This document shows, one piece after another, positions 1 to 64,000 of a stretch of DNA of 64,000 nt. The translations under genes and the position numbers were made by a program. Below the pieces are notes generated by a model, which saw only the letters and a program-made list of their open reading frames with translations, ran no database searches and had not been told where the DNA came from. This DNA comes from Pseudomonas baltica. GTDB lineage: Bacteria > Pseudomonadota > Gammaproteobacteria > Pseudomonadales > Pseudomonadaceae. The stretch covers positions 248,001 to 312,000 of the forward strand of contig NZ_CP134771.1 of NCBI RefSeq assembly GCF_031880315.1, read 5' to 3'. Each line of letters starts with the position of its first letter. Within the stretch, counting starts at the first letter, position 1.

Positions 1-1082
1 TTACCAAATACCAACGCCATTACGACGCCATAGACGACCGGAACCACAGCTGCATCGCTCAGCTGAGCGCCATGGAAATTGACCCCAGCGTTCGCCAGTG
101 CGAAAAGCGGCACGATCACGAAAGCGACCCACGGATGGAGAGCCTCCTGAACTCGTTGTACAGGAGGCATCACTTCACGCTCTGCAAGCCGGATTTGCTT
201 GAGTGGTGCTGATACCTTTTTCTCGCCCTGGTCTACCCGGTGCGTGAGATCTCGGAATGCCTGAGACATGATTTCGAGTGGCCGCTCCCGAGAAGGTGCC
301 GACCATACAGGTGTTACAAGCCCAAGGATCACGCCGGCCAGTGTTGGATGTACACCGAGCTTTAGAAGGCCTCCCCAGACAATCGCGCCCGGTATCAGGT
401 AGAGCCAGGCCGAGCCGATTCCCATCCTTTGCATCACAAAGACAAGCGCGAGACCTGTGCCTGCGATCGCCAGCCCCACAAGATGCAGGCTTGCGGTGTA
501 GAACAGCGCGGTGATGAGGATTGCAGCAATGTCGTCGATGATTGCAAGAGCCAGCAGAAAGACTCGCAAGTTGGCTGGAATTGATTTGCCCAGCAGAGCA
601 AGAACTCCCACGGCGAACGCGATATCGGTTGCGGTCGGCACTGCCCAACCGTGTGCAGACGCCGTACCCATGTTGTAAGCAAGGTAGATTCCTGCAGGGA
701 CTAGCACACCCCCCAGTGCCGCACCTAACGGGAGCGTTGCCAGCTTTGCGTTCGACAGAGCGCCGTCTTGGATTTCTTGACGAATCTCCATTCCGACGAC
801 GAGAAAGAAGATGGTCATTAAGCCGTCATTGACCAAGAAGTGCAGCGACTGACCCACGCTAAAGGAACCGATGGTGATGGCGACTGGGGTGTGCCAGAAG
901 GTTTCATAGGAAAGGCTGGGCGAGCTGTTGGCCCAGAGCAATGCAGCGATAGCGGCTAGTACAAGAACGACGCCACTGAGGGCTTCGATATGACTGAATC
1001 GCTCGACCGCAGCTAATGCCCGGCTGGTGAGGATCTGCGGGCGGGGGATAACAGTTGAGGCGGGCGTATTTGGCGCGGGCAC
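1..1082 (-). CDS. nhaA: Na+/H+ antiporter NhaA (3' end outside window)
   Basis: Inner-membrane antiporter that exchanges external protons for internal sodium. The reverse-strand frame is open from 1082 to the window edge. It carries NhaA hallmarks: LTSRALAAVERFSHIEAL near the start, then FLVVGMEIRQEI, then GWAVPTATDIAFAVGVL and LAIIDDIAAILI, which hold the paired Asp residues of the ion-binding site. I chose GTG at 1082 because an in-frame TGA lies just upstream and GGTGAGG sits 7 bases before the GTG. Several hydrophobic helices are visible. The C-terminal part runs off the left edge, so integrity cannot be judged. It is divergent from the histidine kinase gene that follows. Confidence 0.9.
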   Translation of the reverse strand, partial: MPAPNTPASTVIPRPQILTSRALAAVERFSHIEALSGVVLVLAAIAALLWANSSPSLSYETFWHTPVAITIGSFSVGQSLHFLVNDGLMTIFFLVVGMEIRQEIQDGALSNAKLATLPLGAALGGVLVPAGIYLAYNMGTASAHGWAVPTATDIAFAVGVLALLGKSIPANLRVFLLALAIIDDIAAILITALFYTASLHLVGLAIAGTGLALVFVMQRMGIGSAWLYLIPGAIVWGGLLKLGVHPTLAGVILGLVTPVWSAPSRERPLEIMSQAFRDLTHRVDQGEKKVSAPLKQIRLAEREVMPPVQRVQEALHPWVAFVIVPLFALANAGVNFHGAQLSDAAVVPVVYGVVMALVFG

Positions 1083-1284
1083 AGGTATTCCTCACCGGCG
1101 GCCCGACCGATATTGGAATTTAACCTGCGGTTCAGCACATTGCTTTACGCACCCAGGTGGATTGTACGCACGGGCTAATCGCTATCGCAAAGTTTGGATG
1201 ATTCTTGCTTCCCGATTACTGCAGGAAATTGAGACAATGCAGGTCGGCCATCCGGCTGCATGCTTCTCAACGCACAGGTATACC

Positions 1285-2490
1285 ATGGCGCTTAATTCTG
1301 ATCGCCGGATTACACAAGGTCCTTGGAACGCTCGTTACAGCCAGGATCTGATTGAACACCTTCCCGTCGGGCTCTATATCTGCGATCGAGATGCCGTCGT
1401 TGTTGCTTACAACCTCAAAGCAGCAGAGATCTGGGGAGAGACCCCAGTCAAGGGCGATCCCGAAGTGAAGTTCTGCGGCTCTCACAGACTTTATGCAGGT
1501 GACGGCACCTACCTGCCCCATGACCAGACGCCAATGGTGCAGGTTCTGGCCACAGGTGAGCCCGCACTGAATGTCGATGTGATCGTTGAGCGGCGTGACG
1601 GTAGCCGTCGCAACGTTATTGCAAACGTCACGCCTCTTTTTGACGAAGGTGGAGACCAGATCGGCTTCGTTAATTGCGTGCAGGACGTCACTTTCCTTAG
1701 GCAGCGTGAGGAAGAGAGGGTCCAGATGATCAGCGATCGGTTTCAGGCTCAGAAGATGGAAATCGTAGGCCAGCTCACCACGGGCATCGCGCATGACTTC
1801 AACAACATGCTGACGGCCGTAACGGGCTCGGCAAGTCTTGCTGAGCATTACCTTAAAAACGATAAGCCCGACCATGCAAAGAAGCATCTGGCCAATGCAC
1901 TGCGCGCGTCCCAGACCGCGAGTGCGATGACAGCCCGGCTTATGGCTTTTTCCAGACGGCACAAGCTGGGTTCAGAAGTGATCAATGTGAATCCGTTAAT
2001 CACTTCGCTAATTGAGCTTGCTCGTGGAAGCTTGGGATCAAAGGTCTTGTATAAGACTGATTTGGCGTCCAACCTTTGGCTGACGAAGGTCGATCCACAC
2101 CAACTGGAAAGCGCCGTGTTCAATCTGATGGTCAACGCCCGGGATGCGATGCCAGCAGGGGGCACCATTTCGATTCGCACCTCCAATGTAGATGTCAGTG
2201 AACAGATGGCTGCCAAGGGCTCCCTACTGGTAACCGGTCAATCGTGTGTGCGAATTCAGGTGTCTGACACGGGCACCGGAATGCCTGTGGCGCTTATCGA
2301 GCGGATCTTCGAACCCTTCTTTACAACCAAAAAAGAGGGAAAAGGCACAGGTCTCGGCCTGACGATGGTCTACGGGTATGTCCTCCAGGCGGGAGGATGC
2401 CTTACGGTTGAGAGCCAGGAAGGCCACGGCACAACTTTTTCGCTGTTCATGCCGAGAGACGTTCTTCCAGAGGTCGACGCGGTCATCTGA
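1285..2490 (+). CDS. PAS-domain sensor histidine kinase, no receiver domain
   Basis: Soluble two-component kinase of about 401 residues. An N-terminal PAS region (about residues 20-145; [20 protein letters not shown]) is followed by a DHp helix with GIAHDFNN (phospho-acceptor His about residue 170). The HATPase has N box [11 protein letters not shown]1 DTGTGMP, F box FEPFFTTK and G2 GKGTGLGL. No transmembrane segment is seen. Relatives of this architecture often carry a C-terminal receiver; here the protein stops right after the ATPase, and no response regulator gene is adjacent. The start is uncertain: ATG 1285 has AGG seven bases upstream, but in-frame ATGs at 1237 and 1195 are possible. 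Confidence 0.85.
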
Positions 2491-2679
2491 GACAGAGCAG
2501 GTTTGCCCGCAATCAATCAGGCTAGCTGGCTAGGCTGGCCTCTACTTGCCGGTGTAAGAAATACGTTATCACCAATTATTGCGACTTTTTCCTAATCGTG
2601 TACGCTGCTGGGTACTGGCGTCGCTATGGTGACTCAGATGGCGATACGTGATCGCCGATGATCCGATTGAGGGCTATAC

Positions 2680-3642
2680 ATGCAGGAAGTGACGAAAGTC
2701 GGCCCCCACGACCCGCGCAGGCTCACGGCAGTCGAATTTCAGAATTTGGCTCGGGTGCCAGCCGCGGTCGAGTGGTTTGCCAACCTGGACAACCCGCGCA
2801 CTCGTCGTGCCTATCAAAATGACTTGGAAGACTTCTGCAGTTTCGTCGGTCTCGCCTCGGCGGACGAGTTTCGCGTAGTCACCCGATCGCACGTGTTGGC
2901 CTGGCGCGCCGATTTAGAAAAGCGCGGCCTGGCCAGAGCCACCATCCGACGCAAACTGGCGGCATTAACCAGCCTCTTCGATCACCTCCTGGAAAATAAT
3001 GCGGTCGCCGGCGGCAACCCTGTGCACGGGGTCAAACGACCGAAGATCGAAAGCAACGAAGGCAAGACCCCTGCCCTGGGTGATCACCAGGCCAAGGACC
3101 TGCTCGAGGCGCCAGATGAAACCACGCTCAAGGGGCTGCGCGATCGCGCCATTCTGGCCGTGCTGCTCTACCACGGCCTGCGCCGCGAAGAAGCGGCGCT
3201 GCTGCAGGTGAGCGACATCCAGGAGCGCCGCGGCATCCAGCACCTGAAGATCTACGGCAAGGGTGGCAAGATCCGCTACCTGCCCCTGCACCCGGTGGCG
3301 GCCGGGCGCATCCATCTGTACCTGGAACGCTCAGGGCACCATGCGGACGACAAGAAGGTACCGATGTTCAGACCGCTGCGCGGCCGATCGACCGGTGCCG
3401 GCGTTTCGGCCAACGGCATCTACACTGTGGTCGAGGCTTACGCCAAAAAGGCGGGGATTCAGGTGGCTGGACTGGGCGTACATGGGCTCAGGGCCACGGC
3501 CGCGACCAATGCCCTGGAGCACGAGGCGGACATCGCCAAGGTCCAGGCATGGCTGGGCCATGCCAACATCAGCACGACCAAGATCTACGATCGGCGGCAG
3601 AACCGGCCGGAGGATTCACCAACCTACAAGGTGAAATACTGA
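2680..3642 (+). CDS. Tyrosine recombinase / XerC-XerD-like integrase
   Basis: Site-specific recombinase of 320 residues. The N-terminal SAM-like DNA-binding domain (residues about 25-105, with NPRTRRAYQNDLEDF) is followed by the catalytic domain. All expected catalytic residues are visible: Arg in YHGLRREEAALL, Lys in YGKGGKIRYLPL, His-x-x-Arg in HGLRATAAT, His in WLGHANISTT and the nucleophilic Tyr in KIYDRR. ATG is preceded by GAGGGC. It is a stand-alone gene, more like plasmid, transposon or island recombinases than chromosomal XerC/D. It probably belongs to a mobile unit in this mosaic, but no attachment site was recognised next to it. Confidence 0.9.
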   Translation: MQEVTKVGPHDPRRLTAVEFQNLARVPAAVEWFANLDNPRTRRAYQNDLEDFCSFVGLASADEFRVVTRSHVLAWRADLEKRGLARATIRRKLAALTSLFDHLLENNAVAGGNPVHGVKRPKIESNEGKTPALGDHQAKDLLEAPDETTLKGLRDRAILAVLLYHGLRREEAALLQVSDIQERRGIQHLKIYGKGGKIRYLPLHPVAAGRIHLYLERSGHHADDKKVPMFRPLRGRSTGAGVSANGIYTVVEAYAKKAGIQVAGLGVHGLRATAATNALEHEADIAKVQAWLGHANISTTKIYDRRQNRPEDSPTYKVKY

Positions 3643-3791
3643 TGAGCGCATTCATTTCAGTCTTTCTCCCCTTGTTCGTAACGCGATTCGGATGACCTTT
3701 CGGTTGACGCATCTGTCATCTTTCGACATAATCATTCGACTACTCAGCCCTGTACGCAGCGATTAAGTTACGCTGGCCGTTAGGGTGAAGA

Positions 3792-3816
3792 AACCGGCCT
3801 AGTGCCGGTTTTTTCG
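3792..3816 (+). terminator. Intrinsic terminator
   Basis: AACCGGC-CTAGT-GCCGGTT stem-loop followed by TTTTTTCG. It sits about 150 bp after the recombinase gene and just before the NYN gene. Confidence 0.75.
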
Positions 3817-3835
3817 TTTTCAAGGACAGGAAATC

Positions 3836-4525
3836 TTGCGTACAGCTTGCTTTGTCGACGGCTATAACCTCTTTTACGGGCTGCTTGCAAACAGTCCGTA
3901 CAAATGGCTCAACCTCCCTTCCCTTCTAGCCCATATCCTTCATGTCGAAGATCCAGCCAACACGCTGCATGGCATAAGCTTCTTCACATCTGGCGTAAAG
4001 CCTGCACTGGCAACCCGTGGCATCGCTTCGCAGCACGCTCAGGACACCTACATCCGCGCTTTGAAAGCAAAAGGCGTGGAGGTGCTAATGGGGTTGCACC
4101 AGATCGAATCCGGTAAGGCACCGCGTTTCATTGACAAAAAAACCCCTCCCTCACGTGCTGAGCAGGTCGAGATCTGGAAGCTCGAAGAGAAGCAAACTGA
4201 TGTCCATATTGCGATAAGCATGTATCGGCTCGCCGTCCGGCAAATGACGCTCCCCGAGGAAAAACGGATTCAACAGATCGTCCTTGTATCCGCTGACACC
4301 GATATGACGCCGGCTCTGCGTGCGTTGCGTGATGATTTTCCCGAGCTACGCCTTGGAGTGATCTTGCCCCATCGTGAAGGTGTAAAAAGAACGGTCCCTG
4401 GATCGCTGAAGCAACACGCACACTGGATGCGACACGTCATTACGAACGATGAGCTTGCCAACCACCAGTTCCCAGAGCGTGTGCCTACCCTGAAAAAACC
4501 TGCATACAAGCCAGATTATTGGTGA
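3836..4525 (+). CDS. NYN-domain (PIN-like) putative nuclease, LabA type
   Basis: 229-residue protein with a NYN/PIN-like fold. The opening beta strand CFVDGYNLFYGL holds the first acidic residue, KQTDVHIAISM the next, and VLVSADTDMTPAL the paired aspartates that bind metal in this family. Members are predicted single-strand-cleaving RNases, some linked to defence loci; the substrate here is unknown. The start is TTG with the strong site AAGGACAGGA seven bases upstream. The gene is complete. An IS66 element (target duplication 4526-4533) begins 8 bp after its stop codon, so anything formerly transcribed with it downstream has been displaced. Confidence 0.8.
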   Translation: MRTACFVDGYNLFYGLLANSPYKWLNLPSLLAHILHVEDPANTLHGISFFTSGVKPALATRGIASQHAQDTYIRALKAKGVEVLMGLHQIESGKAPRFIDKKTPPSRAEQVEIWKLEEKQTDVHIAISMYRLAVRQMTLPEEKRIQQIVLVSADTDMTPALRALRDDFPELRLGVILPHREGVKRTVPGSLKQHAHWMRHVITNDELANHQFPERVPTLKKPAYKPDYW

Positions 4526-4568
4526 AGTTGAGCGTAAGCGTCCAGCCCAGCCACTTGCATCGAGCCGG

Positions 4569-6095
4569 TCACCCCAACGGCAACAACTCATCAATCCTAC
4601 TGTTGGGCCATGTCGGGAGCTTTTCCAATGTATCGCGCAGCCATGCTGACGGCTCTAGCCCATTAAGTTTCGCCGTCGCCAGCAAGCTCTGGATCGCAGC
4701 TGCACGGCATCCCGCTCGCTCAGAGCCAGTAAACAACCAGTTTTTCTTACCCACTGCTATGGGCCTGATAACGTTTTCGACCGCATTGTTATCGATGGGT
4801 AAGTCACCGCTGCGGGCATAGCGTGACAATGCCACCCAGCGCTTGAGGCTGTAGTCCATCGCCTTGGCCAAGCTGCTGCCGTTCGCTACCCCTGTGCGGG
4901 TTGATAGCAACCACTCATGCATATCTTGCAGCTTGGCCAGAGCCTCGCGGGTGCGCAGGTGCTGGCGTGCATCACAGGTCAACATTTTTCCCCGCGATTC
5001 GATTTCGTACAGCTGAGCGATTCGTTGCAAGGCCTCTGCCGCGACTGTACTTTGGTTGGCCGCATGCAATTCAAAAAACTTGCGACGTGCATGGGCCATA
5101 CAGCCCACTTCGGTCACGCCCTGAGTAAATAGCGCTTTGTAACCTGCGTAGTCGTCAACGACCAAGTGACCTTTCCAGTCATCCAGAAAAGCGCGTGCAT
5201 GCGCTCCGCTGCGTCCGGTCTGGTAATCAAAAACGGTAATCCCCGGCCCGGGTTCCAGGTCGTTGCTGCGATAGACCCACAAATAGGCTCGCTTGGTTTT
5301 GCCTTTGCCAGGATCAAGTTGCTGTACCGGTGTTTCGTCAGCATGCAGGATCAGGCGTTGGCGCAACAACTCGGCCAGTCGATCCGCCAGTGGTTGCAGT
5401 GCAGATCCATAGCGGCCAACCCAGTCGGCCAAGGTTGATCGTGCCAGTGTGACGCCCGCGCGCTGAGCGATCTGTTCAAGACGATACAACGGGAGATGGT
5501 CGAGGTACTTGCTGATCAACACCCAGGTAACCAGGCCCGGCGCCGCGAGGCCGCCGTCGATGATAGCGGGGGGCACTTCTGCTGAAACAATACGTTCGCA
5601 GGGGCGGCAAGCATATTTGCTACGAATATGGCGATGCACGAAGAACTTGGCAGGCTCGACATCCAGTTGCTCGGTGATGTCTTCGCCCGCTTTTACCCAT
5701 TCACCACCGCATTCAGGGCAATGGCAGGCTTCCGGCTCGTGGCGATGTTCAATACGTGGCAGATGTTCTGGCAGTGGTTGACGACCGGCACGAGCACGCT
5801 GCGCTCGTGGTTGAGGCACCAGGGCGTCGACTTCCACTTCAATGGCTGCGCAGTCGGCATCGGCAGTTTCTTGAAAAAGATCGCGCTGCTCGGGTGACAA
5901 CGCCTCGTTTCTGACGCCGAACCGGATACGCTTGTAGTGCGCAAGTTCGAGGGTCAGTGCCTGGATTCTCAAGGCGTCATGCTGAGTCTGGGCCCTTAGC
6001 CTATCGACATTGGCCTGTTGCGAAAACGCGGCCATGATCTGATCCCGCAGGGCGGGATCAAGATTGAGGGCGGCGATTTCATCGGCGATTGGCAT
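4569..6095 (-). CDS. tnpC: IS66 transposase TnpC
   Basis: 508-residue DDE transposase of IS66 type. It has an N-terminal leucine-rich coiled segment, a zinc-binding Cys cluster (CHCPECGG and ACRPCE), and a DDE core with Asp in LILHADETPVQ, Asp in LVVDDYAGYKA and Glu in NNAVENVIRP. The length is normal and the frame intact, so it is likely functional together with the two upstream accessory genes. It differs at scattered residues from the copy at 49879-51405. Confidence 0.95.
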   Translation of the reverse strand: MPIADEIAALNLDPALRDQIMAAFSQQANVDRLRAQTQHDALRIQALTLELAHYKRIRFGVRNEALSPEQRDLFQETADADCAAIEVEVDALVPQPRAQRARAGRQPLPEHLPRIEHRHEPEACHCPECGGEWVKAGEDITEQLDVEPAKFFVHRHIRSKYACRPCERIVSAEVPPAIIDGGLAAPGLVTWVLISKYLDHLPLYRLEQIAQRAGVTLARSTLADWVGRYGSALQPLADRLAELLRQRLILHADETPVQQLDPGKGKTKRAYLWVYRSNDLEPGPGITVFDYQTGRSGAHARAFLDDWKGHLVVDDYAGYKALFTQGVTEVGCMAHARRKFFELHAANQSTVAAEALQRIAQLYEIESRGKMLTCDARQHLRTREALAKLQDMHEWLLSTRTGVANGSSLAKAMDYSLKRWVALSRYARSGDLPIDNNAVENVIRPIAVGKKNWLFTGSERAGCRAAAIQSLLATAKLNGLEPSAWLRDTLEKLPTWPNSRIDELLPLG

Positions 6096-6159
6096 CCGTG
6101 GATTTTACTGAAAAAATCCACTCGATCGTTATCTGCGAACGATAGAAACGAAAGTTTTT

Positions 6160-6498
6160 CTACACTTTCCAGTCACTCATTGGGCGAGCTTCCAGGCGTT
6201 GCCAGTCAACGCCAGTGATCAGCCACTGCCATTGCGCCTGGGTCAGTGTGAAGACCGTTTCGCCGGGGGCAGGCCATACAAACGCGCCTTCATGCAGCCG
6301 GCGCTGGCTGAGCCAGACACCGGTACCATCCCATTGAAGAAGTTTGAGGCGGTTGCCTCGGCGATTACGAAAAGCATAAGCGGTGCCGTCGCACGGCGAT
6401 CTTCCCAGCGCGTGTTGGACGCGCGACGAAAGACCATCGATGCCAAGGCGCATGTCCATTGGTTCAAGAATCAGCCAGACCTGTGCAGGCAATAGCAT
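6160..6498 (-). CDS. tnpB: IS66 accessory protein TnpB
   Basis: 112-residue IS66 Orf2/TnpB, required for IS66 transposition although its role is unclear. The core motif EPMDMRLGIDGL and the segment YAFRNRRGNRLKLLQWDG are diagnostic. I start it at ATG 6498, which overlaps the tnpA stop as TGATG and implies translational coupling, with AGGAG upstream inside tnpA. A longer in-frame reading exists but runs back into tnpA. Confidence 0.9.
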   Translation of the reverse strand: MLLPAQVWLILEPMDMRLGIDGLSSRVQHALGRSPCDGTAYAFRNRRGNRLKLLQWDGTGVWLSQRRLHEGAFVWPAPGETVFTLTQAQWQWLITGVDWQRLEARPMSDWKV

Positions 6499-6803
6499 CA
6501 GCGCATCTCCTGAAGCAGATGGGCCAGCCACGCCGGATCTATAGTGCACGGCAATAACAGCTCCCAGCCGCCGGGGTGCCTTAGTTTCAGCTCGCCTATC
6601 GGGGCAACTTCACGTACGGCGATGGGCACCATCGTCAAAGTCTCGCTTTCCGGCTCGCGACTTCGAAACCAGTAGCCGAATGATTTGGTGTTGATCTGAT
6701 GCTGCAAGCAGTAGGCAACTTGGGTCATACCGCTGTGGCGCCATGCTTGAACATGTTCAGCCCAGAATGCGCGGCGTGCGGTGAGTCCGGCGGGTGGTTT
6801 CAT
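6498..6803 (-). CDS. tnpA: IS66 accessory protein TnpA
   Basis: About 101 residues, with the helix-turn-helix typical of IS66 TnpA (RRAFWAEHVQAWRHSGMTQ then YCLQHQINTKSFGYWFRSR). ATG 6803 is preceded by AAGGAG and seven bases, which favours it over ATG 6827. The stop overlaps the tnpB start by one base, the usual coupled arrangement. Confidence 0.9.
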   Translation of the reverse strand: MKPPAGLTARRAFWAEHVQAWRHSGMTQVAYCLQHQINTKSFGYWFRSREPESETLTMVPIAVREVAPIGELKLRHPGGWELLLPCTIDPAWLAHLLQEMR

Positions 6804-6878
6804 GGGTGCTCCTTCGTGGAAGGGCACAGCGTGGCGAGGGGCGGATGGGAATCATAGGTGGTTGGGCTGGACGCTTAC

Positions 6879-7359
6879 AGTTGAGCTTCGTCAGTTGTAC
6901 GTAAGGCTAAAAATCCTGAAACGCGAGCAGAGCAGTGATGGTGTTCTTCATATCGTCCTCGGATAGCACTGACGTGGAACCAGCGCCCTGGTACTGCCAA
7001 AGCCCGCGAGTGGGCGGACTTGTGGGTGCAGCAACTTTTCCGTGGTGATTGCGAGGGCTCACTTGAGCTCGTAGTTACGCTTCAGTTCGACGATGCGGGT
7101 GCGCTTAGCTGGTGGGCCTTGGCGGTGCCATGATCGGCTTCAACAGCACCGTATCCGGACTGCTACAGTCTCCGGAAGGGGCTTAAAGGTCGTGGACGTT
7201 TGGCCGATATAACATAAAGACCTAGATACCAAGAAATGGCATATAGCCATTATACCTTGGCGACTAACCTCACCGCTGCTTGAACTAGGTCTCCAACGTG
7301 ATTTCTGCATTCGACCACCACTTTGCCCACTACCAGTATGGGCATATTGCGAGCTTCCG
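6879..7359. other. Non-coding stretch downstream of IS66
   Basis: It begins with the second copy of the IS66 target duplication. I see no supported gene, RNA or obvious remnant here; only short unsupported frames are present. It presumably contains the promoter of the chemoreceptor gene starting at 7360. Confidence 0.5.
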
Positions 7360-9000
7360 ATGAAAACTCCGCTTTCGCTAGCCACGCGCATTGGCCTTAG
7401 CTTTACTATGATTCTGGCACTGCTCGTGGTCATAACCGCCATCGGTATCCAGCGCGTTTCTTTTATCGACTCCACGCTAAGCGACGTGAGCCAAAATGCG
7501 GCAAAGGTCCAACGTTACGCCATCAATTTTCGGGGCAGCGTGCATAACCGTGCGATTGCGATCCGCGATGCCGTACTGGTCACTAATGAGGTTGCCCTAA
7601 CGAAGCATCTGGCCGAGGTGAAAGCCTTGGAGGTTGCCTACACCGACTCGGCGGCCCCAATGGACCAACTGTTCAAGAGCTCAAGCATGACGACGTCGGA
7701 GCAACAGCTGTTGAGCGCTATAAAGGTCATTGAGCAAAAAACTCTCAAATCCACCCAAGCCTTGATTGCACTGCGCGTATCGGGTGACATTCCGGGTGCC
7801 CAAGCTTTTCTATTGCAAGAAACATCCGAGGATTACACTGAGTGGCTTAAACGGGTCAATTCCCTAATCGACTACGAGGAGGCGTCTATCAACGGTAAGC
7901 TCGGAGCGGTTCAGGCCACCGCGAGCCAATTCAGCACCTTGATGATCGTCGCGACCGGCATCGCGCTGTTGCTTAGTATCGTTCTATCGGTCGTGATTAT
8001 TCGCTTCGTTAAATCCACTCTCGGTGGGGAGCCTACCGAGGTGGCATTGGCCATCGAGCGGTTGGCGGCGGGCGATCTTAACCAATCCATTACCACGGCT
8101 TACCCTAACAGCGTTATGGGCGTGTTGAAAAACGCACTGATCCATTTGGCAGAGACAATACAGCAGGTTCGAATGGCAGCGCAGGAGGTCAACCACTCTT
8201 CAGTCCAATTGTCCGTAACCTCATCCGCCAATAATGACCACATCGGCCTGCAAACGCGCGAAGCGGAGCAAGTGGCTGCGGCTATTACTCAAATGGCTGC
8301 CACTGTGAACGAGGTGTCCGGCTACGCCGCGCAAGCGGCAGAGGCCTCACTCCAGGCTGATATCGAGGTGGAGAGGGGTAACCAATTGGTTGCCAGCACT
8401 ACGCTATCAATAGAGAAGCTGGCTGTGGCTTTGCAGCAAACCACGGACACCGTTGACCAAGTGTCCAAGCATGGTGAACAAATCGAGTCGGTAATAGGCG
8501 TCATCAACTCCATTGCCACCCAAACGAACCTACTAGCCTTGAACGCCGCCATTGAAGCGGCCAGGGCAGGCGAACATGGACGCGGATTCGCAGTCGTAGC
8601 CGATGAAGTGCGTTCATTGGCAAACCGTACTCAAGAGTCGACTGAAGAAATTCGAGAGATGATCAGCACGCTTCAATCCGGGACCGATACCGCCGCGCAA
8701 ACTATGCGCAGCAGTTGCGACCTCGTCACTGAGACCGTAGTCAAAACACGGAATGCCCAAAATGCTTTGGCCAAGATCAGAGAACAGGTAGGGGCTATCA
8801 ACCATATGAATGCTCAAATCGCTAGCGCTTCGGTGCAACAGACCACTGTTGCTGATGACGTGGCTCAAAATATTAATCGAATTCACGAATCAACAGTACA
8901 GTCAGCCACTGGGTCGCGGCAAGTGGCAGCGGCAAGTACAGAGCTATCGCAGTTAGCCAATCGCCTTACCGAAAAGGTGGCTTTTTTTGGGGCTGCCTAG
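7360..9000 (+). CDS. Methyl-accepting chemotaxis protein with four-helix-bundle-type sensor
   Basis: 546-residue transmembrane chemoreceptor. TM1 is about residues 13-33. The periplasmic helical sensor (about 35-190) resembles the 4HB_MCP type. TM2 is about 193-216, then HAMP (about 217-270, containing [14 protein letters not shown]). The cytoplasmic signalling hairpin has the near-invariant tip [16 protein letters not shown] followed by [13 protein letters not shown]. It would couple ligand binding to CheA/CheW. No CheB/CheR-tethering pentapeptide is visible at the C-terminus (VAFFGAA). It heads a run of sensory and c-di-GMP genes reaching 14251. The ligand cannot be inferred. Confidence 0.9.
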
Positions 9001-9057
9001 CTAAATGCACCAGGGACACGACGCCCTTTTTCCTTGAACAGGCCACCACTGCTCTAT

Positions 9058-9260
9058 TCAACCCGCTGGGTGATACGGTTCGCCGTCTTTGGTCAGGGTA
9101 ATGAACGCCGGCGCATGAGAATAGTTGATGATGTCCCACACAAAAAATTCCGGCCCGCCACACCCATAATTTGAGAGTCATCGATCACGCGGCTACGTGC
9201 AGCCTCATCAGCCGCGATGACCTCAAAACTGTACCTAGTTGAGTTGATGGTCACATCGTA
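9058..9260 (-). pseudogene. Remnant of an unidentified gene (frameshifted)
   Basis: On the minus strand one frame reads DVTINSTRYSFEVIAADEA and continues to IMGVAGRN. A second frame then reads FFVWDIINYSHAPAFI to GEPYHPAG and stop. The two pieces look like parts of one protein broken by a frameshift and lacking its N-terminus. I do not recognise the family. The rest of the 9001-9407 gap shows nothing supported. Confidence 0.35.
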
Positions 9261-9407
9261 CGGTCCTGCTTGCCGCCGGTATTTTTTATCTGAATCAATC
9301 CTTTTTTGGATCAGAACTCATCGAGACCTTGTATTTACGGTAGCTACATTGGGGTACGGGTACGAAAACTGCATTAGTCATCCAACCGCCAAATTGATGA
9401 CGACTTT

Positions 9408-10865
9408 ATGAAGCCCCTCTACCTTATGTCAACGAGGCTCGCCCCGTCAGTGCTTACAAGGACAGTGATTGGCTTCATTGCCCTGGTCTGCCTATCGTTG
9501 ATTCTGGCAACCACATGGCAGATGAACCAGTCCAGGCGTGAACGGGTCGCTACTGCTAAGATTTCAGTATCCAATATCGTTCGAGCTGCTGAACAGCAAG
9601 CTCAGGACACTGTACGCCAAGCAGATAATACGCTGCGTGATCTCGTCGAGCGCGTGGAACATGATGGCGTAGCGGGTGATCAGCAAGTTCGATTGGCGAA
9701 GCTGATGGCTCAAGACCTATTGAACGTAGAGGGCATTCAGGGGCTTTTCATCTACGATGCTCAAGGCAACTGGGTCGCGAATTCCTTTTCTGAAGGCATA
9801 CAGTCGAAAAACAACAGTGACCGCGCGTACTTCCTCTATCACCGCGACAATGCTGATGAAGCCATTCACATCGGATCCATTGTGGAAAGCCGTAGTACAG
9901 GAGATATGGTCATCCCGATCAGCCGGCGTATCAATGCTCCTGATGGCACGTTCGCGGGCGTGGCTTTGGCGACGGTGCCTGTTGCCTATTTTCAAGCATT
10001 CTTCGAACGCATGGATGTGGATGACAAGGGCGTTATTTTCCTCGCCCTGAACAACGGTGACCTGCTGGCTAGACGGCCTACCCTTAGCGCACTGACGACA
10101 ACGAATGTGGCCAAAGGCGATATTTTCACCCGCTATCTTCCACACGGCGATAGCGGCACCGCCGTGATCAAATCGGTGGTAGACGGGGTGGAACGCATTT
10201 ACGCGTATCGCCGGGTATCCGGACTGCCCATAGTCGCGGCTGCTGGTGTGTCCTGCCAGCCTGTCTTCGCACCTTGGTGGGCCTACGCCTATCGATCCAT
10301 GGCTCTAATCGGCATGATCATCCTGGCCCTGGCTTCGCTGGGCGCTCTGTTGTATCGGCAAATCCAGCAGTTGATCACTGCGGAAGCTGGACTCAATACT
10401 GCAAGAAACGAGCTGGAGGTCATCGCCCAGACTGATAGCTTGACGCATCTAGCCAACCGACGCTGCTTCGATACCGCTTTTGAAAAGGAGTGGGGGCGGG
10501 CTAGCCGAAATAACTCAGTCATCGCAATCATCTTGTTGGACATTGACTGGTTCAAGCAATACAACGTGTTGCCTGAAACGGATCTGGCCGGCGCTTTGAG
10601 CGTCGCCGAAAAAGTCAGGTTGTCTATTGTAAATGCACTCATAGACCACTCGGCAAGCCCGGTGGGCAATGTGACCATCAGTTCGGGCGTTGTGGCGATT
10701 AGCGCGCCTATCAAGGATGGCCGTAGCTACGCCTTAGCAGAGGCAGATCGACTTCTTTACTGCGCTAAATCCGACGGACGCAACCGAGTAGAGGGTCGAC
10801 TGATTCAAGGTTTGGATGGGGTCGGGCAAGCTGCCATCGCTTCACACCTGATCCCTGTTGCTTGA
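9408..10865 (+). CDS. Cache-sensor protein with a GGDEF domain lacking its active site
   Basis: 485-residue inner-membrane protein. TM1 is about residues 20-38, followed by a periplasmic dCache/PDC sensor (about 50-280, with IYDAQGNWVANS and SDRAYFLYHR), TM2 about 299-319, then a GGDEF-family domain from TDSLTHLANRRCFD. The domain proceeds normally to LLDIDWFKQYN, then jumps straight to VLPETDLAGALSVAEKVR. Intact cyclases have roughly 40 residues between, including the GG(D/E)EF loop. The reading frame is preserved, so this reads as an in-frame deletion leaving a protein unable to make c-di-GMP. It may act as a sensor or scaffold, or be decaying. Confidence 0.85.
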   Translation: MKPLYLMSTRLAPSVLTRTVIGFIALVCLSLILATTWQMNQSRRERVATAKISVSNIVRAAEQQAQDTVRQADNTLRDLVERVEHDGVAGDQQVRLAKLMAQDLLNVEGIQGLFIYDAQGNWVANSFSEGIQSKNNSDRAYFLYHRDNADEAIHIGSIVESRSTGDMVIPISRRINAPDGTFAGVALATVPVAYFQAFFERMDVDDKGVIFLALNNGDLLARRPTLSALTTTNVAKGDIFTRYLPHGDSGTAVIKSVVDGVERIYAYRRVSGLPIVAAAGVSCQPVFAPWWAYAYRSMALIGMIILALASLGALLYRQIQQLITAEAGLNTARNELEVIAQTDSLTHLANRRCFDTAFEKEWGRASRNNSVIAIILLDIDWFKQYNVLPETDLAGALSVAEKVRLSIVNALIDHSASPVGNVTISSGVVAISAPIKDGRSYALAEADRLLYCAKSDGRNRVEGRLIQGLDGVGQAAIASHLIPVA

Positions 10866-10993
10866 AAGTAAAGGAATTATGCATGCAGAGGCGGGTATTT
10901 CTAGCATCGCCCTTTGTGAAGCCTCCAACGACGAGTCATGCCTCAAGCTGTCGGTTTCCAAGCCGATAGCTTGTCAATCTCCTCGTGGACACT

Positions 10994-12313
10994 ATGATGT
11001 TCAACACTCGACTGAAAGAAAAAGTTCGGCATTTAGAGCAACGGCTCGCAGTGTTGGAGCATGTCAAGGAAACCCTTGATCGGGAGACCGTTGCAGTCAC
11101 ATTGGATGCAAAAGGCGTTGTTCTACAGGCGAATGCCTTGTTCGAAACGGAGCTGGGGTTTACCCAAGCGCAGTTGAATGGACGCCTATTGCGCGACTTG
11201 AGTCCTCCAGAGCTTGCTAACGATGTCCATCAGCGGCGGGCTCTCGCCGCCATCGCCAATGGCAAGCATTTTAGCGGCTCCCTGCGGCTGCGTAGTCGCG
11301 AAGGCCTCGACGTTTGGCTGAGAACGATGGTAATGCCGTTCTCGGATGAAAAAGGGCAGCTAGAAGGTATCGCCATCTACTCCAGCGTCCTGACGCGAAC
11401 CATCGAGGCGTCACGCGAAAATGAAGCACTGGTAGGCGCCTTGATGCGCTCCACTGCCGTGATTGAGTTTTCACTGGAGGGAATGGTGCAAACCGCTAAC
11501 CAACATTTCCTTGATGGCATGGGTTATACGCTCGCAAAAATTCAAGGCAAGCATCACCAGATGTTTTGCCTGGCAGGCTACGCTCAGTCGGCCGAGTATG
11601 AGGACTTCTGGGAAACTCTGCGACGCGGCACCTATGTAGCTGGCCGATTTTGCCGAATAGACAACCATGGGCGGGAAGTCTGGTTGGAAGCTTCCTATAA
11701 CCCTGTCTTGGACGCCAATGGCAAGCTATACAAGATCGTTAAGCTTGCTACGATCGTTAGCGACCAGGTTAAACGCGAGAACGCAGTGGCTGAAGCCGCT
11801 GATATGGCCCATGACACATCAGTTCGCACAGGTATCAGTGCGCGGCAGGGCCTCGAGGTGATCCAAAATACCGTAAGTGTTTTGAATCAGCTGTCGGGTT
11901 TGATGGAGGATGCAACACACGGCATTCAAGCATTGGACGCTCAAAGCCAGGTGATCGGGACCATCGTCAAAACCATTAGTGGCATCGCAGACCAGACCAA
12001 CCTCCTAGCCCTGAATGCCGCCATCGAAGCGGCACGTGCCGGGGAGCTAGGTCGAGGATTCGCCGTGGTGGCCGATGAGGTTAGACAGCTGGCCTCACGC
12101 ACCTCTAAAGCAACTGCTGAAATTGTAGACGTGGTCAACAAGAACCAGAGCTTGGCATCCAGCGCGGTGAGCGTTATTGGGCACAGTAAACAGCAGGCAG
12201 AGACCGCGTTATCCCTGGCCAGCGATGCTGACGGGGTAATCAAAGAGATACAGCGAGGTGCTAATAGCGTAGTAGCTGCAGTAGAACAATTTTCTCGACA
12301 GGCTACCGACTGA
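10994..12313 (+). CDS. Soluble PAS-PAS-MCP chemoreceptor (BdlA/Aer-like)
   Basis: About 439 residues without transmembrane helices. PAS1 is about 25-130 ([20 protein letters not shown]), PAS2 about 145-255 ([18 protein letters not shown], then [11 protein letters not shown]), then a short signalling domain with [20 protein letters not shown] followed by [15 protein letters not shown]. This architecture matches BdlA, the biofilm-dispersion protein of P. aeruginosa, and cytoplasmic redox or aerotaxis receptors; which applies is unknown. GTG 10985 or ATG 10994 could be the start; I prefer ATG, with GGA just upstream. It lies between two c-di-GMP-related genes, consistent with a link between c-di-GMP and motility. 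Confidence 0.85.
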
Positions 12314-12436
12314 TCATTCACACAGGGCGTCCAGACAATCTGTGATGCCCGAAGGCTCACGGTGACCTATCTTTAATTTGCTTTCCACTGCGCGCAAGGC
12401 TCCCCTCGTGGCGAACAACTCGCTGGGTGAAGATCA

Positions 12437-14251
12437 GTGATTACACATTTTGCCGCCCCCTACCCTGACAACGAGATACCCCGTGCCCAGCGGGTAACTG
12501 AGCTGTGCTACCTCGACACGGTCCAAGACGAAGTACTGGACCGTATCGTGGCCTTGGCCGCCGAAAGCTTCGGCGTACCGATATCGCTGATTTCCATACT
12601 CGAAGAACAGCAACAATGGTTCCTGGCCAAGGTGGGCATTGCTGTTTCCTCGACCCCTCGAGATATTTCATTCTGCGGCCACACCATATTGGTCGATGAG
12701 TTTCTTGAGGTACCGAACGCTCTCCTTGACCCTAGGTTCAGGCATAACGTGCTGGTGACGGGCGAGCCGGAGATCAGATATTACGCGGGAGTGCCATTAC
12801 GCACCCCCGATGGTCTTGCACTTGGGAGCCTGTGCATCATCGACAGGCAACCGCGCGACCCCATGTCTGCCAGACAACGGGCGACCTTGCATCAACTGGG
12901 CGAATTGGTGGTCTACAGGCTGCATGAACTGCGCACTACATCGTTTATTGATCGGCCCACCGGCCTGATGAACAGAGTTCGCCTGGAAGACGACATCCAT
13001 AGGCACTTAAGCGCAGGTGAAGAGCCCCTGCTGATTGCAGTGGATTTCCTCTCGCCGCTATTTCTGAACGATATCGTGAAGGCGCTGGGTTATTCGTTTC
13101 CTCAACATCTGGTCAAAGAAATAGGCCGCCGCCTGAGCGCGTTGATCGGTCAGGATTGCGTACTGTACAGAATCGGCTTGACGCGATTCGCGTTCATCAA
13201 ATCACGCGAAGAGTGCCTATCGACTTTGTTCTCCATGTTATCGGCGGCCTTTGCGATGCCGGTCATACACAACGGCATACCGATCCGAACTCAGATGGGC
13301 ATGGGCGCATTGCAACTAGATACGATCAGCCTCAATGAGCGCGACTGGGTCCGGCTGGCGGTGAGCGCAGCCGACAACGCCCGAGACCTCGGTATCGGTT
13401 GGTCCATGTATCAGGGTGAACTCGATGTTGCCCAGCAAAGGGCATTCAGGCTGCTAAGTTCTCTGTCCTCTGCGCTAGAGGACCGGGAGCAACTGAATCT
13501 AGTCTTCCAGCCCAGGATCAACTTCGAGACGGGTACATGCTGCGCCGTAGAGGCATTATTGCGCTGGACGCACCCGACCCTGGGGCCGATCGGGCCTGCC
13601 GAGTTTGTGCCCCTGGCGGAAAAAACCGAGCTTATACGGCTCTTGAGCCTCTGGGTCGTCGAGGCCGCAATCAAACAAGCCAAGCAGTGGCGGGAAAACG
13701 GCTATCACTTCAAGGTGGCTATCAATATCAGCCCCAGCGATCTTGAGGGCCCGGCTTTTACCGACAAGCTGTTCGAATTCCTTGAACGCTTCCAACTGGA
13801 AGGTTCGGCATTGGAAATCGAATTTACCGAAGGTGCGCTGATCAAGAACCTCGCCGAGGTCCGGCTCCAACTGGAGCGCTTGCGCGCATTAGGTATCGAT
13901 ATCTCAATCGACGATTTCGGCACCGGTTACAGCAACTGGACCTATTTAAAGGAGCTGCCTGCCACTGCGGTAAAACTAGACAGATCCTTGATAAAGGACA
14001 TTCAGAGCCAAGAGAAAGATCGGCGACTGGTGACTACACTCATCGATTTGGCTCAACGCCTGGGTTACAAAGTGGTGGTCGAGGGAATCGAAAATCAGGC
14101 GAACTTCGACACCGTTAAAGCGTGGGGTTGCAGTGAAGGCCAAGGTTTCTTCATAGCGCATCCCCTGACCGGCCAAGAGCTGATGCAATGGCTGGCGCAA
14201 GATGGCGCAGCGCAGCGCTTTGCGCTCAGCCAAGATATTGAAGATCTATGA
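12437..14251 (+). CDS. GAF-GGDEF-EAL protein, probable c-di-GMP phosphodiesterase
   Basis: 604-residue cytoplasmic protein. The N-terminal GAF (about residues 25-165; ISLISILEEQQQWFLAKVG, then RYYAGVPLRTPDG) senses an unknown signal. The GGDEF-like domain (about 170-325) is degenerate: LYRIGLTRFAFI replaces the RYGGDEF loop, so cyclase activity is unlikely. The EAL domain (about 340-590) keeps VEALLRW, EIEFTEG, DDFGTGYSN, VKLDRSLI and VVVEGIEN, with the metal- and base-binding acids present. The likely reaction is c-di-GMP to pGpG. The start is GTG at 12437, with GAAG nearby. Confidence 0.85.
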   Translation: MITHFAAPYPDNEIPRAQRVTELCYLDTVQDEVLDRIVALAAESFGVPISLISILEEQQQWFLAKVGIAVSSTPRDISFCGHTILVDEFLEVPNALLDPRFRHNVLVTGEPEIRYYAGVPLRTPDGLALGSLCIIDRQPRDPMSARQRATLHQLGELVVYRLHELRTTSFIDRPTGLMNRVRLEDDIHRHLSAGEEPLLIAVDFLSPLFLNDIVKALGYSFPQHLVKEIGRRLSALIGQDCVLYRIGLTRFAFIKSREECLSTLFSMLSAAFAMPVIHNGIPIRTQMGMGALQLDTISLNERDWVRLAVSAADNARDLGIGWSMYQGELDVAQQRAFRLLSSLSSALEDREQLNLVFQPRINFETGTCCAVEALLRWTHPTLGPIGPAEFVPLAEKTELIRLLSLWVVEAAIKQAKQWRENGYHFKVAINISPSDLEGPAFTDKLFEFLERFQLEGSALEIEFTEGALIKNLAEVRLQLERLRALGIDISIDDFGTGYSNWTYLKELPATAVKLDRSLIKDIQSQEKDRRLVTTLIDLAQRLGYKVVVEGIENQANFDTVKAWGCSEGQGFFIAHPLTGQELMQWLAQDGAAQRFALSQDIEDL

Positions 14252-14330
14252 TCAATATCTGTCGCTCAGGCAACGTTGTGCCGGTTAATAGTTTTCGTGT
14301 CGACCTTGGCGAACAGGATCGCCCAGCAGG

Positions 14331-14621
14331 TCAGACCTCCTCGACGCGCTCCTGTATGGTAAGCGGATGGCGACCACACCTAACCTTTTGCGTAATTGCA
14401 TGACTTGACCAGTCGTTTGCATTCGACTTAACCAGCAATGAATCGGAACTACGGCGCAGGTTTACTCTCTGGATACTTGCCCATATTAGATGGTGGGTCG
14501 AATCGATATCCTCCGCTCCCGACACATTCAGGCTAGTGGAGGGCTCGCCCGCTAGTGCCCTGGTCGCTAGGAACGACGCGCAGCACAGAGACAACGCACA
14601 CATGAAATGAATTTTCCGCAA
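14331..14621 (-). CDS. Small secreted protein of unknown function
   Basis: 96 residues. The N-terminus MRKIHFMCALSLCCASFLAT then RALAGEPS is a clear signal peptide with predicted cleavage after ALA. The mature part is about 70 residues, polar, without a recognisable domain. I favour TTG 14621 because AAGGA lies five bases upstream; ATG 14603 is an alternative. It is isolated between the EAL gene and the oxygenase operon, with no partner suggested. Confidence 0.5.
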   Translation of the reverse strand: MRKIHFMCALSLCCASFLATRALAGEPSTSLNVSGAEDIDSTHHLIWASIQRVNLRRSSDSLLVKSNANDWSSHAITQKVRCGRHPLTIQERVEEV

Positions 14622-14777
14622 CCGTTCCTTGTCAACGATCTGATCTGGTTGTCACCGCAGGAACCCGCAAGGCACGATGAGGCAACCTGCTACAACGAGC
14701 TGTACCGACTTACGCAGGTCACTCCCAACACTACAAAGACATTCGTCAAACCCACGTCCGGATAGCTAATGAAAAAG

Positions 14778-15737
14778 CTACAAATCCAGCACCAAGCGAT
14801 CTGAGCGGCTTCTCGAACAACAAAGCGTCATCCGGTTGTTCAACGCATGTTCCTCATCAGTCATCACCATGTCTAGGTGTTCGGGCTCCCCAGAAAGTAC
14901 GCCAGTCAGGCATGCGCCGCACATCCCCTGCTCGCAGGAAACTGGCACATCCACACCTGCATCGAGCAATACGCGGGCGATGGATTGTTCACCATGTACC
15001 GTGTACACGGCACCGGTCGACTTCAGTTCGATTTCAAATGTGTCGGCCCCCACGTCAGCTATTACAGCGGTGGGTGAAAATGCCTCCTTGATAATGCGCT
15101 CAGGGGCCCATCCAGACAGCTTCGCACTTTGTTCCACATGCACCATGAACTCAGCGGGGCCACAGAGATATACGAGTTGCTCAGCGCTAGGACGTTGCAG
15201 ATCCTCTGGTAGATATTGTCGTGGACTACGTCCGGCATAGCTTTGATGAAGATGCACTTGTGACGTACCCAGATAGCTTGCCAGCCTCTCGCCGAATGCC
15301 ACATCCGCCAAGGTGCGTGTGTAGTAATGCAGTGAAAAGGACAGCTGCTTTCGGTCTAGCTCTGCCGCCATCGAAATTAACGGCGTAATACCAATTCCTG
15401 CCGCGATTAATATGTAGTGCCGGGCTGGTTGCAACGCGAACAGATTGCGCGGTAGGGATATTTCAAGCTCGTCCCCCACCGCCAGATGCTCATGTACGAA
15501 TCGCGAGCCACCACGCGATGCCGAATCAAGTTTTACGCAAAGCTCGTAGTGATCGTCCATGAACGGGGCACTGGCGATTGAGTATTGCCGAATCAATCCG
15601 TTGGCCAGGAAGACATCGACATGCGCACCGGCTTCGAAGCCGGGCAGTGTCTGGCCGTAGATCGGCTCCAGACGAATACTGATGTTTGAAGCGCCTTGCG
15701 CCGCCATTTCAGTCACTTTGACCTTCAATCGTGTCAT
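14778..15737 (-). CDS. Ferredoxin-type reductase of a Rieske oxygenase (VanB/phthalate dioxygenase reductase type)
   Basis: 319-residue electron-transfer protein. The FMN-binding barrel has RQYSIAS (about residue 51), the NAD-binding domain has YILIAAGIGITPLISMA and VYLCGPAEFM, and the C-terminal plant-type [2Fe-2S] domain has SCEQGMCGACLTGV plus a later Cys. That domain order is the class IA / vanillate demethylase reductase order. The protein would pass NADH electrons to the oxygenase encoded just upstream (10 bp gap). ATG 15737 has AGGAATAG upstream. The substrate is not determinable from sequence. Confidence 0.9.
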   Translation of the reverse strand: MTRLKVKVTEMAAQGASNISIRLEPIYGQTLPGFEAGAHVDVFLANGLIRQYSIASAPFMDDHYELCVKLDSASRGGSRFVHEHLAVGDELEISLPRNLFALQPARHYILIAAGIGITPLISMAAELDRKQLSFSLHYYTRTLADVAFGERLASYLGTSQVHLHQSYAGRSPRQYLPEDLQRPSAEQLVYLCGPAEFMVHVEQSAKLSGWAPERIIKEAFSPTAVIADVGADTFEIELKSTGAVYTVHGEQSIARVLLDAGVDVPVSCEQGMCGACLTGVLSGEPEHLDMVMTDEEHALNNRMTLCCSRSRSDRLVLDL

Positions 15738-15747
15738 GGCCTATTCC

Positions 15748-16794
15748 TCAGCTCAAAAAGAACTGGCTAAGACCCTGACTGCGTAGCCCTCTGCGGTAGG
15801 CAATCGAACTCATGTCGGCGGGTATGTGAACCTCCAGCGCAGGATCCAGCGGAAGGCGTTCGGGTTTTTGCGATTCGACAATCAGCCGGTCTTCTTCGAA
15901 CACCCGCAAGTTGAAGGCGTGCGTATCCTCCACAGGCAGATCTTTGTCAAAATTACGGGCAATAGGCGCAAACATCCGTGTGACCTTTGCCGAGACTGGA
16001 GACGCAGCATTCATGATAACCAGGCGCCCGTCATCCGGAAAATGCACCGTCAGCGTGGCTGTAAACGGTAGATGAACTTCGAAATGTCGCAACCAGTTAA
16101 AACCGTCAGGTGCTCTGCCATCGACCCCAATGGGGTAGTTGCCCACGGTGCTGCGATAATGGGTTTCAAAGCCTTTTGGCGTTTCGACTGGACGGTATGG
16201 CGTGATTTCCGTGTTGTTAGGATCACCAAACGTCTCGGTGTGAACGAAGCCAAAATGCGCGACATCCAGGAATCCTTCTACCTGGCGTCCGGCAAACGCC
16301 TGGATGTCGATGCTTGGGCATACGATTTGTTGAAACTCGGGCTCATCCCAATGTGGCATTTTCGGGATATCTACGGTGTCTTCTTGTGGATCGAGACACG
16401 TCCAGACTAGACCATAGCGTTCAACTGCCGGGTAGGTAAAAAGCTGCATGCGAGAGGGGATAGCAGCGCTGGGACTGGCAGGGACTTTGTTGCATCGACC
16501 GCCATGACCGAAGCGCAAGCCGTGGTAAGCACAGACCACGCCCTGGCCATCGCTTTTGCCCATGCTCAGCGGCACGCCACGATGCGGGCAAACGTCTCGT
16601 GCCACCACCAGATCATCGTCGATTCGGTAGATCACCAACGGCTCGTCCAGCAGCATGGCCTTGATTGGCTCTGCTTGCACGGCAAGGCTTTGCGCGATGG
16701 GATACCAGTGTGCCGCCAGAATGCGCCAGTCGCTTTCGATGAAGGTGCAATTGAGTGGGAGTGTGCGGTCTTTGATCATATCGAAGAGTCTCAT
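15748..16794 (-). CDS. Rieske non-haem iron oxygenase (VanA-like)
   Basis: About 348 residues. The N-terminal Rieske [2Fe-2S] centre is CPHRG ... CAYHG (about residues 75-100). The catalytic domain has EGFLDVAHFGFVHTE, containing the mononuclear-iron histidines and bridging acid. The family does O-demethylation or hydroxylation of aromatic acids such as vanillate. The operon with the reductase downstream and a divergent LysR gene suggests an inducible aromatic-degradation unit. The start is uncertain: ATG 16794 or ATG 16779 (MIKDRT), with a TTG at 16821 less likely; none has a strong ribosome site. Confidence 0.88.
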   Translation of the reverse strand: MRLFDMIKDRTLPLNCTFIESDWRILAAHWYPIAQSLAVQAEPIKAMLLDEPLVIYRIDDDLVVARDVCPHRGVPLSMGKSDGQGVVCAYHGLRFGHGGRCNKVPASPSAAIPSRMQLFTYPAVERYGLVWTCLDPQEDTVDIPKMPHWDEPEFQQIVCPSIDIQAFAGRQVEGFLDVAHFGFVHTETFGDPNNTEITPYRPVETPKGFETHYRSTVGNYPIGVDGRAPDGFNWLRHFEVHLPFTATLTVHFPDDGRLVIMNAASPVSAKVTRMFAPIARNFDKDLPVEDTHAFNLRVFEEDRLIVESQKPERLPLDPALEVHIPADMSSIAYRRGLRSQGLSQFFLS

Positions 16795-16915
16795 CAGCTG
16801 TGGGGTACGGCCCGATTCCAAGCGCTCTCAGGCGCATTTGCGATGGACTTTAGAATTGTGGCGTGATGAACTCAAACACCGTTTTTTCATCATCGCGTTG
16901 CAAAAAAGGCAACAC
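16795..16915. promoter_or_regulatory. Divergent control region of the Rieske operon and LysR gene
   Basis: About 120 bp between divergent starts, the usual position for a LysR-type operator (T-N11-A box). I could not assign a specific box or -10/-35 with confidence. Confidence 0.4.
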
Positions 16916-17836
16916 ATGTTCCCGTTCTCACGTTTCACCCGGTATTTCGTGGAAGTCGCCAACCACCGCAGCATCCGCCGCGCGGCGGAGGTTCTGCACG
17001 TGTCTGCATCGGCCATCGACAGACAGATCCTGAAGGCTGAAGAAGAACTCGGCGTCCCGTTATTCGAGCGGCTGCCAAGCGGGTTGAGACTAACCTCGGC
17101 AGGCGAGCTGTTGTTGACCAATGCACGCCGCTGGCAGAAGGACTATGCCCGCACAAGGGAGCAGATCGACGAAATGCAGGGTTTGCGAAGAGGTCATGTA
17201 GACATTGGGCTAATCGATGCGCTCAGTGAGGGCATCGTTGTCGAAGCGGTGGCCGCGTTGATGAAGGAATATCCCGGCCTGACCTTCGGGATGAAAGTGG
17301 CGGATAACCAGAAAGTCGCGCAAATGATCGCGGCAGCTGAGGTCGATTTCGGCTTTGTACTGGATGCAGTGGCCAGCGCAGATCTAAGCATAAGCGCCAG
17401 CACGGAGATCAAAATGGGCATCGCTATGCCGATCTCCCATTCGCTGGCCCGTAAGTCGAGCGTTCGACTCAGTGAAACCCAGAACGAGACCGTCATTTTC
17501 CCAGCCGAGCCTTTAGTCGTGCACAAACACGTACGCGCGTTGCACAACCAATTGCAACTCGATGTCAGGCAGCGAGTGGCCTGCAATGACTTGCGCATGA
17601 TGCGTTCGCTTATCCGTCAAGGGGTGGGGATTGGTATTCTTTCATGGCTCGATGTCGCCAGTGAGGTAGCGGAAAACACTATCGCTTTCGTGCCGCTTAC
17701 CGGGATACACGTCAGCCATCCGGTGTTGTCAGTCTGCGTTGCGTCCCATCGCCAGCTTTCCAGAGCCGCGCTTTTAGCGCTGGGTGACTTGACGGAGCGA
17801 ATGACAGCGTTGAGCAATCTTCAGTCGACACGTTGA
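16916..17836 (+). CDS. LysR-family transcriptional regulator
   Basis: About 306 residues. The N-terminal winged helix-turn-helix (FTRYFVEVANHRSIRRAAEVLH, then VSASAIDRQILKAEEELG) and a substrate-binding-like effector domain (about 90-295) fit LTTRs. The start is ATG 16916 with AAGG six bases upstream, although the frame stays open further back into the divergent gene. It probably activates the Rieske oxygenase/reductase genes in response to their substrate; this is inferred from position only. Confidence 0.9.
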   Translation: MFPFSRFTRYFVEVANHRSIRRAAEVLHVSASAIDRQILKAEEELGVPLFERLPSGLRLTSAGELLLTNARRWQKDYARTREQIDEMQGLRRGHVDIGLIDALSEGIVVEAVAALMKEYPGLTFGMKVADNQKVAQMIAAAEVDFGFVLDAVASADLSISASTEIKMGIAMPISHSLARKSSVRLSETQNETVIFPAEPLVVHKHVRALHNQLQLDVRQRVACNDLRMMRSLIRQGVGIGILSWLDVASEVAENTIAFVPLTGIHVSHPVLSVCVASHRQLSRAALLALGDLTERMTALSNLQSTR

Positions 17837-18001
17837 TCACTTGATCGGCATAGGCGCAATGCGTTGAATTCCTAGACGCCTTGGTCGATGGCTGCGCTTG
17901 CACCGATCAGATCCACCAAGGCGTTTCCATTTCGTACAGGCCTGCTGCTTTCTGTTACCGCGCGTATCGCTATATAGTTATCAATATAACGATAGACTTA
18001 G

Positions 18002-19212
18002 GGAGCCGCTGCAAAAATAGCCAACAGCCCGTAGCCTTGGCACACTGAGCACCTTCAACCACCCCCCTCTCCGTGAGCCTGTTACGCGCGTGCAGAAGAC
18101 CTTCTCCGAACTCGAATACACCGGCAAGAAAAAGCAGACTCGTCGCGACCGCTTCTTGGCTGACCTTGAACAGCTGGTGCCCTGGGCACAACTTGAGGCG
18201 CAAGTGGCTCCATTCTATAGCGACACCACAGGCAAGCGCGGGCGCCCGGCGATCGGGTTGTCGCGCATGCTGCGCATGTATGTCGTGCAGCAGTGTTTTG
18301 GTTTCTCCGATGAAGGTACCGAAGATGCCGTCTACGACAGCCAGGCCATTCGTGGTTTTATCGGCATCGACCTGGGCCGTGAGTCGGCACCGGATGCCAC
18401 CACCCTACTGCGATTTCGTCGCTTGCTGGAAACCCATCAGCTGACACGAGTGCTGTTTGAAACGATTAACCAGCATCTGGCCAGCCGAGGTCTGCTGCTC
18501 AAGGAAGGCACTATCGTCGACGCTACCCTGATCGCCGCGCCGCCCTCGGTCAAGAATCGAGAAGGCAAGCGTGATCCCGAGATGCATCAGGCTAAAAAAG
18601 GTAATCAGTGGCACTTTGGGATGAAGGCCCACATTGGTGTCGACGCCACGTCGGGGCTGGTGCACAGCGTAATAGGTACGGCTGCTAACGTGGCGGATGT
18701 CACCCAGGTTGATCAGTTGCTGCACGGTGACGAAACCTATGTTTCGGGTGACGCTGGATACACCGGTGCGGCCAAGCGACCGGAGCATGCTGAACGGGAC
18801 GTTATCTGGTCGATTGCAGCACGGCCAAGCAGTTACAAGCAGCACGGCGAAGGCAGCGTGCTCTATCGGGTCAAGCGCAAAATTGAATATGCCAAGGCGC
18901 AACTGCGTGCCAAGGTCGAGCACCCCTTCCAGGTAATCAAGGTGCGCTTCAATCATCGCAAGGTTCGCTACCGTGGGCTGGAAAAGAATACGGCGCAGTT
19001 GTTCAGTTTGTTTGGGTTGGCCAATCTGATGCTGGCCAAGCGGTATTTGCAACGGGCGGCGGGATAAATCCGTCTGAAAGACGGGACTGGCCCGTAGATC
19101 AGCAAAATGAGGGGAGAAACCTGCCCCGGAAACGTAAAACAAGGTTGGCAGGTTGAAAAAAACGACTTGGAAACGGGGGCGGTGCGAACGGGGTTAATTG
19201 TTCAGCGTCTCC
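18002..19212 (+). mobile_element. IS5-family insertion sequence, complete, TTAG duplication
   Basis: The left end GGAGCCGCTGCAAAA and the complement of the right end, GGAGACGCTGAACAA, form imperfect terminal inverted repeats 1211 bp apart. TTAG occurs directly outside both ends (17998-18001 and 19213-19216), matching the YTAR target duplication known for IS5. The element sits just upstream of the M24 peptidase gene, whose ribosome site begins a few bases after the duplication. Confidence 0.9.
18090..19067 (+). CDS. IS5-family transposase
   Basis: 325-residue DDE transposase. Residues of the catalytic triad are seen in TIVDATLIAAPP (Asp), VSGDAGYTGAAKR (Asp) and YRVKRKIEYAKAQLRAKVEH (Glu). 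The N-terminal DUF772-like domain (MLRMYVVQQCFGFSDE) is also present. GTG 18090 is the start. The frame is intact. Confidence 0.93.
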   Translation: MQKTFSELEYTGKKKQTRRDRFLADLEQLVPWAQLEAQVAPFYSDTTGKRGRPAIGLSRMLRMYVVQQCFGFSDEGTEDAVYDSQAIRGFIGIDLGRESAPDATTLLRFRRLLETHQLTRVLFETINQHLASRGLLLKEGTIVDATLIAAPPSVKNREGKRDPEMHQAKKGNQWHFGMKAHIGVDATSGLVHSVIGTAANVADVTQVDQLLHGDETYVSGDAGYTGAAKRPEHAERDVIWSIAARPSSYKQHGEGSVLYRVKRKIEYAKAQLRAKVEHPFQVIKVRFNHRKVRYRGLEKNTAQLFSLFGLANLMLAKRYLQRAAG

Positions 19213-19233
19213 TTAGATCCAAGGAGAAACTCG

Positions 19234-19893
19234 TTGAACGCACAACCCAAAGAGGCCGTCGGCACGACCTACAGCATCGACTCCATGCGTCACGCTCAAT
19301 CAATGACATGGCGTGCGATCCGATTGCTATCGCAACAGATTCAGCCTGGCATGCTGGAATCCGAGGCCAGAGAGCTTGGAAAGCAGGTGCTGGCGGGGCT
19401 GGAGATGCAACGAATCTGGCATCCATTGCTGATCCGCTTTGGCGCTAACACGCTGAAGACTTTCAAAGAGCGGTCTGAGGGTGACCCGGTACTCGGCGAA
19501 GACGATATTTTTTTCATCGACATGGGTGCTGTGTGGCAGGGCCACGAAGGGGATGCGGGCGAGACCTTCGTCACGGGCGCAGATCCGGATATGAAGGCAT
19601 GTGCGATTGCAGCCAAGACTCTGTTTGAGCGGGTTCAAGCACTCTGGAAAAATGAACGCGTTGCCGGGCTTGAGCTGTATCGCTACGCCGAAGATCAGGC
19701 CAACGCCATGGGCTGGCGGTTGAACCTCAATATCAAAGGCCATCGGGTAAGCGATTTTCCGCACGCAGTTCACCGTGGCGGTGACCTTGGAGACTTCGAG
19801 CAGTGTCCGAATGCCGGGCTGTGGATTCTGGAGATCCAGATCGCCCATCCAAGTAAGCCTTACGGCGCGTTCTATGAAGATTTACTGGCTTGA
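19234..19893 (+). CDS. M24-family metallopeptidase (Xaa-Pro aminopeptidase-like)
   Basis: About 219 residues with the pita-bread fold. FIDMGAVWQGHEGDAGETFV carries the two metal-binding aspartates, KGHRVSDFPHAVH supplies histidines, and WILEIQIAHPS the C-terminal acid. This is a minimal catalytic domain without the N-terminal creatinase domain. I start at TTG 19234 because AAGGAG lies seven bases upstream. An IS5 copy ends about 20 bp before, so the native promoter has been separated, though the ribosome site is kept. The cyclotransferase-like gene follows after 28 bp. Confidence 0.75.
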   Translation: MNAQPKEAVGTTYSIDSMRHAQSMTWRAIRLLSQQIQPGMLESEARELGKQVLAGLEMQRIWHPLLIRFGANTLKTFKERSEGDPVLGEDDIFFIDMGAVWQGHEGDAGETFVTGADPDMKACAIAAKTLFERVQALWKNERVAGLELYRYAEDQANAMGWRLNLNIKGHRVSDFPHAVHRGGDLGDFEQCPNAGLWILEIQIAHPSKPYGAFYEDLLA

Positions 19894-19921
19894 ACATCTA
19901 AACCTTACTGAAGAGAACGTA

Positions 19922-20275
19922 ATGAAAGCGTCTACCGAATTCCCCGTGCTGCTCTTTTCGTACGGCACTTTGCAAGACAAAGCAGTGCAACGGGCAAATT
20001 TTGGCCGGGAACTGACTGGTGAAGCTGATCAAATGCTTGGGTACTCGCAATCATGGGTCGAGATCACCGACCCCGACGTGCTTGCAGCAAGCGGGAAGAC
20101 TCATCACCCGATTATCACCCCAAGCCACAACGACGCAGACAAAGTAGCAGGCACTGTCTTCCAGATCGACGAACAAGAGCTTGCCGCTGCCGATGCCTAT
20201 GAAGTCGCAGATTACAAACGCGTGTCGGTTGCGCTGGCATCAGGATTGACGGCTTGGGTATACGTTCAGGCGTAA
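19922..20275 (+). CDS. Gamma-glutamylcyclotransferase (AIG2-like) family protein
   Basis: 117 residues. LLFSYGTLQDKAVQRANFG is the diagnostic glycine-rich loop of the GGCT/AIG2 fold. VAGTVFQIDEQELAAADAYE supplies the acid normally used in catalysis and YKRVSV follows. Family members act on gamma-glutamyl amines or peptides; the substrate here is not known. ATG 19922 is preceded by GAAGAGAAC. Close spacing to the M24 gene suggests co-transcription, perhaps a small peptide-processing pair. Confidence 0.8.
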   Translation: MKASTEFPVLLFSYGTLQDKAVQRANFGRELTGEADQMLGYSQSWVEITDPDVLAASGKTHHPIITPSHNDADKVAGTVFQIDEQELAAADAYEVADYKRVSVALASGLTAWVYVQA

Positions 20276-20367
20276 ATTTTCTCTGCGCGCTATGGTTGTA
20301 TTCACACAGCGCAAGTTCCGATCATGAGCGACAGTTTTTAATCCCCCAGATAAAAGGAAGTCGTTCG

Positions 20368-20796
20368 ATGAAAGTCAGTGCACGCAACGTGTTCAAAGGT
20401 ACGGTGAGTGAACTCCAGGAAGGTGCCGTCAATGCTGAAGTAGTGCTGACCCTCGCGGGTGGTGAGCAATTGGTGGCGGTCATCACTATGGCCAGCGTCA
20501 AGAGCATGGGTATAGCGGTGGGGAAGGAAGCGGTCGCTTTGATCAAAGCTCCCTGGGTAATGCTGATGACCGATTCCAGTGATATTCGTCTGTCAGCGCG
20601 TAATTGCCTGGAAGGGATGGTCATCCGAGTCAGTGAAGGCGCGGTCAATTCTGAGGTGGTAGTTCAACTCCCAGGCGGCGCTGAAGTGTTTTCTATCGTC
20701 ACTCGCGAAGCTGTAGAGGAGTTGGGCCTCAAGCCGGGAGCCAGCGCGACCGCAGTGATCAAAGCTTCCCATATCGTGCTTGGCGTACCCGCCTGA
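20368..20796 (+). CDS. Molbindin: two Mop/TOBE molybdate-binding domains
   Basis: 142 residues made of two tandem Mop domains of about 70 residues. Each starts with SARN and contains EGAVN(A/S)EVV and a VKAL/ATAVIKA-type strand (about 3-68 and 73-140). Molbindins bind molybdate oxyanions and may store or buffer them. ATG 20368 has AAAAGGAAG upstream. No molybdate transporter or molybdoenzyme gene is adjacent, so the physiological partner is unclear. Confidence 0.88.
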   Translation: MKVSARNVFKGTVSELQEGAVNAEVVLTLAGGEQLVAVITMASVKSMGIAVGKEAVALIKAPWVMLMTDSSDIRLSARNCLEGMVIRVSEGAVNSEVVVQLPGGAEVFSIVTREAVEELGLKPGASATAVIKASHIVLGVPA

Positions 20797-20919
20797 TTTT
20801 TCTAACAGCTGTCCACTGGTAGGAATTTCGTAGTCATCCCGCCACGTGCCATTTTAGAAAATCCACCTTCCACTCACAGACAGCTCGGGATAAGCGGATG
20901 GGAACACACCTTGCGCATA

Positions 20920-22446
20920 TCAGGCAGGTGTCCACTGATGCGGAAGTAGCTGCTCAATCTCGCTCGCCCGCTGCGTCGGCAAGCGCGTCAGCACATCTTT
21001 GAGATAGGCATACGGATCATGCCCATTCATCCGTGCTGACTGGATCAAGCTCATGATTGCTGCCGCCCGTTTGCCGCTGCGAAGCGATCCGGCAAACAAC
21101 CAGTTGGAGCGCCCAAGTGCCCACGGTCTGATCTGGTTTTCGACTGGGTTGTTGTCTATGGGGACGGCCCCATCTTCCAGGTAGCGCGTCAGCGCTACCC
21201 AGCGTTTAAGGCTGTAATCCAGGGCTTTGGCCGTCGCTGATCCGTTGGGCACAAGATCGCGCTGGGTCAGCATCCAGTCTTGCAGTGCTTTCGCCAATGG
21301 CGCTGCTTTTTCCTGTCGTATTCGACAGCGCTCCTCGTCACTCATGTTTCGCGCTTGGCGTTCAACTTCGTACAAGCCGCCAATCGAGTGCAGCGCCTGT
21401 TCGGCCAACTGGCTTTTATTCGCCACGTGCAGATCGAAAAACTTGCGTCGGGCGTGAGCCATGCAGCCGATTTCGGTCATGCCCTTCTCGAATCCAGCCT
21501 TGTAGCCAGCAAAGTCATCGCATACCAGCTTGCCGTTCCACGCGCCGAGGAAGTCACGCGCATGCTCACCTGCGCGGCTCGGGCTGAAGTCATAAACCAC
21601 AGCCTTGAGCGCCGAAAACGGTGTGGTGCAGTAAGCCCAGACATAAGCGCGGTGCGTTTTCTTCAGCCCGGGCGAAAGCATCTGCACCGGCGTTTCGTCG
21701 GCGTGAACAACTCGCTGCGCCAAAACGCCTTCTCGCAAGGCATCAACCAGGGGTTGAAGCTGTACGCCGGTCTGTCCGACCCATTGGGCCAGTGTAGAGC
21801 GCGGGATCGCTAAACCTGCGCGCCCGAAGATTTTCTCCTGCCGATACAGCGGCAAGTGGTCAGCGAACTTCGCCACCATCACATGAGCCAGCAGGCCTGC
21901 TGTTGGGATGCCCTTATCGATCACTTGGGCCGGCACCGGTGCCTGGATCAGCGTTTCGCACTGACGGCAGGCCCATTTCCCACGCACATGCTGTTCAACG
22001 GTGAACACGCCCGGTGTGTAATCCAGCTTTTCGCTGACATCCTCGCCGACGCGCTGAAGGTGGCAACCGCAAGTGCACTGCATGCTTTCTGGTTCATGAT
22101 GAATGACGGTGCGTGGGAACTGCGGCGGCAGCGGTGCGCGCTTGGGTTTCTGGCGCGGCTCTTCTGGAGCAGAAGCCGGAAGCAGTGCCGTCAGCTCAGC
22201 GTCGATAGCCTCAAGGTCGGTGTTAAGCAGGTCGTCGAGCAAGCTGCCTTGCTCAGGACTGATCTGCTCGCTGCGCTTGGCAAATCGATGCCGTTTGAGG
22301 ATTGTGATCTCGTGGGTCAACTGCTCGATGATGGTGTCATCGCGGTGGCTCTTTCTGCCCATGGTGTCGACCTGCGACATCAACTGCGCAGCGAGTGCAC
22401 GCAGTTGGTCGGGGGGCATTTGGTCGAGATTGGGCAAGGAAGTCAT
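20920..22446 (-). CDS. tnpC: IS66 transposase TnpC (second type)
   Basis: 508 residues. The zinc cluster is CTCGCHL ... CRQCE. DDE residues lie in RVVHADETPVQ, LVCDDFAGYKA and NNPVENQIRPWALGR. The frame is intact. The C-terminus LLPHQW replaces the LLPLG end of the other IS66 type in this window. Confidence 0.95.
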   Translation of the reverse strand: MTSLPNLDQMPPDQLRALAAQLMSQVDTMGRKSHRDDTIIEQLTHEITILKRHRFAKRSEQISPEQGSLLDDLLNTDLEAIDAELTALLPASAPEEPRQKPKRAPLPPQFPRTVIHHEPESMQCTCGCHLQRVGEDVSEKLDYTPGVFTVEQHVRGKWACRQCETLIQAPVPAQVIDKGIPTAGLLAHVMVAKFADHLPLYRQEKIFGRAGLAIPRSTLAQWVGQTGVQLQPLVDALREGVLAQRVVHADETPVQMLSPGLKKTHRAYVWAYCTTPFSALKAVVYDFSPSRAGEHARDFLGAWNGKLVCDDFAGYKAGFEKGMTEIGCMAHARRKFFDLHVANKSQLAEQALHSIGGLYEVERQARNMSDEERCRIRQEKAAPLAKALQDWMLTQRDLVPNGSATAKALDYSLKRWVALTRYLEDGAVPIDNNPVENQIRPWALGRSNWLFAGSLRSGKRAAAIMSLIQSARMNGHDPYAYLKDVLTRLPTQRASEIEQLLPHQWTPA

Positions 22447-22509
22447 GCCGTGGATTTTATCAAAGCAGACCGCCTGCGGCAGCAGGCTCAGACGTTAATT
22501 ACAGCCTTT

Positions 22510-22845
22510 TTAAAGTATCGTGATTGCACCGCCAGCGCCAACACGCTGCCACGCAAGCCCAAGTACCAGGGCCTGAAGTTGCTCGCTATCAAGTTCCAGC
22601 TCGCAACCTTGTCGAATGCCTGGCCACTGGAACTTCCCCTGGTTCAACCGGCGTGCCGCCAGCCAAACACCAATCCCATCATGCACCAGCACTTTCATGC
22701 GATTGGCCCGACGATTGGAAAACAAATAAGCGCAGTGCGGCTTCGCCGCACCGAACACCGCAATTACTCTGGCCAATGCGGTCTCGGTACCGGCGCGCAT
22801 ATCCATGGGCTCGGTGGAGAGCCAGATGGCGTCGATACGGATCAT
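22510..22845 (-). CDS. tnpB: IS66 TnpB (second type)
   Basis: 111 residues with the TnpB core STEPMDMRAGTETAL and YLFSNRRANRMKVLVHDG. ATG 22845 overlaps the tnpA stop by four bases (ATGA), implying coupled translation. Confidence 0.9.
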   Translation of the reverse strand: MIRIDAIWLSTEPMDMRAGTETALARVIAVFGAAKPHCAYLFSNRRANRMKVLVHDGIGVWLAARRLNQGKFQWPGIRQGCELELDSEQLQALVLGLAWQRVGAGGAITIL

Positions 22846-23159
22846 TGAGTGAGACCACGGACAAAACGGGCACAGCCTTCAGGATCGGAGATGGGCCATT
22901 TGACGGTGAGGGTTTGCTGACCCAGTGATAGCTCGACGGTCGCTAGCGCTTCGACCTTTCGCTTTGGTTCCACTTTCAACGGAATGAACGCAGGCAGCGT
23001 GCTGGCTTGCTGATCGCTAAAAAGGGGCAGCCATCGACGAACTACATTGGCGTTGATGCCGTGGCTCATCGCAATGGCCGCGACCGAAACACCGGGCTGC
23101 TGACATTCTTTGACGACCTGAGACTTGAAGGATTTCGGATAAGACTTACGTTGGCGCAT
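22842..23159 (-). CDS. tnpA: IS66 TnpA (second type)
   Basis: 105-residue helix-turn-helix protein. RKSYPKSFKSQVVKECQQPG then AMSHGINANVVRRWL is the IS3/IS66-type DNA-binding segment. It is complete and coupled to tnpB. Confidence 0.88.
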   Translation of the reverse strand: MRQRKSYPKSFKSQVVKECQQPGVSVAAIAMSHGINANVVRRWLPLFSDQQASTLPAFIPLKVEPKRKVEALATVELSLGQQTLTVKWPISDPEGCARFVRGLTQ

Positions 23160-23346
23160 GACGATCCTGACATTAAGGGTAATTGCGTCCGCTTAAATTT
23201 ACGCGGACACAATCGCCCTTAATGCAGTAGTTCGGAAGGTGTGTTCGCCATCCGCTTACCCTGTATGGACCCGACCTCCAGATATAGCATCGGCGGCCGA
23301 TAGCATTGGTTAATACCACCTACAATACAAATATAAGGGGGCTCCC

Positions 23347-24348
23347 TTGATCAGTCGAAGGTCATTTATCGCAGGATCCGCCGGCGTAATTCTGAGTGCA
23401 GGCATCAGCGGTCGGGTAATGAGTAATGCGATCAATCCCACAGGCCGACTGCTTTACGGCTATCCCCCAGGAGCCTCCGGAAGCAAGCTGGCCAACGCTT
23501 TGCTACCATTAGTCGCCGCTCAGGGCGGCCTGCGGTACATTTTGACCAACCTTGAAGGCCGTAGCACCCGCACCGCAAGTATTGCCGCCGTCAAAGCCAT
23601 TCCAGATGGGACTGTCCTGCTGCAAGCCATCTCTGCATCTTTGACCCTTATGCCCAGCCTTCACAGTGACGTAGGCTTCGATCCCCTCCATGATCTCAAA
23701 CCCATCGCCAGCCTGGGTGATTTCCCTTACCTAATGGTGGTAGGACCTATCGTCCCCAAAACAGTGACAAATCTGGCGAAGTACTTGATATGGGTAAATG
23801 ACAACCCCGATTTTCGCAGTATTGGCATATCCATTAATGGATCGATTGGTCAGCTGGCCGTCGCAGCCTTGGCGAACAGCACCGGGGCGTCTTTGAGCAG
23901 TGTTTCTTATCAAGGGACTGGGGACTTGCTGAATGATCTTCGAAGCGAAACGCTGGCTGCAGCATTTGTCGTCCCTAATCCGGGCATAAGCCCGAGGCTT
24001 GAAGCTCCGATAAGGACGATCGGCATTACCAGCGCTCAACGGTTTACCTACTGGCCCGAAGTCGTCCCTCTGGCAGAGCAGGGTATTTCCTCCATGGATT
24101 TGACGGCCTGGTTCGGATGGTTCACTCAGAGCGCAACCCCTGAGTCGGCACTGACGACATTACGGACGGCCGTCACAAGAATGCAGGCCTCTGCACAATA
24201 TTCAGACGTCATGAAAGGCCTAATGCTTATCGCCAGGCCCCTGACGCCGGAAAAAATTGATGCACGCATGCGTGAGGAGTTTGCTCGCTACCGAAATATG
24301 GTTGACCGACTGGGTATCCAGTGTAGTGGTCAACTTGTAGTGGTCTAA
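23347..24348 (+). CDS. Tripartite tricarboxylate transporter (Bug-type) solute receptor, C-terminus altered by IS3
   Basis: 333-residue periplasmic binding protein. The N-terminus MISRRSFIAGSAGVILSAG is a twin-arginine-type signal. The body follows the Bug/TctC family (PPGASGSKLANALLP, AVKAIPDGTVLLQ, ASLGDFPYLMVV). TTG 23347 is chosen for the AAGGGGG upstream. The family usually ends near RLGI plus a few residues; here the last codons (CSGQLVVV) and the stop come from IS3-related terminal sequence, so the natural C-terminus is lost but the fold is nearly complete. No tctA/tctB membrane genes are adjacent, as in many orphan Bug receptors. Confidence 0.8.
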   Translation: MISRRSFIAGSAGVILSAGISGRVMSNAINPTGRLLYGYPPGASGSKLANALLPLVAAQGGLRYILTNLEGRSTRTASIAAVKAIPDGTVLLQAISASLTLMPSLHSDVGFDPLHDLKPIASLGDFPYLMVVGPIVPKTVTNLAKYLIWVNDNPDFRSIGISINGSIGQLAVAALANSTGASLSSVSYQGTGDLLNDLRSETLAAAFVVPNPGISPRLEAPIRTIGITSAQRFTYWPEVVPLAEQGISSMDLTAWFGWFTQSATPESALTTLRTAVTRMQASAQYSDVMKGLMLIARPLTPEKIDARMREEFARYRNMVDRLGIQCSGQLVVV

Positions 24349-24399
24349 TGATTCCGGACACCCATTTAGGTGAGAATGCTCGCCACAGAGAGGTGTCTG

Positions 24400-25562
<1,163 letters not shown>

Positions 25563-25570
25563 CCACTACA

Positions 25571-25830
25571 AAACGATCTACGAGGCATTTCCTGAGCTTG
25601 CCGGCCAAGGCTTTTATGAATGGCTCGATCAGGTTTACCAGACAGGACAGCGCTTGGTTTTATCTGCGCCCCCATCTCGCTTAGCTACCTAGGAGCCGCC
25701 TCCGGGCAGCGATTTTTGGACTTCATTTACGAGCCCCTGCTCGATGAATCGGGCACAGTCACGGGGATTTTGTGTGAAGGGTTCGACGTGACTGATGGTC
25801 ACGTCACACGGACTTTCCTAGTGGCTAGCC
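25571..25830 (+). pseudogene. Fragment of a PAS-domain sensor protein, truncated by IS3
   Basis: Immediately after the IS3 right end one frame reads TIYEAFPELAGQGFYEWLDQ to VYQTGQRLVL, ending at TAG 25692. A second frame continues with RFLDFIYEPLLDESGTVTGI to LCEGFDVTD. Together these are the second half of a PAS domain as found in hybrid histidine kinases, lacking both ends and frameshifted. The remainder to 26054 shows no supported gene. Confidence 0.6.
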
Positions 25831-26054
25831 TGGCGTGGGTGGGGAGTAGCTGTCGACCTGATCGCCGGATGCTGCTTTTCGGAGCCGCTCGCGGTAGGTC
25901 GAAAGTGGCCGCTGCGAGTAACAGCCACGGATGCCGTTTAAAGGCCGAAAATCTGGGTGGGGCAAAAAGTGGGGGCAAAATCGCGGGAGGGACATAACTC
26001 CCGCACGTAAAAAAACCCAAGAACAGCTAAGCGCTTGGATTTCTTCAGAATAAA

Positions 26055-26099
26055 TGGTCGGGACGGAGTGATTCGAACACTCGACCCCTTGCACCCCAT
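26055..26099 (-). other. 3' half of a tRNA-Pro(GGG): probable integration attachment site
   Basis: Read on the minus strand this is an anticodon loop ATGGGGT (T33, anticodon GGG), the stem half GCAAG, a TTCGAAT T-arm with stems GAGTG/CACTC and the end CGTCCCGACCA. The 5' half is absent. A tRNA cut in its anticodon loop is the classic scar of tyrosine-integrase insertion (attL/attR). The integrase gene stops 27 bp away. The intact tRNA-Pro is not in this window. Confidence 0.75.
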
Positions 26100-26125
26100 A
26101 CATGAGGTCGAGCGAAAACCCTTAT

Positions 26126-27946
26126 CTAATGCAGACCTGGCGATTCTCCTAGGCTTTGAGAGAGGACTGCAAATACCTCTTCGATAGTCGCTGCGGCCAC
26201 CTTACTGACAGCCGACTGTCCCTCGAGAGCATCCTCCGACCTCGTAAGAGCTTTGTACAACTCCCACGCGTCAGCCTGGGGAAATTTGCTCAAGACCTTT
26301 TGCACGAGCTTATGCTTGGTAGGGTCCAGGTGCCAGTCGGGAATCCGGTGGCCTAGATTACCAAAAGCCAGGGCCAACACCCTTTTCGCTTTGATCTCGT
26401 AACTGATCCAGCGGCGCGACCTGCCCGATAGCTTAGCGAAAACTCCGGCCGGCAAGTTGTGTGGTGAGTTGTAGATCTCAAGCTTCTCCCGTTGATCCGA
26501 AATCGTACCTAGATTGCTCGCCATCGGCCCTGTGATAGCCGAGATACGTTGTTTCCCCGCAACCAGTTTCGGCACGGGAGCGGCCTCGGAATTGGCCGGC
26601 ACGAGCATCTCTCCAGCTTCTGCGGCCGAGGCTAGATTGCCCTCTCCTGCTGCAGTCCGCGGTACCGCCTCGATTCGAACCGTCAGATGCTTGCTCGCGA
26701 CCTCAAATCGGTTCTGCTCGAACAGATCGAGCCGATCAGCCCAATCCTGCATCATGCGACGCCGCTGGCTGACATACTCGGCGTGATTGTAGGCAGAGCT
26801 CACTTTGTTGGGGTCCGTGTGTGACAACTGTGCATCCACCCAAATCTTCGGGTACCCGATTTCGTTCAGTGCCGTCGAGAGGGTTCCGCGAATGCCATGC
26901 CCCGTCAGTTGATCCGCATAGCCAATCCGCTTTAGCGCCGCGTTTAGCGTGTTCTCGCTGATGCGCTTGGTCAGATTGCTGTTATGCGCCAGCAGGTATC
27001 GCTGTGCCGGCCTCAGATGATCCAGAAGATAGCGCACCACCTCCAGGGCCTGTTCAGATAGTGGGACGAGATATGGAGGGATATCACTAGCTCGCTTGCC
27101 AGCCTTACGCATCCCAAGTTGCAGCTGCTTCACCACCTCCGGCGGGATGATCCACAGAGCCGCCGACAGATCAAACTGATCCGGCGTGGCAAGTCGGAGC
27201 TCCCCAGTACGCACGCCGGTCAACAGCAGGAGTCGAAGTCCCAATTGCGTCTGCAGCCTGCCCGGGTAGTTGCGCAGCTGCTGCAGCATGCTCGGCAATT
27301 CTTCCATCCGCAAAAACGGATTATGTCGAACGGGTGGCTGGGGCAGCGCCACCACATCCAGATCAAACGCAGGATTTTGCTGCAGGCCTGGCACAACGAC
27401 GAGCGCATAGCGGAACAGCTGGCGAAACCAGGTGCGGACCTTCTCCGCCGCAGTCAGCGCACCACGGCGCTCAATCTGTGCGACAACATCAAGAAGGTCG
27501 GGACGCTGCAGCTCGTAGATCGACCTGCGGCCGATCATGGGCAGAACATCCTTGGTAAAGATGCGACGAATCTGCGACAGGGTGCTCTGGCGGCCTTCCT
27601 TGAGCACCAGGCCTCGATGATCGAGCCATTTCTCGTAAACGATTTTGAAGATGTTCTGATCGGCGAGCTGGACGGCCTGACGTTTCTGTTTGCGATCAAG
27701 CCGCGGGTTGACGCCCTTGCTCAGCAGCACACGTGCACCATCGCGTAGCGCGCGAGCCTCCCGCAGGCTCACCTCGGGATAGCTTCCGAGAGACATCCGC
27801 TTTTGCTTATCGGCCCAATAGTAGCGAAAGTGCCAGGACTTACCGCCCACGCCGGAAACCGCAAGGGACAGTCCATCGATATCATTGATGGTGTAGTGGC
27901 TGCCAGTGGCTTTAGCTTGCCGAATAGTGAGGTCTGAAAGCGCCAT
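26126..27946 (-). CDS. P4-type tyrosine integrase with C-terminal extension
   Basis: 606-residue island integrase. The N-terminal DUF4102 domain (LTIRQAKATGSHYTINDIDG, SLAVSGVGGKSWHFRY, SLGSYPEVSLREAR) is typical of P4-like integrases. Catalytic residues are Arg in LTGVRTGELRLA, His-x-x-Arg in TGHGIRGTLST, His in AQLSHTDPNKVSSAY and a Tyr in YNHAEYVSQRR. The final 190 residues are an extra domain not needed for recombination. The N-terminal end faces an intact tRNA-Gly 230 bp away, and the stop lies beside a tRNA-Pro 3' half; either could be its site. Confidence 0.92.
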   Translation of the reverse strand: MALSDLTIRQAKATGSHYTINDIDGLSLAVSGVGGKSWHFRYYWADKQKRMSLGSYPEVSLREARALRDGARVLLSKGVNPRLDRKQKRQAVQLADQNIFKIVYEKWLDHRGLVLKEGRQSTLSQIRRIFTKDVLPMIGRRSIYELQRPDLLDVVAQIERRGALTAAEKVRTWFRQLFRYALVVVPGLQQNPAFDLDVVALPQPPVRHNPFLRMEELPSMLQQLRNYPGRLQTQLGLRLLLLTGVRTGELRLATPDQFDLSAALWIIPPEVVKQLQLGMRKAGKRASDIPPYLVPLSEQALEVVRYLLDHLRPAQRYLLAHNSNLTKRISENTLNAALKRIGYADQLTGHGIRGTLSTALNEIGYPKIWVDAQLSHTDPNKVSSAYNHAEYVSQRRRMMQDWADRLDLFEQNRFEVASKHLTVRIEAVPRTAAGEGNLASAAEAGEMLVPANSEAAPVPKLVAGKQRISAITGPMASNLGTISDQREKLEIYNSPHNLPAGVFAKLSGRSRRWISYEIKAKRVLALAFGNLGHRIPDWHLDPTKHKLVQKVLSKFPQADAWELYKALTRSEDALEGQSAVSKVAAATIEEVFAVLSQSLGESPGLH

Positions 27947-28103
27947 GATCGAACTCCTGAACGTAGGGTCAGGACCTGATGTTTCGCTCGCCGCGTGCGC
28001 TCCTCCAGCAAAAAACCGATGTGAAATCCGCCGTTTTTACTCTGGACTCAAAAATGGACTTAAAAAGACTTGCTGGCGGTGGTTTTCAGCAGATTTCGCT
28101 GGA

Positions 28104-28127
28104 ACGAAAAAAGGACCCGAAGGTCCT
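28104..28127 (-). terminator. Terminator downstream of tRNA-Gly
   Basis: On the minus strand AGGACC-TTCG-GGTCCT is followed by TTTTTTCG, 48 nt after the tRNA 3' end. Confidence 0.7.
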
Positions 28128-28174
28128 GATTTCAATGACTTACAGACTTCAATGGAACTCTGCAGATCATAATT

Positions 28175-28250
<76 letters not shown>

Positions 28251-28316
28251 GTCGTGTTGACGGGCGCCATTCTATCGAATCGGAGGAGCGCGTCAACCCC
28301 TTGATTCAAAATAGTT

Positions 28317-28877
28317 TTAATTATTTTCCGTGGTGGTGCGCAGATGCGGCCAGGCCGCTCGCAAGTACTTGAGCATGGACCAGATCGTCAGCCCTGCCGC
28401 GACGAGCAACAGCGCATAACCGGCCACCACCCAGAAGCTGAACGCGGGCGGATTGGCCAGCAGAATCACTAGAGCGCCCATCTGCGCCGCAGTCTTCCAC
28501 TTGCCCAGGTTGGACACGGCGACGTGCGCCCGCGCCCCGATTTCTGCCATCCACTCACGCAATGCCGAGACCACGATCTCGCGACCGATGATCACCGCCG
28601 CTGGCAGCGTCAGCCATACGTTGGCATGGGCCTGCACCAGCAATACCAGGGCCACGGCAACCATGAGCTTGTCTGCCACCGGGTCGAGAAAGGCACCGAA
28701 CGGCGTGCTTTGCTCCAGCCGGCGGGCCAGATAGCCATCCAGCCAGTCGGTGGCGGCAGCAAAGGCGAACACCGAACTCGCAGCAGCGTAGCTCCAGTGG
28801 TAAGGCATGTAGAACAACAGAATGAAGATCGGGATCAGGACGACGCGCAGCACGGTAATCAGGTTGGGGATATTCAT
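28317..28877 (-). CDS. pgsA: CDP-diacylglycerol--glycerol-3-phosphate 3-phosphatidyltransferase
   Basis: 186-residue inner-membrane enzyme that makes phosphatidylglycerol phosphate, the first committed step to phosphatidylglycerol and cardiolipin. The CDP-alcohol phosphotransferase motif D-G-x2-A-R-x8-G-x3-D-x3-D is seen as [20 protein letters not shown] followed by LDPVADK. Several transmembrane helices are present. ATG 28877 ([11 protein letters not shown]) is the conventional start; a TTG lies two codons upstream. It lies 32 bp downstream of uvrC in the standard Pseudomonas order. Confidence 0.96.
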
Positions 28878-28909
28878 TGGCACAATTGGCTACAAGGTGA
28901 GAGGGCATT

Positions 28910-30733
28910 CTACTCGCTGTGCAGGTTTGCATAAATCGACTCTGCGAGCTTTTTACTGATTCCTGGCGCTTTAGCGATTTCCTCGATACTGGCACGGCTC
29001 AGCTCCTGCAATCCGCCGAAATGCTTGAGCAGATCGCGGCGGCGCTTTGGCCCTACCCCAGCCACTCCTTCCAGGGTGGAGGTACGGCGGGTCTTGCCGC
29101 GCCGGGCACGGTGGCCAGTGATGGCAAATCGGTGTGCTTCATCGCGAATCTGTTGGATCAGGTGCAAGGCGGGCGAATCACCCTTCAAGGTGAATTCGTG
29201 CGCCACATCATTGAGGTACAGGGTTTCGAAGCCGGCCTTGCGAGTGGTGCCCTTGGCCACGCCCAGCAGGATCAGGTCTGGCACGTCGAGTTCTCGAAGT
29301 ACATCACGCGCCATGTTGAGCTGGCCTTTGCCACCGTCGACCAGCAGTACATCGGGCAGCTTGCCCTCGCCTTCCTTGGCGCGCTTGAAGCGGCGCGTGA
29401 GCGCCTGGTGCATCGCTGCGTAGTCATCGCCGGGCGTGACACCTTCGATATTGTAGCGGCGATAATCGGCCTTGATCGGCCCTTCGGGACCAAATACCAC
29501 GCAAGACGCCACTGTCGCCTCCCCACTGGAATGACTGATGTCATAGCATTCAAGCCGCTGTGGCGGCTCATCCAGATCGAGCACTTCAGCCAAGGCCTCG
29601 AAGCGCGCGGCAACGTGCTGCCGGTTGGCAAGGCGTGCGCCCAGCGCCTGTTCGGCGTTGGTCACTGCCAGTTGCTGCCAGCGCGCCCGAGTGCCGCGCA
29701 CCCGATGACTGATGCTCAGCTCGCGTCCGCGCAGGGTGTCGATGGCTGTCACCAGCGCCTCGAAGTCTTCGTGCACCACGTTGACGATCAATTCGCTGGG
29801 CAGCTCGCGCTCGGCATTGCCCAGATAATACTGGGCCAAAAAGGCGGACATGACCTCGGCCACCTCCTCCTCGATGCCCACCTGCGGGAAGAAGTTCTTG
29901 CTGCCCAATACGCGCCCGCCGCGCACGCTGATCAAATGCACACAAGCGCCGCCCGGGTTGACGAAGGCGGCGACCACGTCGATATCGCCGGTGCCGCCCT
30001 CCATGGTCTGCTGATCCTGGATGCGCCGCAACTGGGCGACCTGATCGCGCAACTCGGCGGCCTTCTCGAAATCCAGAGCCATGGAAGCCTTTTCCATGTC
30101 GACCACCAGTTCATTGGTCAACTGATGGCTGCGACCTTCGAGGAACATCACCGAGTGACGCACATCTTCGGCGTAATCGGCAGGTTCGGCCAGGCCTACG
30201 CAAGGCGCCTTGCAGCGTTTGATCTGATATTGCAGACAAGGTCGCGTGCGGTTCTTGTAGTAGCTGTCTTCGCACTGCCGGACGAAAAAGGTCTTTTGCA
30301 ACAGGCTGAGGCTTTCACGGATCGCGCCCGCGCTAGGGTAAGGCCCGAAATAGCGACCCTTGGCCTTCTTCGCGCCGCGATGGATGCTCAGCCGCGGGAA
30401 GGCCCCATCCGAGAGAAACACATAGGGATAGGACTTATCGTCACGCAGCAGGATGTTATAGGGCGGTCGCCACTCTTTGATGAGTGTCTGTTCGAGCAGC
30501 AGCGCCTCGGTCTCGTTGGCGACGATGGTCGTGTCGACCTGAGCGATATGCCCGACCAAGGCTGCCGTCTTGGGCGCCAGGCCAGCCTTGCGAAAATAGC
30601 TGGCGAGGCGCTTCTTGAGGTTCTTGGCCTTGCCGACGTAGAGCAGACGCGCGTCGGCATCGAACATCTGGTAGACGCCCGGGCGCCCGCTGCAAGTGGC
30701 CAGAAAGGCGCTGGGATCGAATGGCGTTGTCAT
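28910..30733 (-). CDS. uvrC: UvrABC excinuclease subunit C
   Basis: 607 residues, cutting on both sides of a DNA lesion in nucleotide-excision repair. The N-terminal GIY-YIG domain ([20 protein letters not shown]) makes the 3' cut, the UVR/UvrB-binding motif ([20 protein letters not shown]) is near residue 205, the RNase-H-like domain ([33 protein letters not shown]) makes the 5' cut, and tandem HhH ([19 protein letters not shown]) closes the protein. Full length. It starts 4 bp after gacA, so the two are co-transcribed. Confidence 0.97.
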
Positions 30734-30737
30734 AGAG

Positions 30738-31382
30738 TCAGGCGCTGGCGTCGACCATGCCGTGTCGCACGGCCAGCAGGGTCAGCTCCACGTCACTGGT
30801 CACCGAGAGCTTTTCGAAAATCCGATAACGGTAGGTATTCACGGTCTTGGGCGACAGGTTGAGCTTGTCCGAGATGATCTGCACCTTCTGGCAGCCGACG
30901 ATCATCAGCGCGATCTGGATCTCGCGCTCCGACAGCAGGTCGAAAGGCGACGCCGTGGTCTGCGGCTGGAATGACTTGAGCGCCAATTGCTGGGCGATCT
31001 GCGGGCTGATATAGCGCTGGCCGGCGAACACCAGACGAATGGCCTGGATCATCTCGTCGAGCCCGGCGCCTTTGGTCAGGTAGCCGGCAGCACCCGCTTG
31101 CAGCAGCCGCGTGGGGAATGGATCTTCCTCGCAGACGGTCACCGCAACCACTTTGATGTCAGGGTAGCTACGCTGCAGCTTGCGGGTGGCTTCGAGGCCG
31201 CCGATGCCAGGCATCTTGACGTCCATCAGCACCACGTCGGGCTTGAGCTCGCGCGCATGGCGCAGGGCTTCCTCACCGGATTCGGCCTGCCCCACTACCT
31301 GCAATCCGTCTATGTCCGCCAGCATCCGAGTGATGCCTGTGCGAACCAGATCGTGATCGTCGACCACCAGGACCCTAATCAA
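30738..31382 (-). CDS. gacA: Global response regulator GacA
   Basis: 214-residue NarL/FixJ regulator, partner of the GacS kinase. It activates rsm small-RNA genes and so controls secondary metabolism, biofilm and virulence. The receiver domain has [10 protein letters not shown] at the start and [13 protein letters not shown], with Asp54 as phospho-site. The LuxR-type helix-turn-helix is [20 protein letters not shown] followed by [22 protein letters not shown]. It begins at TTG, as in other Pseudomonas gacA genes, with AGGAG eight bases upstream. It appears intact; gacA often mutates in laboratory or host passage. Confidence 0.96.
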
Positions 31383-31520
31383 GCAGACACTCCTCGTTAC
31401 GCTTTCGCAATCAGACCGCTACATTAACAAACATCTGTCGTTAGACCTAGCTGAAAGCGTCACGAAAGTCGCTAATGGCGCCCTGCTGCCCAGCCAGAAA
31501 AATGCATGTCGGACATGCAT

Positions 31521-31865
31521 TCAGGCTTTGTGCCTGTCCGCTGTCGCGAGTTCCATCACGCTGCCCGCCAACAGCACCAGACCGCTGCGGGCCTGGTTGG
31601 GCATCAGTCGATAGGCTGTCAGCAACTGGCTTTCGCTGGGGTCGTGGCGGTCGGCGGCGAGCGGCTCGCGGCGGCCGGTGAGGACGTACAGCACATCGAC
31701 CCCCTGAGCCGCAACGGCCGCCAGATAGTCGGCCTTGGGGGCTCGCTCGCCACTTTCATACTTGCCCTGAGCGTTCGGCTCCACGCCACCGATGTCGCCG
31801 AACGCACGCTGGGTCAACTTGAGCCTCTCGCGTTCTTCCCTGAGACGGGAACCAATTCCAATCAT
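31521..31865 (-). CDS. XRE-family repressor-like protein
   Basis: About 114 residues. The N-terminal helix-turn-helix IGSRLREERERLKLTQRAFG then DIGGVEPNAQGKYESGERAP is a Cro/CI-type domain. The C-terminal part (LLTAYRLMPNQARSGLVLLA) is typical of small phage-derived regulators. ATG 31865. It is divergent from a second tiny DNA-binding gene at 31947, an arrangement like a prophage or tailocin switch, but no phage structural genes are nearby. Confidence 0.8.
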   Translation of the reverse strand: MIGIGSRLREERERLKLTQRAFGDIGGVEPNAQGKYESGERAPKADYLAAVAAQGVDVLYVLTGRREPLAADRHDPSESQLLTAYRLMPNQARSGLVLLAGSVMELATADRHKA

Positions 31866-31946
31866 TTGAATGTATAATCCCTTATCGACCACCCCAAAAG
31901 GGTGAAAATCTAAACACAAATAAATCGATATAAACGGATTTGAACT

Positions 31947-32171
31947 ATGCACGGTATACGGACTGCTGCACAAGCAAAGGCTTGGCTGGAGTACCAGGGT
32001 AAATCGGTACAGGCATTTGCCAGGGAACACGGGGTCGACCCGGCTACCACCTATCAGGTACTGGCCGGACGCAAGAAAGGCAGGCGTGGTGAAGCGCACA
32101 AGGTCGCCGTGCTGCTGGGGATGAAGCATGGCGTCATCCCCCCTGAATCGCCCTACCGCCCTGAGGGGTGA
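31947..32171 (+). CDS. Small DNA-binding protein, Cro-like
   Basis: 74 residues. RTAAQAKAWLEYQGKSVQAF then AREHGVDPATTYQVLAGRKK looks like a helix-turn-helix of phage Cro or excisionase size; the basic stretch GRKKGRRGEAHK follows. The gene is divergent from the XRE repressor with an 81-bp AT-rich intergenic region that probably holds both operators. Function is inferred only from arrangement. Confidence 0.65.
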   Translation: MHGIRTAAQAKAWLEYQGKSVQAFAREHGVDPATTYQVLAGRKKGRRGEAHKVAVLLGMKHGVIPPESPYRPEG

Positions 32172-32219
32172 AGGCAACGGCTGTCCCGTGACGCGCCACA
32201 CCGCGCCACGGGACAGCAG

Positions 32220-32678
32220 TCACGGTCGACGCGCACCGGCCTTGGCGGCGACCTGGCGCTCCATGCGCAGGAAGCACTCATCTTCGCCGACCTGCTCGAA
32301 ACCATGCCGACGATAGAGCCGTTGCGCCGGATTGCTCTTGAACACTGTCAAGCGCACCAATGGCAAACCTCGCTGCACGGCCAATGCATGCACCCATTCG
32401 AGCACCAGCCCGCCCACCCCGCGCCCGCGCGCCGACTCGACCATCTGCAATTCGCGGATGAACAGCGCACGCTGATCGACGCTGAGGCTGATGAAACCCA
32501 GCAGCCCGGTGTCGTCCTCGATCAGGCGATTGTCCCGCCATTGCCAACATTCATCGAAGGCATCGTCGACCCACAACAGGCCGAACTCGCCGTAATACGG
32601 CAGCATGTTGCGCCGCGCCAGCGCTCGCGCGAATGCCAGGTCGGCCAGCGATGTGGCCGGGATCAATTGCAGGCTCAT
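32220..32678 (-). CDS. GNAT-family N-acetyltransferase
   Basis: 152 residues. The acetyl-CoA-binding motif appears as ELQMVESARGRGVGGLVLEW (R/Q-x2-G-x-G variant). LVRLTVFKSNPAQRLYRRHG then FEQVGEDE is the canonical C-terminal GNAT segment. The substrate is unknown. Stand-alone gene. Confidence 0.88.
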   Translation of the reverse strand: MSLQLIPATSLADLAFARALARRNMLPYYGEFGLLWVDDAFDECWQWRDNRLIEDDTGLLGFISLSVDQRALFIRELQMVESARGRGVGGLVLEWVHALAVQRGLPLVRLTVFKSNPAQRLYRRHGFEQVGEDECFLRMERQVAAKAGARRP

Positions 32679-32836
32679 GGCACCTCTTTAGCCCATGATG
32701 GCAGTTTTATTCAAGGCAGCAGGCCGAGCCCGCTTGGCAATCATTGTTTGTCGCCGCGCGGGCCGTTGCAAGCCACTATTGCTTCGACGCCCCGCACTGC
32801 AGTAAGCTCGGCTGCAATCAACGAGATGCAGCCCCA

Positions 32837-32971
32837 ATGACGACTCCCCACGCACATTCCATGCACACCGTACGCAACGCCGCTGGCGTGGTGACGGGCG
32901 TGGCTGTGGGCGCTCAGGTCGGCTGCGCTTCTTATTATTATGGGTATTGGTTTAGCCACTTGCGCGACTGA
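32837..32971 (+). CDS. Putative leader peptide rich in Tyr/Trp/Phe codons
   Basis: 44-residue reading frame whose C-terminus is CASYYYGYWFSHLRD: three consecutive TAT codons, then GGG TAT TGG TTT. Such a run of regulatory codons near the end of a short peptide, followed by a strong terminator and then an aromatic-biosynthesis gene, is the hallmark of ribosome-mediated attenuation. The ribosome site before ATG 32837 is weak; internal ATG 32861 (MHTVRN) is an alternative start. Not a domain protein. Confidence 0.6.
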   Translation: MTTPHAHSMHTVRNAAGVVTGVAVGAQVGCASYYYGYWFSHLRD

Positions 32972-33060
32972 TACCCATCGGCGCGCACCTCCCCAGGGCC
33001 GCCGGACATTGAGAACCCCTCAACCCCCAGTCGGCCACCCGACTGGGGGTTTTGTTTTTT
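32938..33060 (+). promoter_or_regulatory. Putative transcription attenuator upstream of DAHP synthase
   Basis: Hairpin A pairs ATGGGTAT (32940-32947, inside the Tyr/Trp codons) with ATACCCAT (32971-32978) just after the leader stop. The terminator pairs CCCCCAGTCGG (33024-33034) with CCGACTGGGGG (33039-33049), loop CCAC, followed by TTTTGTTTTTT. A competing pairing CGACTG (32965-32970) with CAGTCG (33028-33033) would disrupt the terminator when the ribosome stalls. The geometry is the classical leader-attenuator one; no experimental support is available here. Confidence 0.6.
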
Positions 33061-33096
33061 ACAGCCTTTCATACCTGTCGATTACGGAGATTCACC

Positions 33097-33243
33097 ATGA
33101 ACTACACCACCTGCCACCGTTACTGCACCTCGACCGCCTGGCGATTTAGCACCCTGCGTTCGGCCCAACTCGCCGCCAGCGAACGCACCTCATCGGGCGG
33201 CAACCCGGAACATATGGCACAGATGTGTCGAACAACCCGATAA
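33097..33243 (+). CDS. Small ORF between attenuator and DAHP synthase
   Basis: 48-residue frame, MNYTTCHRYCTSTAWRFS at the start, with a very good ribosome site (TACGGAG, seven bases before ATG). It ends 47 bp before the DAHP synthase ATG. No domain is recognised. It may be a second leader-type peptide or a small protein translated from the read-through transcript. Confidence 0.4.
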   Translation: MNYTTCHRYCTSTAWRFSTLRSAQLAASERTSSGGNPEHMAQMCRTTR

Positions 33244-33290
33244 GCGCTGCACGCAGGCCCACCCGCCTGCCGCCAGCCGAAGGACCGAAC

Positions 33291-34385
33291 ATGCATACCC
33301 TCACTACCCAGCTGCACCCCCAGGCCCCTGCCGTGGCCGCCAACACCAGCCTGAGCCAGCGTCTGCCCACTGCGCAGAGCCTCAAGCAGCAACTGCCACT
33401 GGACTCGCACCTGTCCAGCCAGGTCACCCGCCATCGCGACGCGGTACGCGCGATACTTGAAGGCCGCGACTCGCGCCTGCTGGTGATCGTCGGCCCCTGC
33501 TCTCTGCACGACCCTGAAGCCACCCGCGAATACGCCCGCCATCTGGCGAAGCTGGCCCGCGAGGTCGACGATCAACTGTTGCTGGTGATGCGCGCCTACG
33601 TCGAAAAGCCGCGCACCACTGTCGGCTGGAAAGGCCTGGCCTACGACCCGCGCCTGGACGGCAGTGACGACATGGTCGGCGGCCTCAGCCTGTCGCGCGA
33701 ACTGATGCTCGACATGCTGCGCCTCGGTCTGCCGATCGCCACCGAGCTGCTGCAACCCATGGCGGCGGCCTATTTCGAAGATCTGCTGAGCTGGGTCGCC
33801 ATCGGCGCGCGCACCACCGAATCGCAAATCCACCGGGAAATGGCCAGCGGCCTGAGCATGCCGGTAGGCTTCAAGAACGGCACCGACGGCGGGATTGCCG
33901 TTGCCTGTGATGCAATTCGCAGCGCCGCTCATGCGCACCGCCATTTTGGCGTCGATGCCAGCGGCCATCCGGCGATCATCGAAACCCACGGCAATGGCGA
34001 TGGCCACGTGGTATTGCGCGGCGGCCATCGCGGCCCCAACTACGATGCCCACAGTGTCGGCACAGTGCGCGAAGCGCTGATCAAGGCCAAGCTGCCGGTC
34101 CGCATGGTGGTCGACTGCAGCCACGCCAACAGTGGTAAAGACCCGCTGCGCCAACCGCAGGTGTTCAACGAAGTACTGGCGCAACGCCTGCAAGGCGATC
34201 GTTCGCTGGTCGGCACGATGCTCGAAAGCAATCTGTTTGAAGGATGCCAGCCGCTCAGTGCAAATCTGCGCTACGGCGTCTCGATCACCGACGGCTGCCT
34301 GGGCTGGGAGGCGACTGAAGTGCTGTTGCGCCAGGCCGCTGAACGGCTATCGCTGGTTGATCAGGCAGTGATCCGGATGGCGTGA
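33291..34385 (+). CDS. 3-deoxy-7-phosphoheptulonate (DAHP) synthase, class I
   Basis: 364-residue enzyme condensing phosphoenolpyruvate and erythrose 4-phosphate, the entry step of the shikimate pathway. Motifs: LLVIVGPCSLHDPEATREYA, MRAYVEKPRTTVGWKGLAYD, ARTTESQIHREMASGLSMPV, GFKNGTDGG, and VDCSHANSGKDP. It is of the E. coli AroF/G/H type. ATG 33291 has GAAGGA upstream. A Tyr/Trp/Phe-codon leader and terminator precede it, so expression probably responds to aromatic amino-acid supply; which amino acid inhibits the enzyme cannot be read from sequence. Confidence 0.93.
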   Translation: MHTLTTQLHPQAPAVAANTSLSQRLPTAQSLKQQLPLDSHLSSQVTRHRDAVRAILEGRDSRLLVIVGPCSLHDPEATREYARHLAKLAREVDDQLLLVMRAYVEKPRTTVGWKGLAYDPRLDGSDDMVGGLSLSRELMLDMLRLGLPIATELLQPMAAAYFEDLLSWVAIGARTTESQIHREMASGLSMPVGFKNGTDGGIAVACDAIRSAAHAHRHFGVDASGHPAIIETHGNGDGHVVLRGGHRGPNYDAHSVGTVREALIKAKLPVRMVVDCSHANSGKDPLRQPQVFNEVLAQRLQGDRSLVGTMLESNLFEGCQPLSANLRYGVSITDGCLGWEATEVLLRQAAERLSLVDQAVIRMA

Positions 34386-34404
34386 TGCCTGCGGGATCTT
34401 TGCT

Positions 34405-34492
34405 GGACGGGCCGGCCTCTTCACGGGCAAGGCTCGCTCCCACAAATGTACGGCGGTGGCGCTATGTGCACGGTGGGAGCAAGGCTTGTCTG
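34405..34492. repeat. REP-type palindromic repeat pair
   Basis: GGCCGGCCTCTTCACGGGCA then AGGCTCGCTCCCACAAA, followed 30 bp later by the partly inverted GGTGGGAGCAAGGCTTGTC. These match the intergenic REP sequences common in P. putida/fluorescens, between convergent or consecutive genes. Confidence 0.65.
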
Positions 34493-34606
34493 CAATTGCG
34501 CCATGCGCAGCAACCCATCTCGCACAGACACCATGCTCTCTCGCGGCTGTAATTCAGCCGCCCGATCCGGTAGGCTTGTCCCCTTAACTGAAAGGAGTAA
34601 CTCCCC

Positions 34607-34888
34607 ATGGCCAAAGCCACTGCCCGCCACATCCTGGTTTCCACCGAAGACAAATGCAACGAGCTGAAAAGCCAGATCGAAGGCGGTGCCGATTTCGCCG
34701 AAATCGCCAAAGCCAATTCCTCCTGCCCCTCCAGCCGCCAAGGCGGTGACCTGGGTTCGTTCGGCCCAGGCCAGATGGTCAAGGAATTCGACACCGTGGT
34801 CTTCAGCGCGCCGATCAACGTCGTGCAAGGCCCGGTCAAGACCCAGTTCGGTTACCACCTGCTGGAAGTGACCAGCCGTCAGGACTGA
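34607..34888 (+). CDS. ppiC: Parvulin peptidyl-prolyl cis-trans isomerase
   Basis: 93 residues, the length of E. coli PpiC. ARHILVSTEDKCNELKSQIE, ADFAEIAKANSSCPS, GGDLGSFGPGQMVKEFD and TQFGYHLLEVT cover the whole rotamase domain. No signal peptide, so cytoplasmic. AAAGGAG lies nine bases before ATG. Confidence 0.95.
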   Translation: MAKATARHILVSTEDKCNELKSQIEGGADFAEIAKANSSCPSSRQGGDLGSFGPGQMVKEFDTVVFSAPINVVQGPVKTQFGYHLLEVTSRQD

Positions 34889-34905
34889 TCCTGCACTGGC
34901 AATAA

Positions 34906-34938
34906 AAACGGCCCGCCTCGATGCGGGCCGTTTCGTTT
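34906..34938 (+). terminator. Intrinsic terminator after ppiC
   Basis: AAACGGCCCGC-CTCGAT-GCGGGCCGTTT stem-loop followed by CGTTTGT, 18 bp after the ppiC stop. Confidence 0.85.
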
Positions 34939-35025
34939 GTCGCCTTAGACGTGCATGATGGGTGTCGCAGCTTCTGTGTCCGGATGTGTCCGGCAGCCAC
35001 CGTCAACGTCCAATCAAGGCAGACA

Positions 35026-36870
35026 ATGCGATCGGTTTTTACCCACACACTGTTCACCGTCCTCCTGCTGGCCCTGACGCCTGCCATCGCCGCTCCCCTG
35101 CACGCCTTGACCGTCTACGGCGAGCCGGCCAAATACCCCGCAGGCTTCGATCATTTCGACTACGTCAATCCCAATGCGCCGAAGGGCGGCAGCCTGCGCC
35201 GTTCGGCCATGGAAATCGGCCAGTTCGACCATCTGCTGCCCTATCTGGACAAAGGCATCGGCGTCAGCGAAATCGACGGCCTGGTCTATTCCCCCCTCGC
35301 GGTGCGCTCCCTCGACGAGCCCTATACCGTCTATGGCCTGGTGGCCCAGGGCATCGAACGTGACAAAGACGGCCTGTGGCTGCGCTTCATCCTCGACCCA
35401 CGGGCAACATTTGCCGACGGCACGCCGATCACCGCCGAAGACGTGCGCTACACCTTCAATCTGTTGATCACCCAAGGTAGCCTGCGCTACCGCACGCAGT
35501 TCGCCGACGTCAAAGCCGTGGTGGTCGAGAGCGATCGGCAAGTGCGTTTCGACCTCAAGAACAACGACAGCCGCACCCTGCCCCTGGACCTCGCGACCCT
35601 GCCGGTGCTCCCCGAGCATTGGTGGAAAGACCGCGACTTCGCCGGTGGCGGCGGCTTCGAGGCGCCGCTGGGCAGCGGCCCGTATCGGGTCGGCAAGGTC
35701 GACAACGGCCGCAGCATCACGTTCGAGCGCAACCCGGACTGGTGGGGCAAGGACCTGCCCGTCAGCCGCGGCATGTACAACTTCGACCATTTCGGGGTGG
35801 AGTTCTTCGGCGATATCGACGTCGCCCGCCAGGTCCTGCGCGGCGGCGGCTATGACTACAACCGCGAGTTTTCCGCCACCGGCTACACCATCGGCTACAA
35901 CAGCGACGCGCTCGACGACGGTCGCCTGCAACGCGCGCATCTGGCAACCAAGGGCCTGCAATCGGCCCAAGGCTACGTGTTCAACCTCAACCGCCCGCTG
36001 TTCAAGGACCGCCGGGTGCGCCAGGCGCTGGCCATGCTCTGGGATTTCGAGTGGAGCAACCGCCAGATGATGCGCAATATGTACCTGCGCCAGCAGAGTT
36101 TCTTCTCCAACAGCGCGCTGGCCGCCAGCGCGCCGCCGAGCGCCGACGAGTTGAAAATTCTCGAACCGCTGCGCGGCAAGGTCCCCGATGAGGTCTTCAG
36201 CCAGGTGTTCCAGGCGCCAAAAACCGATGGCACCGGATTTATCCGCGACAAGCAGCTCCAAGCCCTCAAGCTGCTCGAAGATGCCGGCTGGCAGCCCAAG
36301 GGCGACAAGCTGGTCAACGCCCAGGGCGAACCATTGAGCTTTACCTTTCTCAATGCCCAAGGCGGCATGGAGCGCCTGTTGTTACCGTACAAGCGCATCC
36401 TCGCGCAGATCGGCATCACGTTCGAGATCCGCCGGATCGACCCGTCGCAATACCTCAACCGCCTGATGGCGCGCGACTACGACATGATCGTCACCGGCTA
36501 TCCGGTGTCGTCCTCGCCGGGCATGGAGCTGCTCAACTACTATGGCTCGCAGGGCGCCAACGATCCCGGTTCGAGCAACTACATGGCACTGCAGGACCCA
36601 GCGGTCGATCAATTGCTCAAGGGCCTGGTCAGCGCTACCACTCAACCGGTCATGGCCACCTACGCCCACGCGCTCGATCGGGTGCTGCAATGGAATTACT
36701 ACTGGATTCCCAACTATTACCCGCCAGGCACCTCGACGGTGTGGTGGAACCGCTTCGGCATTCCAAAAATCCAGGCCAGTAACGATGCCGCGCCAGAAAC
36801 CTGGTGGGAGGTCAGCCCCACGCCGCTGAGCAATGCACAGATGGCCGAACGCACAAAAGGAGCACGCTGA
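35026..36870 (+). CDS. yejA: ABC transporter periplasmic solute-binding protein (YejA type)
   Basis: 614-residue SBP_bac_5 family receptor. Signal peptide [20 protein letters not shown] with cleavage after IAA. Then [51 protein letters not shown] and a C-terminal [20 protein letters not shown] that are YejA-like. It captures oligopeptides or peptide antibiotics (microcin C type in E. coli) for the permease encoded next. ATG 35026 has AAGG. The stop overlaps yejB ATG (TGATG), a translationally coupled operon. Confidence 0.92.
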
Positions 36871-37928
36871 TGCTGAACTACATCCTGCGCCGGCTGCTGC
36901 TCATCATCCCGACGTTGCTGATCATCCTGCTGGTCAATTTCGTCATCATTCAGGCAGCACCTGGCGGCCCGGTCGAACAGGCCATCGCCCGCTTGCAGGG
37001 CCTGGGCGGCACGAGCGTCGGCAGCAGCGGCGGTGATAGCGCGCAAACGTCACGGGCCAGTCGCGGCCTCGACCCGAAACTGATCGCCGATATCGAACGT
37101 CAATACGGCTTCGACAAGCCCGCACCCGAACGCCTGTGGCTGATGCTCAAGCACTACGCGGTGCTGGATTTCGGCAAGAGTTTCTTTCGCGGCGCCACGG
37201 TCACCCAATTGATCCTCGACAAGATGCCGGTGACCCTGTCGCTGGGGTTCTGGGCCACGCTGATCACCTATCTGGTGTCGATTCCCCTGGGGATTCGCAA
37301 GGCGGTGCGCCACGGCAGCCACTTCGACGTGTGGACCAGCTCGGCGATCATCATCGGCTACGCCATGCCGGCGTTTCTGTTCGCCATGCTGTTGATCGTG
37401 GTGTTCTGCGGTGGCACCGGGGTCGATTGGTTCCCGGTGCGTGGGCTGGTCTCGGACAACTTCGAGCAACTGACCCTGCTGGGCAAAATCGCCGATTATT
37501 TCTGGCACCTGGTGCTGCCGGTGACCTCGCTGGTGATCGGCGGCTTCGCGGCCTTGACCATTCTGACCAAGAACTCCTTCCTCAACGAGATCACCCGCCA
37601 GTACGTGGTCACTGCCCGCGCCAAGGGCGTGAGCGAACAGCGCGTGCTGTATGGCCACGTCTTGCGCAACGCCATGCTGCTGGTGGTCGCCGGCCTGCCC
37701 CAGGCGTTCATCAGCGTGTTCTTCGCCGGCTCCCTGCTGATCGAGGTGATCTTTTCCCTCGACGGCCTCGGCCGCCTGAGCTACGAGGCGGCCGTCGCCC
37801 GGGATTACCCCGTGGTGTTCGGCACGTTGTTCATCTTCACCCTGTTCGGGCTGCTGATCAAACTGGTGGGCGACATCTGCTACACCCTGGTCGATCCGCG
37901 TATCGACTTCGCCGCGAGGAACGCCTGA
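36870..37928 (+). CDS. yejB: ABC peptide transporter permease YejB
   Basis: 352-residue inner-membrane permease of the OppB/DppB class, about six helices. The EAA-loop appears as [20 protein letters not shown] and [13 protein letters not shown] near the C-terminus. It forms the channel with YejE. It overlaps the genes on both sides by one base. Confidence 0.93.
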
Positions 37929-38965
37929 TGTCGCGCCCCTCTTTGTTCCAGCTCTCCCCGCTGGCGCGCCGGCGCCTCGAGCGTTTCAAGCACAACCGTC
38001 GCGGTTGGTGGTCGCTGTGGCTGTTCGTCCTCCTGTTCGGCGTGAGCCTGGGCGGCGAGCTCGTCGCCAACGACAAGCCGCTGGTGATGAAGCTCCACGA
38101 CACCTATTACTTTCCCGTCTTCAAACGCTACACCGAGCAGGAGATCGGTGGCCTGTTGCCGTTTCAACCCGATTACCGCAGCGACTACGTGCGCCAACTG
38201 GTCACCCAGGGCGGCGGCTGGATGGTATTCCCACCGATTCCGTTCAGTGCCGACACGCCCAACTACGAGCTGAGCCGCCCCTCCCCGAGCCCACCCACTG
38301 CGGTGAACTGGCTGGGCACCGACGATCAGGCCCGTGACGTGCTGGCCCGGGTGATCTATGGCGCGCGGGTGTCGATTCTGTTCGCCATCGCCCTGACCGT
38401 GATCAGCTCGCTGATCGGCATTGCCGCCGGTGCTCTGCAAGGCTTCTATGGCGGTTGGGTCGACCTGTTCGGCCAGCGCGTGCTGGAAGTCTGGTCGGGG
38501 CTGCCGGTGCTGTATCTGCTCATCATCCTGTCCGGTTTCGTGGAGCCGGACTTCTGGTGGTTGCTGGGGATCATGGCACTGTTCAGCTGGTTGACCCTGG
38601 TGGACGTGGTGCGCGCCGAGTTCCTGCGCGGGCGCAACCTGGAGTACGTCAAGGCGGCGCGCGCGCTGGGGCTGAGCAATCGCAAGATCATCGTGCGGCA
38701 TATCTTGCCCAACGCCATGAACGCCACGCTGAGCTACCTGCCGTTCATTCTGACCGGCGCGATCTCGACCCTCACCGCGCTGGATTTTCTCGGCTTCGGC
38801 ATGCCCGCCGGCAGCGCGTCGCTCGGCGAGTTGATCGCCCAAGGCAAGAACAACCTGCAGGCGCCGTGGCTGGGGTTCACTGCGTTCTTTACCCTGGCGG
38901 TGCTGTTGTCGCTATTGGTATTTATCGGCGAGGCGTTGCGCGACGCCTTCGACCCCCGCGCCTAG
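37928..38965 (+). CDS. yejE: ABC peptide transporter permease YejE
   Basis: 345-residue permease of the OppC/DppC class with an N-terminal TM near residues 28-47, a periplasmic insert (about 50-125) containing WLGTDDQARDVLARVIYGAR, then five helices and the EAA-loop AARALGLSNRKIIVRHILPN. ATG 37928 overlaps the yejB stop. Confidence 0.93.
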   Translation: MSRPSLFQLSPLARRRLERFKHNRRGWWSLWLFVLLFGVSLGGELVANDKPLVMKLHDTYYFPVFKRYTEQEIGGLLPFQPDYRSDYVRQLVTQGGGWMVFPPIPFSADTPNYELSRPSPSPPTAVNWLGTDDQARDVLARVIYGARVSILFAIALTVISSLIGIAAGALQGFYGGWVDLFGQRVLEVWSGLPVLYLLIILSGFVEPDFWWLLGIMALFSWLTLVDVVRAEFLRGRNLEYVKAARALGLSNRKIIVRHILPNAMNATLSYLPFILTGAISTLTALDFLGFGMPAGSASLGELIAQGKNNLQAPWLGFTAFFTLAVLLSLLVFIGEALRDAFDPRA

Positions 38966-38982
38966 ATCAGGATATCGCCCTC

Positions 38983-40608
38983 GTGAAACAGCACGCCAAC
39001 ACCGACCCGAGCGCCAATCTCATCGAGATCCGCGACCTGTGCGTGGCCTTCAACGGCCACACCGTGGTGCGCAATCTGTGCCTGGATATCCACGCCGGCG
39101 AGTGCCTGGCGCTGGTGGGCGAATCGGGTTCGGGCAAGTCGGTAACGGCTAACTCGATCCTCCAGCTGTTGGCTGAAAATGGCCAGCACAGCACCGGCAG
39201 CATCCGTTACCGCGGGCAGGAGCTGCTCGGCGCCAGCGCCCGTACTCTGCAGGAGATCCGCGGCAACCGCGTGGCGATGATCTTTCAGGAGCCCATGACC
39301 TCGCTCAACCCCTTGCACAGCGTGCAAAAGCAGATCGGCGAAACGCTGCTGGTTCACCGCGGCCTGGCCGGCAAAGCCGCTCGCGCACGGATCCTCGAGC
39401 TATTGGAACTGGTAGGCATCCACAACCCCGAGCAGCGCCTCAAGGCCTATCCCCACGAACTGTCCGGAGGCCAGCGGCAACGGGTCATGATCGCCATGGC
39501 ACTGGCCTGCGAGCCGGACCTGCTGATCGCCGACGAGCCCACCACCGCCCTCGACGTGACCGTGCAGCGCAAGATCCTGCACCTGCTCAAGGCCCTGCAG
39601 CGGCGTCTGGGCATGTCCCTGCTGCTGATCAGCCACGATCTCAATCTGGTGCGCAGCATCGCCCAGCGGGTGTGCGTGATGAAGGCCGGCGAGATCGTCG
39701 AGCAGGCCGAGTGCCACACCTTGTTCGAGCATCCCCAGCACCCTTACAGCCGCATGCTCATCGATGCCGAGCCTGCTGGCGAAGCGCTGCCGCGCGATGA
39801 GCGCGAGGTGGTGCTGCAGGTCAATCATCTGAAGGTCTGGTACGCGCTCGGCGGCGGGCTGTTTCGCAAGCCCTGGCAACACGTCAAGGCGGTCGACGGC
39901 ATCAGCCTCAGCGTCCAGCGCGGCAAGACACTGGGCATCGTCGGCGAGTCCGGTTCGGGCAAATCGACCCTGGGTCAGGCGATCCTGCGACTGCTGGATG
40001 CCGAGGGCGAGATCTACTTCCAGGGCCAGGCCCTGCACAGCCTTGATCAGAAGCAGATGCGGCCATGGCGCAAAAAGATGCAGGTGGTGTTTCAAGACCC
40101 GTTCGGCAGCCTCAGCCCACGCATGTCGGTGGCGCAGATCATCAGCGAGGGCCTCGAAGTGCACAGTGACATGAAGGCCGGTGCCTGTGACGCGCAAGTG
40201 GTGCAGGTGCTGCGCGAGGTCGGGCTCGATCCCGAAACCCGCCACCGCTACCCCCATGAATTCTCCGGTGGGCAACGCCAGCGCATCGCGATCGCCCGGG
40301 CACTGGTGCTCAAGCCAGCGCTGATATTGCTCGACGAGCCGACTTCAGCGCTGGATCGCACGGTGCAGAAACAAGTGGTCGCGCTGCTGCGCCAGTTGCA
40401 GGAACGCCACGGCCTGACCTATCTGTTCATCAGCCACGACCTGGCGGTGGTCCGCGCCCTGGCCCACGACGTGATCGTGATCAAGGACGGCAAGGTGGTG
40501 GAGCAAGGCGCCAGCCATGACCTGTTCGACGCGCCGCAGCATCCATATACCAAGGAGTTGCTCAAGGCGGCGGCGATGCATCTGCATGCGCCGCATCCTC
40601 AGGATTGA
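38983..40608 (+). CDS. yejF: ABC peptide transporter, duplicated ATPase YejF
   Basis: 541 residues with two complete ATPase halves. First: [13 protein letters not shown] (Walker A), [21 protein letters not shown]. Second: [34 protein letters not shown]. Oligopeptide-specific C-terminal ends ([16 protein letters not shown]) follow each half. It energises YejBE. GTG 38983 is chosen as the first codon clear of yejE (17-bp gap, AGGATA upstream). Confidence 0.93.
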
Positions 40609-40617
40609 GCTGAACTC

Positions 40618-40700
40618 GCCCGCGAAGAGGCCAGCGAGTCTCCCACAGTAGATCGGAGGCCTGCACCTATGGGAGCAAGGCTTGCCCGCGAAAGCGATCT
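40618..40700. repeat. REP-type palindromic repeats
   Basis: CGCCCGCGAAGAGGCC ... CTCCCACAG and TATGGGAGCAAGGCTTGCCC then GCGAAAGCG form a pair in inverted sense between the convergent yejF and transporter genes. Confidence 0.6.
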
Positions 40701-40714
40701 CGAGCCAGGCGCTA

Positions 40715-41992
40715 TCAAGACAACAACGAATACACCAAAGCCGAAATCGCCACCAACCCGACCGCGACTACAAACACATTGGACATCGCCCCGCTGTACT
40801 GCCGCATCGCCGGCACCTTGCGGATCGCGTACATCGGCATCAGGAACAGGATCGCCGCAATCACCGGGCCGCCCAAGGTCTCGATCATGCCGAGGATGCT
40901 CGGGTTCAGCGTGGCCACGATCCAGCACACCACCAGCATGAACGCCGCCGTCATGCGGTCCAGCGCCTTGGCGCCCGGGCGGCGGCCGCTCTTGTGGATC
41001 AAGCCCTTGAAGCCTTCACTGGCGCCAATGTAGTGCCCCAGGAACGACTTGGCGATGGCCACGAAGGCAATCAGCGGCGCCGCGAACTCAATGGTCGGGT
41101 TGTTGAAGTGATTGGCCAGGTACGACAGGATCGACAGGTTCTGCGCCTTGGCTTCGGCCAGCTGCGCCGGGTTCAGGGTCAGCACGCAGCTGAACACGAA
41201 GAACATCACCATCGCCACCATCAATACGTGCGCGCGGCCGAGGATCTGGCCGCTGCGCTCATCGGCATGCTGGCCGTGACGGCGCTTCTGGTCGACGGCG
41301 AACGAGGAGATGATCGGTGAATGGTTGAACGAGAACACCATCACCGGAATCGCCAGCCACAAGGTGTGCAAAAAGGCGGAGCCTGAGGGCAGTTCGCCGG
41401 CAGTGGCGAGAATGCCGCCGGTCCAGTGCGGCACCAAAAACAGCGCCAGCAGCGCCAAGGCCACGATAAATGGGTAAACCAACAGGCTCATGACCTTGAC
41501 CGTGGCCTGCTCGCCGCACCGCACGATGGCCAGCAGACCGAGGATCAGCACCAACGCCAGCACCGCGCGTGGCGGCGGCGCGATATGCAACTGGTGCTCC
41601 AGAAAGCTGCCTACGGTATTGGTCAGGGCCACGCTATAGATCAGCAGGATCGGGAAGATCGCGCAAAAATACAGCAGCGTGATCAAGGCGCCGGCCTTGA
41701 GCCCGAAGTGCTCTTCGACCACTGCGGTGATATCCCCGCCTTCGCGCCCGGACAACACGAAGCGCGTCAACCCGCGGTGCGCGTAGAAGGTCATCGGCAA
41801 TGCCAGCACCGTCAGGATCAGCAACGGCCAGAAGCCCCCCAGGCCGGCGTTGATCGGCAGGAACAAGGTCCCCGCGCCGATGGCAGTGCCGAACAGGCCG
41901 AGCATCCAGGTCGTGTCCTGACGGTCCCAGCGACTCAGTGTGGTCGGGGTCGATTCGTAGCGTTGCTCAACGCTGGGGGCCTGTTCATGCAT
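40715..41992 (-). CDS. HAAAP/SdaC-family amino-acid (serine-type) transporter
   Basis: 425-residue inner-membrane symporter with about 11 helices. GLFGTAIGAGTLFLPINAG is the conserved first-helix motif of the hydroxy/aromatic amino-acid permease family, and MVFSFNHSPIISSFAVDQ is typical of SdaC-type serine carriers. Start ATG 41992. It is divergent from the GntR regulator at 42271, which may control it. Confidence 0.85.
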   Translation of the reverse strand: MHEQAPSVEQRYESTPTTLSRWDRQDTTWMLGLFGTAIGAGTLFLPINAGLGGFWPLLILTVLALPMTFYAHRGLTRFVLSGREGGDITAVVEEHFGLKAGALITLLYFCAIFPILLIYSVALTNTVGSFLEHQLHIAPPPRAVLALVLILGLLAIVRCGEQATVKVMSLLVYPFIVALALLALFLVPHWTGGILATAGELPSGSAFLHTLWLAIPVMVFSFNHSPIISSFAVDQKRRHGQHADERSGQILGRAHVLMVAMVMFFVFSCVLTLNPAQLAEAKAQNLSILSYLANHFNNPTIEFAAPLIAFVAIAKSFLGHYIGASEGFKGLIHKSGRRPGAKALDRMTAAFMLVVCWIVATLNPSILGMIETLGGPVIAAILFLMPMYAIRKVPAMRQYSGAMSNVFVVAVGLVAISALVYSLLS

Positions 41993-42270
41993 CCGGTACA
42001 ACTCCAATCGCGAGACGGCAAGTGTGCCTGGGCAGGGAAATAGATCCCGGCAAGAAAATAAGGGCCGCGATTGTGCCCTCATCCGGTGCAGATGCAAAGC
42101 CTTGGCTGAGCAGTGGCGCACTGAATGGGGGCGAAGACGCTGGTACCGCCATTGATCCCATGCTTGTGGCCAGCGCCATGGGCGTGGAACTTGAGCCTCC
42201 AGCTACGCCTGACGGATAATGCGCGATTGCACGCCGCCGGCTCGTTGTGAAGGCCGTCCCAGAGGAAAAC

Positions 42271-42966
42271 ATGAGTTCCCCGATCGTTACCGCCAAGCAG
42301 CTCGAAGTCCAGCGCATCGTCGATGTCCTGTCCAAGGCCATCGCCCAGCACCGACTGCGCCCAGGCACCCGACTGGTGGAGGCGCAGATCGTCGAAACGC
42401 TGCACGCCAACCGCAATCACGTTCAGGTCGCCTTGCAGCGCCTGGCCATGCAACGCATCGTCACCATAGAGCCCAACCGCGGCGCGATGGTGTCGCAGCC
42501 CAGCGCCCGAGAGGCGCGAGAAGTCTTCGCGGCGCGTCGGGCCATCGAGCGGGCGATCGTCGAGTGCATCACCCCGGCGATCATGCATGCGCAGCGCGAG
42601 CGCGTCGCACGGCACATGAGAGATGAGCGCAAGGCCACCAGCGCCACCGATCGTCGGGCGATCGTGCGCGTGCTCAGTGAATTCCACCTGCTGCTCGGGG
42701 AAATCTGCGGCAACAGCGTGCTCGGTGAAATCCTCGCCAACCTGATGGTCCGCAGCTCGCTGATCGTCGCCTTGTATCAACGCAACGACGTGCCGTCCTG
42801 TGCCTCGGACGAGCATCAGCACATCATCACGGCGCTGGAAGCCGGCGATCAGGCCCAGGCCATCGCGGTAATGCTCGAACATCTCGATGAACTCGAAGCG
42901 CAACTCACCCTGCAAGACACCCTCGCGCCTGAGATCAATCTCAAGGATGCGCTCGCTGGGTTGTGA
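42271..42966 (+). CDS. GntR-family transcriptional regulator (FCD type)
   Basis: 231 residues. The N-terminal winged helix (AIAQHRLRPGTRLVEAQIVE, then HANRNHVQVALQRLA) and the all-helical FCD effector domain (AREVFAARRAIERAIVE, FHLLLGEICGNSVLGEI, DEHQHIITALEAGD) are clear; histidines of the FCD metal site are present. ATG 42271 has AGAGGAAA upstream. It may control the divergent amino-acid transporter; the ligand is unknown. Confidence 0.9.
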   Translation: MSSPIVTAKQLEVQRIVDVLSKAIAQHRLRPGTRLVEAQIVETLHANRNHVQVALQRLAMQRIVTIEPNRGAMVSQPSAREAREVFAARRAIERAIVECITPAIMHAQRERVARHMRDERKATSATDRRAIVRVLSEFHLLLGEICGNSVLGEILANLMVRSSLIVALYQRNDVPSCASDEHQHIITALEAGDQAQAIAVMLEHLDELEAQLTLQDTLAPEINLKDALAGL

Positions 42967-43063
42967 TCAGCCGCTGCCTGTTGGGTTGGCTGCACCGGCC
43001 CAAAACCCTAGGAGCACCCGCGGCACCTGGCACTACCACCGCAAGCGCTCATTGTCGCGTCAC

Positions 43064-43687
43064 TTACTTCCCATCGTCCTTGCGCGGCTTGTAAAACACG
43101 AACTTGTCGGTCTGCGCCGTGCGCACATAGCGCTTGAAGCTCTCGGGCGACAGGCGCTTGTCGTGAAAATACAGCGCGCCGTTGGTGCGGTCCTTCAACT
43201 GCTGATTCAACGCCCTGCGCGCCACCTCCTTGGCATCCACGTACTGATCCTCCTCCACGACCTGATCAGGGCGGCCATCGCACCACCACGAGAATTGGCA
43301 GTTCTTCTTGTGCGCATCCTGCTTGACCACACCGCACACGGTGTCGGCGAACCCTTCATGGCCCAGGCGATTGAGCACCACCTCGGCCACGGCTTCCATA
43401 TCCGCTGGGCTACCGCCCTTGGCCTCCCAATAAAGGGTGCGCGACAGGCAGGTAATGGCATCGTCCACCGATTCCTTGCCCTTGGGGTCCACCGCCTGCA
43501 CCTCGGCCTTGGTCAGGCTTTGCGCCTTCGGCACTGGCGCTGCGGGCTCGGGTGAAGCAGCGTTTTGCTCCAGGGTCTCGGCCTTCTGCAAGGCCTTGCC
43601 CGGATCGGCGGTGGGGTCGGTAGCAACGGCGAAGGATGAAGCGATCGATAAAACGACGAAACACAGCACGCTGGCGGGGTAGCCCAT
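43064..43687 (-). CDS. Cell-wall hydrolase, SleB/CwlJ domain
   Basis: 207 residues. A signal peptide at the N-terminus (MGYPASVLCFVVLSIASSFA) is followed by a low-complexity Ala/Pro linker and a Hydrolase_2 domain: CLSRTLYWEAKGGSPADMEA holds the catalytic Glu, then VAEVVLNRLGHEGFADTVCG, CQFSWWCDG and ALYFHDK. It is a periplasmic peptidoglycan lytic enzyme, probably in wall turnover. ATG 43687 is chosen so the signal peptide is at the start. Confidence 0.88.
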   Translation of the reverse strand: MGYPASVLCFVVLSIASSFAVATDPTADPGKALQKAETLEQNAASPEPAAPVPKAQSLTKAEVQAVDPKGKESVDDAITCLSRTLYWEAKGGSPADMEAVAEVVLNRLGHEGFADTVCGVVKQDAHKKNCQFSWWCDGRPDQVVEEDQYVDAKEVARRALNQQLKDRTNGALYFHDKRLSPESFKRYVRTAQTDKFVFYKPRKDDGK

Positions 43688-43787
43688 GGTTGAACCTGCT
43701 CTTGATGGCAAATTTAGGGGCCTGAACCATCGCACGCTTGCAGGCAATACGCCACCACTTCAACGATCAGCAGAACAAATTCCGCCC

Positions 43788-44185
43788 TTAGCGCAGCGGG
43801 CGGAAAAATGCGCGGATATCCTCCGCCAGCAACTGCGGCTGCTCCAACGCGGCGAAGTGCCCATCTCCAGGAACGAACCCGGCCAGCCATGGCTGAGCAC
43901 CAGCGGCAAGGGTGCGGGACCGGTGCCTGGTTGATGGATAAAATGAATGCGCTGCTCGCCGATAGTCGCCTGATAGTGCGGCAACTCATTGAGCCGCGCC
44001 TGCTGCGCCGGCCAATCGAATGTGGTCGCCCAATAGCCGAGCAGGTCGCTCAGCACATCGAGGTCCATGCCCTCGCTCCAGCCCTGCCCCGGCAAGGTCC
44101 CCGGCAAACGCGTGCGCGCCAGACGCTCGCGCAGGTCATCCAGATCGGCTTGGGGGAAATCCAGAGTGACAGGTTCGATAAGCAT
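43788..44185 (-). pseudogene. Epoxide hydrolase gene with most of its catalytic domain deleted
   Basis: The 5' part encodes the epoxide-hydrolase N-terminal domain (ADLDDLRERLARTRLPGTLP, then WPAQQARLNELPHYQATIGE) through the oxyanion-hole segment LVLSHGWPGSFLEM. Right after it, in another frame, the gene's usual 3' end follows: GDGHFAALEQPQLLAEDIRA then FFRPLR and stop, including the catalytic His. About 230 residues with the nucleophile are missing, so an out-of-frame deletion has fused both ends. Confidence 0.85.
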
Positions 44186-44278
44186 GGCAGCGCGGCCCTA
44201 GGCGATCAGTGCCCGCTACCATTACCGATCAAGGCCCCTATTTCAAGCGTACACATCTTCTATAGCGTGCGGGCTGCG

Positions 44279-45802
44279 CTACCGGTGAGCAGTTGCACTC
44301 GCCGGTTTGGCTCGCAGCAAACCGATGGTCAACAACAGTGCCACGAACATCACCACACCACCCGTCCCCAGACTCGCCTCGATCGCGCCCCGGTAGAGCT
44401 CGGTCAACTGCGCCATCTGCGTCGGCGAGCCACTGACTTCGCCCAGCCCTTCCAGCAGGTTGATGTGCTGAAACTGCTCCGGCAGCAACGCCAGTTCGCG
44501 ATTGAGGGTAAAGCTCATGATGCCGCCGGCAGCCGCCACGCCCAACGCGCCGCCCAGCGACCGGCAAAACGACATGCCCGCCGTTGCCGCGCCCATCACC
44601 GCCGTGGGCACCGAGTTCTGCACGATTACCGTGGCGTTGGGCATGCCGATGCCCATGCCGATGCCGAGCACCCCCATGGTCACGAAAAAATACGCCGCGC
44701 CCATCTGCAGATGCGCCCACACCAGCAGCAAGGTCAGGCCCAGGCACTCGAGGGCAACGCCCGCCACCAGCAACTGCACGAAATTCTGCCGTTTGGACGA
44801 CAGCCAGCCGCCGATCAACGAACTGATCAGCAGCATCGCCACTTGGGGCAAGGTCATGAAACCGGATTCGGTCGGCGTTTGGTGCAGCACCGCCTGGAAG
44901 TACAGCGGCATGAACACCAGCGAGCCCATCATCGCGAACGACATCCCCGCCATGGCCGCCACCGCCACGCTGTAACGGCGGTTGGCGAACAGCGCGGGGT
45001 CGATGATCGGTTCTTCAGCGCGGCGCTCGATGCGATACAGCAGGCCGAAGCCGACAAAGGCGATCACCCCCAGCAACACCATCACCGCGTTGCCCAATTG
45101 CTGGGCCAGCGACGAGGCGTGGGTCAGCAGCAACAGCGCCGAAGTCGCCACGCACAGCACCAAGGCACCCTTGTAGTCGATGGCCGCGCGGGCCTGGCGC
45201 GCCAACGCCGGCACATTGAGCATCAACCCGAGCATGGCCAGCGCGCCCAGCGGCACATTGATATAGAACACCCAGCGCCAAGTGAAATGCGCAGTGATAA
45301 ACCCGCCCAGCAACGGCCCCGCCGCACTGCTGATGGCGAACGCCGCCGAAAACAGCCCCTGATAGCGTCCGCGCTGAGACGGCTCCACAGCCCGCCCGAG
45401 GACGATCTGTGACAACGTCATCAACCCGCCGGCGCCCAGCCCCTGCAAACCGCGAAACGCAATCAACTGGCCCATGCTGCTGGCCAGCCCGCACAGGGCC
45501 GAGGCGCCGACGAACACACCGATGCTGATCAAGAACAATCGGCGCTGGCCATAGAGGTCCGACAGCTTTCCGTACAACGGCGTACTGATGGTCGAGGTCA
45601 GCAGGAAGATCGTCACCACCCAGCTCATCGCCTCGAGGCCGTCCATTTCCCGCGCGATACGCGGCAGCGCAGTGGCCACGATGCTCTGGTCCAATGCGGC
45701 GAGCACCATCGCCACCATCAACGACAGCATCAGCCACAGCCGACTGGGCGCCGGGGAGGAGATGGCAGAGGAAACGACAGCAGGGTTTTCTGGGAGCGAC
45801 AC
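44279..45802 (-). CDS. DHA2-family MFS drug efflux transporter (EmrB/QacA type)
   Basis: About 507 residues, 14 predicted helices. LDQSIVATALPRIAREMDGL is the DHA2 motif D1, GKLSDLYGQRRLF is motif A, and GAGGLMTLSQIVLGRAV motif C. Proton-driven export of drugs or organic compounds. I prefer GTG 45802 (AGAGG upstream); GTG 45877 would add 25 residues. No TetR/MarR regulator or membrane-fusion partner is adjacent. Confidence 0.9.
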   Translation of the reverse strand: MSLPENPAVVSSAISSPAPSRLWLMLSLMVAMVLAALDQSIVATALPRIAREMDGLEAMSWVVTIFLLTSTISTPLYGKLSDLYGQRRLFLISIGVFVGASALCGLASSMGQLIAFRGLQGLGAGGLMTLSQIVLGRAVEPSQRGRYQGLFSAAFAISSAAGPLLGGFITAHFTWRWVFYINVPLGALAMLGLMLNVPALARQARAAIDYKGALVLCVATSALLLLTHASSLAQQLGNAVMVLLGVIAFVGFGLLYRIERRAEEPIIDPALFANRRYSVAVAAMAGMSFAMMGSLVFMPLYFQAVLHQTPTESGFMTLPQVAMLLISSLIGGWLSSKRQNFVQLLVAGVALECLGLTLLLVWAHLQMGAAYFFVTMGVLGIGMGIGMPNATVIVQNSVPTAVMGAATAGMSFCRSLGGALGVAAAGGIMSFTLNRELALLPEQFQHINLLEGLGEVSGSPTQMAQLTELYRGAIEASLGTGGVVMFVALLLTIGLLRAKPASATAHR

Positions 45803-45917
45803 ACACGCCTCTGACAGGTGGGCCCGAGCGATGCCGGGCAAACCGGTATTTAGCCTGATGCGGATGGGGCTGAACACCCTGCGGGGGCAATCTCCTTATT
45901 GTCTGCACATTCCTTGC

Positions 45918-46991
45918 TCACGCCGCCACCATCACCCGGTCCCTGCCCGCCCGCTTGCCTTCATACAACAAGTGATCGACCCGACTCAACGCCTCGCGAA
46001 ACGTCTCGCCGGGCTGCAGGGTCGCCACCGCCAAGGTGGCCGTCACCTGCAACGGCTGCGCCAGCCCCTCGCCCATCTCCGTGACCTCGCCGGCGTCGGC
46101 TCGGATGCAGGCCAGCACGCGTTCGGCCACCCCTTGCGCGTCCGCAGTCGAAGTGCCCGGCATCAACACCAGAAACTCCTCGCCGCCCCAGCGCGCCGCC
46201 ATGTCAGTGGTGCGCACACTGGCGGTGATCGCCTGTGCCACGCGCTGCAGCACCACGTCGCCGACGTCGTGGCCATGAGCATCGTTGATCAGCTTGAAGT
46301 GGTCGATATCGAGCATCAGCACCGACACCTCCTGCTGATGCCGCTGCGCGCCCAACTGCCGCACGCGCTGCATGATCCGCCGACGGGTATAGAGGTTGGT
46401 CAGGCTGTCGCAGTGCGCGGTCTGGAACAGGCTCATCTGCATCTGCAAACTGAAACTCACCGACAGCGCCGCCGAGCGCAGTAACAACGCCGTGGCCGCC
46501 AAGGCATTGAGCACCCCGAAGGTGTCCATGAGCTGCGGGCTGATCTGCGCGCCGCCGCCCATATGCCGACGCCCGGCAAAGCCGCCGACCACCACCAGCA
46601 TGATCGCCAGGTTCAAACACACCCGCCGCGCCCTGGCCCGCTGGAAGCTGAAGGCGACCACCGGCACCACACAGAACACGAACAGAAAAAAATTGCTCTC
46701 CCAGCCCAGCACCCAGGTCGCCAGCATGGCGTGGCCAACGATCTCGATGCCCATCAACAAGCCCGCCAGCTGAAAGCGCTTGCGCTTGATCTCCCGAAAA
46801 CACCACACGTACACCAGCACACTCACGGCATTGCCCAGGAACATCACGGGCACCTGTATGAACAGGAACAGCACCAACAGCACCACATGGATCGAGAAGG
46901 CGAACCGGACAATCGTGAGGATGTGCTGCCAATACTGCACCGTGGCCTCATAAAGCACCTGGGCGCGGTCGTCGTCGGAAAGGCTAGTCAT
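45918..46991 (-). CDS. Membrane diguanylate cyclase with intact GGEEF site
   Basis: 357 residues. The N-terminal half contains about six hydrophobic helices (about residues 25-190) forming an integral-membrane sensor, followed by a GGDEF domain: DSLTNLYTRRRIMQRVRQL, LDIDHFKLINDAHGHDVGD and ARWGGEEFLVLMPG. All metal and GTP-binding residues are present, so c-di-GMP synthesis is expected. I do not see an RxxD inhibitory site at its usual place. ATG 46991. It provides a contrast to the gutted cyclase at 9408. Confidence 0.92.
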   Translation of the reverse strand: MTSLSDDDRAQVLYEATVQYWQHILTIVRFAFSIHVVLLVLFLFIQVPVMFLGNAVSVLVYVWCFREIKRKRFQLAGLLMGIEIVGHAMLATWVLGWESNFFLFVFCVVPVVAFSFQRARARRVCLNLAIMLVVVGGFAGRRHMGGGAQISPQLMDTFGVLNALAATALLLRSAALSVSFSLQMQMSLFQTAHCDSLTNLYTRRRIMQRVRQLGAQRHQQEVSVLMLDIDHFKLINDAHGHDVGDVVLQRVAQAITASVRTTDMAARWGGEEFLVLMPGTSTADAQGVAERVLACIRADAGEVTEMGEGLAQPLQVTATLAVATLQPGETFREALSRVDHLLYEGKRAGRDRVMVAA

Positions 46992-47284
46992 GAAGGCAGT
47001 CTCGGGTAAAACGGCGGACACGCGCCGACGCGGAATCGCAGGTTCCACTCAAAAAGATGTATCGGCCAAGGCAGGCGGGGCTTGATGGCGATCCGACCAG
47101 TAACGTGAGTGTCGGGGGGTTGAAGCGGACGGCAATTGTCGCCCAAGTGCCATTAAACAGCCACCTTTGCATGGATTATTTTCAGTCACTATCGGCTTGA
47201 CGTTATTGCCCAGGCCGCCGAGCTCCCTACGGCGCATTAGCGCCAAAGAGCCTGCATCAGACACCGCAGCAGCTGGCGCAGACG

Positions 47285-47560
47285 TTGCAGCGGGACCCTG
47301 CGATCGAACTGGAGCACGCCAACGGCATCTACGTCCGGCCGCAGCTATTGGAACGCGCAACACGCTGCCTGGCAGCCGGAAAGCAGCGATGCGGCCGCCG
47401 GCAAGCGGGTGCTGGATACCTCCGAGCGAGTGTTGCCGAAGAGCCGGCGCTCAAGGAGATGCAGGCTGCCAGCCAGGGCATGTTGACGGGTTCGATGCAG
47501 GGCAAGATCAGCGAGGCGGCGCTGGAGACCAGTCGGCCGGATTTGATGGTGGCCGAGTAA
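47285..47560 (+). pseudogene. Decayed coding remnant, unidentified
   Basis: One frame reads RDPAIELEHANGIYVRPQLL and ends MLTGSMQGKISEAALETSRP followed by a stop, but the middle appears frameshifted. No complete gene is visible in the 46992-47876 interval. I do not recognise the family. Confidence 0.3.
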
Positions 47561-47876
47561 GGCGCGGGATTCTGGACCGAGTGGTAAATATTGCTAATAT
47601 TTTGTAGCGATTGCGTTCTTTGCCGATGTGACTTGGGCCTCTATAGTCGCCGCTCGCTGCCAAATCAGCGAACGGACGTCGCGGTCCGAACACTACCCTA
47701 AGTCCATCGGCGCCATCTTCGGATGGCGCTGCTGCGAACGTGCAATCGTGTTATGGCGGTTGTGAGAAGGACACCCTCGGGTGTGCCGGTTTTTGCTTAG
47801 GTGTGTCCGGTCCGCGAACCCTCTCACAACTGCCACCCTTCCTAGGTGTGGCATTGTTTATCCGTATGGAGTGACC

Positions 47877-48104
47877 ATGGCCGCCTACAACCCGCACATC
47901 GCTTCCAACACCGCCCTCCCCGTCGTCGAACTGTACGAAGACGCCACCCGCCGCGTCCAGGCTGCTCACCACCTCGCGCGCCTGCTGACCACCGGCACGT
48001 TCACCAGCGCCGACCCCGCCGACCTCTCCCGCACCTGCGAAGTGTTCGACCTGCTGCTCGAAGAAGCCTGCGACTTGCTCGCAGCGATGGAAAACCGGGT
48101 ATAA
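47877..48104 (+). CDS. Small DUF3077-like protein
   Basis: 75 residues, acidic and helical: VELYEDATRRVQAAHHLARL, SRTCEVFDLLLEEACDLLAA. It resembles the short Pseudomonas proteins annotated DUF3077, which have no known function. ATG 47877 has TATGGAGTGA upstream. Single gene. Confidence 0.65.
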   Translation: MAAYNPHIASNTALPVVELYEDATRRVQAAHHLARLLTTGTFTSADPADLSRTCEVFDLLLEEACDLLAAMENRV

Positions 48105-48261
48105 CCCCCGGCCGGGAAGATGAAACCGGCCCTTGCCACACCGTACGCTCGAGCCTGAAGGCTCGCACTGTGCCCCTGTCGCCCAATCATGGCTAAGCTG
48201 CACAGCCAGGCAGCGTTCGCTCACGATGAATAGATGCTCTCCCCCCTGACAGGAAGCAGGC

Positions 48262-49476
48262 ATGCGCAAGGATTACCTCGCTTTTTTCACCTCGCTGTTT
48301 CTCTCGCGGCTGGCCGATCAGATCCTGCTGTTCATCGTGCCGCTCGTAGTGTTCCAGAGCACCCAAAGCGCGGCCTGGGCAGGGCTGGCGTTTTTCGCCG
48401 AATCGCTGCCACGCTTCCTCGCGTTTCCCTTGTGCGGAGCGCTGTGCGACAAGTTCTCACCGATCAGGCTCCTCCACATCAGCCAGGTCTACCGCGCGTT
48501 GCTCTGCGTGCTCACGCTGATCCTTTTTGCATGCTTGGGCGGCATCGCCTGGCTGGTCGCGCTGTCGGCACTGTGCGGGGTACTGACCACCCAAGGCATC
48601 ATGGCCCGTGAAGTGCTGATGCCGCATATTTTCCAGCACTACAGCTACACCAAAACACTCTCCTACTCGCAGATCGCCGACCAGACCGGCCTGGTGCTCG
48701 GACCGCTCTTGGCAGCGCTGCTGCTCGAGGTATGGGCCTGGCACTGGGTGGTGCTGTGGGTGGCGGGGCTGTTTCTGCTGGCCGACGCGAGCATGTGGGT
48801 ATGGCAACGCCTCAGCCGCATCCGCCTGGAGGTATTCGAGCAGCATCGGGACATCTGGCTGCAGCCCCTGCGGATTTCTATCGGGCATATTCGCTCGTTG
48901 GCCGAACTGCAGAAGATCATCACCCTGGCCGTAGGGGTCAACTTGATCGTCGGCGTCACCCTGACCACTTCAGCGGCGATGGTGGTCGGGCACTACGACG
49001 CCGCGCAAGGTGATTACGCGGTGCTGCAAGCGGCAGGTGCGGTGACGACCATCGTGATTCTGTTCCTCCTCGCCCGAGTCGCGTTGCCCCAGCGAGTAAT
49101 GGGTGCGGTCGCCTATTCGATGATTGCCGCAGGCGCATTCATCACCGCACTGAGCCCGAGCTTGGGGGGCTATGTGGTGGGGTTTGTGCTGATCGTCGGG
49201 TTCGACAAGATGTTCAACGTGTATATACGCACCATTCGACAGCGAGTGATTCCAACCCGGGATTTCGGCAAGACGGTGGGAGTGATCACCTTGCTGAATA
49301 ATCTTTCGCAACCGCTGGCCGGGTTGCTGGTGGCTGTACTCGCTGCGCCGTTGGGGGTGCAGTGGGTGATTTTGCTGCTGGCGGTGGTGATGACGATGAT
49401 TGGAGCGGCGGCGTTGGGGTGGTTTGCTAACGCACGTAATGTGGTCGCTGCTCCGAGGGATCAAGGCACAGATTGA
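48262..49476 (+). CDS. MFS transporter of unknown substrate
   Basis: 404 residues, about 12 helices. LFLSRLADQILLFIVPLVVF then FQSTQSAAWAGLAFFAESLP with LCGALCDKFSPIRLL (motif A-like) places it with drug/siderophore-type MFS exporters. ATG 48262 has AGGAAG upstream. It is the last intact core-like gene before the IS66 nest, with 24 bp to the outer element's left end. Confidence 0.8.
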   Translation: MRKDYLAFFTSLFLSRLADQILLFIVPLVVFQSTQSAAWAGLAFFAESLPRFLAFPLCGALCDKFSPIRLLHISQVYRALLCVLTLILFACLGGIAWLVALSALCGVLTTQGIMAREVLMPHIFQHYSYTKTLSYSQIADQTGLVLGPLLAALLLEVWAWHWVVLWVAGLFLLADASMWVWQRLSRIRLEVFEQHRDIWLQPLRISIGHIRSLAELQKIITLAVGVNLIVGVTLTTSAAMVVGHYDAAQGDYAVLQAAGAVTTIVILFLLARVALPQRVMGAVAYSMIAAGAFITALSPSLGGYVVGFVLIVGFDKMFNVYIRTIRQRVIPTRDFGKTVGVITLLNNLSQPLAGLLVAVLAAPLGVQWVILLLAVVMTMIGAAALGWFANARNVVAAPRDQGTD

Positions 49477-49878
49477 ACAGCTCCCTAGATTGATAAACCG
49501 TAAGCGCTCCATGAACCCCACATTCCAAGCGCTTATCTGATGCTCGATGCTGTGCTCCCGATTCTCTCAGGAGCCCGTTCGCCATGATGCGACCCGATGC
49601 AAAAGTCGAAAAAGTCTATCTCTACCCCAAGCCCGTCGACTTTCGAAAATCCATCGATGGCCTGGCTGCGTTAGTCGAGCTGGATATCAAGGTCGCGGTC
49701 TTTGACCCAGTCCTTTTTGTTTTCCTCAACAAGCCGCGTAACCGCGTGAAGATCTTGTACTGGGAGCGAAACGGCTTCTGCCTTTGGCTCAAGCGCCTTG
49801 AGTCCGAACGCTTCAAAACGTCGCCCGACGTGACGGACGAAGGTAAGCGTCCAGCCCAGCCTCCTTGCAAACAGCCGC

Positions 49879-51405
49879 TCATCGCAACGGCAACAACTCA
49901 TCAATCCTGCTGTTGGGCCATGTCGGGAGCTTTTCCAACGTATCGCGCAGCCATGCCGACGGGGCAAGCCCATTAAGTTTCGCCGTCGCCAGCAAGCTCT
50001 GGATCGCAGCTGCGCGGCATCCCGCTCGCTCAGAGCCAGTAAACAACCAGTTCTTCTTACCCACCGCTATAGGCCTGATCACATTTTCAACTGCGTTGTT
50101 ATCGATAGGTAAATCACCGCTGCGGGCATAGCGTGACAACGCCACCCAGCGCTTGAGGCTGTAGTCCATCGCCTTGGCCAAGCTGCTGCCGTTCGCTACC
50201 CCTTGGCGGGTCGATAGCATCCACTCATGCATGTCTTGCAGCTTGGCCAGCGCCTCGCTGGTGCGCAGATGTTTGCGTGCATCACAGGTCAACATTTTTC
50301 CCCGTGATTCGATTTCGTACAATTGAGCGATCCGTAGTAAAGCCTCGGCAGCCACCGCGCTTTGATTGGCCGCATGCAATTCAAAAAACTTGCGCCGTGC
50401 ATGTGCCATACAACCCACTTCGGTAACGCCCTGAGTAAATAGCGCTTTGTAGCCCGCATAATCGTCAACGACCAAATGACCTTTCCAGTCATCCAGAAAA
50501 GCGCGTGCATGCGCACCGCTGCGCCCGGTCTGGTAATCAAATACGGTAATCCCCGGCCCGGGATCCAGGTCGTTACTGCGATAAACCCACAAATAGGCTC
50601 GCTTGGTTTTGCCTTTGCCAGGGTCAAGTTGCTGTACCGGTGTTTCGTCAGCATGCAGGATCAGGCGTTGGCGCAACAACTCGGCCAATCGATCCGCCAG
50701 CGGTTGCAGCGCAAATCCATAGCGGCCAACCCAGTCGGCCAAGGTTGATCGTGCCAGTGTGACGCCCGCACGCTGGGCGATCTGTTCAAGGCGATACAAC
50801 GGGAGATGATCGAGGTACTTGCTGATCAACACCCAGGTAATCAGTCCCGGAGCCGCCAGGCCGCCGTCGATGATGGCGGGAGGCACTTGTGCTGAAACAA
50901 TACGTTCGCAGGGTCGGCAGGCGTATTTGCTACGGATATGGCGATGCACGAAGAACTTGGCAGGCTCGACATCCAGTTGCTCGGTGATGTCTTCGCCCAC
51001 TTTTACCCATTCACCACCGCATTCAGGGCAACGGCAGGCCTCGGGCTTGTGGCGATGTTCAATACGTGGCAGATGTTCCGGCAGTGGTTGACGGCCGGCG
51101 CGAGAGCGCTGCGCTCGCTGTTGAGGCACGAGTGCCTCGACTTCTACTTCAATGGCGGCGCAGTCGGCATCGGCGGTTTCTTGAAATAAGTCTCGCTGCT
51201 CGGGCGACAACGCCTCGTTTCTGACGCCGAACCGAATACGCTTGTAATGAGCAAGTTCGAGGGTCAATGCCTGGATTTTCAACGCGTCATGTTGAGCCTG
51301 GGCACGTAGCTTATCGACATCGACCTGCTGTGAAAGCGCGGCCATGATCCTCTCCCGCAGGGCGGGATCAAGATTGAGGGCGGCGATTTCATCGGCGACT
51401 GGCAT
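49879..51405 (-). CDS. tnpC: IS66 transposase TnpC (inner element)
   Basis: 508 residues, intact, with the same zinc cluster (CRCPECGG) and DDE residues (HADETPVQ, VVDDYAGYKA, NNAVENVIRP) as the first copy but with conservative differences, especially in the first 120 residues. Confidence 0.95.
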   Translation of the reverse strand: MPVADEIAALNLDPALRERIMAALSQQVDVDKLRAQAQHDALKIQALTLELAHYKRIRFGVRNEALSPEQRDLFQETADADCAAIEVEVEALVPQQRAQRSRAGRQPLPEHLPRIEHRHKPEACRCPECGGEWVKVGEDITEQLDVEPAKFFVHRHIRSKYACRPCERIVSAQVPPAIIDGGLAAPGLITWVLISKYLDHLPLYRLEQIAQRAGVTLARSTLADWVGRYGFALQPLADRLAELLRQRLILHADETPVQQLDPGKGKTKRAYLWVYRSNDLDPGPGITVFDYQTGRSGAHARAFLDDWKGHLVVDDYAGYKALFTQGVTEVGCMAHARRKFFELHAANQSAVAAEALLRIAQLYEIESRGKMLTCDARKHLRTSEALAKLQDMHEWMLSTRQGVANGSSLAKAMDYSLKRWVALSRYARSGDLPIDNNAVENVIRPIAVGKKNWLFTGSERAGCRAAAIQSLLATAKLNGLAPSAWLRDTLEKLPTWPNSRIDELLPLR

Positions 51406-51469
51406 CCGTGGATTTTACTGAAAAAATCCACACTATCGTTATCTGCGAACGATATGAAAGAGTATTTCT

Positions 51470-51808
51470 CTACACTCTCCAGTCACTCATCGGACGAGCT
51501 TCCAATCGTTGCCAGTCAACGCCAGTGATCAGCCACTGCCATTGCGCCTGGGTCAATGTGAAGACTGTTTCGCCAGGGACAGGCCATACAAAAGTGCCTT
51601 CATGCAGACGGCGCTGGCTAAGCCAGACACCGGTGCCGTCCCATTGAAGAAGCTTGAGGCGGTTGCCTCGGCGATTACGAAAAGCATAAGCGGTGCCGTC
51701 GCACGGCGATCTTCCCAGCGCGTGTTGGACGCGCGACGAAAGACCATCGATGCCAAGGCGCATGTCCATCGGTTCAAGAATCAGCCAGACCTGTGCAGGC
51801 AATAGCAT
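51470..51808 (-). CDS. tnpB: IS66 TnpB (inner element)
   Basis: 112 residues, EPMDMRLGIDGL core, start ATG 51808 overlapping the tnpA stop as in the other copy. Confidence 0.9.
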   Translation of the reverse strand: MLLPAQVWLILEPMDMRLGIDGLSSRVQHALGRSPCDGTAYAFRNRRGNRLKLLQWDGTGVWLSQRRLHEGTFVWPVPGETVFTLTQAQWQWLITGVDWQRLEARPMSDWRV

Positions 51809-52113
51809 CAGCGCATCTCCTGGAGCAGATGGGCCAGCCACGCCGGATCTATCGTGCACGGCAATATCAGCTCCCAGCCGCTTGGATGTCTTAGCTTCAG
51901 CTCGCTTGCCGTGGCAACTTCACGTACGGCGATGGGCACTATCGTCAGGGTCTCGTTTTCCAGCTCGCGACTTCGAAACCAATAGCCAAATGATTTGGTG
52001 TTGATCTTGTGCCGCTCGCAGTAGGCAACTTGGGTCATGCCGCTGTTGCGCCATGCCTGGACATGTTCGGCCCAGAATGCGCGCCGTGCGGTGAGTCCGG
52101 CGGGTGGTTTCAT
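51808..52113 (-). CDS. tnpA: IS66 TnpA (inner element)
   Basis: 101 residues from ATG 52113 (AAGGAG upstream); helix-turn-helix RRAFWAEHVQAWRNSGMTQ then YCERHKINTKSFGYW. Confidence 0.9.
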   Translation of the reverse strand: MKPPAGLTARRAFWAEHVQAWRNSGMTQVAYCERHKINTKSFGYWFRSRELENETLTIVPIAVREVATASELKLRHPSGWELILPCTIDPAWLAHLLQEMR

Positions 52114-52315
52114 GTGTGCTCCTTCGTGGAAGGGCACAGCGTGGCGAGAGGCGGAGGGGAATCATAGGTGGCTGGGCTGGACGCTTACGGACGAAGCGAT
52201 TGTCCTGACTGTTCAGGAACTCAACTGGATGCTCGACGGCTTTGACCTCTGGCGTAACCGTCCTCATCAGGTTTTGACGCCACGATTCGTGGCCTGATTC
52301 GGTATAATCCAGGGC

Positions 52316-53902
52316 ATGAATTTCGTGCCCGACAACCCTCCTGATGATCCCGAGTTGCTCAAGCAGATGCTTGCGAAGATGCAATCCAGGATGGGCGTGC
52401 TCGAAGAACAAGTTGCACTGCTAAGGCAGCGCCTGTTTGGCCGAAAATCAGAGCAGGCCGTGGATCCGGCAACGCCTCAAATGGCGTTGTTCAATGAAGC
52501 GGAGCACGAGGTTGAGTTGGCGTGCGAGACCACTGAAGAAGAGGTCGTCGCACCCGCCAAGCGCCGTGGCAAGCGCAAGCCGTTGCCCGCTGACCTTGCG
52601 CGCATCGAGGTCATCCACGAACTGCCCGAACATGAGCTGACTTGCACTTGCGGCTGCCGCAAGCACGCCATCGGCGAGGAGATCAGCGAGCAGCTTGAAA
52701 TCGTCCCGATGCAGATCCGTGTCATCAAATACGTCCGCAAAGTCTATGGTTGCCGCGACTGCGAAGCCGCTCCGGTCACTGCGGACAAGCCAGCTCAATT
52801 GATTGAAAAAAGTATGGCCAGCCCGAGCGTTCTGGCGATGTTGCTGACCACCAAATATGTAGATGGCTTGCCGCTTCATCGGTTTGAAAAAGTATTAGGT
52901 CGCCACGGCATCGATATCCCGCGCCAAACCTTGGCTCGCTGGGTCATCCAGTGCGGCGCGCACTTACAGCCGCTACTGAATCTGATGCGCGATAGTCTGT
53001 TGGCCAGCCGCGTCATCCACTGTGATGAAACGCGGGTACAAGTGTTGAATGAGCCTGACCGCGAGCCAAGCAGCCAGTCATGGATGTGGGTGCAAACCGG
53101 CGGCCCACCGGATAAGCCGGTGATCCTTTTTGACTACTCCACCAGTCGAGCGCAGGAGGTACCGACGCGCCTGCTCGAAGGCTATCGCGGTTACGGCATG
53201 ACCGATGATTATGCCGGTTACAACGCACTGGGCGCTCAAGCTGGAGTTGAGCGTTTAGGATGCTGGGCTCATGCGCGTCGCAAATTCGTTGAAGCACAGA
53301 AAGTGCAGCCCAAAGGTAAAACGGGGCGCGCAGATATTGCTCTGAATCTGATCAACAAGCTTTACGGCATCGAACGCGACCTAAAAGCTTTCGGCGACAC
53401 TGAACGTAAGATCGGTCGTCACGAACAAAGCCTGCCGATACTGGCTCAGTTGAAAAGTTGGATCGAAAAGACGCAGCCACAGGTCACCGCTCAGAATGCC
53501 CTGGGCAAAGCCATCAGTTACCTCACCAGTAACTGAAGCAAGCTGGAGCGATACGTCGAGGAAGGCTACCTGCCGCTCGACAACAACGCCGCTGAACGCG
53601 CGATCCGCCCCTTCGTGATCGGAAGAAAGAACTGGCTGTTTAGCGACACGCACAAGGGCGCGACCGCCAGTGCTCAACTTTACAGCTTGGTCGAGACGGC
53701 TAAAGCCAACCGCCAAGAGCCATATGCGTGGCTGCGCCACGCATTAGAACGGCTGCCACTGGCGACATCGGCTGAAGATTACGAAGCCTTGCTGCCGTGG
53801 AACTGCCGCAACTGCATTCGTAAACGCGCCGCCCATCTTTGGCTAGATGAGGTTTATGGGCCTACAAGCAATCGGCGATGCGAGGGGCTCTCAAGATTTT
53901 GA
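52316..53902 (+). pseudogene. tnpC: TnpC of the outer IS66 element, nonsense-mutated
   Basis: The first 406 residues are a normal IS66 transposase of another subtype (Cys cluster CTCGCRK ... CRDCE; Asp in VIHCDETRVQ; Asp in MTDDYAGYNA). At codon 407 TGA (53534-53536) interrupts [19 protein letters not shown], where relatives have Trp. The same frame then continues to the catalytic Glu ([11 protein letters not shown]) and on to 53902. The tail after [10 protein letters not shown] looks foreign, suggesting 3' truncation. Confidence 0.88.
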
Positions 53903-53959
53903 TACCCCAGTCGATCTATATCGGTTAAATATCAATTCTCAGCTACGAAGGATCGTCAC

Positions 53960-54445
53960 ATGTTCTATCCCCGTGAAGCCGCGCGCGACCATCTCTATAA
54001 CCGTGTCCTGATGCTCACCATCGCTTGTATCGTCGCGCTGTTCATCGCCGTAATGGCCAAAAATGATGGCATTCGTTATGCCGCACTGCTGGTAGACGCC
54101 TCCGAAACCACGGGCATGGTGACGTTGGTGGAACTGCCTCCAGGAAACTCGCAGACGGGCATTGTCCAGTATCGGTATAGCGACGACTCGGCAAGGTCGC
54201 ACGAAGGGGAATACTTCGATCCACGCTACAGCACTGGCATTCAATACGATGTCGGCAGCCCCATTCAGCTGCGGTATTGCCGTTGGCTACCATCGATCAG
54301 CAGCACTGTGGATCAGTTGCCTGGCTTGGTTCCGGGGTTCTACATGATGACGGGGGCTTTGATTGTGGCTCTGTTGTTGATGGGAATCTCCTTGCTGACT
54401 ATTTGCCAGATCAGTCGGATGAAAGCGGAAGACGCGTACTACTAG
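53960..54445 (+). CDS. Two-helix membrane protein, DUF3592-like
   Basis: 161 residues. TM1 about 15-33, a periplasmic beta-rich middle (about 40-110; TGMVTLVELPPGNSQTGIVQ, then YDVGSPIQLRYC) and TM2 about 125-147. The layout fits DUF3592 proteins of unknown function. ATG 53960 has GAAGGATC upstream. Its terminator (54645-54668) is separated from it by an IS66 remnant. Confidence 0.6.
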   Translation: MFYPREAARDHLYNRVLMLTIACIVALFIAVMAKNDGIRYAALLVDASETTGMVTLVELPPGNSQTGIVQYRYSDDSARSHEGEYFDPRYSTGIQYDVGSPIQLRYCRWLPSISSTVDQLPGLVPGFYMMTGALIVALLLMGISLLTICQISRMKAEDAYY

Positions 54446-54479
54446 CCGATGGGCGTTGGGTTCGAGCGCTTTGCGATGG

Positions 54480-54638
54480 GCCATCGAGGATTTCGAAAAT
54501 CCACAGGTTTGGGATAGAGGTATACCTTTTCGACTTTGGCGTTGGGTCGCATCATGGTGCTGGCTCCTGAAAGAAACCGGGAGCACAGCATCAGGTGTTA
54601 ACCAAAGGTCTTGAAGGTGTAGGTGGTGGATCGCTTAC
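54480..54638 (-). pseudogene. IS66 end fragment: inverted repeat plus start of tnpB
   Basis: On the minus strand it begins with GTAAGCGATCCACCACC at 54638, shares CTGATGCTGTGCTCCCG and TCAGGAGCC with the outer element's left end, and then encodes MMRPNAKVEKVYLYPKPVDF before breaking off. It is a second, inverted relic of the outer-element type, also without tnpA. Confidence 0.85.
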
Positions 54639-54644
54639 GATAAA

Positions 54645-54668
54645 CCGGCATCGATGCCGGCTTTTTTA
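54645..54668 (+). terminator. Intrinsic terminator
   Basis: The self-complementary CCGGCATCGATGCCGG is followed by CTTTTTTAG. It probably served the gene at 53960-54445 before the IS66 relic landed between them. Confidence 0.7.
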
Positions 54669-54855
54669 GGCGTGAATCAGGAGCGTTCTGCCGGCCCATC
54701 CCAACACATTGGCTGCCGAGCACAAAGATCGTATTGGCGATCCAAGTGCGGCCATGCAGACTGGGGGTTTGCCGGCCATCTGTAGGCGGCAAGGAGCGTG
54801 GCTGGGGGTACAGGCTCCTGACTCGCTGCTAAAAGGCGCTCATCAATAAAGCGGT

Positions 54856-55318
54856 TTACTTGTCTTCTTTGGCAATTGTCGCCAGCGCCGCATCCTTGAT
54901 CAAATACCGGCCCTCGACATCTTCAGGGTATTGCGAGACATCACGGAGCCCATGTCGACTTCCTGCTTGAGGTAAACGATTTGCCCCGCTTTGACCGAAA
55001 CAGTCAGGTCCGACCAGTTCTCGGCTTTGGAACTGATAACGTGCTGGCCCGGGGCGACGTAAAAATAAATGTATTGGTTGCGACGGTTGTAGCCCATTTG
55101 CGAAGCCGGTTCCTTGTTATCGAGGAACACGTAGAAGCGCACCGCCATCCCGACGTTGCTGGGTCGTATGACATAGACCAGTCCTTTGTCAGCGACAGCT
55201 GGCTTAGGAAGGGGGTAGTTCGCGAGCTCGGTCTGCATCTTGTCTGTGGGCGGTGATGCACCGCCGTAAATGAGGGCGATTAAGAAGGAATGCAGCGGAT
55301 TTGCAGAACAGCGTGATC
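54856..55318 (-). pseudogene. DUF2846-like lipoprotein gene with frameshifts
   Basis: The middle frame (54900-55238) encodes KGLVYVIRPSNVGMAVRFYV, then FLDNKEPASQMGYNRRNQYI, matching DUF2846 proteins. After DMGS the expected C-terminus, SQYPEDVEGRYLIKDAALA then TIAKEDK, lies in another frame ending at 54856. The signal-peptide part (ITLFCKSAAFLL ... IALIYGGA) is also split. Two frameshifts imply a dead gene. Confidence 0.65.
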
Positions 55319-55424
55319 ATCAGGATCTTCCTTGGTTTGTAATGCTGAGTCCTGTATAAGCTATTGCAGCACCTTACCGGAGATCAAGATGTTGCACTAA
55401 TTTTACGTGGGGCCCGTGCATACT

Positions 55425-55862
55425 CTATTCTCCGTCGATAGTCTCAATGCATACATAGATAGATACTATTTTAGCTAAATCCACCAAATCATCCATTTCT
55501 GGGGCATAAAATCTGACCGCATTGTTTAATATGTTAATTCCCGTCTCATCCTCCTCCTCTTCAAAATCTATTTCCATAATGGACAATCTAGACTTTACTT
55601 GCCCAATTGTTTTCCCTAGAAACTGACAATTGTTAATCCAGAACTTTGCCTTTAAAGCACTAAATTCTATACCGGTCAGAATATCACTTGCATCATAAAA
55701 AGCTCTCGCGACGATGTCACCGAAGGTATCTATTGAGTTTTCCGTAAACTCACTTTTGGGATGGGTTTTCCATTGACCTCCTATAGCTTTCCTTACGTAG
55801 CCTCTATCGTATTTTTTTTGGAATATTTCTAAGCCGTAACCAATTTTGAAAACGAAATCCAT
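55425..55862 (-). CDS. Immunity protein of CDI module 10
   Basis: 145 residues, very acidic C-terminal half (EIDFEEEEDETG), no recognised domain: MDFVFKIGYGLEIFQKKYDR at the start. ATG 55862 has GGAG five bases upstream and lies 8 bp after the stop of the preceding toxin tip, the standard toxin-immunity spacing. It is intact and is the last gene of the CDI array. Function as an immunity protein is inferred from position only. Confidence 0.65.
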   Translation of the reverse strand: MDFVFKIGYGLEIFQKKYDRGYVRKAIGGQWKTHPKSEFTENSIDTFGDIVARAFYDASDILTGIEFSALKAKFWINNCQFLGKTIGQVKSRLSIMEIDFEEEEDETGINILNNAVRFYAPEMDDLVDLAKIVSIYVCIETIDGE

Positions 55863-55870
55863 AATAGCTC

Positions 55871-56125
55871 CTATTTTGGCATGAAGTCGTTAGGATTGAG
55901 AGCTTTTACATGATCTTGCATTTGTTCTATAGCCTCGTCGTACTTAGTCCCAAACTTTCTTCTTATATCATTAATATCCATATCAACTGCCTCTTGCAAC
56001 TTTCCTTGTTGAAGCAACGCTTTTTGTTGTTCTCTATATGCTTTCGCAGCATCACCATTGCCAGCAGCAATCTTACTTACGGATAGAGAGGCTTGTGCAC
56101 TTAGATCAATTGCGCCCTTTGCACC
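55871..56125 (-). pseudogene. Orphan CdiA toxin tip, module 10 (open frame, no start)
   Basis: An open frame of 84 codons beginning at the shared Gly-Ala-Lys word (GGTGCAAAGG): GAKGAIDLSAQASLSVSKIA, then DMDINDIRRKFGTKYDEAIE and ALNPNDFMPK. Highly helical; resembles C-termini of polymorphic toxins, but I cannot name the activity. No start codon or ribosome site, so it is silent unless recombined onto cdiA. No internal lesion is visible. Confidence 0.65.
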
Positions 56126-56127
56126 AT

Positions 56128-56451
56128 CTAAACTCTAACGAACGCAAACTCCATCAAAATATCACTACCACTCATACTTTCAATAATTGCTCGACTCGCG
56201 CCTATCGACTTCAAAGCGAAATTCATTTCATTTAATGACGAAGAAAAGTCAACAACACAATCCATGTCTGGAATCCTCTTGTTTCCCTTGACTTTAAAAC
56301 CCTCAATACCAAGAATTGCAATATTGTTATTTTTGCAGTATTCGACCAGCCTAATTCCATCGCCAACATCAAACAAAGGAATGCCACTCCACATCAATGT
56401 AGGTGTAATAGTTAAATCCTCAACGGACACTTCAACTGCAATCAGTCCCAT
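56128..56451 (-). CDS. Immunity protein of CDI module 9 (partner of colicin-E5-like tip)
   Basis: 107 residues: MGLIAVEVSVEDLTITPTLM at the start, ending MEFAFVRV. It begins at ATG 56451 inside the last codons of the toxin tip (CCATGGGACTGA), overlapping its stop. Its neighbour is a colicin-E5-type RNase remnant, so it should bind that fold; I do not recognise it as ImmE5. The frame is intact although the toxin is broken. Confidence 0.7.
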   Translation of the reverse strand: MGLIAVEVSVEDLTITPTLMWSGIPLFDVGDGIRLVEYCKNNNIAILGIEGFKVKGNKRIPDMDCVVDFSSSLNEMNFALKSIGASRAIIESMSGSDILMEFAFVRV

Positions 56452-56722
56452 GGTGCAACCCACTCAGGATCTTTTTTATTGGAGACTTGGACAATCGCTC
56501 CCGTGCGATCATTTCTTACCACACAAGAACCATCCTTAGCGATATACCCAGTAGCTGGATCGTTAAGGCGGCTCCCCGACACAGTACCAAAGCGAGTATC
56601 TTTCGTAACAACCGTTTTGACTGGTTTATCGATTACAGACTATATAGAGCTTTCCGTCCAACCCCGTTTACCCATTGGTCGGCAATCTTTGGTTCAATCG
56701 TAATTGAAATTACTTTTGCACC
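56442..56722 (-). pseudogene. Colicin-E5-type tRNase toxin tip, module 9, broken
   Basis: From the shared GGTGCAAAAG word: GAKVISITIEPKIADQW ... then after a TAA and a frameshift, NKPVKTVVTKDTRFGTVSGS, RLNDPATGYIAKDGSCVVRN and DRTGAIVQVSNKKDPEWVAP. This is the colicin E5 RNase domain, which cleaves tRNAs with queuosine-type anticodons (Tyr, His, Asn, Asp). The lesions fall near the middle, so no active toxin can be made. Confidence 0.85.
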
Positions 56723-56735
56723 AAAAATAAAGCAG

Positions 56736-56990
56736 TTAATTATTTTTTAGCTGCCTGATCGGATCCCAATCATTAGGTTTGAGTTGATGCTTGCTCCACC
56801 ACTGCATCCCCTCAGAAACCCACTTTCCACGTAAATCGGAATGAGCGGCTGTCGAGTCATCATACCCAAATTCAGTCCCGCAGCATGGGCAAATATTGTA
56901 CGAGGCACAGCCAAAACTGTCATACGCCGGCTCATTAAGATCAGGATATTGGCATACCGGACATACATATTTTTGATTACTATTGAGCAT
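56736..56990 (-). CDS. CPCC-family cysteine-rich immunity protein, module 8
   Basis: 84 residues. YVCPVCQYPDLNEPAYDSFG then CASYNICPCCGTEFGYDD is the CPCC zinc-ribbon-like signature seen next to many polymorphic toxins. It starts at ATG 56990, about 48 bp beyond the premature stop of its toxin tip and close to where the tip would normally end. Intact. Confidence 0.8.
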   Translation of the reverse strand: MLNSNQKYVCPVCQYPDLNEPAYDSFGCASYNICPCCGTEFGYDDSTAAHSDLRGKWVSEGMQWWSKHQLKPNDWDPIRQLKNN

Positions 56991-57038
56991 TAAAATAGTC
57001 AAGTTTGAACCCTTACCATGCACTGCTGGGTTAGGTTT

Positions 57039-57470
57039 TTAGTACGTGCGAATACTTCCCCCACTTGATACGACCCCAAATTCATCGGTGCCAGGGTTGT
57101 AGCGTACGATATCTCCATTAGGTCTTGCTTTTTCAAGCACGCCCGCAGGCTTCGGGGCTGTTAAGAACTTATCAGCTTGTGCTTGGTACTCAAGCTTATT
57201 TTTCGCGCCAAAGTCACTGCCATGACGTGCAAACTGGTCATCAAGCTTGGCTTGGTCGGCAAAATTCGCTCCGCTTCCTGTCGCTTTTGCACCAACGACA
57301 TCCGCCCCTACACCACGATCGGAACTATTATACTCCTTCCAACCCGGATGATAAGGGTCTGCCTTCATCTCGGGCGAAACCGTGACGGTTTTCCCCGCTC
57401 CGCTCTTCGCCCAAAGCGCACCAATCCCTGCTGCGGCCGTACCAGCGACCGCAGCAATGGCGCCTGGGGT
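57039..57470 (-). pseudogene. Toxin tip of module 8 with premature stop
   Basis: The fragment starts right after a terminator and carries the long CdiA linker (IGALWAKSGAGKTVTVSPEM, KADPYHPGWKEYNSSDRGVG, ADVVGAK), then the toxin FARHGSDFGAKNKLEYQAQA, DKFLTAPKPAGVLEKARPNG, TDEFGVVSSGGSIRTY. The frame then hits TAA where related tips I recall read on as FKP; the following bases still encode KPNPAVHGKGSN. The loss of the extreme C-terminus may inactivate it. I know this tip from other polymorphic toxins but cannot name its biochemical activity from sequence. Confidence 0.7.
57293..57468 (-). repeat. Direct repeat of the CdiA linker region (copy in module 8)
   Basis: About 175 bp nearly identical to 63406-63583 in cdiA, encoding from GAIAAVAG to VGAK. 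A shorter copy (about 93 bp) is at 60568-60660. The three repeats share orientation, so homologous recombination between them could move an orphan tip onto cdiA. Confidence 0.88.
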
Positions 57471-57471
57471 G

Positions 57472-57496
57472 CAAAAACACCGGCCAAGGCCGGTGT
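57472..57496 (-). terminator. Repeated array terminator T1
   Basis: On the minus strand ACACCGGCCTTGGCCGGTGT is followed by TTTTGC. It lies after the module 7 immunity gene. Near-identical copies are at 59691-59715 and 60993-61017. Confidence 0.8.
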
Positions 57497-57530
57497 AGAT
57501 AGTGCCTGATCAAAATAGGTATATTGAAAA

Positions 57531-57761
57531 TTACATCCGTCGAATATCAGATAAAAATTCATGAAACTCGTTTTCTGCCATCTCAAACTCTGGCCCTTCG
57601 ACCATTGCCATTAGTGACAACAACGCAGTATCTAAATTCTTCGTGAGAGAAAAATTCGGATCTTGATAAATTTTAAGCGCCTCTTTTGCTATCTTAAAAA
57701 TATCAAACCCATCAGCAGCTATTCTTCCAAGCCTATCAGCCACCAAGTCTTCCATACTCAT
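57531..57761 (-). CDS. Immunity protein of CDI module 7
   Basis: 76 residues, helical: MSMEDLVADRLGRIAADGFD, IFKIAKEALKIYQDPNFSLT, ending FLSDIRRM. ATG 57761 overlaps the stop of the decayed toxin (ATGA). No domain recognised. The open frame is kept although the toxin has several stops. Confidence 0.6.
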   Translation of the reverse strand: MSMEDLVADRLGRIAADGFDIFKIAKEALKIYQDPNFSLTKNLDTALLSLMAMVEGPEFEMAENEFHEFLSDIRRM

Positions 57762-58294
57762 AGCTGCTCCCAACTCTTTAGCTCTGCTCCGGTCGGAGGG
57801 CGGTGTTGAGCATCAACCGACTGCCCATTAATACTTTTCAGGTGGACACGAATTATTTCTCCTGAATGGTCGTAGCTCTCCATCCACTGCCTCGTACTGC
57901 CCGTTCTAGAATCAAACTCCGTGGCGAAATAAGCACCTCAAGTCGGTCCTGCTGTCCTAGCATGAACCTCGTGTGTGTAGTAACGAATGCGACAATCAGG
58001 AATGTTCTAGTAATCGCTGCTGTTCCTTGAGCCTTTTGTAGTCCTGATAGTTTGCCCCCCTTCTATAGTCAACGACGCGGAGGGCTGCCCTGTGGACGTT
58101 GAAGATGCATAGAATCGATAGGACTTCTCTCCATTAGTTAACACAGTAACTGAGCCATCCTGAGAAATTGTCTTTTTATAACCATTAGAATCAAGGGTCT
58201 TTATAGCGCGGCCCTAAGTAATGTTGGCCTCTATCTGCCCCGCACTATTCCGCGTAACTTTCGGCAAAAACTCAATCGATGTTGCTTTTGCACT
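57758..58294 (-). pseudogene. Toxin tip of module 7, three in-frame stops
   Basis: It starts at the shared word (AGTGCAAAAG): AKATSIEFLPKVTRNSAGQI, then TAG; later SYRFYASSTSTGQPSASLTI, TAG again, RIRYYTHEVHARTAG, TGA, and finally GAYFATEFDSRTGSTRQWME to GAELKSWEQL and stop. One frame carries the whole protein, interrupted by three nonsense codons. Family not recognised. Confidence 0.7.
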
Positions 58295-58326
58295 TTATCG
58301 CATTCTAAATAACACCTTGAACCTTG

Positions 58327-58788
58327 TTAATTTAAGTCTGGCCATTGTAAAAGATGATTGCCTATTGATGCAATTAAGAAGCTTGAAAAGCCATCCCAAG
58401 TTTTAGTCATCGAATTCTGGCCTTCAAAAAACTGAAATACTGGCGGATCGTCAGAAATCGGTAGGAAATAATTAATTTCATATCCTTGATGCATGCAGAA
58501 TACCTTAGCATCCGTAGGCAGCAAATCGGACAGACCTAACTCATCAAGCAACTCATCCGCCTCAACCTTTAGGCTAAGTAATCTCGGATAAAATATATCA
58601 ACACCACAAAAAATCTTACCAGCCGAACGCCCCGCAATCGTCAAAAACTCACGATATGCCAAAGGAACTTTACAACCAAAATTTTGCTCGATTGATGCAA
58701 TCTCCACTTCTGAGCAACCAACAAGAGTAGAATTTAAAATTACTCCCCGCAGCACTAACTCATGAAAAATGTCCCGAACGTTTTTCAT
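58327..58788 (-). CDS. SUKH (SMI1/KNR4) immunity protein, module 6
   Basis: 153 residues. VGCSEVEIASIEQNFGCKVP then LAYREFLTIAGRSAG is the SMI1/KNR4 signature of SUKH immunity proteins, which often pair with nucleic-acid deaminase or nuclease tips. ATG 58788 overlaps the toxin's stop (ATGA), consistent with coupling. Intact. Confidence 0.85.
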   Translation of the reverse strand: MKNVRDIFHELVLRGVILNSTLVGCSEVEIASIEQNFGCKVPLAYREFLTIAGRSAGKIFCGVDIFYPRLLSLKVEADELLDELGLSDLLPTDAKVFCMHQGYEINYFLPISDDPPVFQFFEGQNSMTKTWDGFSSFLIASIGNHLLQWPDLN

Positions 58789-59199
58789 CTTGGCTTTCCT
58801 GTTTCTACGTTAACAATCACACCGGGGAACCTTTGTTGAAACTGACTTATAACCCCGCTGCACGAAACGCAAACTGGGAGGTCTGAGTAAATATTTACGA
58901 CCCCTTGTGACGAGGGGGTTAGCTTATCTGCCAAACTCGACAATTTTTATACTCTGAGTCCATTATCCTTGGATCTTTACCAGTTTGTATTGTGTCGAAG
59001 ACCTGTTTTTCAGGGACATCGACCGTTCCAAGGCGCTTCGCTAGCCCGCTTACCCCTACAAGCTCAGCGCTTTGTCCATCAATTGAATACTCAGCAACAG
59101 CAATATTCCTACCGCTACCAACGTTTAGCTCCCAGCGAACTTACATCGCACGTTCAGATAATCTTGCTATTCATAGGCGGCGGCGGCCTCTTTTGCACA
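58785..59199 (-). pseudogene. Nucleic-acid deaminase toxin tip, module 6, broken
   Basis: It begins at a variant of the shared word (TGTGCAAAAG). After stops it reads VRWELNVGSGRNIAVAEYSI, DGQSAELVGVSGLAKRLG, DPRIMDSEYK, then shifts frame to LSSLADKLTPSSQGVVNIYS, DLPVCVSCSGVISQFQQRFP and VETGKPR. The SGRNIAVAEY strand, an acidic DSEYK strand and the PVCVSC zinc motif fit the bacterial-toxin deaminase fold. At least two nonsense codons and one frameshift are present. Confidence 0.75.
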
Positions 59200-59210
59200 A
59201 GTGGCTTAAG

Positions 59211-59585
59211 CTATTTTTCCAGCAGATCCTCGACCGTAAGCCTATCAATTTCTCTGAAGACTACTTCTATCTCGTGCCCTTGGTCACCAACCCAATTAGA
59301 GACCGCGTCACGTAAAATCTCAAGGTATACCTGTAGATCATCTCTTGGCAATTCTGGAAGAGTCACATGTACAAGGACGATTTTGTGGCATGGAATCCAG
59401 CTAAGATCTCTTAAGCAATCGTATAAGGCATCCCAGTTAAATCCAAAATACCCTGGCAACCAAAGTAGGTAATACAGCGCTCTTATCAATTCCTCTGCAA
59501 TCCCAATGGACGGGTCAATCCGCACATAAAAAACCTCGGCCGCGTCATATGAAGGCGGGATGTCCACAAACTTGAATGGCAACAT
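59211..59585 (-). CDS. Barstar-family RNase inhibitor, module 5 immunity
   Basis: 124 residues. ALYYLLWLPGYFGFNWDALY then DCLRDLSWIP is the barstar signature (the helix that plugs the barnase active site). DDLQVYLEILRDAVSNWV follows. ATG 59585. Its cognate barnase-type toxin survives only as a C-terminal stub immediately upstream. Intact, cytoplasmic. Confidence 0.9.
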   Translation of the reverse strand: MLPFKFVDIPPSYDAAEVFYVRIDPSIGIAEELIRALYYLLWLPGYFGFNWDALYDCLRDLSWIPCHKIVLVHVTLPELPRDDLQVYLEILRDAVSNWVGDQGHEIEVVFREIDRLTVEDLLEK

Positions 59586-59595
59586 TTTCGACAGG

Positions 59596-59690
59596 CCTCA
59601 ATTTTTATCGGGATGAAGGTTTTGTAGTGGTCAGCTGTGTAATACATTTCGCCGCCTTTTCCTACGACGATTCGGGTACATATAAGGTGC
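59596..59690 (-). pseudogene. C-terminal stub of a barnase-type RNase toxin, module 5
   Basis: About 28 residues, RIVVGKGGEMYYTADHYKTF then IPIK, match the end of microbial RNases of the barnase family, including the catalytic His in DHYKTF. Everything upstream is replaced by an array terminator, so only the last strand remains. Confidence 0.8.
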
Positions 59691-59715
59691 AAAAACACCG
59701 GCACAAGGCCGGTGT
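59691..59715 (-). terminator. Repeated array terminator T2
   Basis: ACACCGGC-CTTGT-GCCGGTGT followed by TTTTTGCACC on the minus strand, after the module 4 immunity gene. Confidence 0.8.
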
Positions 59716-59749
59716 CGAAAGTGTCAGATCAAGTTGAAACTTCTACAAC

Positions 59750-60208
59750 TCACCAAACCTCATGGGTCTCGGCTCTGTAATTCTTTTCAATACGCTCAAC
59801 AAGCAATGGCGCACTGATAATTCCTCTTGTGGAATGCTTCAGTTCTTCCGAGCTAATCTCTCTCTCCAGCCGAAGCGCTTCGCTTCCATTCCATAGCCAA
59901 ATAGAGCCTCCCGGCCCGCCATTCCTGGAACGGAACGTAGGAAACACTTGTAACTTTTCGGGAACCGGAACATTTGCCACAACGGATAGAAGGCCCTGAT
60001 TTACCGCACTTTGAACAACAAAAAATGCGGAAAATTGTGGTTCACCATCAACAACAACCGAAAAATCTTTTGGTTTTTCATTATGAAACCCGGGGAAAAT
60101 ACGTATTAAAAAACCAAATTCCGGATGCTTATGAGTAACCTGGGCATATGCGACACCCTGCGAGGTTAACACCTGCAAAATGTCGCCCAGCTTTACCTTC
60201 TTAGCCAT
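59750..60208 (-). CDS. Immunity protein of module 4 (Imm26-like)
   Basis: 152 residues. MAKKVKLGDILQVLTSQGVA, YAQVTHKHPEFGFLIRIFPG, FSAFFVVQSAVNQGLLSVVA then VPVPEKLQVFPTFRSRNG resembles the Imm26 family. Its ATG follows directly on the toxin's TAA (TAAATG), so translation is coupled. Intact, with an intact toxin tip. Confidence 0.75.
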   Translation of the reverse strand: MAKKVKLGDILQVLTSQGVAYAQVTHKHPEFGFLIRIFPGFHNEKPKDFSVVVDGEPQFSAFFVVQSAVNQGLLSVVANVPVPEKLQVFPTFRSRNGGPGGSIWLWNGSEALRLEREISSEELKHSTRGIISAPLLVERIEKNYRAETHEVW

Positions 60209-60660
60209 TTAAAATCCTTCATATCCAGCTCTTTTCAGCAGCTCGGCGCCGCGAATCAAACCCTGCTCATAATTAGTCGGGTTTTTGACAGACGATATAG
60301 AGTTAATCTTATTGATCAACGTGCCGCCATCTTTACCAAGGCCATGGTAGTCGATCAGTGTTTGCTCTACTGCCCGTGCGTCAGCACGTGAAAGGTTCTG
60401 TAAACCCTCTATTCTGTCAATCGTGATGCCTTTTTCTCTGAGGTGAGCTTGACCGCGCTTAGCTATGTCGTCGGTTATTCCGACATAACGAGTCACGCCA
60501 TCAACAACACAGTTATAAACACAGGTCTTTCCACCTATAGAGGCAACTTCACCTGCGCCTTTTGCCCCAACAACATCCGCCCCTACCCCACGATCGGAGC
60601 CATTATACTCCTTCCAACCCGGATGATAAGGGTCTGCCTTCATCTCGGGCGAAATCGTCA
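60209..60660 (-). CDS. GIY-YIG nuclease toxin tip, module 4 (no proper start)
   Basis: Open frame with the CdiA linker (VTISPEMKADPYHPGWKEYN, GSDRGVGADVVGAK) followed by a GIY-YIG-type domain: CVYNCVVDGVTRYVGITDDI (the two Tyr strands), KRGQAHLREKGITIDRIEGL, SRADARAVEQTLIDYHGLG (catalytic Glu) and INKINSISSVKN. Intact to its stop. Upstream it is fused out of frame to a CdiA repeat fragment, and the only ATGs available (60688, 60678) lack ribosome sites, so it is probably a silent cassette. Confidence 0.8.
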
Positions 60661-60663
60661 CCC

Positions 60664-60983
60664 CCACGCACCACAACATTCCCCGCACCTACCGTCGCGC
60701 GGACGATCTGCTGGCGATCCTTGTCGTACTTGTAACCCGAGGCACTCCAGCCGGCTTCGCCGGTTTTACCCTTGCCGACCTGACTGCTGTCCTGCTGGGC
60801 GCTCGCGCCACCAGTGGCATAGCTCCCGCCAACATTCAGGTAATAGGCGTGCTCGGTATCCTTGCCCGCGATATCGCTGAAGCCCAGCGTGCCGGTATCG
60901 AGCAACAGCTTCCCGGCATCCGATGCGATCAATGCTCCATCAAGCTGGGTGTGATCCTGGAAAAGAGTGCAATCAGGGTACAT
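60664..60983 (-). pseudogene. Internal fragment of a CdiA filamentous-haemagglutinin repeat
   Basis: FQDHTQLDGALIASDAGKLL, LDTGTLGFSDIAGKDTEHAY, YLNVGGSYATGG and SASGYKYDKDRQQIVRATVG are typical of the FHA-like repeat region preceding CdiA pretoxin domains. The fragment starts right after terminator T3 and is fused, one frame out, to the module 4 linker. So a piece of a whole cdiA 3' region, not just a tip, was once copied here with an internal deletion. Confidence 0.8.
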
Positions 60984-60992
60984 ATAGGGTGC

Positions 60993-61017
60993 AAAAACAC
61001 CGGCGCAAGGCCGGTGT
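60993..61017 (-). terminator. Repeated array terminator T3
   Basis: ACACCGGC-CTTGC-GCCGGTGT followed by TTTTTGCACC on the minus strand, downstream of the module 3 immunity gene. Confidence 0.8.
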
Positions 61018-61076
61018 CAGTGTGATACAAACTCATTGCATGTCAGTAAAATCTGGGGCTTTTACTGATGAGCAAA

Positions 61077-61337
61077 CTACTCCTCGATCAACCCCAGCGC
61101 TTCGCCCAAGCTTTCCACAAACTCTGCCTGCTCATCTGAATACTCTATTGCGATGCTTTTAAACTGTGAGCACAAAGATGATTTAGATTCCAAGTCCATC
61201 ATTTGCAATGTCGAAGCTAATTGTTCAAGCCCCTGCATTGCAGCATCTGGATTTAATGCATCATCCCCCGAAAACTCAAGAAATATAGCAAGCTCAACAA
61301 TGGCTCGCGCAACGTGCTTATTGATTTCCTGGCTCAC
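61077..61337 (-). CDS. Immunity protein of CDI module 3
   Basis: 86 residues, acidic and helical: MSQEINKHVARAIVELAIFL, ending EFVESLGEALGLIEE. GTG 61337 overlaps the end of the toxin tip by 20 bp (AAGGTGATTC upstream is a fair ribosome site). No family recognised. Intact although its toxin has a nonsense codon. Confidence 0.65.
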   Translation of the reverse strand: MSQEINKHVARAIVELAIFLEFSGDDALNPDAAMQGLEQLASTLQMMDLESKSSLCSQFKSIAIEYSDEQAEFVESLGEALGLIEE

Positions 61338-61755
61338 GAATCACCTTCACTGAAATATTTTTAATGCCCAGCTCATCAAACATTTTCTGAGCTCTATTTG
61401 CTTGAGCCTGTGTAGGTACTTCCCAGCGCGCAGTTAAAGCATTCTGACTTAACACGTCAGACTGCCTAAGCGCCTGGTCCTTCTATTTGCTCGTCGTTAC
61501 AACCGAAATCTTGCGATCAACTAAAACTTCACCATCCACACCATCGAATTTAACCAACCTTATTGATCCATCCGGCATTGTTCTTTCTAGCGCAGGAGCT
61601 TGGCCAGATTGGGTTGCAGGATTGGAGCGAGCACCCGTTGCTGAGTCATTGTAATCACGGGCACGCGAACTCATACCTGCATTCTCATCAACCCACTTGA
61701 CCTTAGTTGACGCAAGATCATCTACCTTACCGGCAGCGCCAGTTGCTTTTGCACC
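61318..61755 (-). pseudogene. Restriction-endonuclease-like toxin tip, module 3, with in-frame TAG
   Basis: From the shared word: GAKATGAAGKVDDLASTKVK, then ERTMPDGSIRLVKFDGVDGE, VLVDRKISVVTTSK, TAG (61483-61485), and on in the same frame KDQALRQSDVLSQNALTARW, TQAQANRAQKMFDELGIKN to EPGNQ. The FDG...VLVDRKIS segment resembles the D-x(n)-(D/E)xK core of REase-fold toxins. A single nonsense codon separates catalytic core from C-terminus. Confidence 0.75.
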
Positions 61756-61761
61756 AACAAA

Positions 61762-62160
61762 TTATGAAGCAAACAAACAGCCGTTTTCGTCCACCCAAAT
61801 GATGCCTGGCACTTCATAAAAATACAGTGTGAGTGCTTCGTCACTTTCACTCACAACACCTTCCGGCCACTTATCTTTCAAGTAAGACACGATCTGCTTC
61901 GCATCCAAACTCCAGTGAGACTCTTCATCATTAATCGAAAACCTGGGGTGCGGATTATCCGAAGAAATATAGCAATCCGCATTTGGCGCGATAAATTTTA
62001 TTTTTCCGGTAACAAGCAGATATTCGATCACAGAAAAAAAAGCATCTTTTTGCTGAGAGAACGATAGCTCAGGATTCCATGAACCAATGGCGCTGAAAAG
62101 TGCCGATATCCACAGACCAAATGAATCACGCACTATTTCTTCAACAAACTTAGTATCCAT
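61762..62160 (-). CDS. Immunity protein of module 2 (DUF596-like)
   Basis: 132 residues. LSFSQQKDAFFSVIEYLLVT then GKIKFIAPNADCY, and YFYEVPGIIWVDENG near the end, resemble DUF596 proteins found beside polymorphic toxins. ATG 62160 overlaps the toxin stop (TAATG). Intact. Confidence 0.7.
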   Translation of the reverse strand: MDTKFVEEIVRDSFGLWISALFSAIGSWNPELSFSQQKDAFFSVIEYLLVTGKIKFIAPNADCYISSDNPHPRFSINDEESHWSLDAKQIVSYLKDKWPEGVVSESDEALTLYFYEVPGIIWVDENGCLFAS

Positions 62161-62549
62161 TATGGATTTCCAATCAGGAATTTTATTTCTGGATTATACG
62201 TCGTGCCTGTGGCGGCTTTAGGCACATCGATAGTCCAGGCTGGACCAGTCTGACCAGATGAAGAGGAAAAATTCCGAAGCGTGAAATTTCCTTCAGGCGT
62301 ATTAACAACATATATATCCCCTTTCCCAGGAATAGTACGAGGAGAAGGCAAGCCTGTCGAGCCTGTCAATTCCGAAAAATACTGCTTAACTTCCACATCT
62401 GTTGCACCAGAAAATATTTTTGCATTTCCTGTGTTTGGAACCTCAATGAGCGAGCGGTCTCCAATTTGAATACCGCTCCTAGTACTGGAAGAGCTAAACA
62501 GCTCCGTTATTTCGGTACTGCGGGTTATGCTTGGAATGCCTTTTGCACC
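62160..62549 (-). pseudogene. Orphan CdiA toxin tip, module 2 (open frame, no start)
   Basis: 129 codons open from the shared GGTGCAAAAG word: GAKGIPSITRSTEITELFSS, VEVKQYFSELTGSTGLPSPR, GKGDIYVVNTPEGNFTLRNF, SGQTGPAWTIDVPKAATGTT. No lesion, but no upstream CdiA sequence or start codon. Activity not recognised. Its immunity gene follows with a one-base overlap. Confidence 0.7.
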
Positions 62550-62555
62550 AACTCA

Positions 62556-62960
62556 TCAACTGTCGCTCTGATTCAAAATCTTTACCTCGCGCCAGTAAAT
62601 ATTTTCTGGTAAAGGCTGATTCTGATTGAATCGGGAGAAAACTTCGATCACATCGTCAATATTAAACCACTCATCTTTCTTTAATTGAACACGCCCTGCA
62701 CCAAACGACAGCAAGCTCCCATCTTCAAAGTTCGTGCTAGAATTTGAATGATATCCTCTAAACAGAGCTTTACTTTTTGCGTCATATCTTTCAATAAAGC
62801 AAGTGAATCTGCCTCCTGCCACTTGCACATAATTACCGTCGTCGTCAGTTATGCATGCGTATGAGCTTGGACCGTAGCTTTTTAATTTTTTTAACACTTT
62901 TACAAGCTGCGCCTGGTTGACGTCAATTAATACGGGACTATTTTCGGCTTCGAGCTTCAT
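62556..62960 (-). CDS. cdiI: CdiI immunity protein of the cdiA-linked module 1
   Basis: About 134 residues: MKLEAENSPVLIDVNQAQLV, KVLKKLKSYGPSSYACITDD, GRFTCFIERYDAKSKALF. ATG 62960 has AAGGTGAGG just upstream; GTG 62975 (overlapping the cdiA stop as GTGA) is an alternative. It should neutralise the nuclease tip of the adjacent CdiA. No named family recognised. Confidence 0.75.
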   Translation of the reverse strand: MKLEAENSPVLIDVNQAQLVKVLKKLKSYGPSSYACITDDDGNYVQVAGGRFTCFIERYDAKSKALFRGYHSNSSTNFEDGSLLSFGAGRVQLKKDEWFNIDDVIEVFSRFNQNQPLPENIYWREVKILNQSDS

Positions 62961-62971
62961 ATTCCTCACCT

Positions 62972-64000
62972 TCACGGCACATAAACTGTTGTAGCGCTTT
63001 CGATGACTTCGCCTTTTAGCCGTCCCTTCCCTTGCGCCCCAAACTGATTGACAAAATAATCGGTGAATTCTTGATAGCTGGTCTTACTAGCAGTTCCGCT
63101 TTTCACCTCAAGACCGTGTAATTTACCATTTGCGTCACGGACTACAATGTCATACCTACGATCACCGAGAGGCCCTTTAACGACCATCTCAGTGCCTACA
63201 ACTTCCATTCCATTTGCTTCTAAATGCTTAGCAAACTCATCTGCCTTAACTGTTCCCGGAGGAGCTAGACCCTTCGGGCTAGCAAATTTTCCGTCAGGGG
63301 TTCGATAGCTTCCATCTGAATGCAGATTTACTTCGGGGGCTAGGTCGGTCTCTGGACCAACTTTCTTCCCGCCCGTCGCATCTGGGCTTGCTACCTCTTT
63401 TGCACCAACAACATCCGCCCCTACCCCACGATCGGAGCCATTATACTCCTTCCAATCCGGATGATAAGGGTCTGCCTTCATCTCGGGCGAAATCGTCACG
63501 GTTTTCCCCGCTCCGCTCTTCGCCCAAAGCGCACCAATCCCTGCTGCGGCCATACCAGCGACCGCAGCAATGGCGCCTGATATCAAAAATTTTGCGCCGA
63601 TCACTTCCGCCGAGCCATTCATACCATCGTTGCCTGACTTGGCGTATTCCTGTTTCCCCTCTTCGTTATTCTCGACTACCAGCTCAACGTCCTGATCCGT
63701 CAGCACGTTTACAATCTTCGTCGCTCCATTCTCCACCAACCGCTCGGCGGTTGGGCCTAGCGTATGTTCGAATACGACGGAACCCAGATATCCAGCAGCG
63801 GCTGTTACCGGTCCCAGGGCGACTTGGACCGCCAACATCCCAGCTGCAATTTGCTCTTTTGGCACCATGACACTGAATTTGGCAACATTTATCAGTGCAT
63901 CTTGATAAAGGTTGTTATGTATGTAGGTGTTATCCAGTTGAATCGACGGATTCCCGTTTTTATCCAAAACTGTGGTGGATGTTGATGTTCCTGGCAGTGG
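62972..64000 (-). CDS. cdiA: CdiA-type contact-dependent inhibition toxin, C-terminal part (5' end outside window)
   Basis: The frame is open from the right window edge to 62972. It carries the pretoxin region (QIAAGMLAVQVALGPVTAAA), the VENN motif in DVELVVENNEEGKQEY, a glycine/alanine-rich hydrophobic stretch (GAIAAVAGMAAAGIGALWAK), the linker VTISPEMKADPYHPDWKEYN ... GADVVGAK, and a toxin tip. The tip (RRYDIVVRDANGKLHGLEVK at its core, then EFTDYFVNQFGAQGKG) resembles a PD-(D/E)XK nuclease: Asp ... Glu-x-Lys. CdiA is secreted by CdiB and delivers this tip into neighbouring cells. The stop overlaps or abuts cdiI. Confidence 0.88.
   Translation of the reverse strand, partial: PLPGTSTSTTVLDKNGNPSIQLDNTYIHNNLYQDALINVAKFSVMVPKEQIAAGMLAVQVALGPVTAAAGYLGSVVFEHTLGPTAERLVENGATKIVNVLTDQDVELVVENNEEGKQEYAKSGNDGMNGSAEVIGAKFLISGAIAAVAGMAAAGIGALWAKSGAGKTVTISPEMKADPYHPDWKEYNGSDRGVGADVVGAKEVASPDATGGKKVGPETDLAPEVNLHSDGSYRTPDGKFASPKGLAPPGTVKADEFAKHLEANGMEVVGTEMVVKGPLGDRRYDIVVRDANGKLHGLEVKSGTASKTSYQEFTDYFVNQFGAQGKGRLKGEVIESATTVYVP

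What the first reader, a model, noticed from the sequence alone, without database searches (positions are those of the whole stretch)
55425..64000. CDI locus with a tail of nine extra toxin-tip/immunity modules
Seen: after the cdiA 3' end, nine further units follow in one direction, each a toxin-tip fragment then a small gene abutting or overlapping it. Known: cdiA-CT/cdiI orphan modules occur downstream of cdiA in several proteobacteria. Unusual here are the number (ten tips with the cdiA one), the compactness (about 8.5 kb) and the diversity: REase-like, GIY-YIG, barnase, deaminase, E5-type RNase and several unrecognised tips. Inference: an archive for toxin switching and for protection against many rivals.
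Basis: partly seen in the sequence, partly recalled or inferred. Interest (0 to 1): 0.92.

Follow-up and report, generated by a model that had tools for sequence, protein, structure and literature searches.

The report
Toxin-cassette array with shared 10-base joint
A Pseudomonas genome carries a contact-killing gene followed by nine spare toxin-and-antidote modules, and the same ten-letter DNA word marks the start of nearly every spare and recurs at matching joints in other Pseudomonas genomes, which suggests where these bacteria cut and splice their toxins.

Summary
A complete cdiB and a 4208-codon cdiA are followed by nine more toxin-tip/immunity units on the same strand (55425-62552). Arrays of this kind are known (up to eleven orphan pairs in E. 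coli EC869).

Not found in my literature searches: the DNA word GGTGCAAAAG (codes G-A-K; up to 1 mismatch) opens the tip of cdiA and of 8 of 9 orphan units. In 54 held-out TPS/cdiA loci from 27 other genomes of the genus it has the largest strand excess of any 10-mer: 35 copies on the cdiA strand, 1 opposite, 1.5 expected. In 20 loci from other genera it occurs once. It joins unrelated backbones, tips and immunity ends: 43 of 50 flank families seen in at least two genomes have more than one partner across it, against 9-20 of 42-53 at control positions. Four orphan units have relatives that are the tip of a full-length CdiA elsewhere.

Only 3 of 9 orphan tips here are open to the end; all 9 immunity frames are. 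I read this as an immunity store and a record of past tip exchange, formed by recombination anchored in cdiA and closed at the short core. The enzyme and any present-day switching are not shown.

The parts
62972..64000 (-). 3' end of cdiA (continues beyond the window, 4208 codons in all) with VENN and live tip T0 (REase-like) after the G-A-K core
63397..63406 (-). Core GGTGCAAAAG at the backbone/tip border of cdiA
62556..62975 (-). Cognate immunity gene I0
   Evidence: dN/dS 0.08-0.10 against three relatives
62163..62549 (-). Unit 1: core (62540-62549, exact) plus open tip T1; tip of a full-length CdiA in G121 and G067
61762..62160 (-). Immunity I1
61318..61755 (-). Unit 2: core (exact) plus tip T2 interrupted by an in-frame stop
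61077..61337 (-). Immunity I2
60976..61018 (-). Hairpin plus T-run (terminator-like) ending in the reverse complement of the first nine bases of the core; first of three copies, the only three of its 16-base signature in the genome
60658..60960 (-). 303-bp copy of cdiA interior (99% identical) fused before unit 3
60209..60688 (-). Unit 3: backbone remnant, core variant GGGGCAAAAG (60559-60568), open GIY-YIG-like tip T3; tip of a long CdiA frame in G046 and G188
59750..60208 (-). Immunity I3
59674..59716 (-). Second terminator-like copy
59600..59680 (-). Unit 4: C-terminal remnant (~26 residues) of a barnase-like tip; no core
59211..59597 (-). Immunity I4, barstar
   Evidence: E=5e-18
58785..59199 (-). 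Unit 5: core variant TGTGCAAAAG (59190-59199) plus broken deaminase tip T5
58327..58788 (-). Immunity I5, SMI1/KNR4 (SUKH)
   Evidence: E=3e-12
57758..58294 (-). Unit 6: core variant AGTGCAAAAG (58285-58294) plus broken, apparently composite tip T6
57531..57773 (-). Immunity I6
57468..57499 (-). Third terminator-like copy
57284..57466 (-). Copy of the cdiA pre-tip backbone (94% identical to the cdiA copy) before unit 7, ending in the exact core (57284-57293)
57042..57290 (-). Unit 7: tip T7, homologue of 8ey4_A, cut short by an early stop relative to the copy in MWU16-30317
56736..57023 (-). Immunity I7, Cys-rich; weak matches to Rad50 zinc hook (E=5e-5, below cut-off) and to CPCC protein 8ey3_A (E=0.11)
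56442..56722 (-). Unit 8: core (exact, 56713-56722) plus frameshifted colicin E5 tip T8; tip of a full-length CdiA in G107
56128..56463 (-). Immunity I8
55871..56125 (-). Unit 9: core variant GGTGCAAAGG (56116-56125) plus open tip T9
55425..55862 (-). Immunity I9, end of the array

Best explanation
This is a contact-dependent growth inhibition (CDI) locus. The CdiA stick carries one live tip (T0), and nine displaced tip/immunity units trail behind it. Shown by sequence: the unit that moves is [core - tip - immunity gene - short spacer], its border is the 10-bp core GGTGCAAAAG in frame with the tip, and that border has been reused with different partners across genomes of the genus. Inferred: incoming DNA recombines by long homology within cdiA on one side and is resolved at the short core on the other (homology-facilitated illegitimate recombination). 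The newcomer becomes the live tip, and the old tip and immunity gene are pushed downstream. Units that kept a piece of backbone or follow a terminator (3, 4, 7) came through other, longer breaks. Also inferred: the old immunity genes are kept because they protect against kin and rivals that still use those tips, while the silent tips decay.
For: cdiB and full cdiA. Nine orphan units, immunity frames open 9 of 9, tips open to the end 3 of 9. Core at the tip start in 8 of 9 orphan units plus cdiA, at most 1 mismatch; 9 such words on the coding strand of the 7.6-kb tail (8 at junctions, 1 inside T1; 3 on the other strand) against a mean of 0.55 and a maximum of 4 in 300 Markov sequences. Held-out test: 54 loci of 27 genomes, 35 coding against 1 opposite, 1.5 expected. 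All 60 loci: 47 against 1; at least two copies in 11 loci against 0. Synonymous-codon test: GGTGCAAAA 51 against 6, all other G-A-K spellings together 117 against 70. Reassortment across the core: 19 of 22 left families and 24 of 28 right families have more than one partner. Unit 1 is followed by three different units in three genomes (own, G003, G121) after a similar short spacer. The relative MWU16-30317 has a 99% identical backbone and shares units 7-9 at 97% from exactly the core of unit 7, with different DNA to the left.
Against: No recombination event was observed and no enzyme is identified. Switching is not confined to the core: at +100 bases 16 of 22 left families also have more than one partner (though only 4 of 27 right families), so some exchange happens inside the first part of the tip. 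22 of the loci in that test were fetched because they share sequence with this window, so its counts are not an unbiased rate. The core leads only among 10-mers: among 8- and 12-mers other words have a larger strand excess, and the next 10-mers, apparently repeat words of the stick, are close (31 against 0, 32 against 2) though in fewer loci. Weak conservation after the core (up to 0.8 bit) means part of the signal may be a shared linker. dN/dS is low for tips and immunity genes alike, so it does not show that these orphan immunity genes are selected here. Unit 4 has no core. 43 of 60 sampled loci have no exact core.
Confidence: 0.62

Rival explanations
1. Ordinary homologous recombination only. 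New tips come in through long homology in the cdiA backbone and in shared downstream modules; the core is merely the best preserved end of an ancestral linker.
For: Units 3 and 7 carry pieces of cdiA backbone. Weak linker similarity extends after the core in many tips. Recombination through shared cdiA/VENN sequence is proposed for E. coli in PMC3150448 and PMC4927057 (passages).
Against: Most flank families on either side of the core have non-homologous partners, and the strongly shared stretch is about 10 bases, below what I recall as the usual RecA minimum. Six of nine orphan units start at the core 2-32 bases after an immunity stop with no backbone remnant.
Confidence: 0.22
2. Site-specific cassette system: a recombinase recognises the core and inserts circular [tip-immunity] cassettes at cdiA, as integrase does for integron cassettes.
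For: A short fixed core at the cassette borders, one orientation, and in one comparison (MWU16-30317) the cdiA-distal side is kept while the proximal side differs.
Against: No strongly conserved flanks around the core. In the four inter-unit spaces that I read in other arrays I saw cdiA fragments and, in two, what look like IS3-type and RAYT-like transposases, not a shared recombinase (by eye, no family search). Units 3, 4 and 7 have irregular borders.
Confidence: 0.1
3. The core is a peptide hinge (G-A-K) kept for protein reasons, such as folding or cleavage; its DNA identity reflects recent common descent.
For: It is in frame at the backbone/tip border of the long CdiA frames examined.
Against: Single-base variants are not enriched for synonymous changes: the excess over the opposite strand is 19 synonymous (24-5) against 51 non-synonymous (74-23), close to the 7 of 27 that I count for random changes; in variants anchored behind an ORF stop, 7 synonymous and 16 non-synonymous (opposite strand 0 and 4). 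Long CdiA frames carry GTK, GPK, DAK and SAK. The spelling GGTGCAAAA dominates in these genomes.
Confidence: 0.12

Closest known systems
Orphan cdiA-CT/cdiI arrays of E. coli and Yersinia (Poole et al. 2011, PMC3150448; passages read)
   Same: cdiBAI followed by same-strand tip/immunity pairs; most tips lack starts; orphans match main tips of other strains; up to eleven pairs.
   Different: There recombination is proposed at the VENN-encoding sequence. Here VENN lies 90 residues upstream of the border, which is a 10-bp core that also follows unrelated pre-tip domains in which I see no VENN.
Pseudomonas CDI systems (Mercy et al. 2016, PMC4725963; passages read)
   Same: cdiB-cdiA-cdiI; several pre-toxin classes within Pseudomonas.
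   Different: They define the border by five peptide motifs and report orphan modules as limited to P. aeruginosa.
T6SS immunity-gene arrays of Vibrio cholerae (Kirchberger et al. 2017, PMC5361080; passages read)
   Same: Stepwise displacement, immunity genes outlast effectors, illegitimate recombination proposed.
   Different: They describe recombination without specific integration sites; here a specific short joint is seen.
Acinetobacter type-II cdi orphan regions (PMC6336857; passages read)
   Same: Displaced remnants in 5'-3' order, mostly immunity genes.
   Different: No shared short DNA joint in the passages that I read.
Integron gene cassettes (recalled)
   Same: Array of cassettes separated by a short shared core.
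   Different: No integrase seen next to the array, no strongly conserved flanks of the core, irregular borders at three units.

Membership tests
CDI (two-partner secretion, cdiBAI) | CdiB-type Omp85 transporter next to cdiA | tested here: met
   ShlB E=3e-92 and two POTRA domains in L007
CDI (two-partner secretion, cdiBAI) | Large CdiA with TPS domain and haemagglutinin repeats | tested here: met
   TPS E=1.3e-56, open frame 4208; Fil_haemagg_2 E=3e-51
CDI (two-partner secretion, cdiBAI) | Polymorphic C-terminal toxin with adjacent immunity gene | tested here: met
   Tip T0 and I0; backbone 99% shared with MWU16-30317, whose tip differs
CDI (two-partner secretion, cdiBAI) | Contact-dependent killing neutralised by CdiI | not testable with these tools
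   needs competition assay
Orphan cdiA-CT/cdiI module array | Several tips or tip remnants each with an immunity gene downstream, same strand | tested here: met
   nine units
Orphan cdiA-CT/cdiI module array | Orphan tips related to live CdiA tips elsewhere | tested here: met
   4 of 9 units: U1 G121/G067, U3 G046/G188, U4 G070, U8 G107
Orphan cdiA-CT/cdiI module array | Border at VENN-encoding DNA (E. coli type) | tested here: not met
   border is the G-A-K core, 90 residues after VENN; VENN appears in no orphan unit in the translations
Integron | Dedicated integrase beside the array | tested here: inconclusive
   none seen by eye in 50-64 kb or in four inter-unit spaces read elsewhere; no family or genome-wide search was made
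Integron | attC-like folded recombination sites | tested here: inconclusive
   flanks of the core hold at most 0.8 bit per position; no folding or attC model was run on the junctions

The most novel reading that the evidence does not exclude
Pseudomonas cdi loci share a dedicated exchange site: GGTGCAAAAG is recognised by an unidentified recombination machinery that adds, removes and reorders tip/immunity cassettes across species and across unrelated CdiA backbones, making a genus-wide cassette pool of warheads and antidotes.
Probability: 0.17. Interest if true: 0.85.

Novelty: new variant of a known kind. Interest (0 to 1): 0.6.

Why it matters
How polymorphic toxins swap their tips while keeping the old antidotes is an open question; the published models that I saw invoke homologous recombination at VENN or illegitimate recombination without fixed sites. 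A fixed short joint, found at the matching place in many genomes of one genus and with different delivery backbones, gives a concrete sequence to test, a simple way to find and delimit tip/immunity cassettes in genomes, and a predicted crossover point for strain-to-strain change.

Tried and rejected
NCBIfam gave nothing useful for tips or immunity proteins. PDB sequence searches found nothing for T1, T2 and T3 and only chance-like hits for T9 and I0. Four requests for a structure prediction of T1 met a full queue, so there is no fold evidence. dN/dS was tried as evidence for selection on orphan immunity genes and does not discriminate: tips 0.03-0.55 (leaving out T2, aligned over 12-16 codons, and T7, no synonymous change), immunity genes 0-0.33; the first T3 values were in a wrong frame and were redone. 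Promoter and terminator scan: counts not above shuffles (14 against 13.3; 6 against 9.1), so I make no claim on orphan promoters; the hairpins rest on repeats and folding. A 300-residue cdiA 3' query was a poor anchor (11 of 398 genomes), so the TPS domain was used. An age gradient of decay along the array was considered and dropped: the open tips are units 1, 3 and 9.

Rows dropped: the match tables are best-first and partly cut by the tool. From the printed rows I took by hand 62 places in genomes of at most 10 contigs, leaving out the three G080 places with short frames, and fetched 60, leaving out two G018 places. In some searches three overlapping loci were left out (L115, L134, L141) and 22 loci found through similarity to the window were added; 28 of 487 inner left ends and 42 of 416 right ends of shared blocks lay within 20 bases of a core in both loci (random mean 0.05, for left ends only); the rest looked mostly like chromosome or backbone synteny, and the printed list was cut. 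The control is 20 loci from 16 genomes, two of them only 1.3 and 2.7 kb long.
Full report
WHAT IS THERE. The window is bases 248001-312000 of a 6.63-Mb single-contig genome. That it is a Pseudomonas is an inference: the two named loci with this cdiA region both come from Pseudomonas sp. MWU16-30317, a mobile locus being weak ground for a genus name; the G genomes called 'same genus' by the tool are unnamed. Just beyond the window lie a complete cdiB (ShlB E=3e-92, POTRA domains) and the rest of cdiA, an open frame of 4208 codons with a TPS domain. cdiA ends at 62972 on the - strand. After its own immunity gene (62975-62556) come nine further immunity genes down to 55425, all on the same strand, each with a tip or tip remnant in front. 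G+C falls from about 0.6 at 40-49 kb to 0.37-0.57 over the array.

THE TIPS. T0 (live) resembles the C-terminus of an Rhs protein of solved structure (7q97_A, E=4e-4). T3 is weakly GIY-YIG (E=0.0099, under Pfam's cut-off), T5 is the end of a toxin deaminase (E=7e-10), T8 is colicin E5 (E=1e-17) (PDB colicin E5). T7 matches 8ey4_A, a PT-VENN protein, and its partner I7 weakly matches 8ey3_A, a CPCC protein (E=0.11), and the Rad50 zinc hook (E=5e-5, below cut-off). T4 is a remnant of about 26 residues before a clear barstar. I5 is a SUKH protein. T1, T2 and T9 have no credible family match; T6 was searched only in part. Open to the end: T1, T3, T9 (3 of 9 orphan tips). Disrupted: T2 (in-frame stop), T4 (remnant), T5 and T6 (stops and frame changes), T7 (early stop; a longer copy exists in MWU16-30317), T8 (frame change; an unbroken relative is the tip of a CdiA in G107). 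Immunity frames are open in 9 of 9; I7 shows one length difference against two relatives.

ORPHANS ARE TIPS OF CdiA ELSEWHERE. Units 1, 3, 4 and 8 have relatives at the C-terminus of a long CdiA frame in other genomes: U1 in G121 (tip 97.9% identical DNA) and G067, U3 in G046 and G188, U4 in G070, U8 in G107. In G121, G067, G046, G070 and G107 the frame carries a TPS domain; for G188 only the frame length, 3494 codons, was seen. These are 4 of the 9 orphan units, found by searching 194 relatives with the tail (31 with a match) and 398 genus members with the pre-tip region (21 with a match).

THE SHARED JOINT. Reading the junctions showed the word GGTGCAAAAG, in frame as G-A-K with the tip, at the tip start of cdiA and, with at most one mismatch, of 8 of 9 orphan units; unit 4 has lost that end. 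Six orphan units (1, 2, 5, 6, 8, 9) begin at the core 2-32 bases after the previous immunity stop. The tail holds nine such words on the coding strand (eight at junctions, one inside T1) and three on the other strand, against 0.55 on average and at most 4 in 300 Markov sequences. The genome holds 29 exact copies, against 8 of the reversed control word; five are here and four lie in 1.4 kb of a second cdi-like locus at 836.7-838.1 kb with a different backbone.

HELD-OUT TEST. From the TPS search (119 of 149 genus genomes positive) I chose 62 places in genomes of at most 10 contigs and fetched 60 three-prime regions of 12.5 kb. GGTGCAAAAG occurs 47 times on the cdiA strand and once on the other; two or more copies in 11 loci against none; 43 of 60 loci have none. 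Leaving out the window's genome and three genomes used for discovery, 54 loci of 27 genomes give 35 against 1 in 14 loci against 1, with 1.5 expected from dinucleotides. It has the largest strand excess of any 10-mer; the next ones (31 against 0 in 9 loci, 32 against 2 in 7 loci), which look like repeat words of the stick, are close, and among 8-mers and 12-mers other words lead. In 20 loci from other genera of the class (16 genomes; two loci cut short by contig ends) it occurs once. Neighbouring loci share modules, so copies are not all independent; removing near-duplicates leaves 68 distinct contexts of 80, these 80 including ten loci found through similarity to the window.

DNA RATHER THAN PEPTIDE. 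Among all spellings of G-A-K, GGTGCAAAA is 51 against 6 by strand, the rest together 117 against 70. One-base variants show a strand excess of 51 non-synonymous and 19 synonymous, 27% synonymous, against 7 of 27 (26%) that I count for random changes. Long CdiA frames have GTK, GPK, DAK or SAK at this place in some genomes. In the 19 sites printed the domains in front of the core are varied and VENN was found within 300 codons in 4.

REASSORTMENT. Clustering the 150 bases on each side of 182 cores (up to one mismatch; 57 sampled loci and 22 found through similarity), 19 of 22 left-flank families and 24 of 28 right-flank families seen in at least two genomes are joined to more than one partner. 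Controls: 4 of 21 and 5 of 21 at -160; 16 of 22 and 4 of 27 at +100; 11 of 28 and 4 of 25 at +160; 9 of 27 and 4 of 22 at +220. So the core is the strongest, not the only, place of exchange. Unit 1 is followed by three different units in three genomes (own, G003, G121) after a similar spacer. In MWU16-30317, with the same backbone at 99%, units 7-9 are kept at 97% from exactly the core of unit 7, and the DNA to the left differs: there the cdiA-proximal side has turned over and the distal side stayed. That assembly breaks inside the locus, so its full order is unknown.

OTHER JOINTS. Units 3, 4 and 7 are preceded by a hairpin-plus-T-run that ends in the reverse complement of the first nine bases of the core (folding z -3.3, -3.8, -2.4). 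Its 16-base signature occurs only three times in the genome, all here. Among the 79 loci the word GGTGTTTTTGCACC occurs six times on the cdiA strand (three here, one each in three other arrays) and three times on the other. Units 3 and 7 carry pieces of cdiA backbone after it, including a 303-bp copy of the cdiA interior. These came through longer, irregular breaks. If the hairpins terminate transcription, distal immunity genes need their own promoters; this was not settled.

MECHANISM. Shown: the unit, its border and its reuse. Inferred: insertion by recombination anchored in cdiA and closed at the core, and retention for immunity. A plain cut-and-rejoin between cores would swap the tip but delete intervening immunity genes, which Poole 2011 pointed out for VENN (PMC3150448, passages); this and the decay of six tips argue that the array is first an antidote store and a record, and only secondarily a store of weapons. 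dN/dS does not separate these.

LITERATURE SEEN. Passages only of PMC3150448, PMC4725963, PMC5361080, PMC6336857, PMC4927057 and PMC3482391. In nine searches, including the letters GGTGCAAAAG, no title or abstract start in the listings describes this joint; the letter search returned 133 papers, of which I saw 15, unrelated by title. Subscription papers and preprints are not in the library. Mercy 2016 states that orphan modules are limited to P. aeruginosa among the Pseudomonas examined; the present arrays extend that at least to MWU16-30317 and, if the genus inference holds, to several unnamed species.

CHANGES ON CHECKING.

VERDICT. Known kind (orphan CDI array, not record-sized), with a feature at its joints that I did not find described, statistically firm within the genus sample and mechanistically open.

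Noticed in passing
G000:C1:835800-841100 (L150), outside the window: A second cdi-like locus in the same genome: a 1112-codon cdiA 3' fragment without a TPS match, ending in a core-started tip, followed by three more exact cores and further variants on the same strand.
   Followed up: partly
window 60976-61018, 59674-59716, 57468-57499: Hairpin plus T-run ending in TTTTTGCACC, whose last nine bases are the reverse complement of the first nine bases of the core; its 16-base signature occurs only three times in the genome, all in this array.
   Followed up: partly
window 62975-63397: The live tip matches the C-terminus of an Rhs protein of solved structure (7q97_A), so related tips are probably used by two delivery systems.
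   Followed up: no
window 49879-53902: IS66-type transposase genes and remnants (recognised by eye) next to the distal end of the array.
   Followed up: no
window 54900-55238: A small DUF2846 protein (E=1e-11) just beyond the array end.
   Followed up: no
L078:11705-12897 and L121:6823-7527: Genes that look by eye like an IS3-type transposase and a REP-associated transposase lie between units in two other arrays.
   Followed up: no
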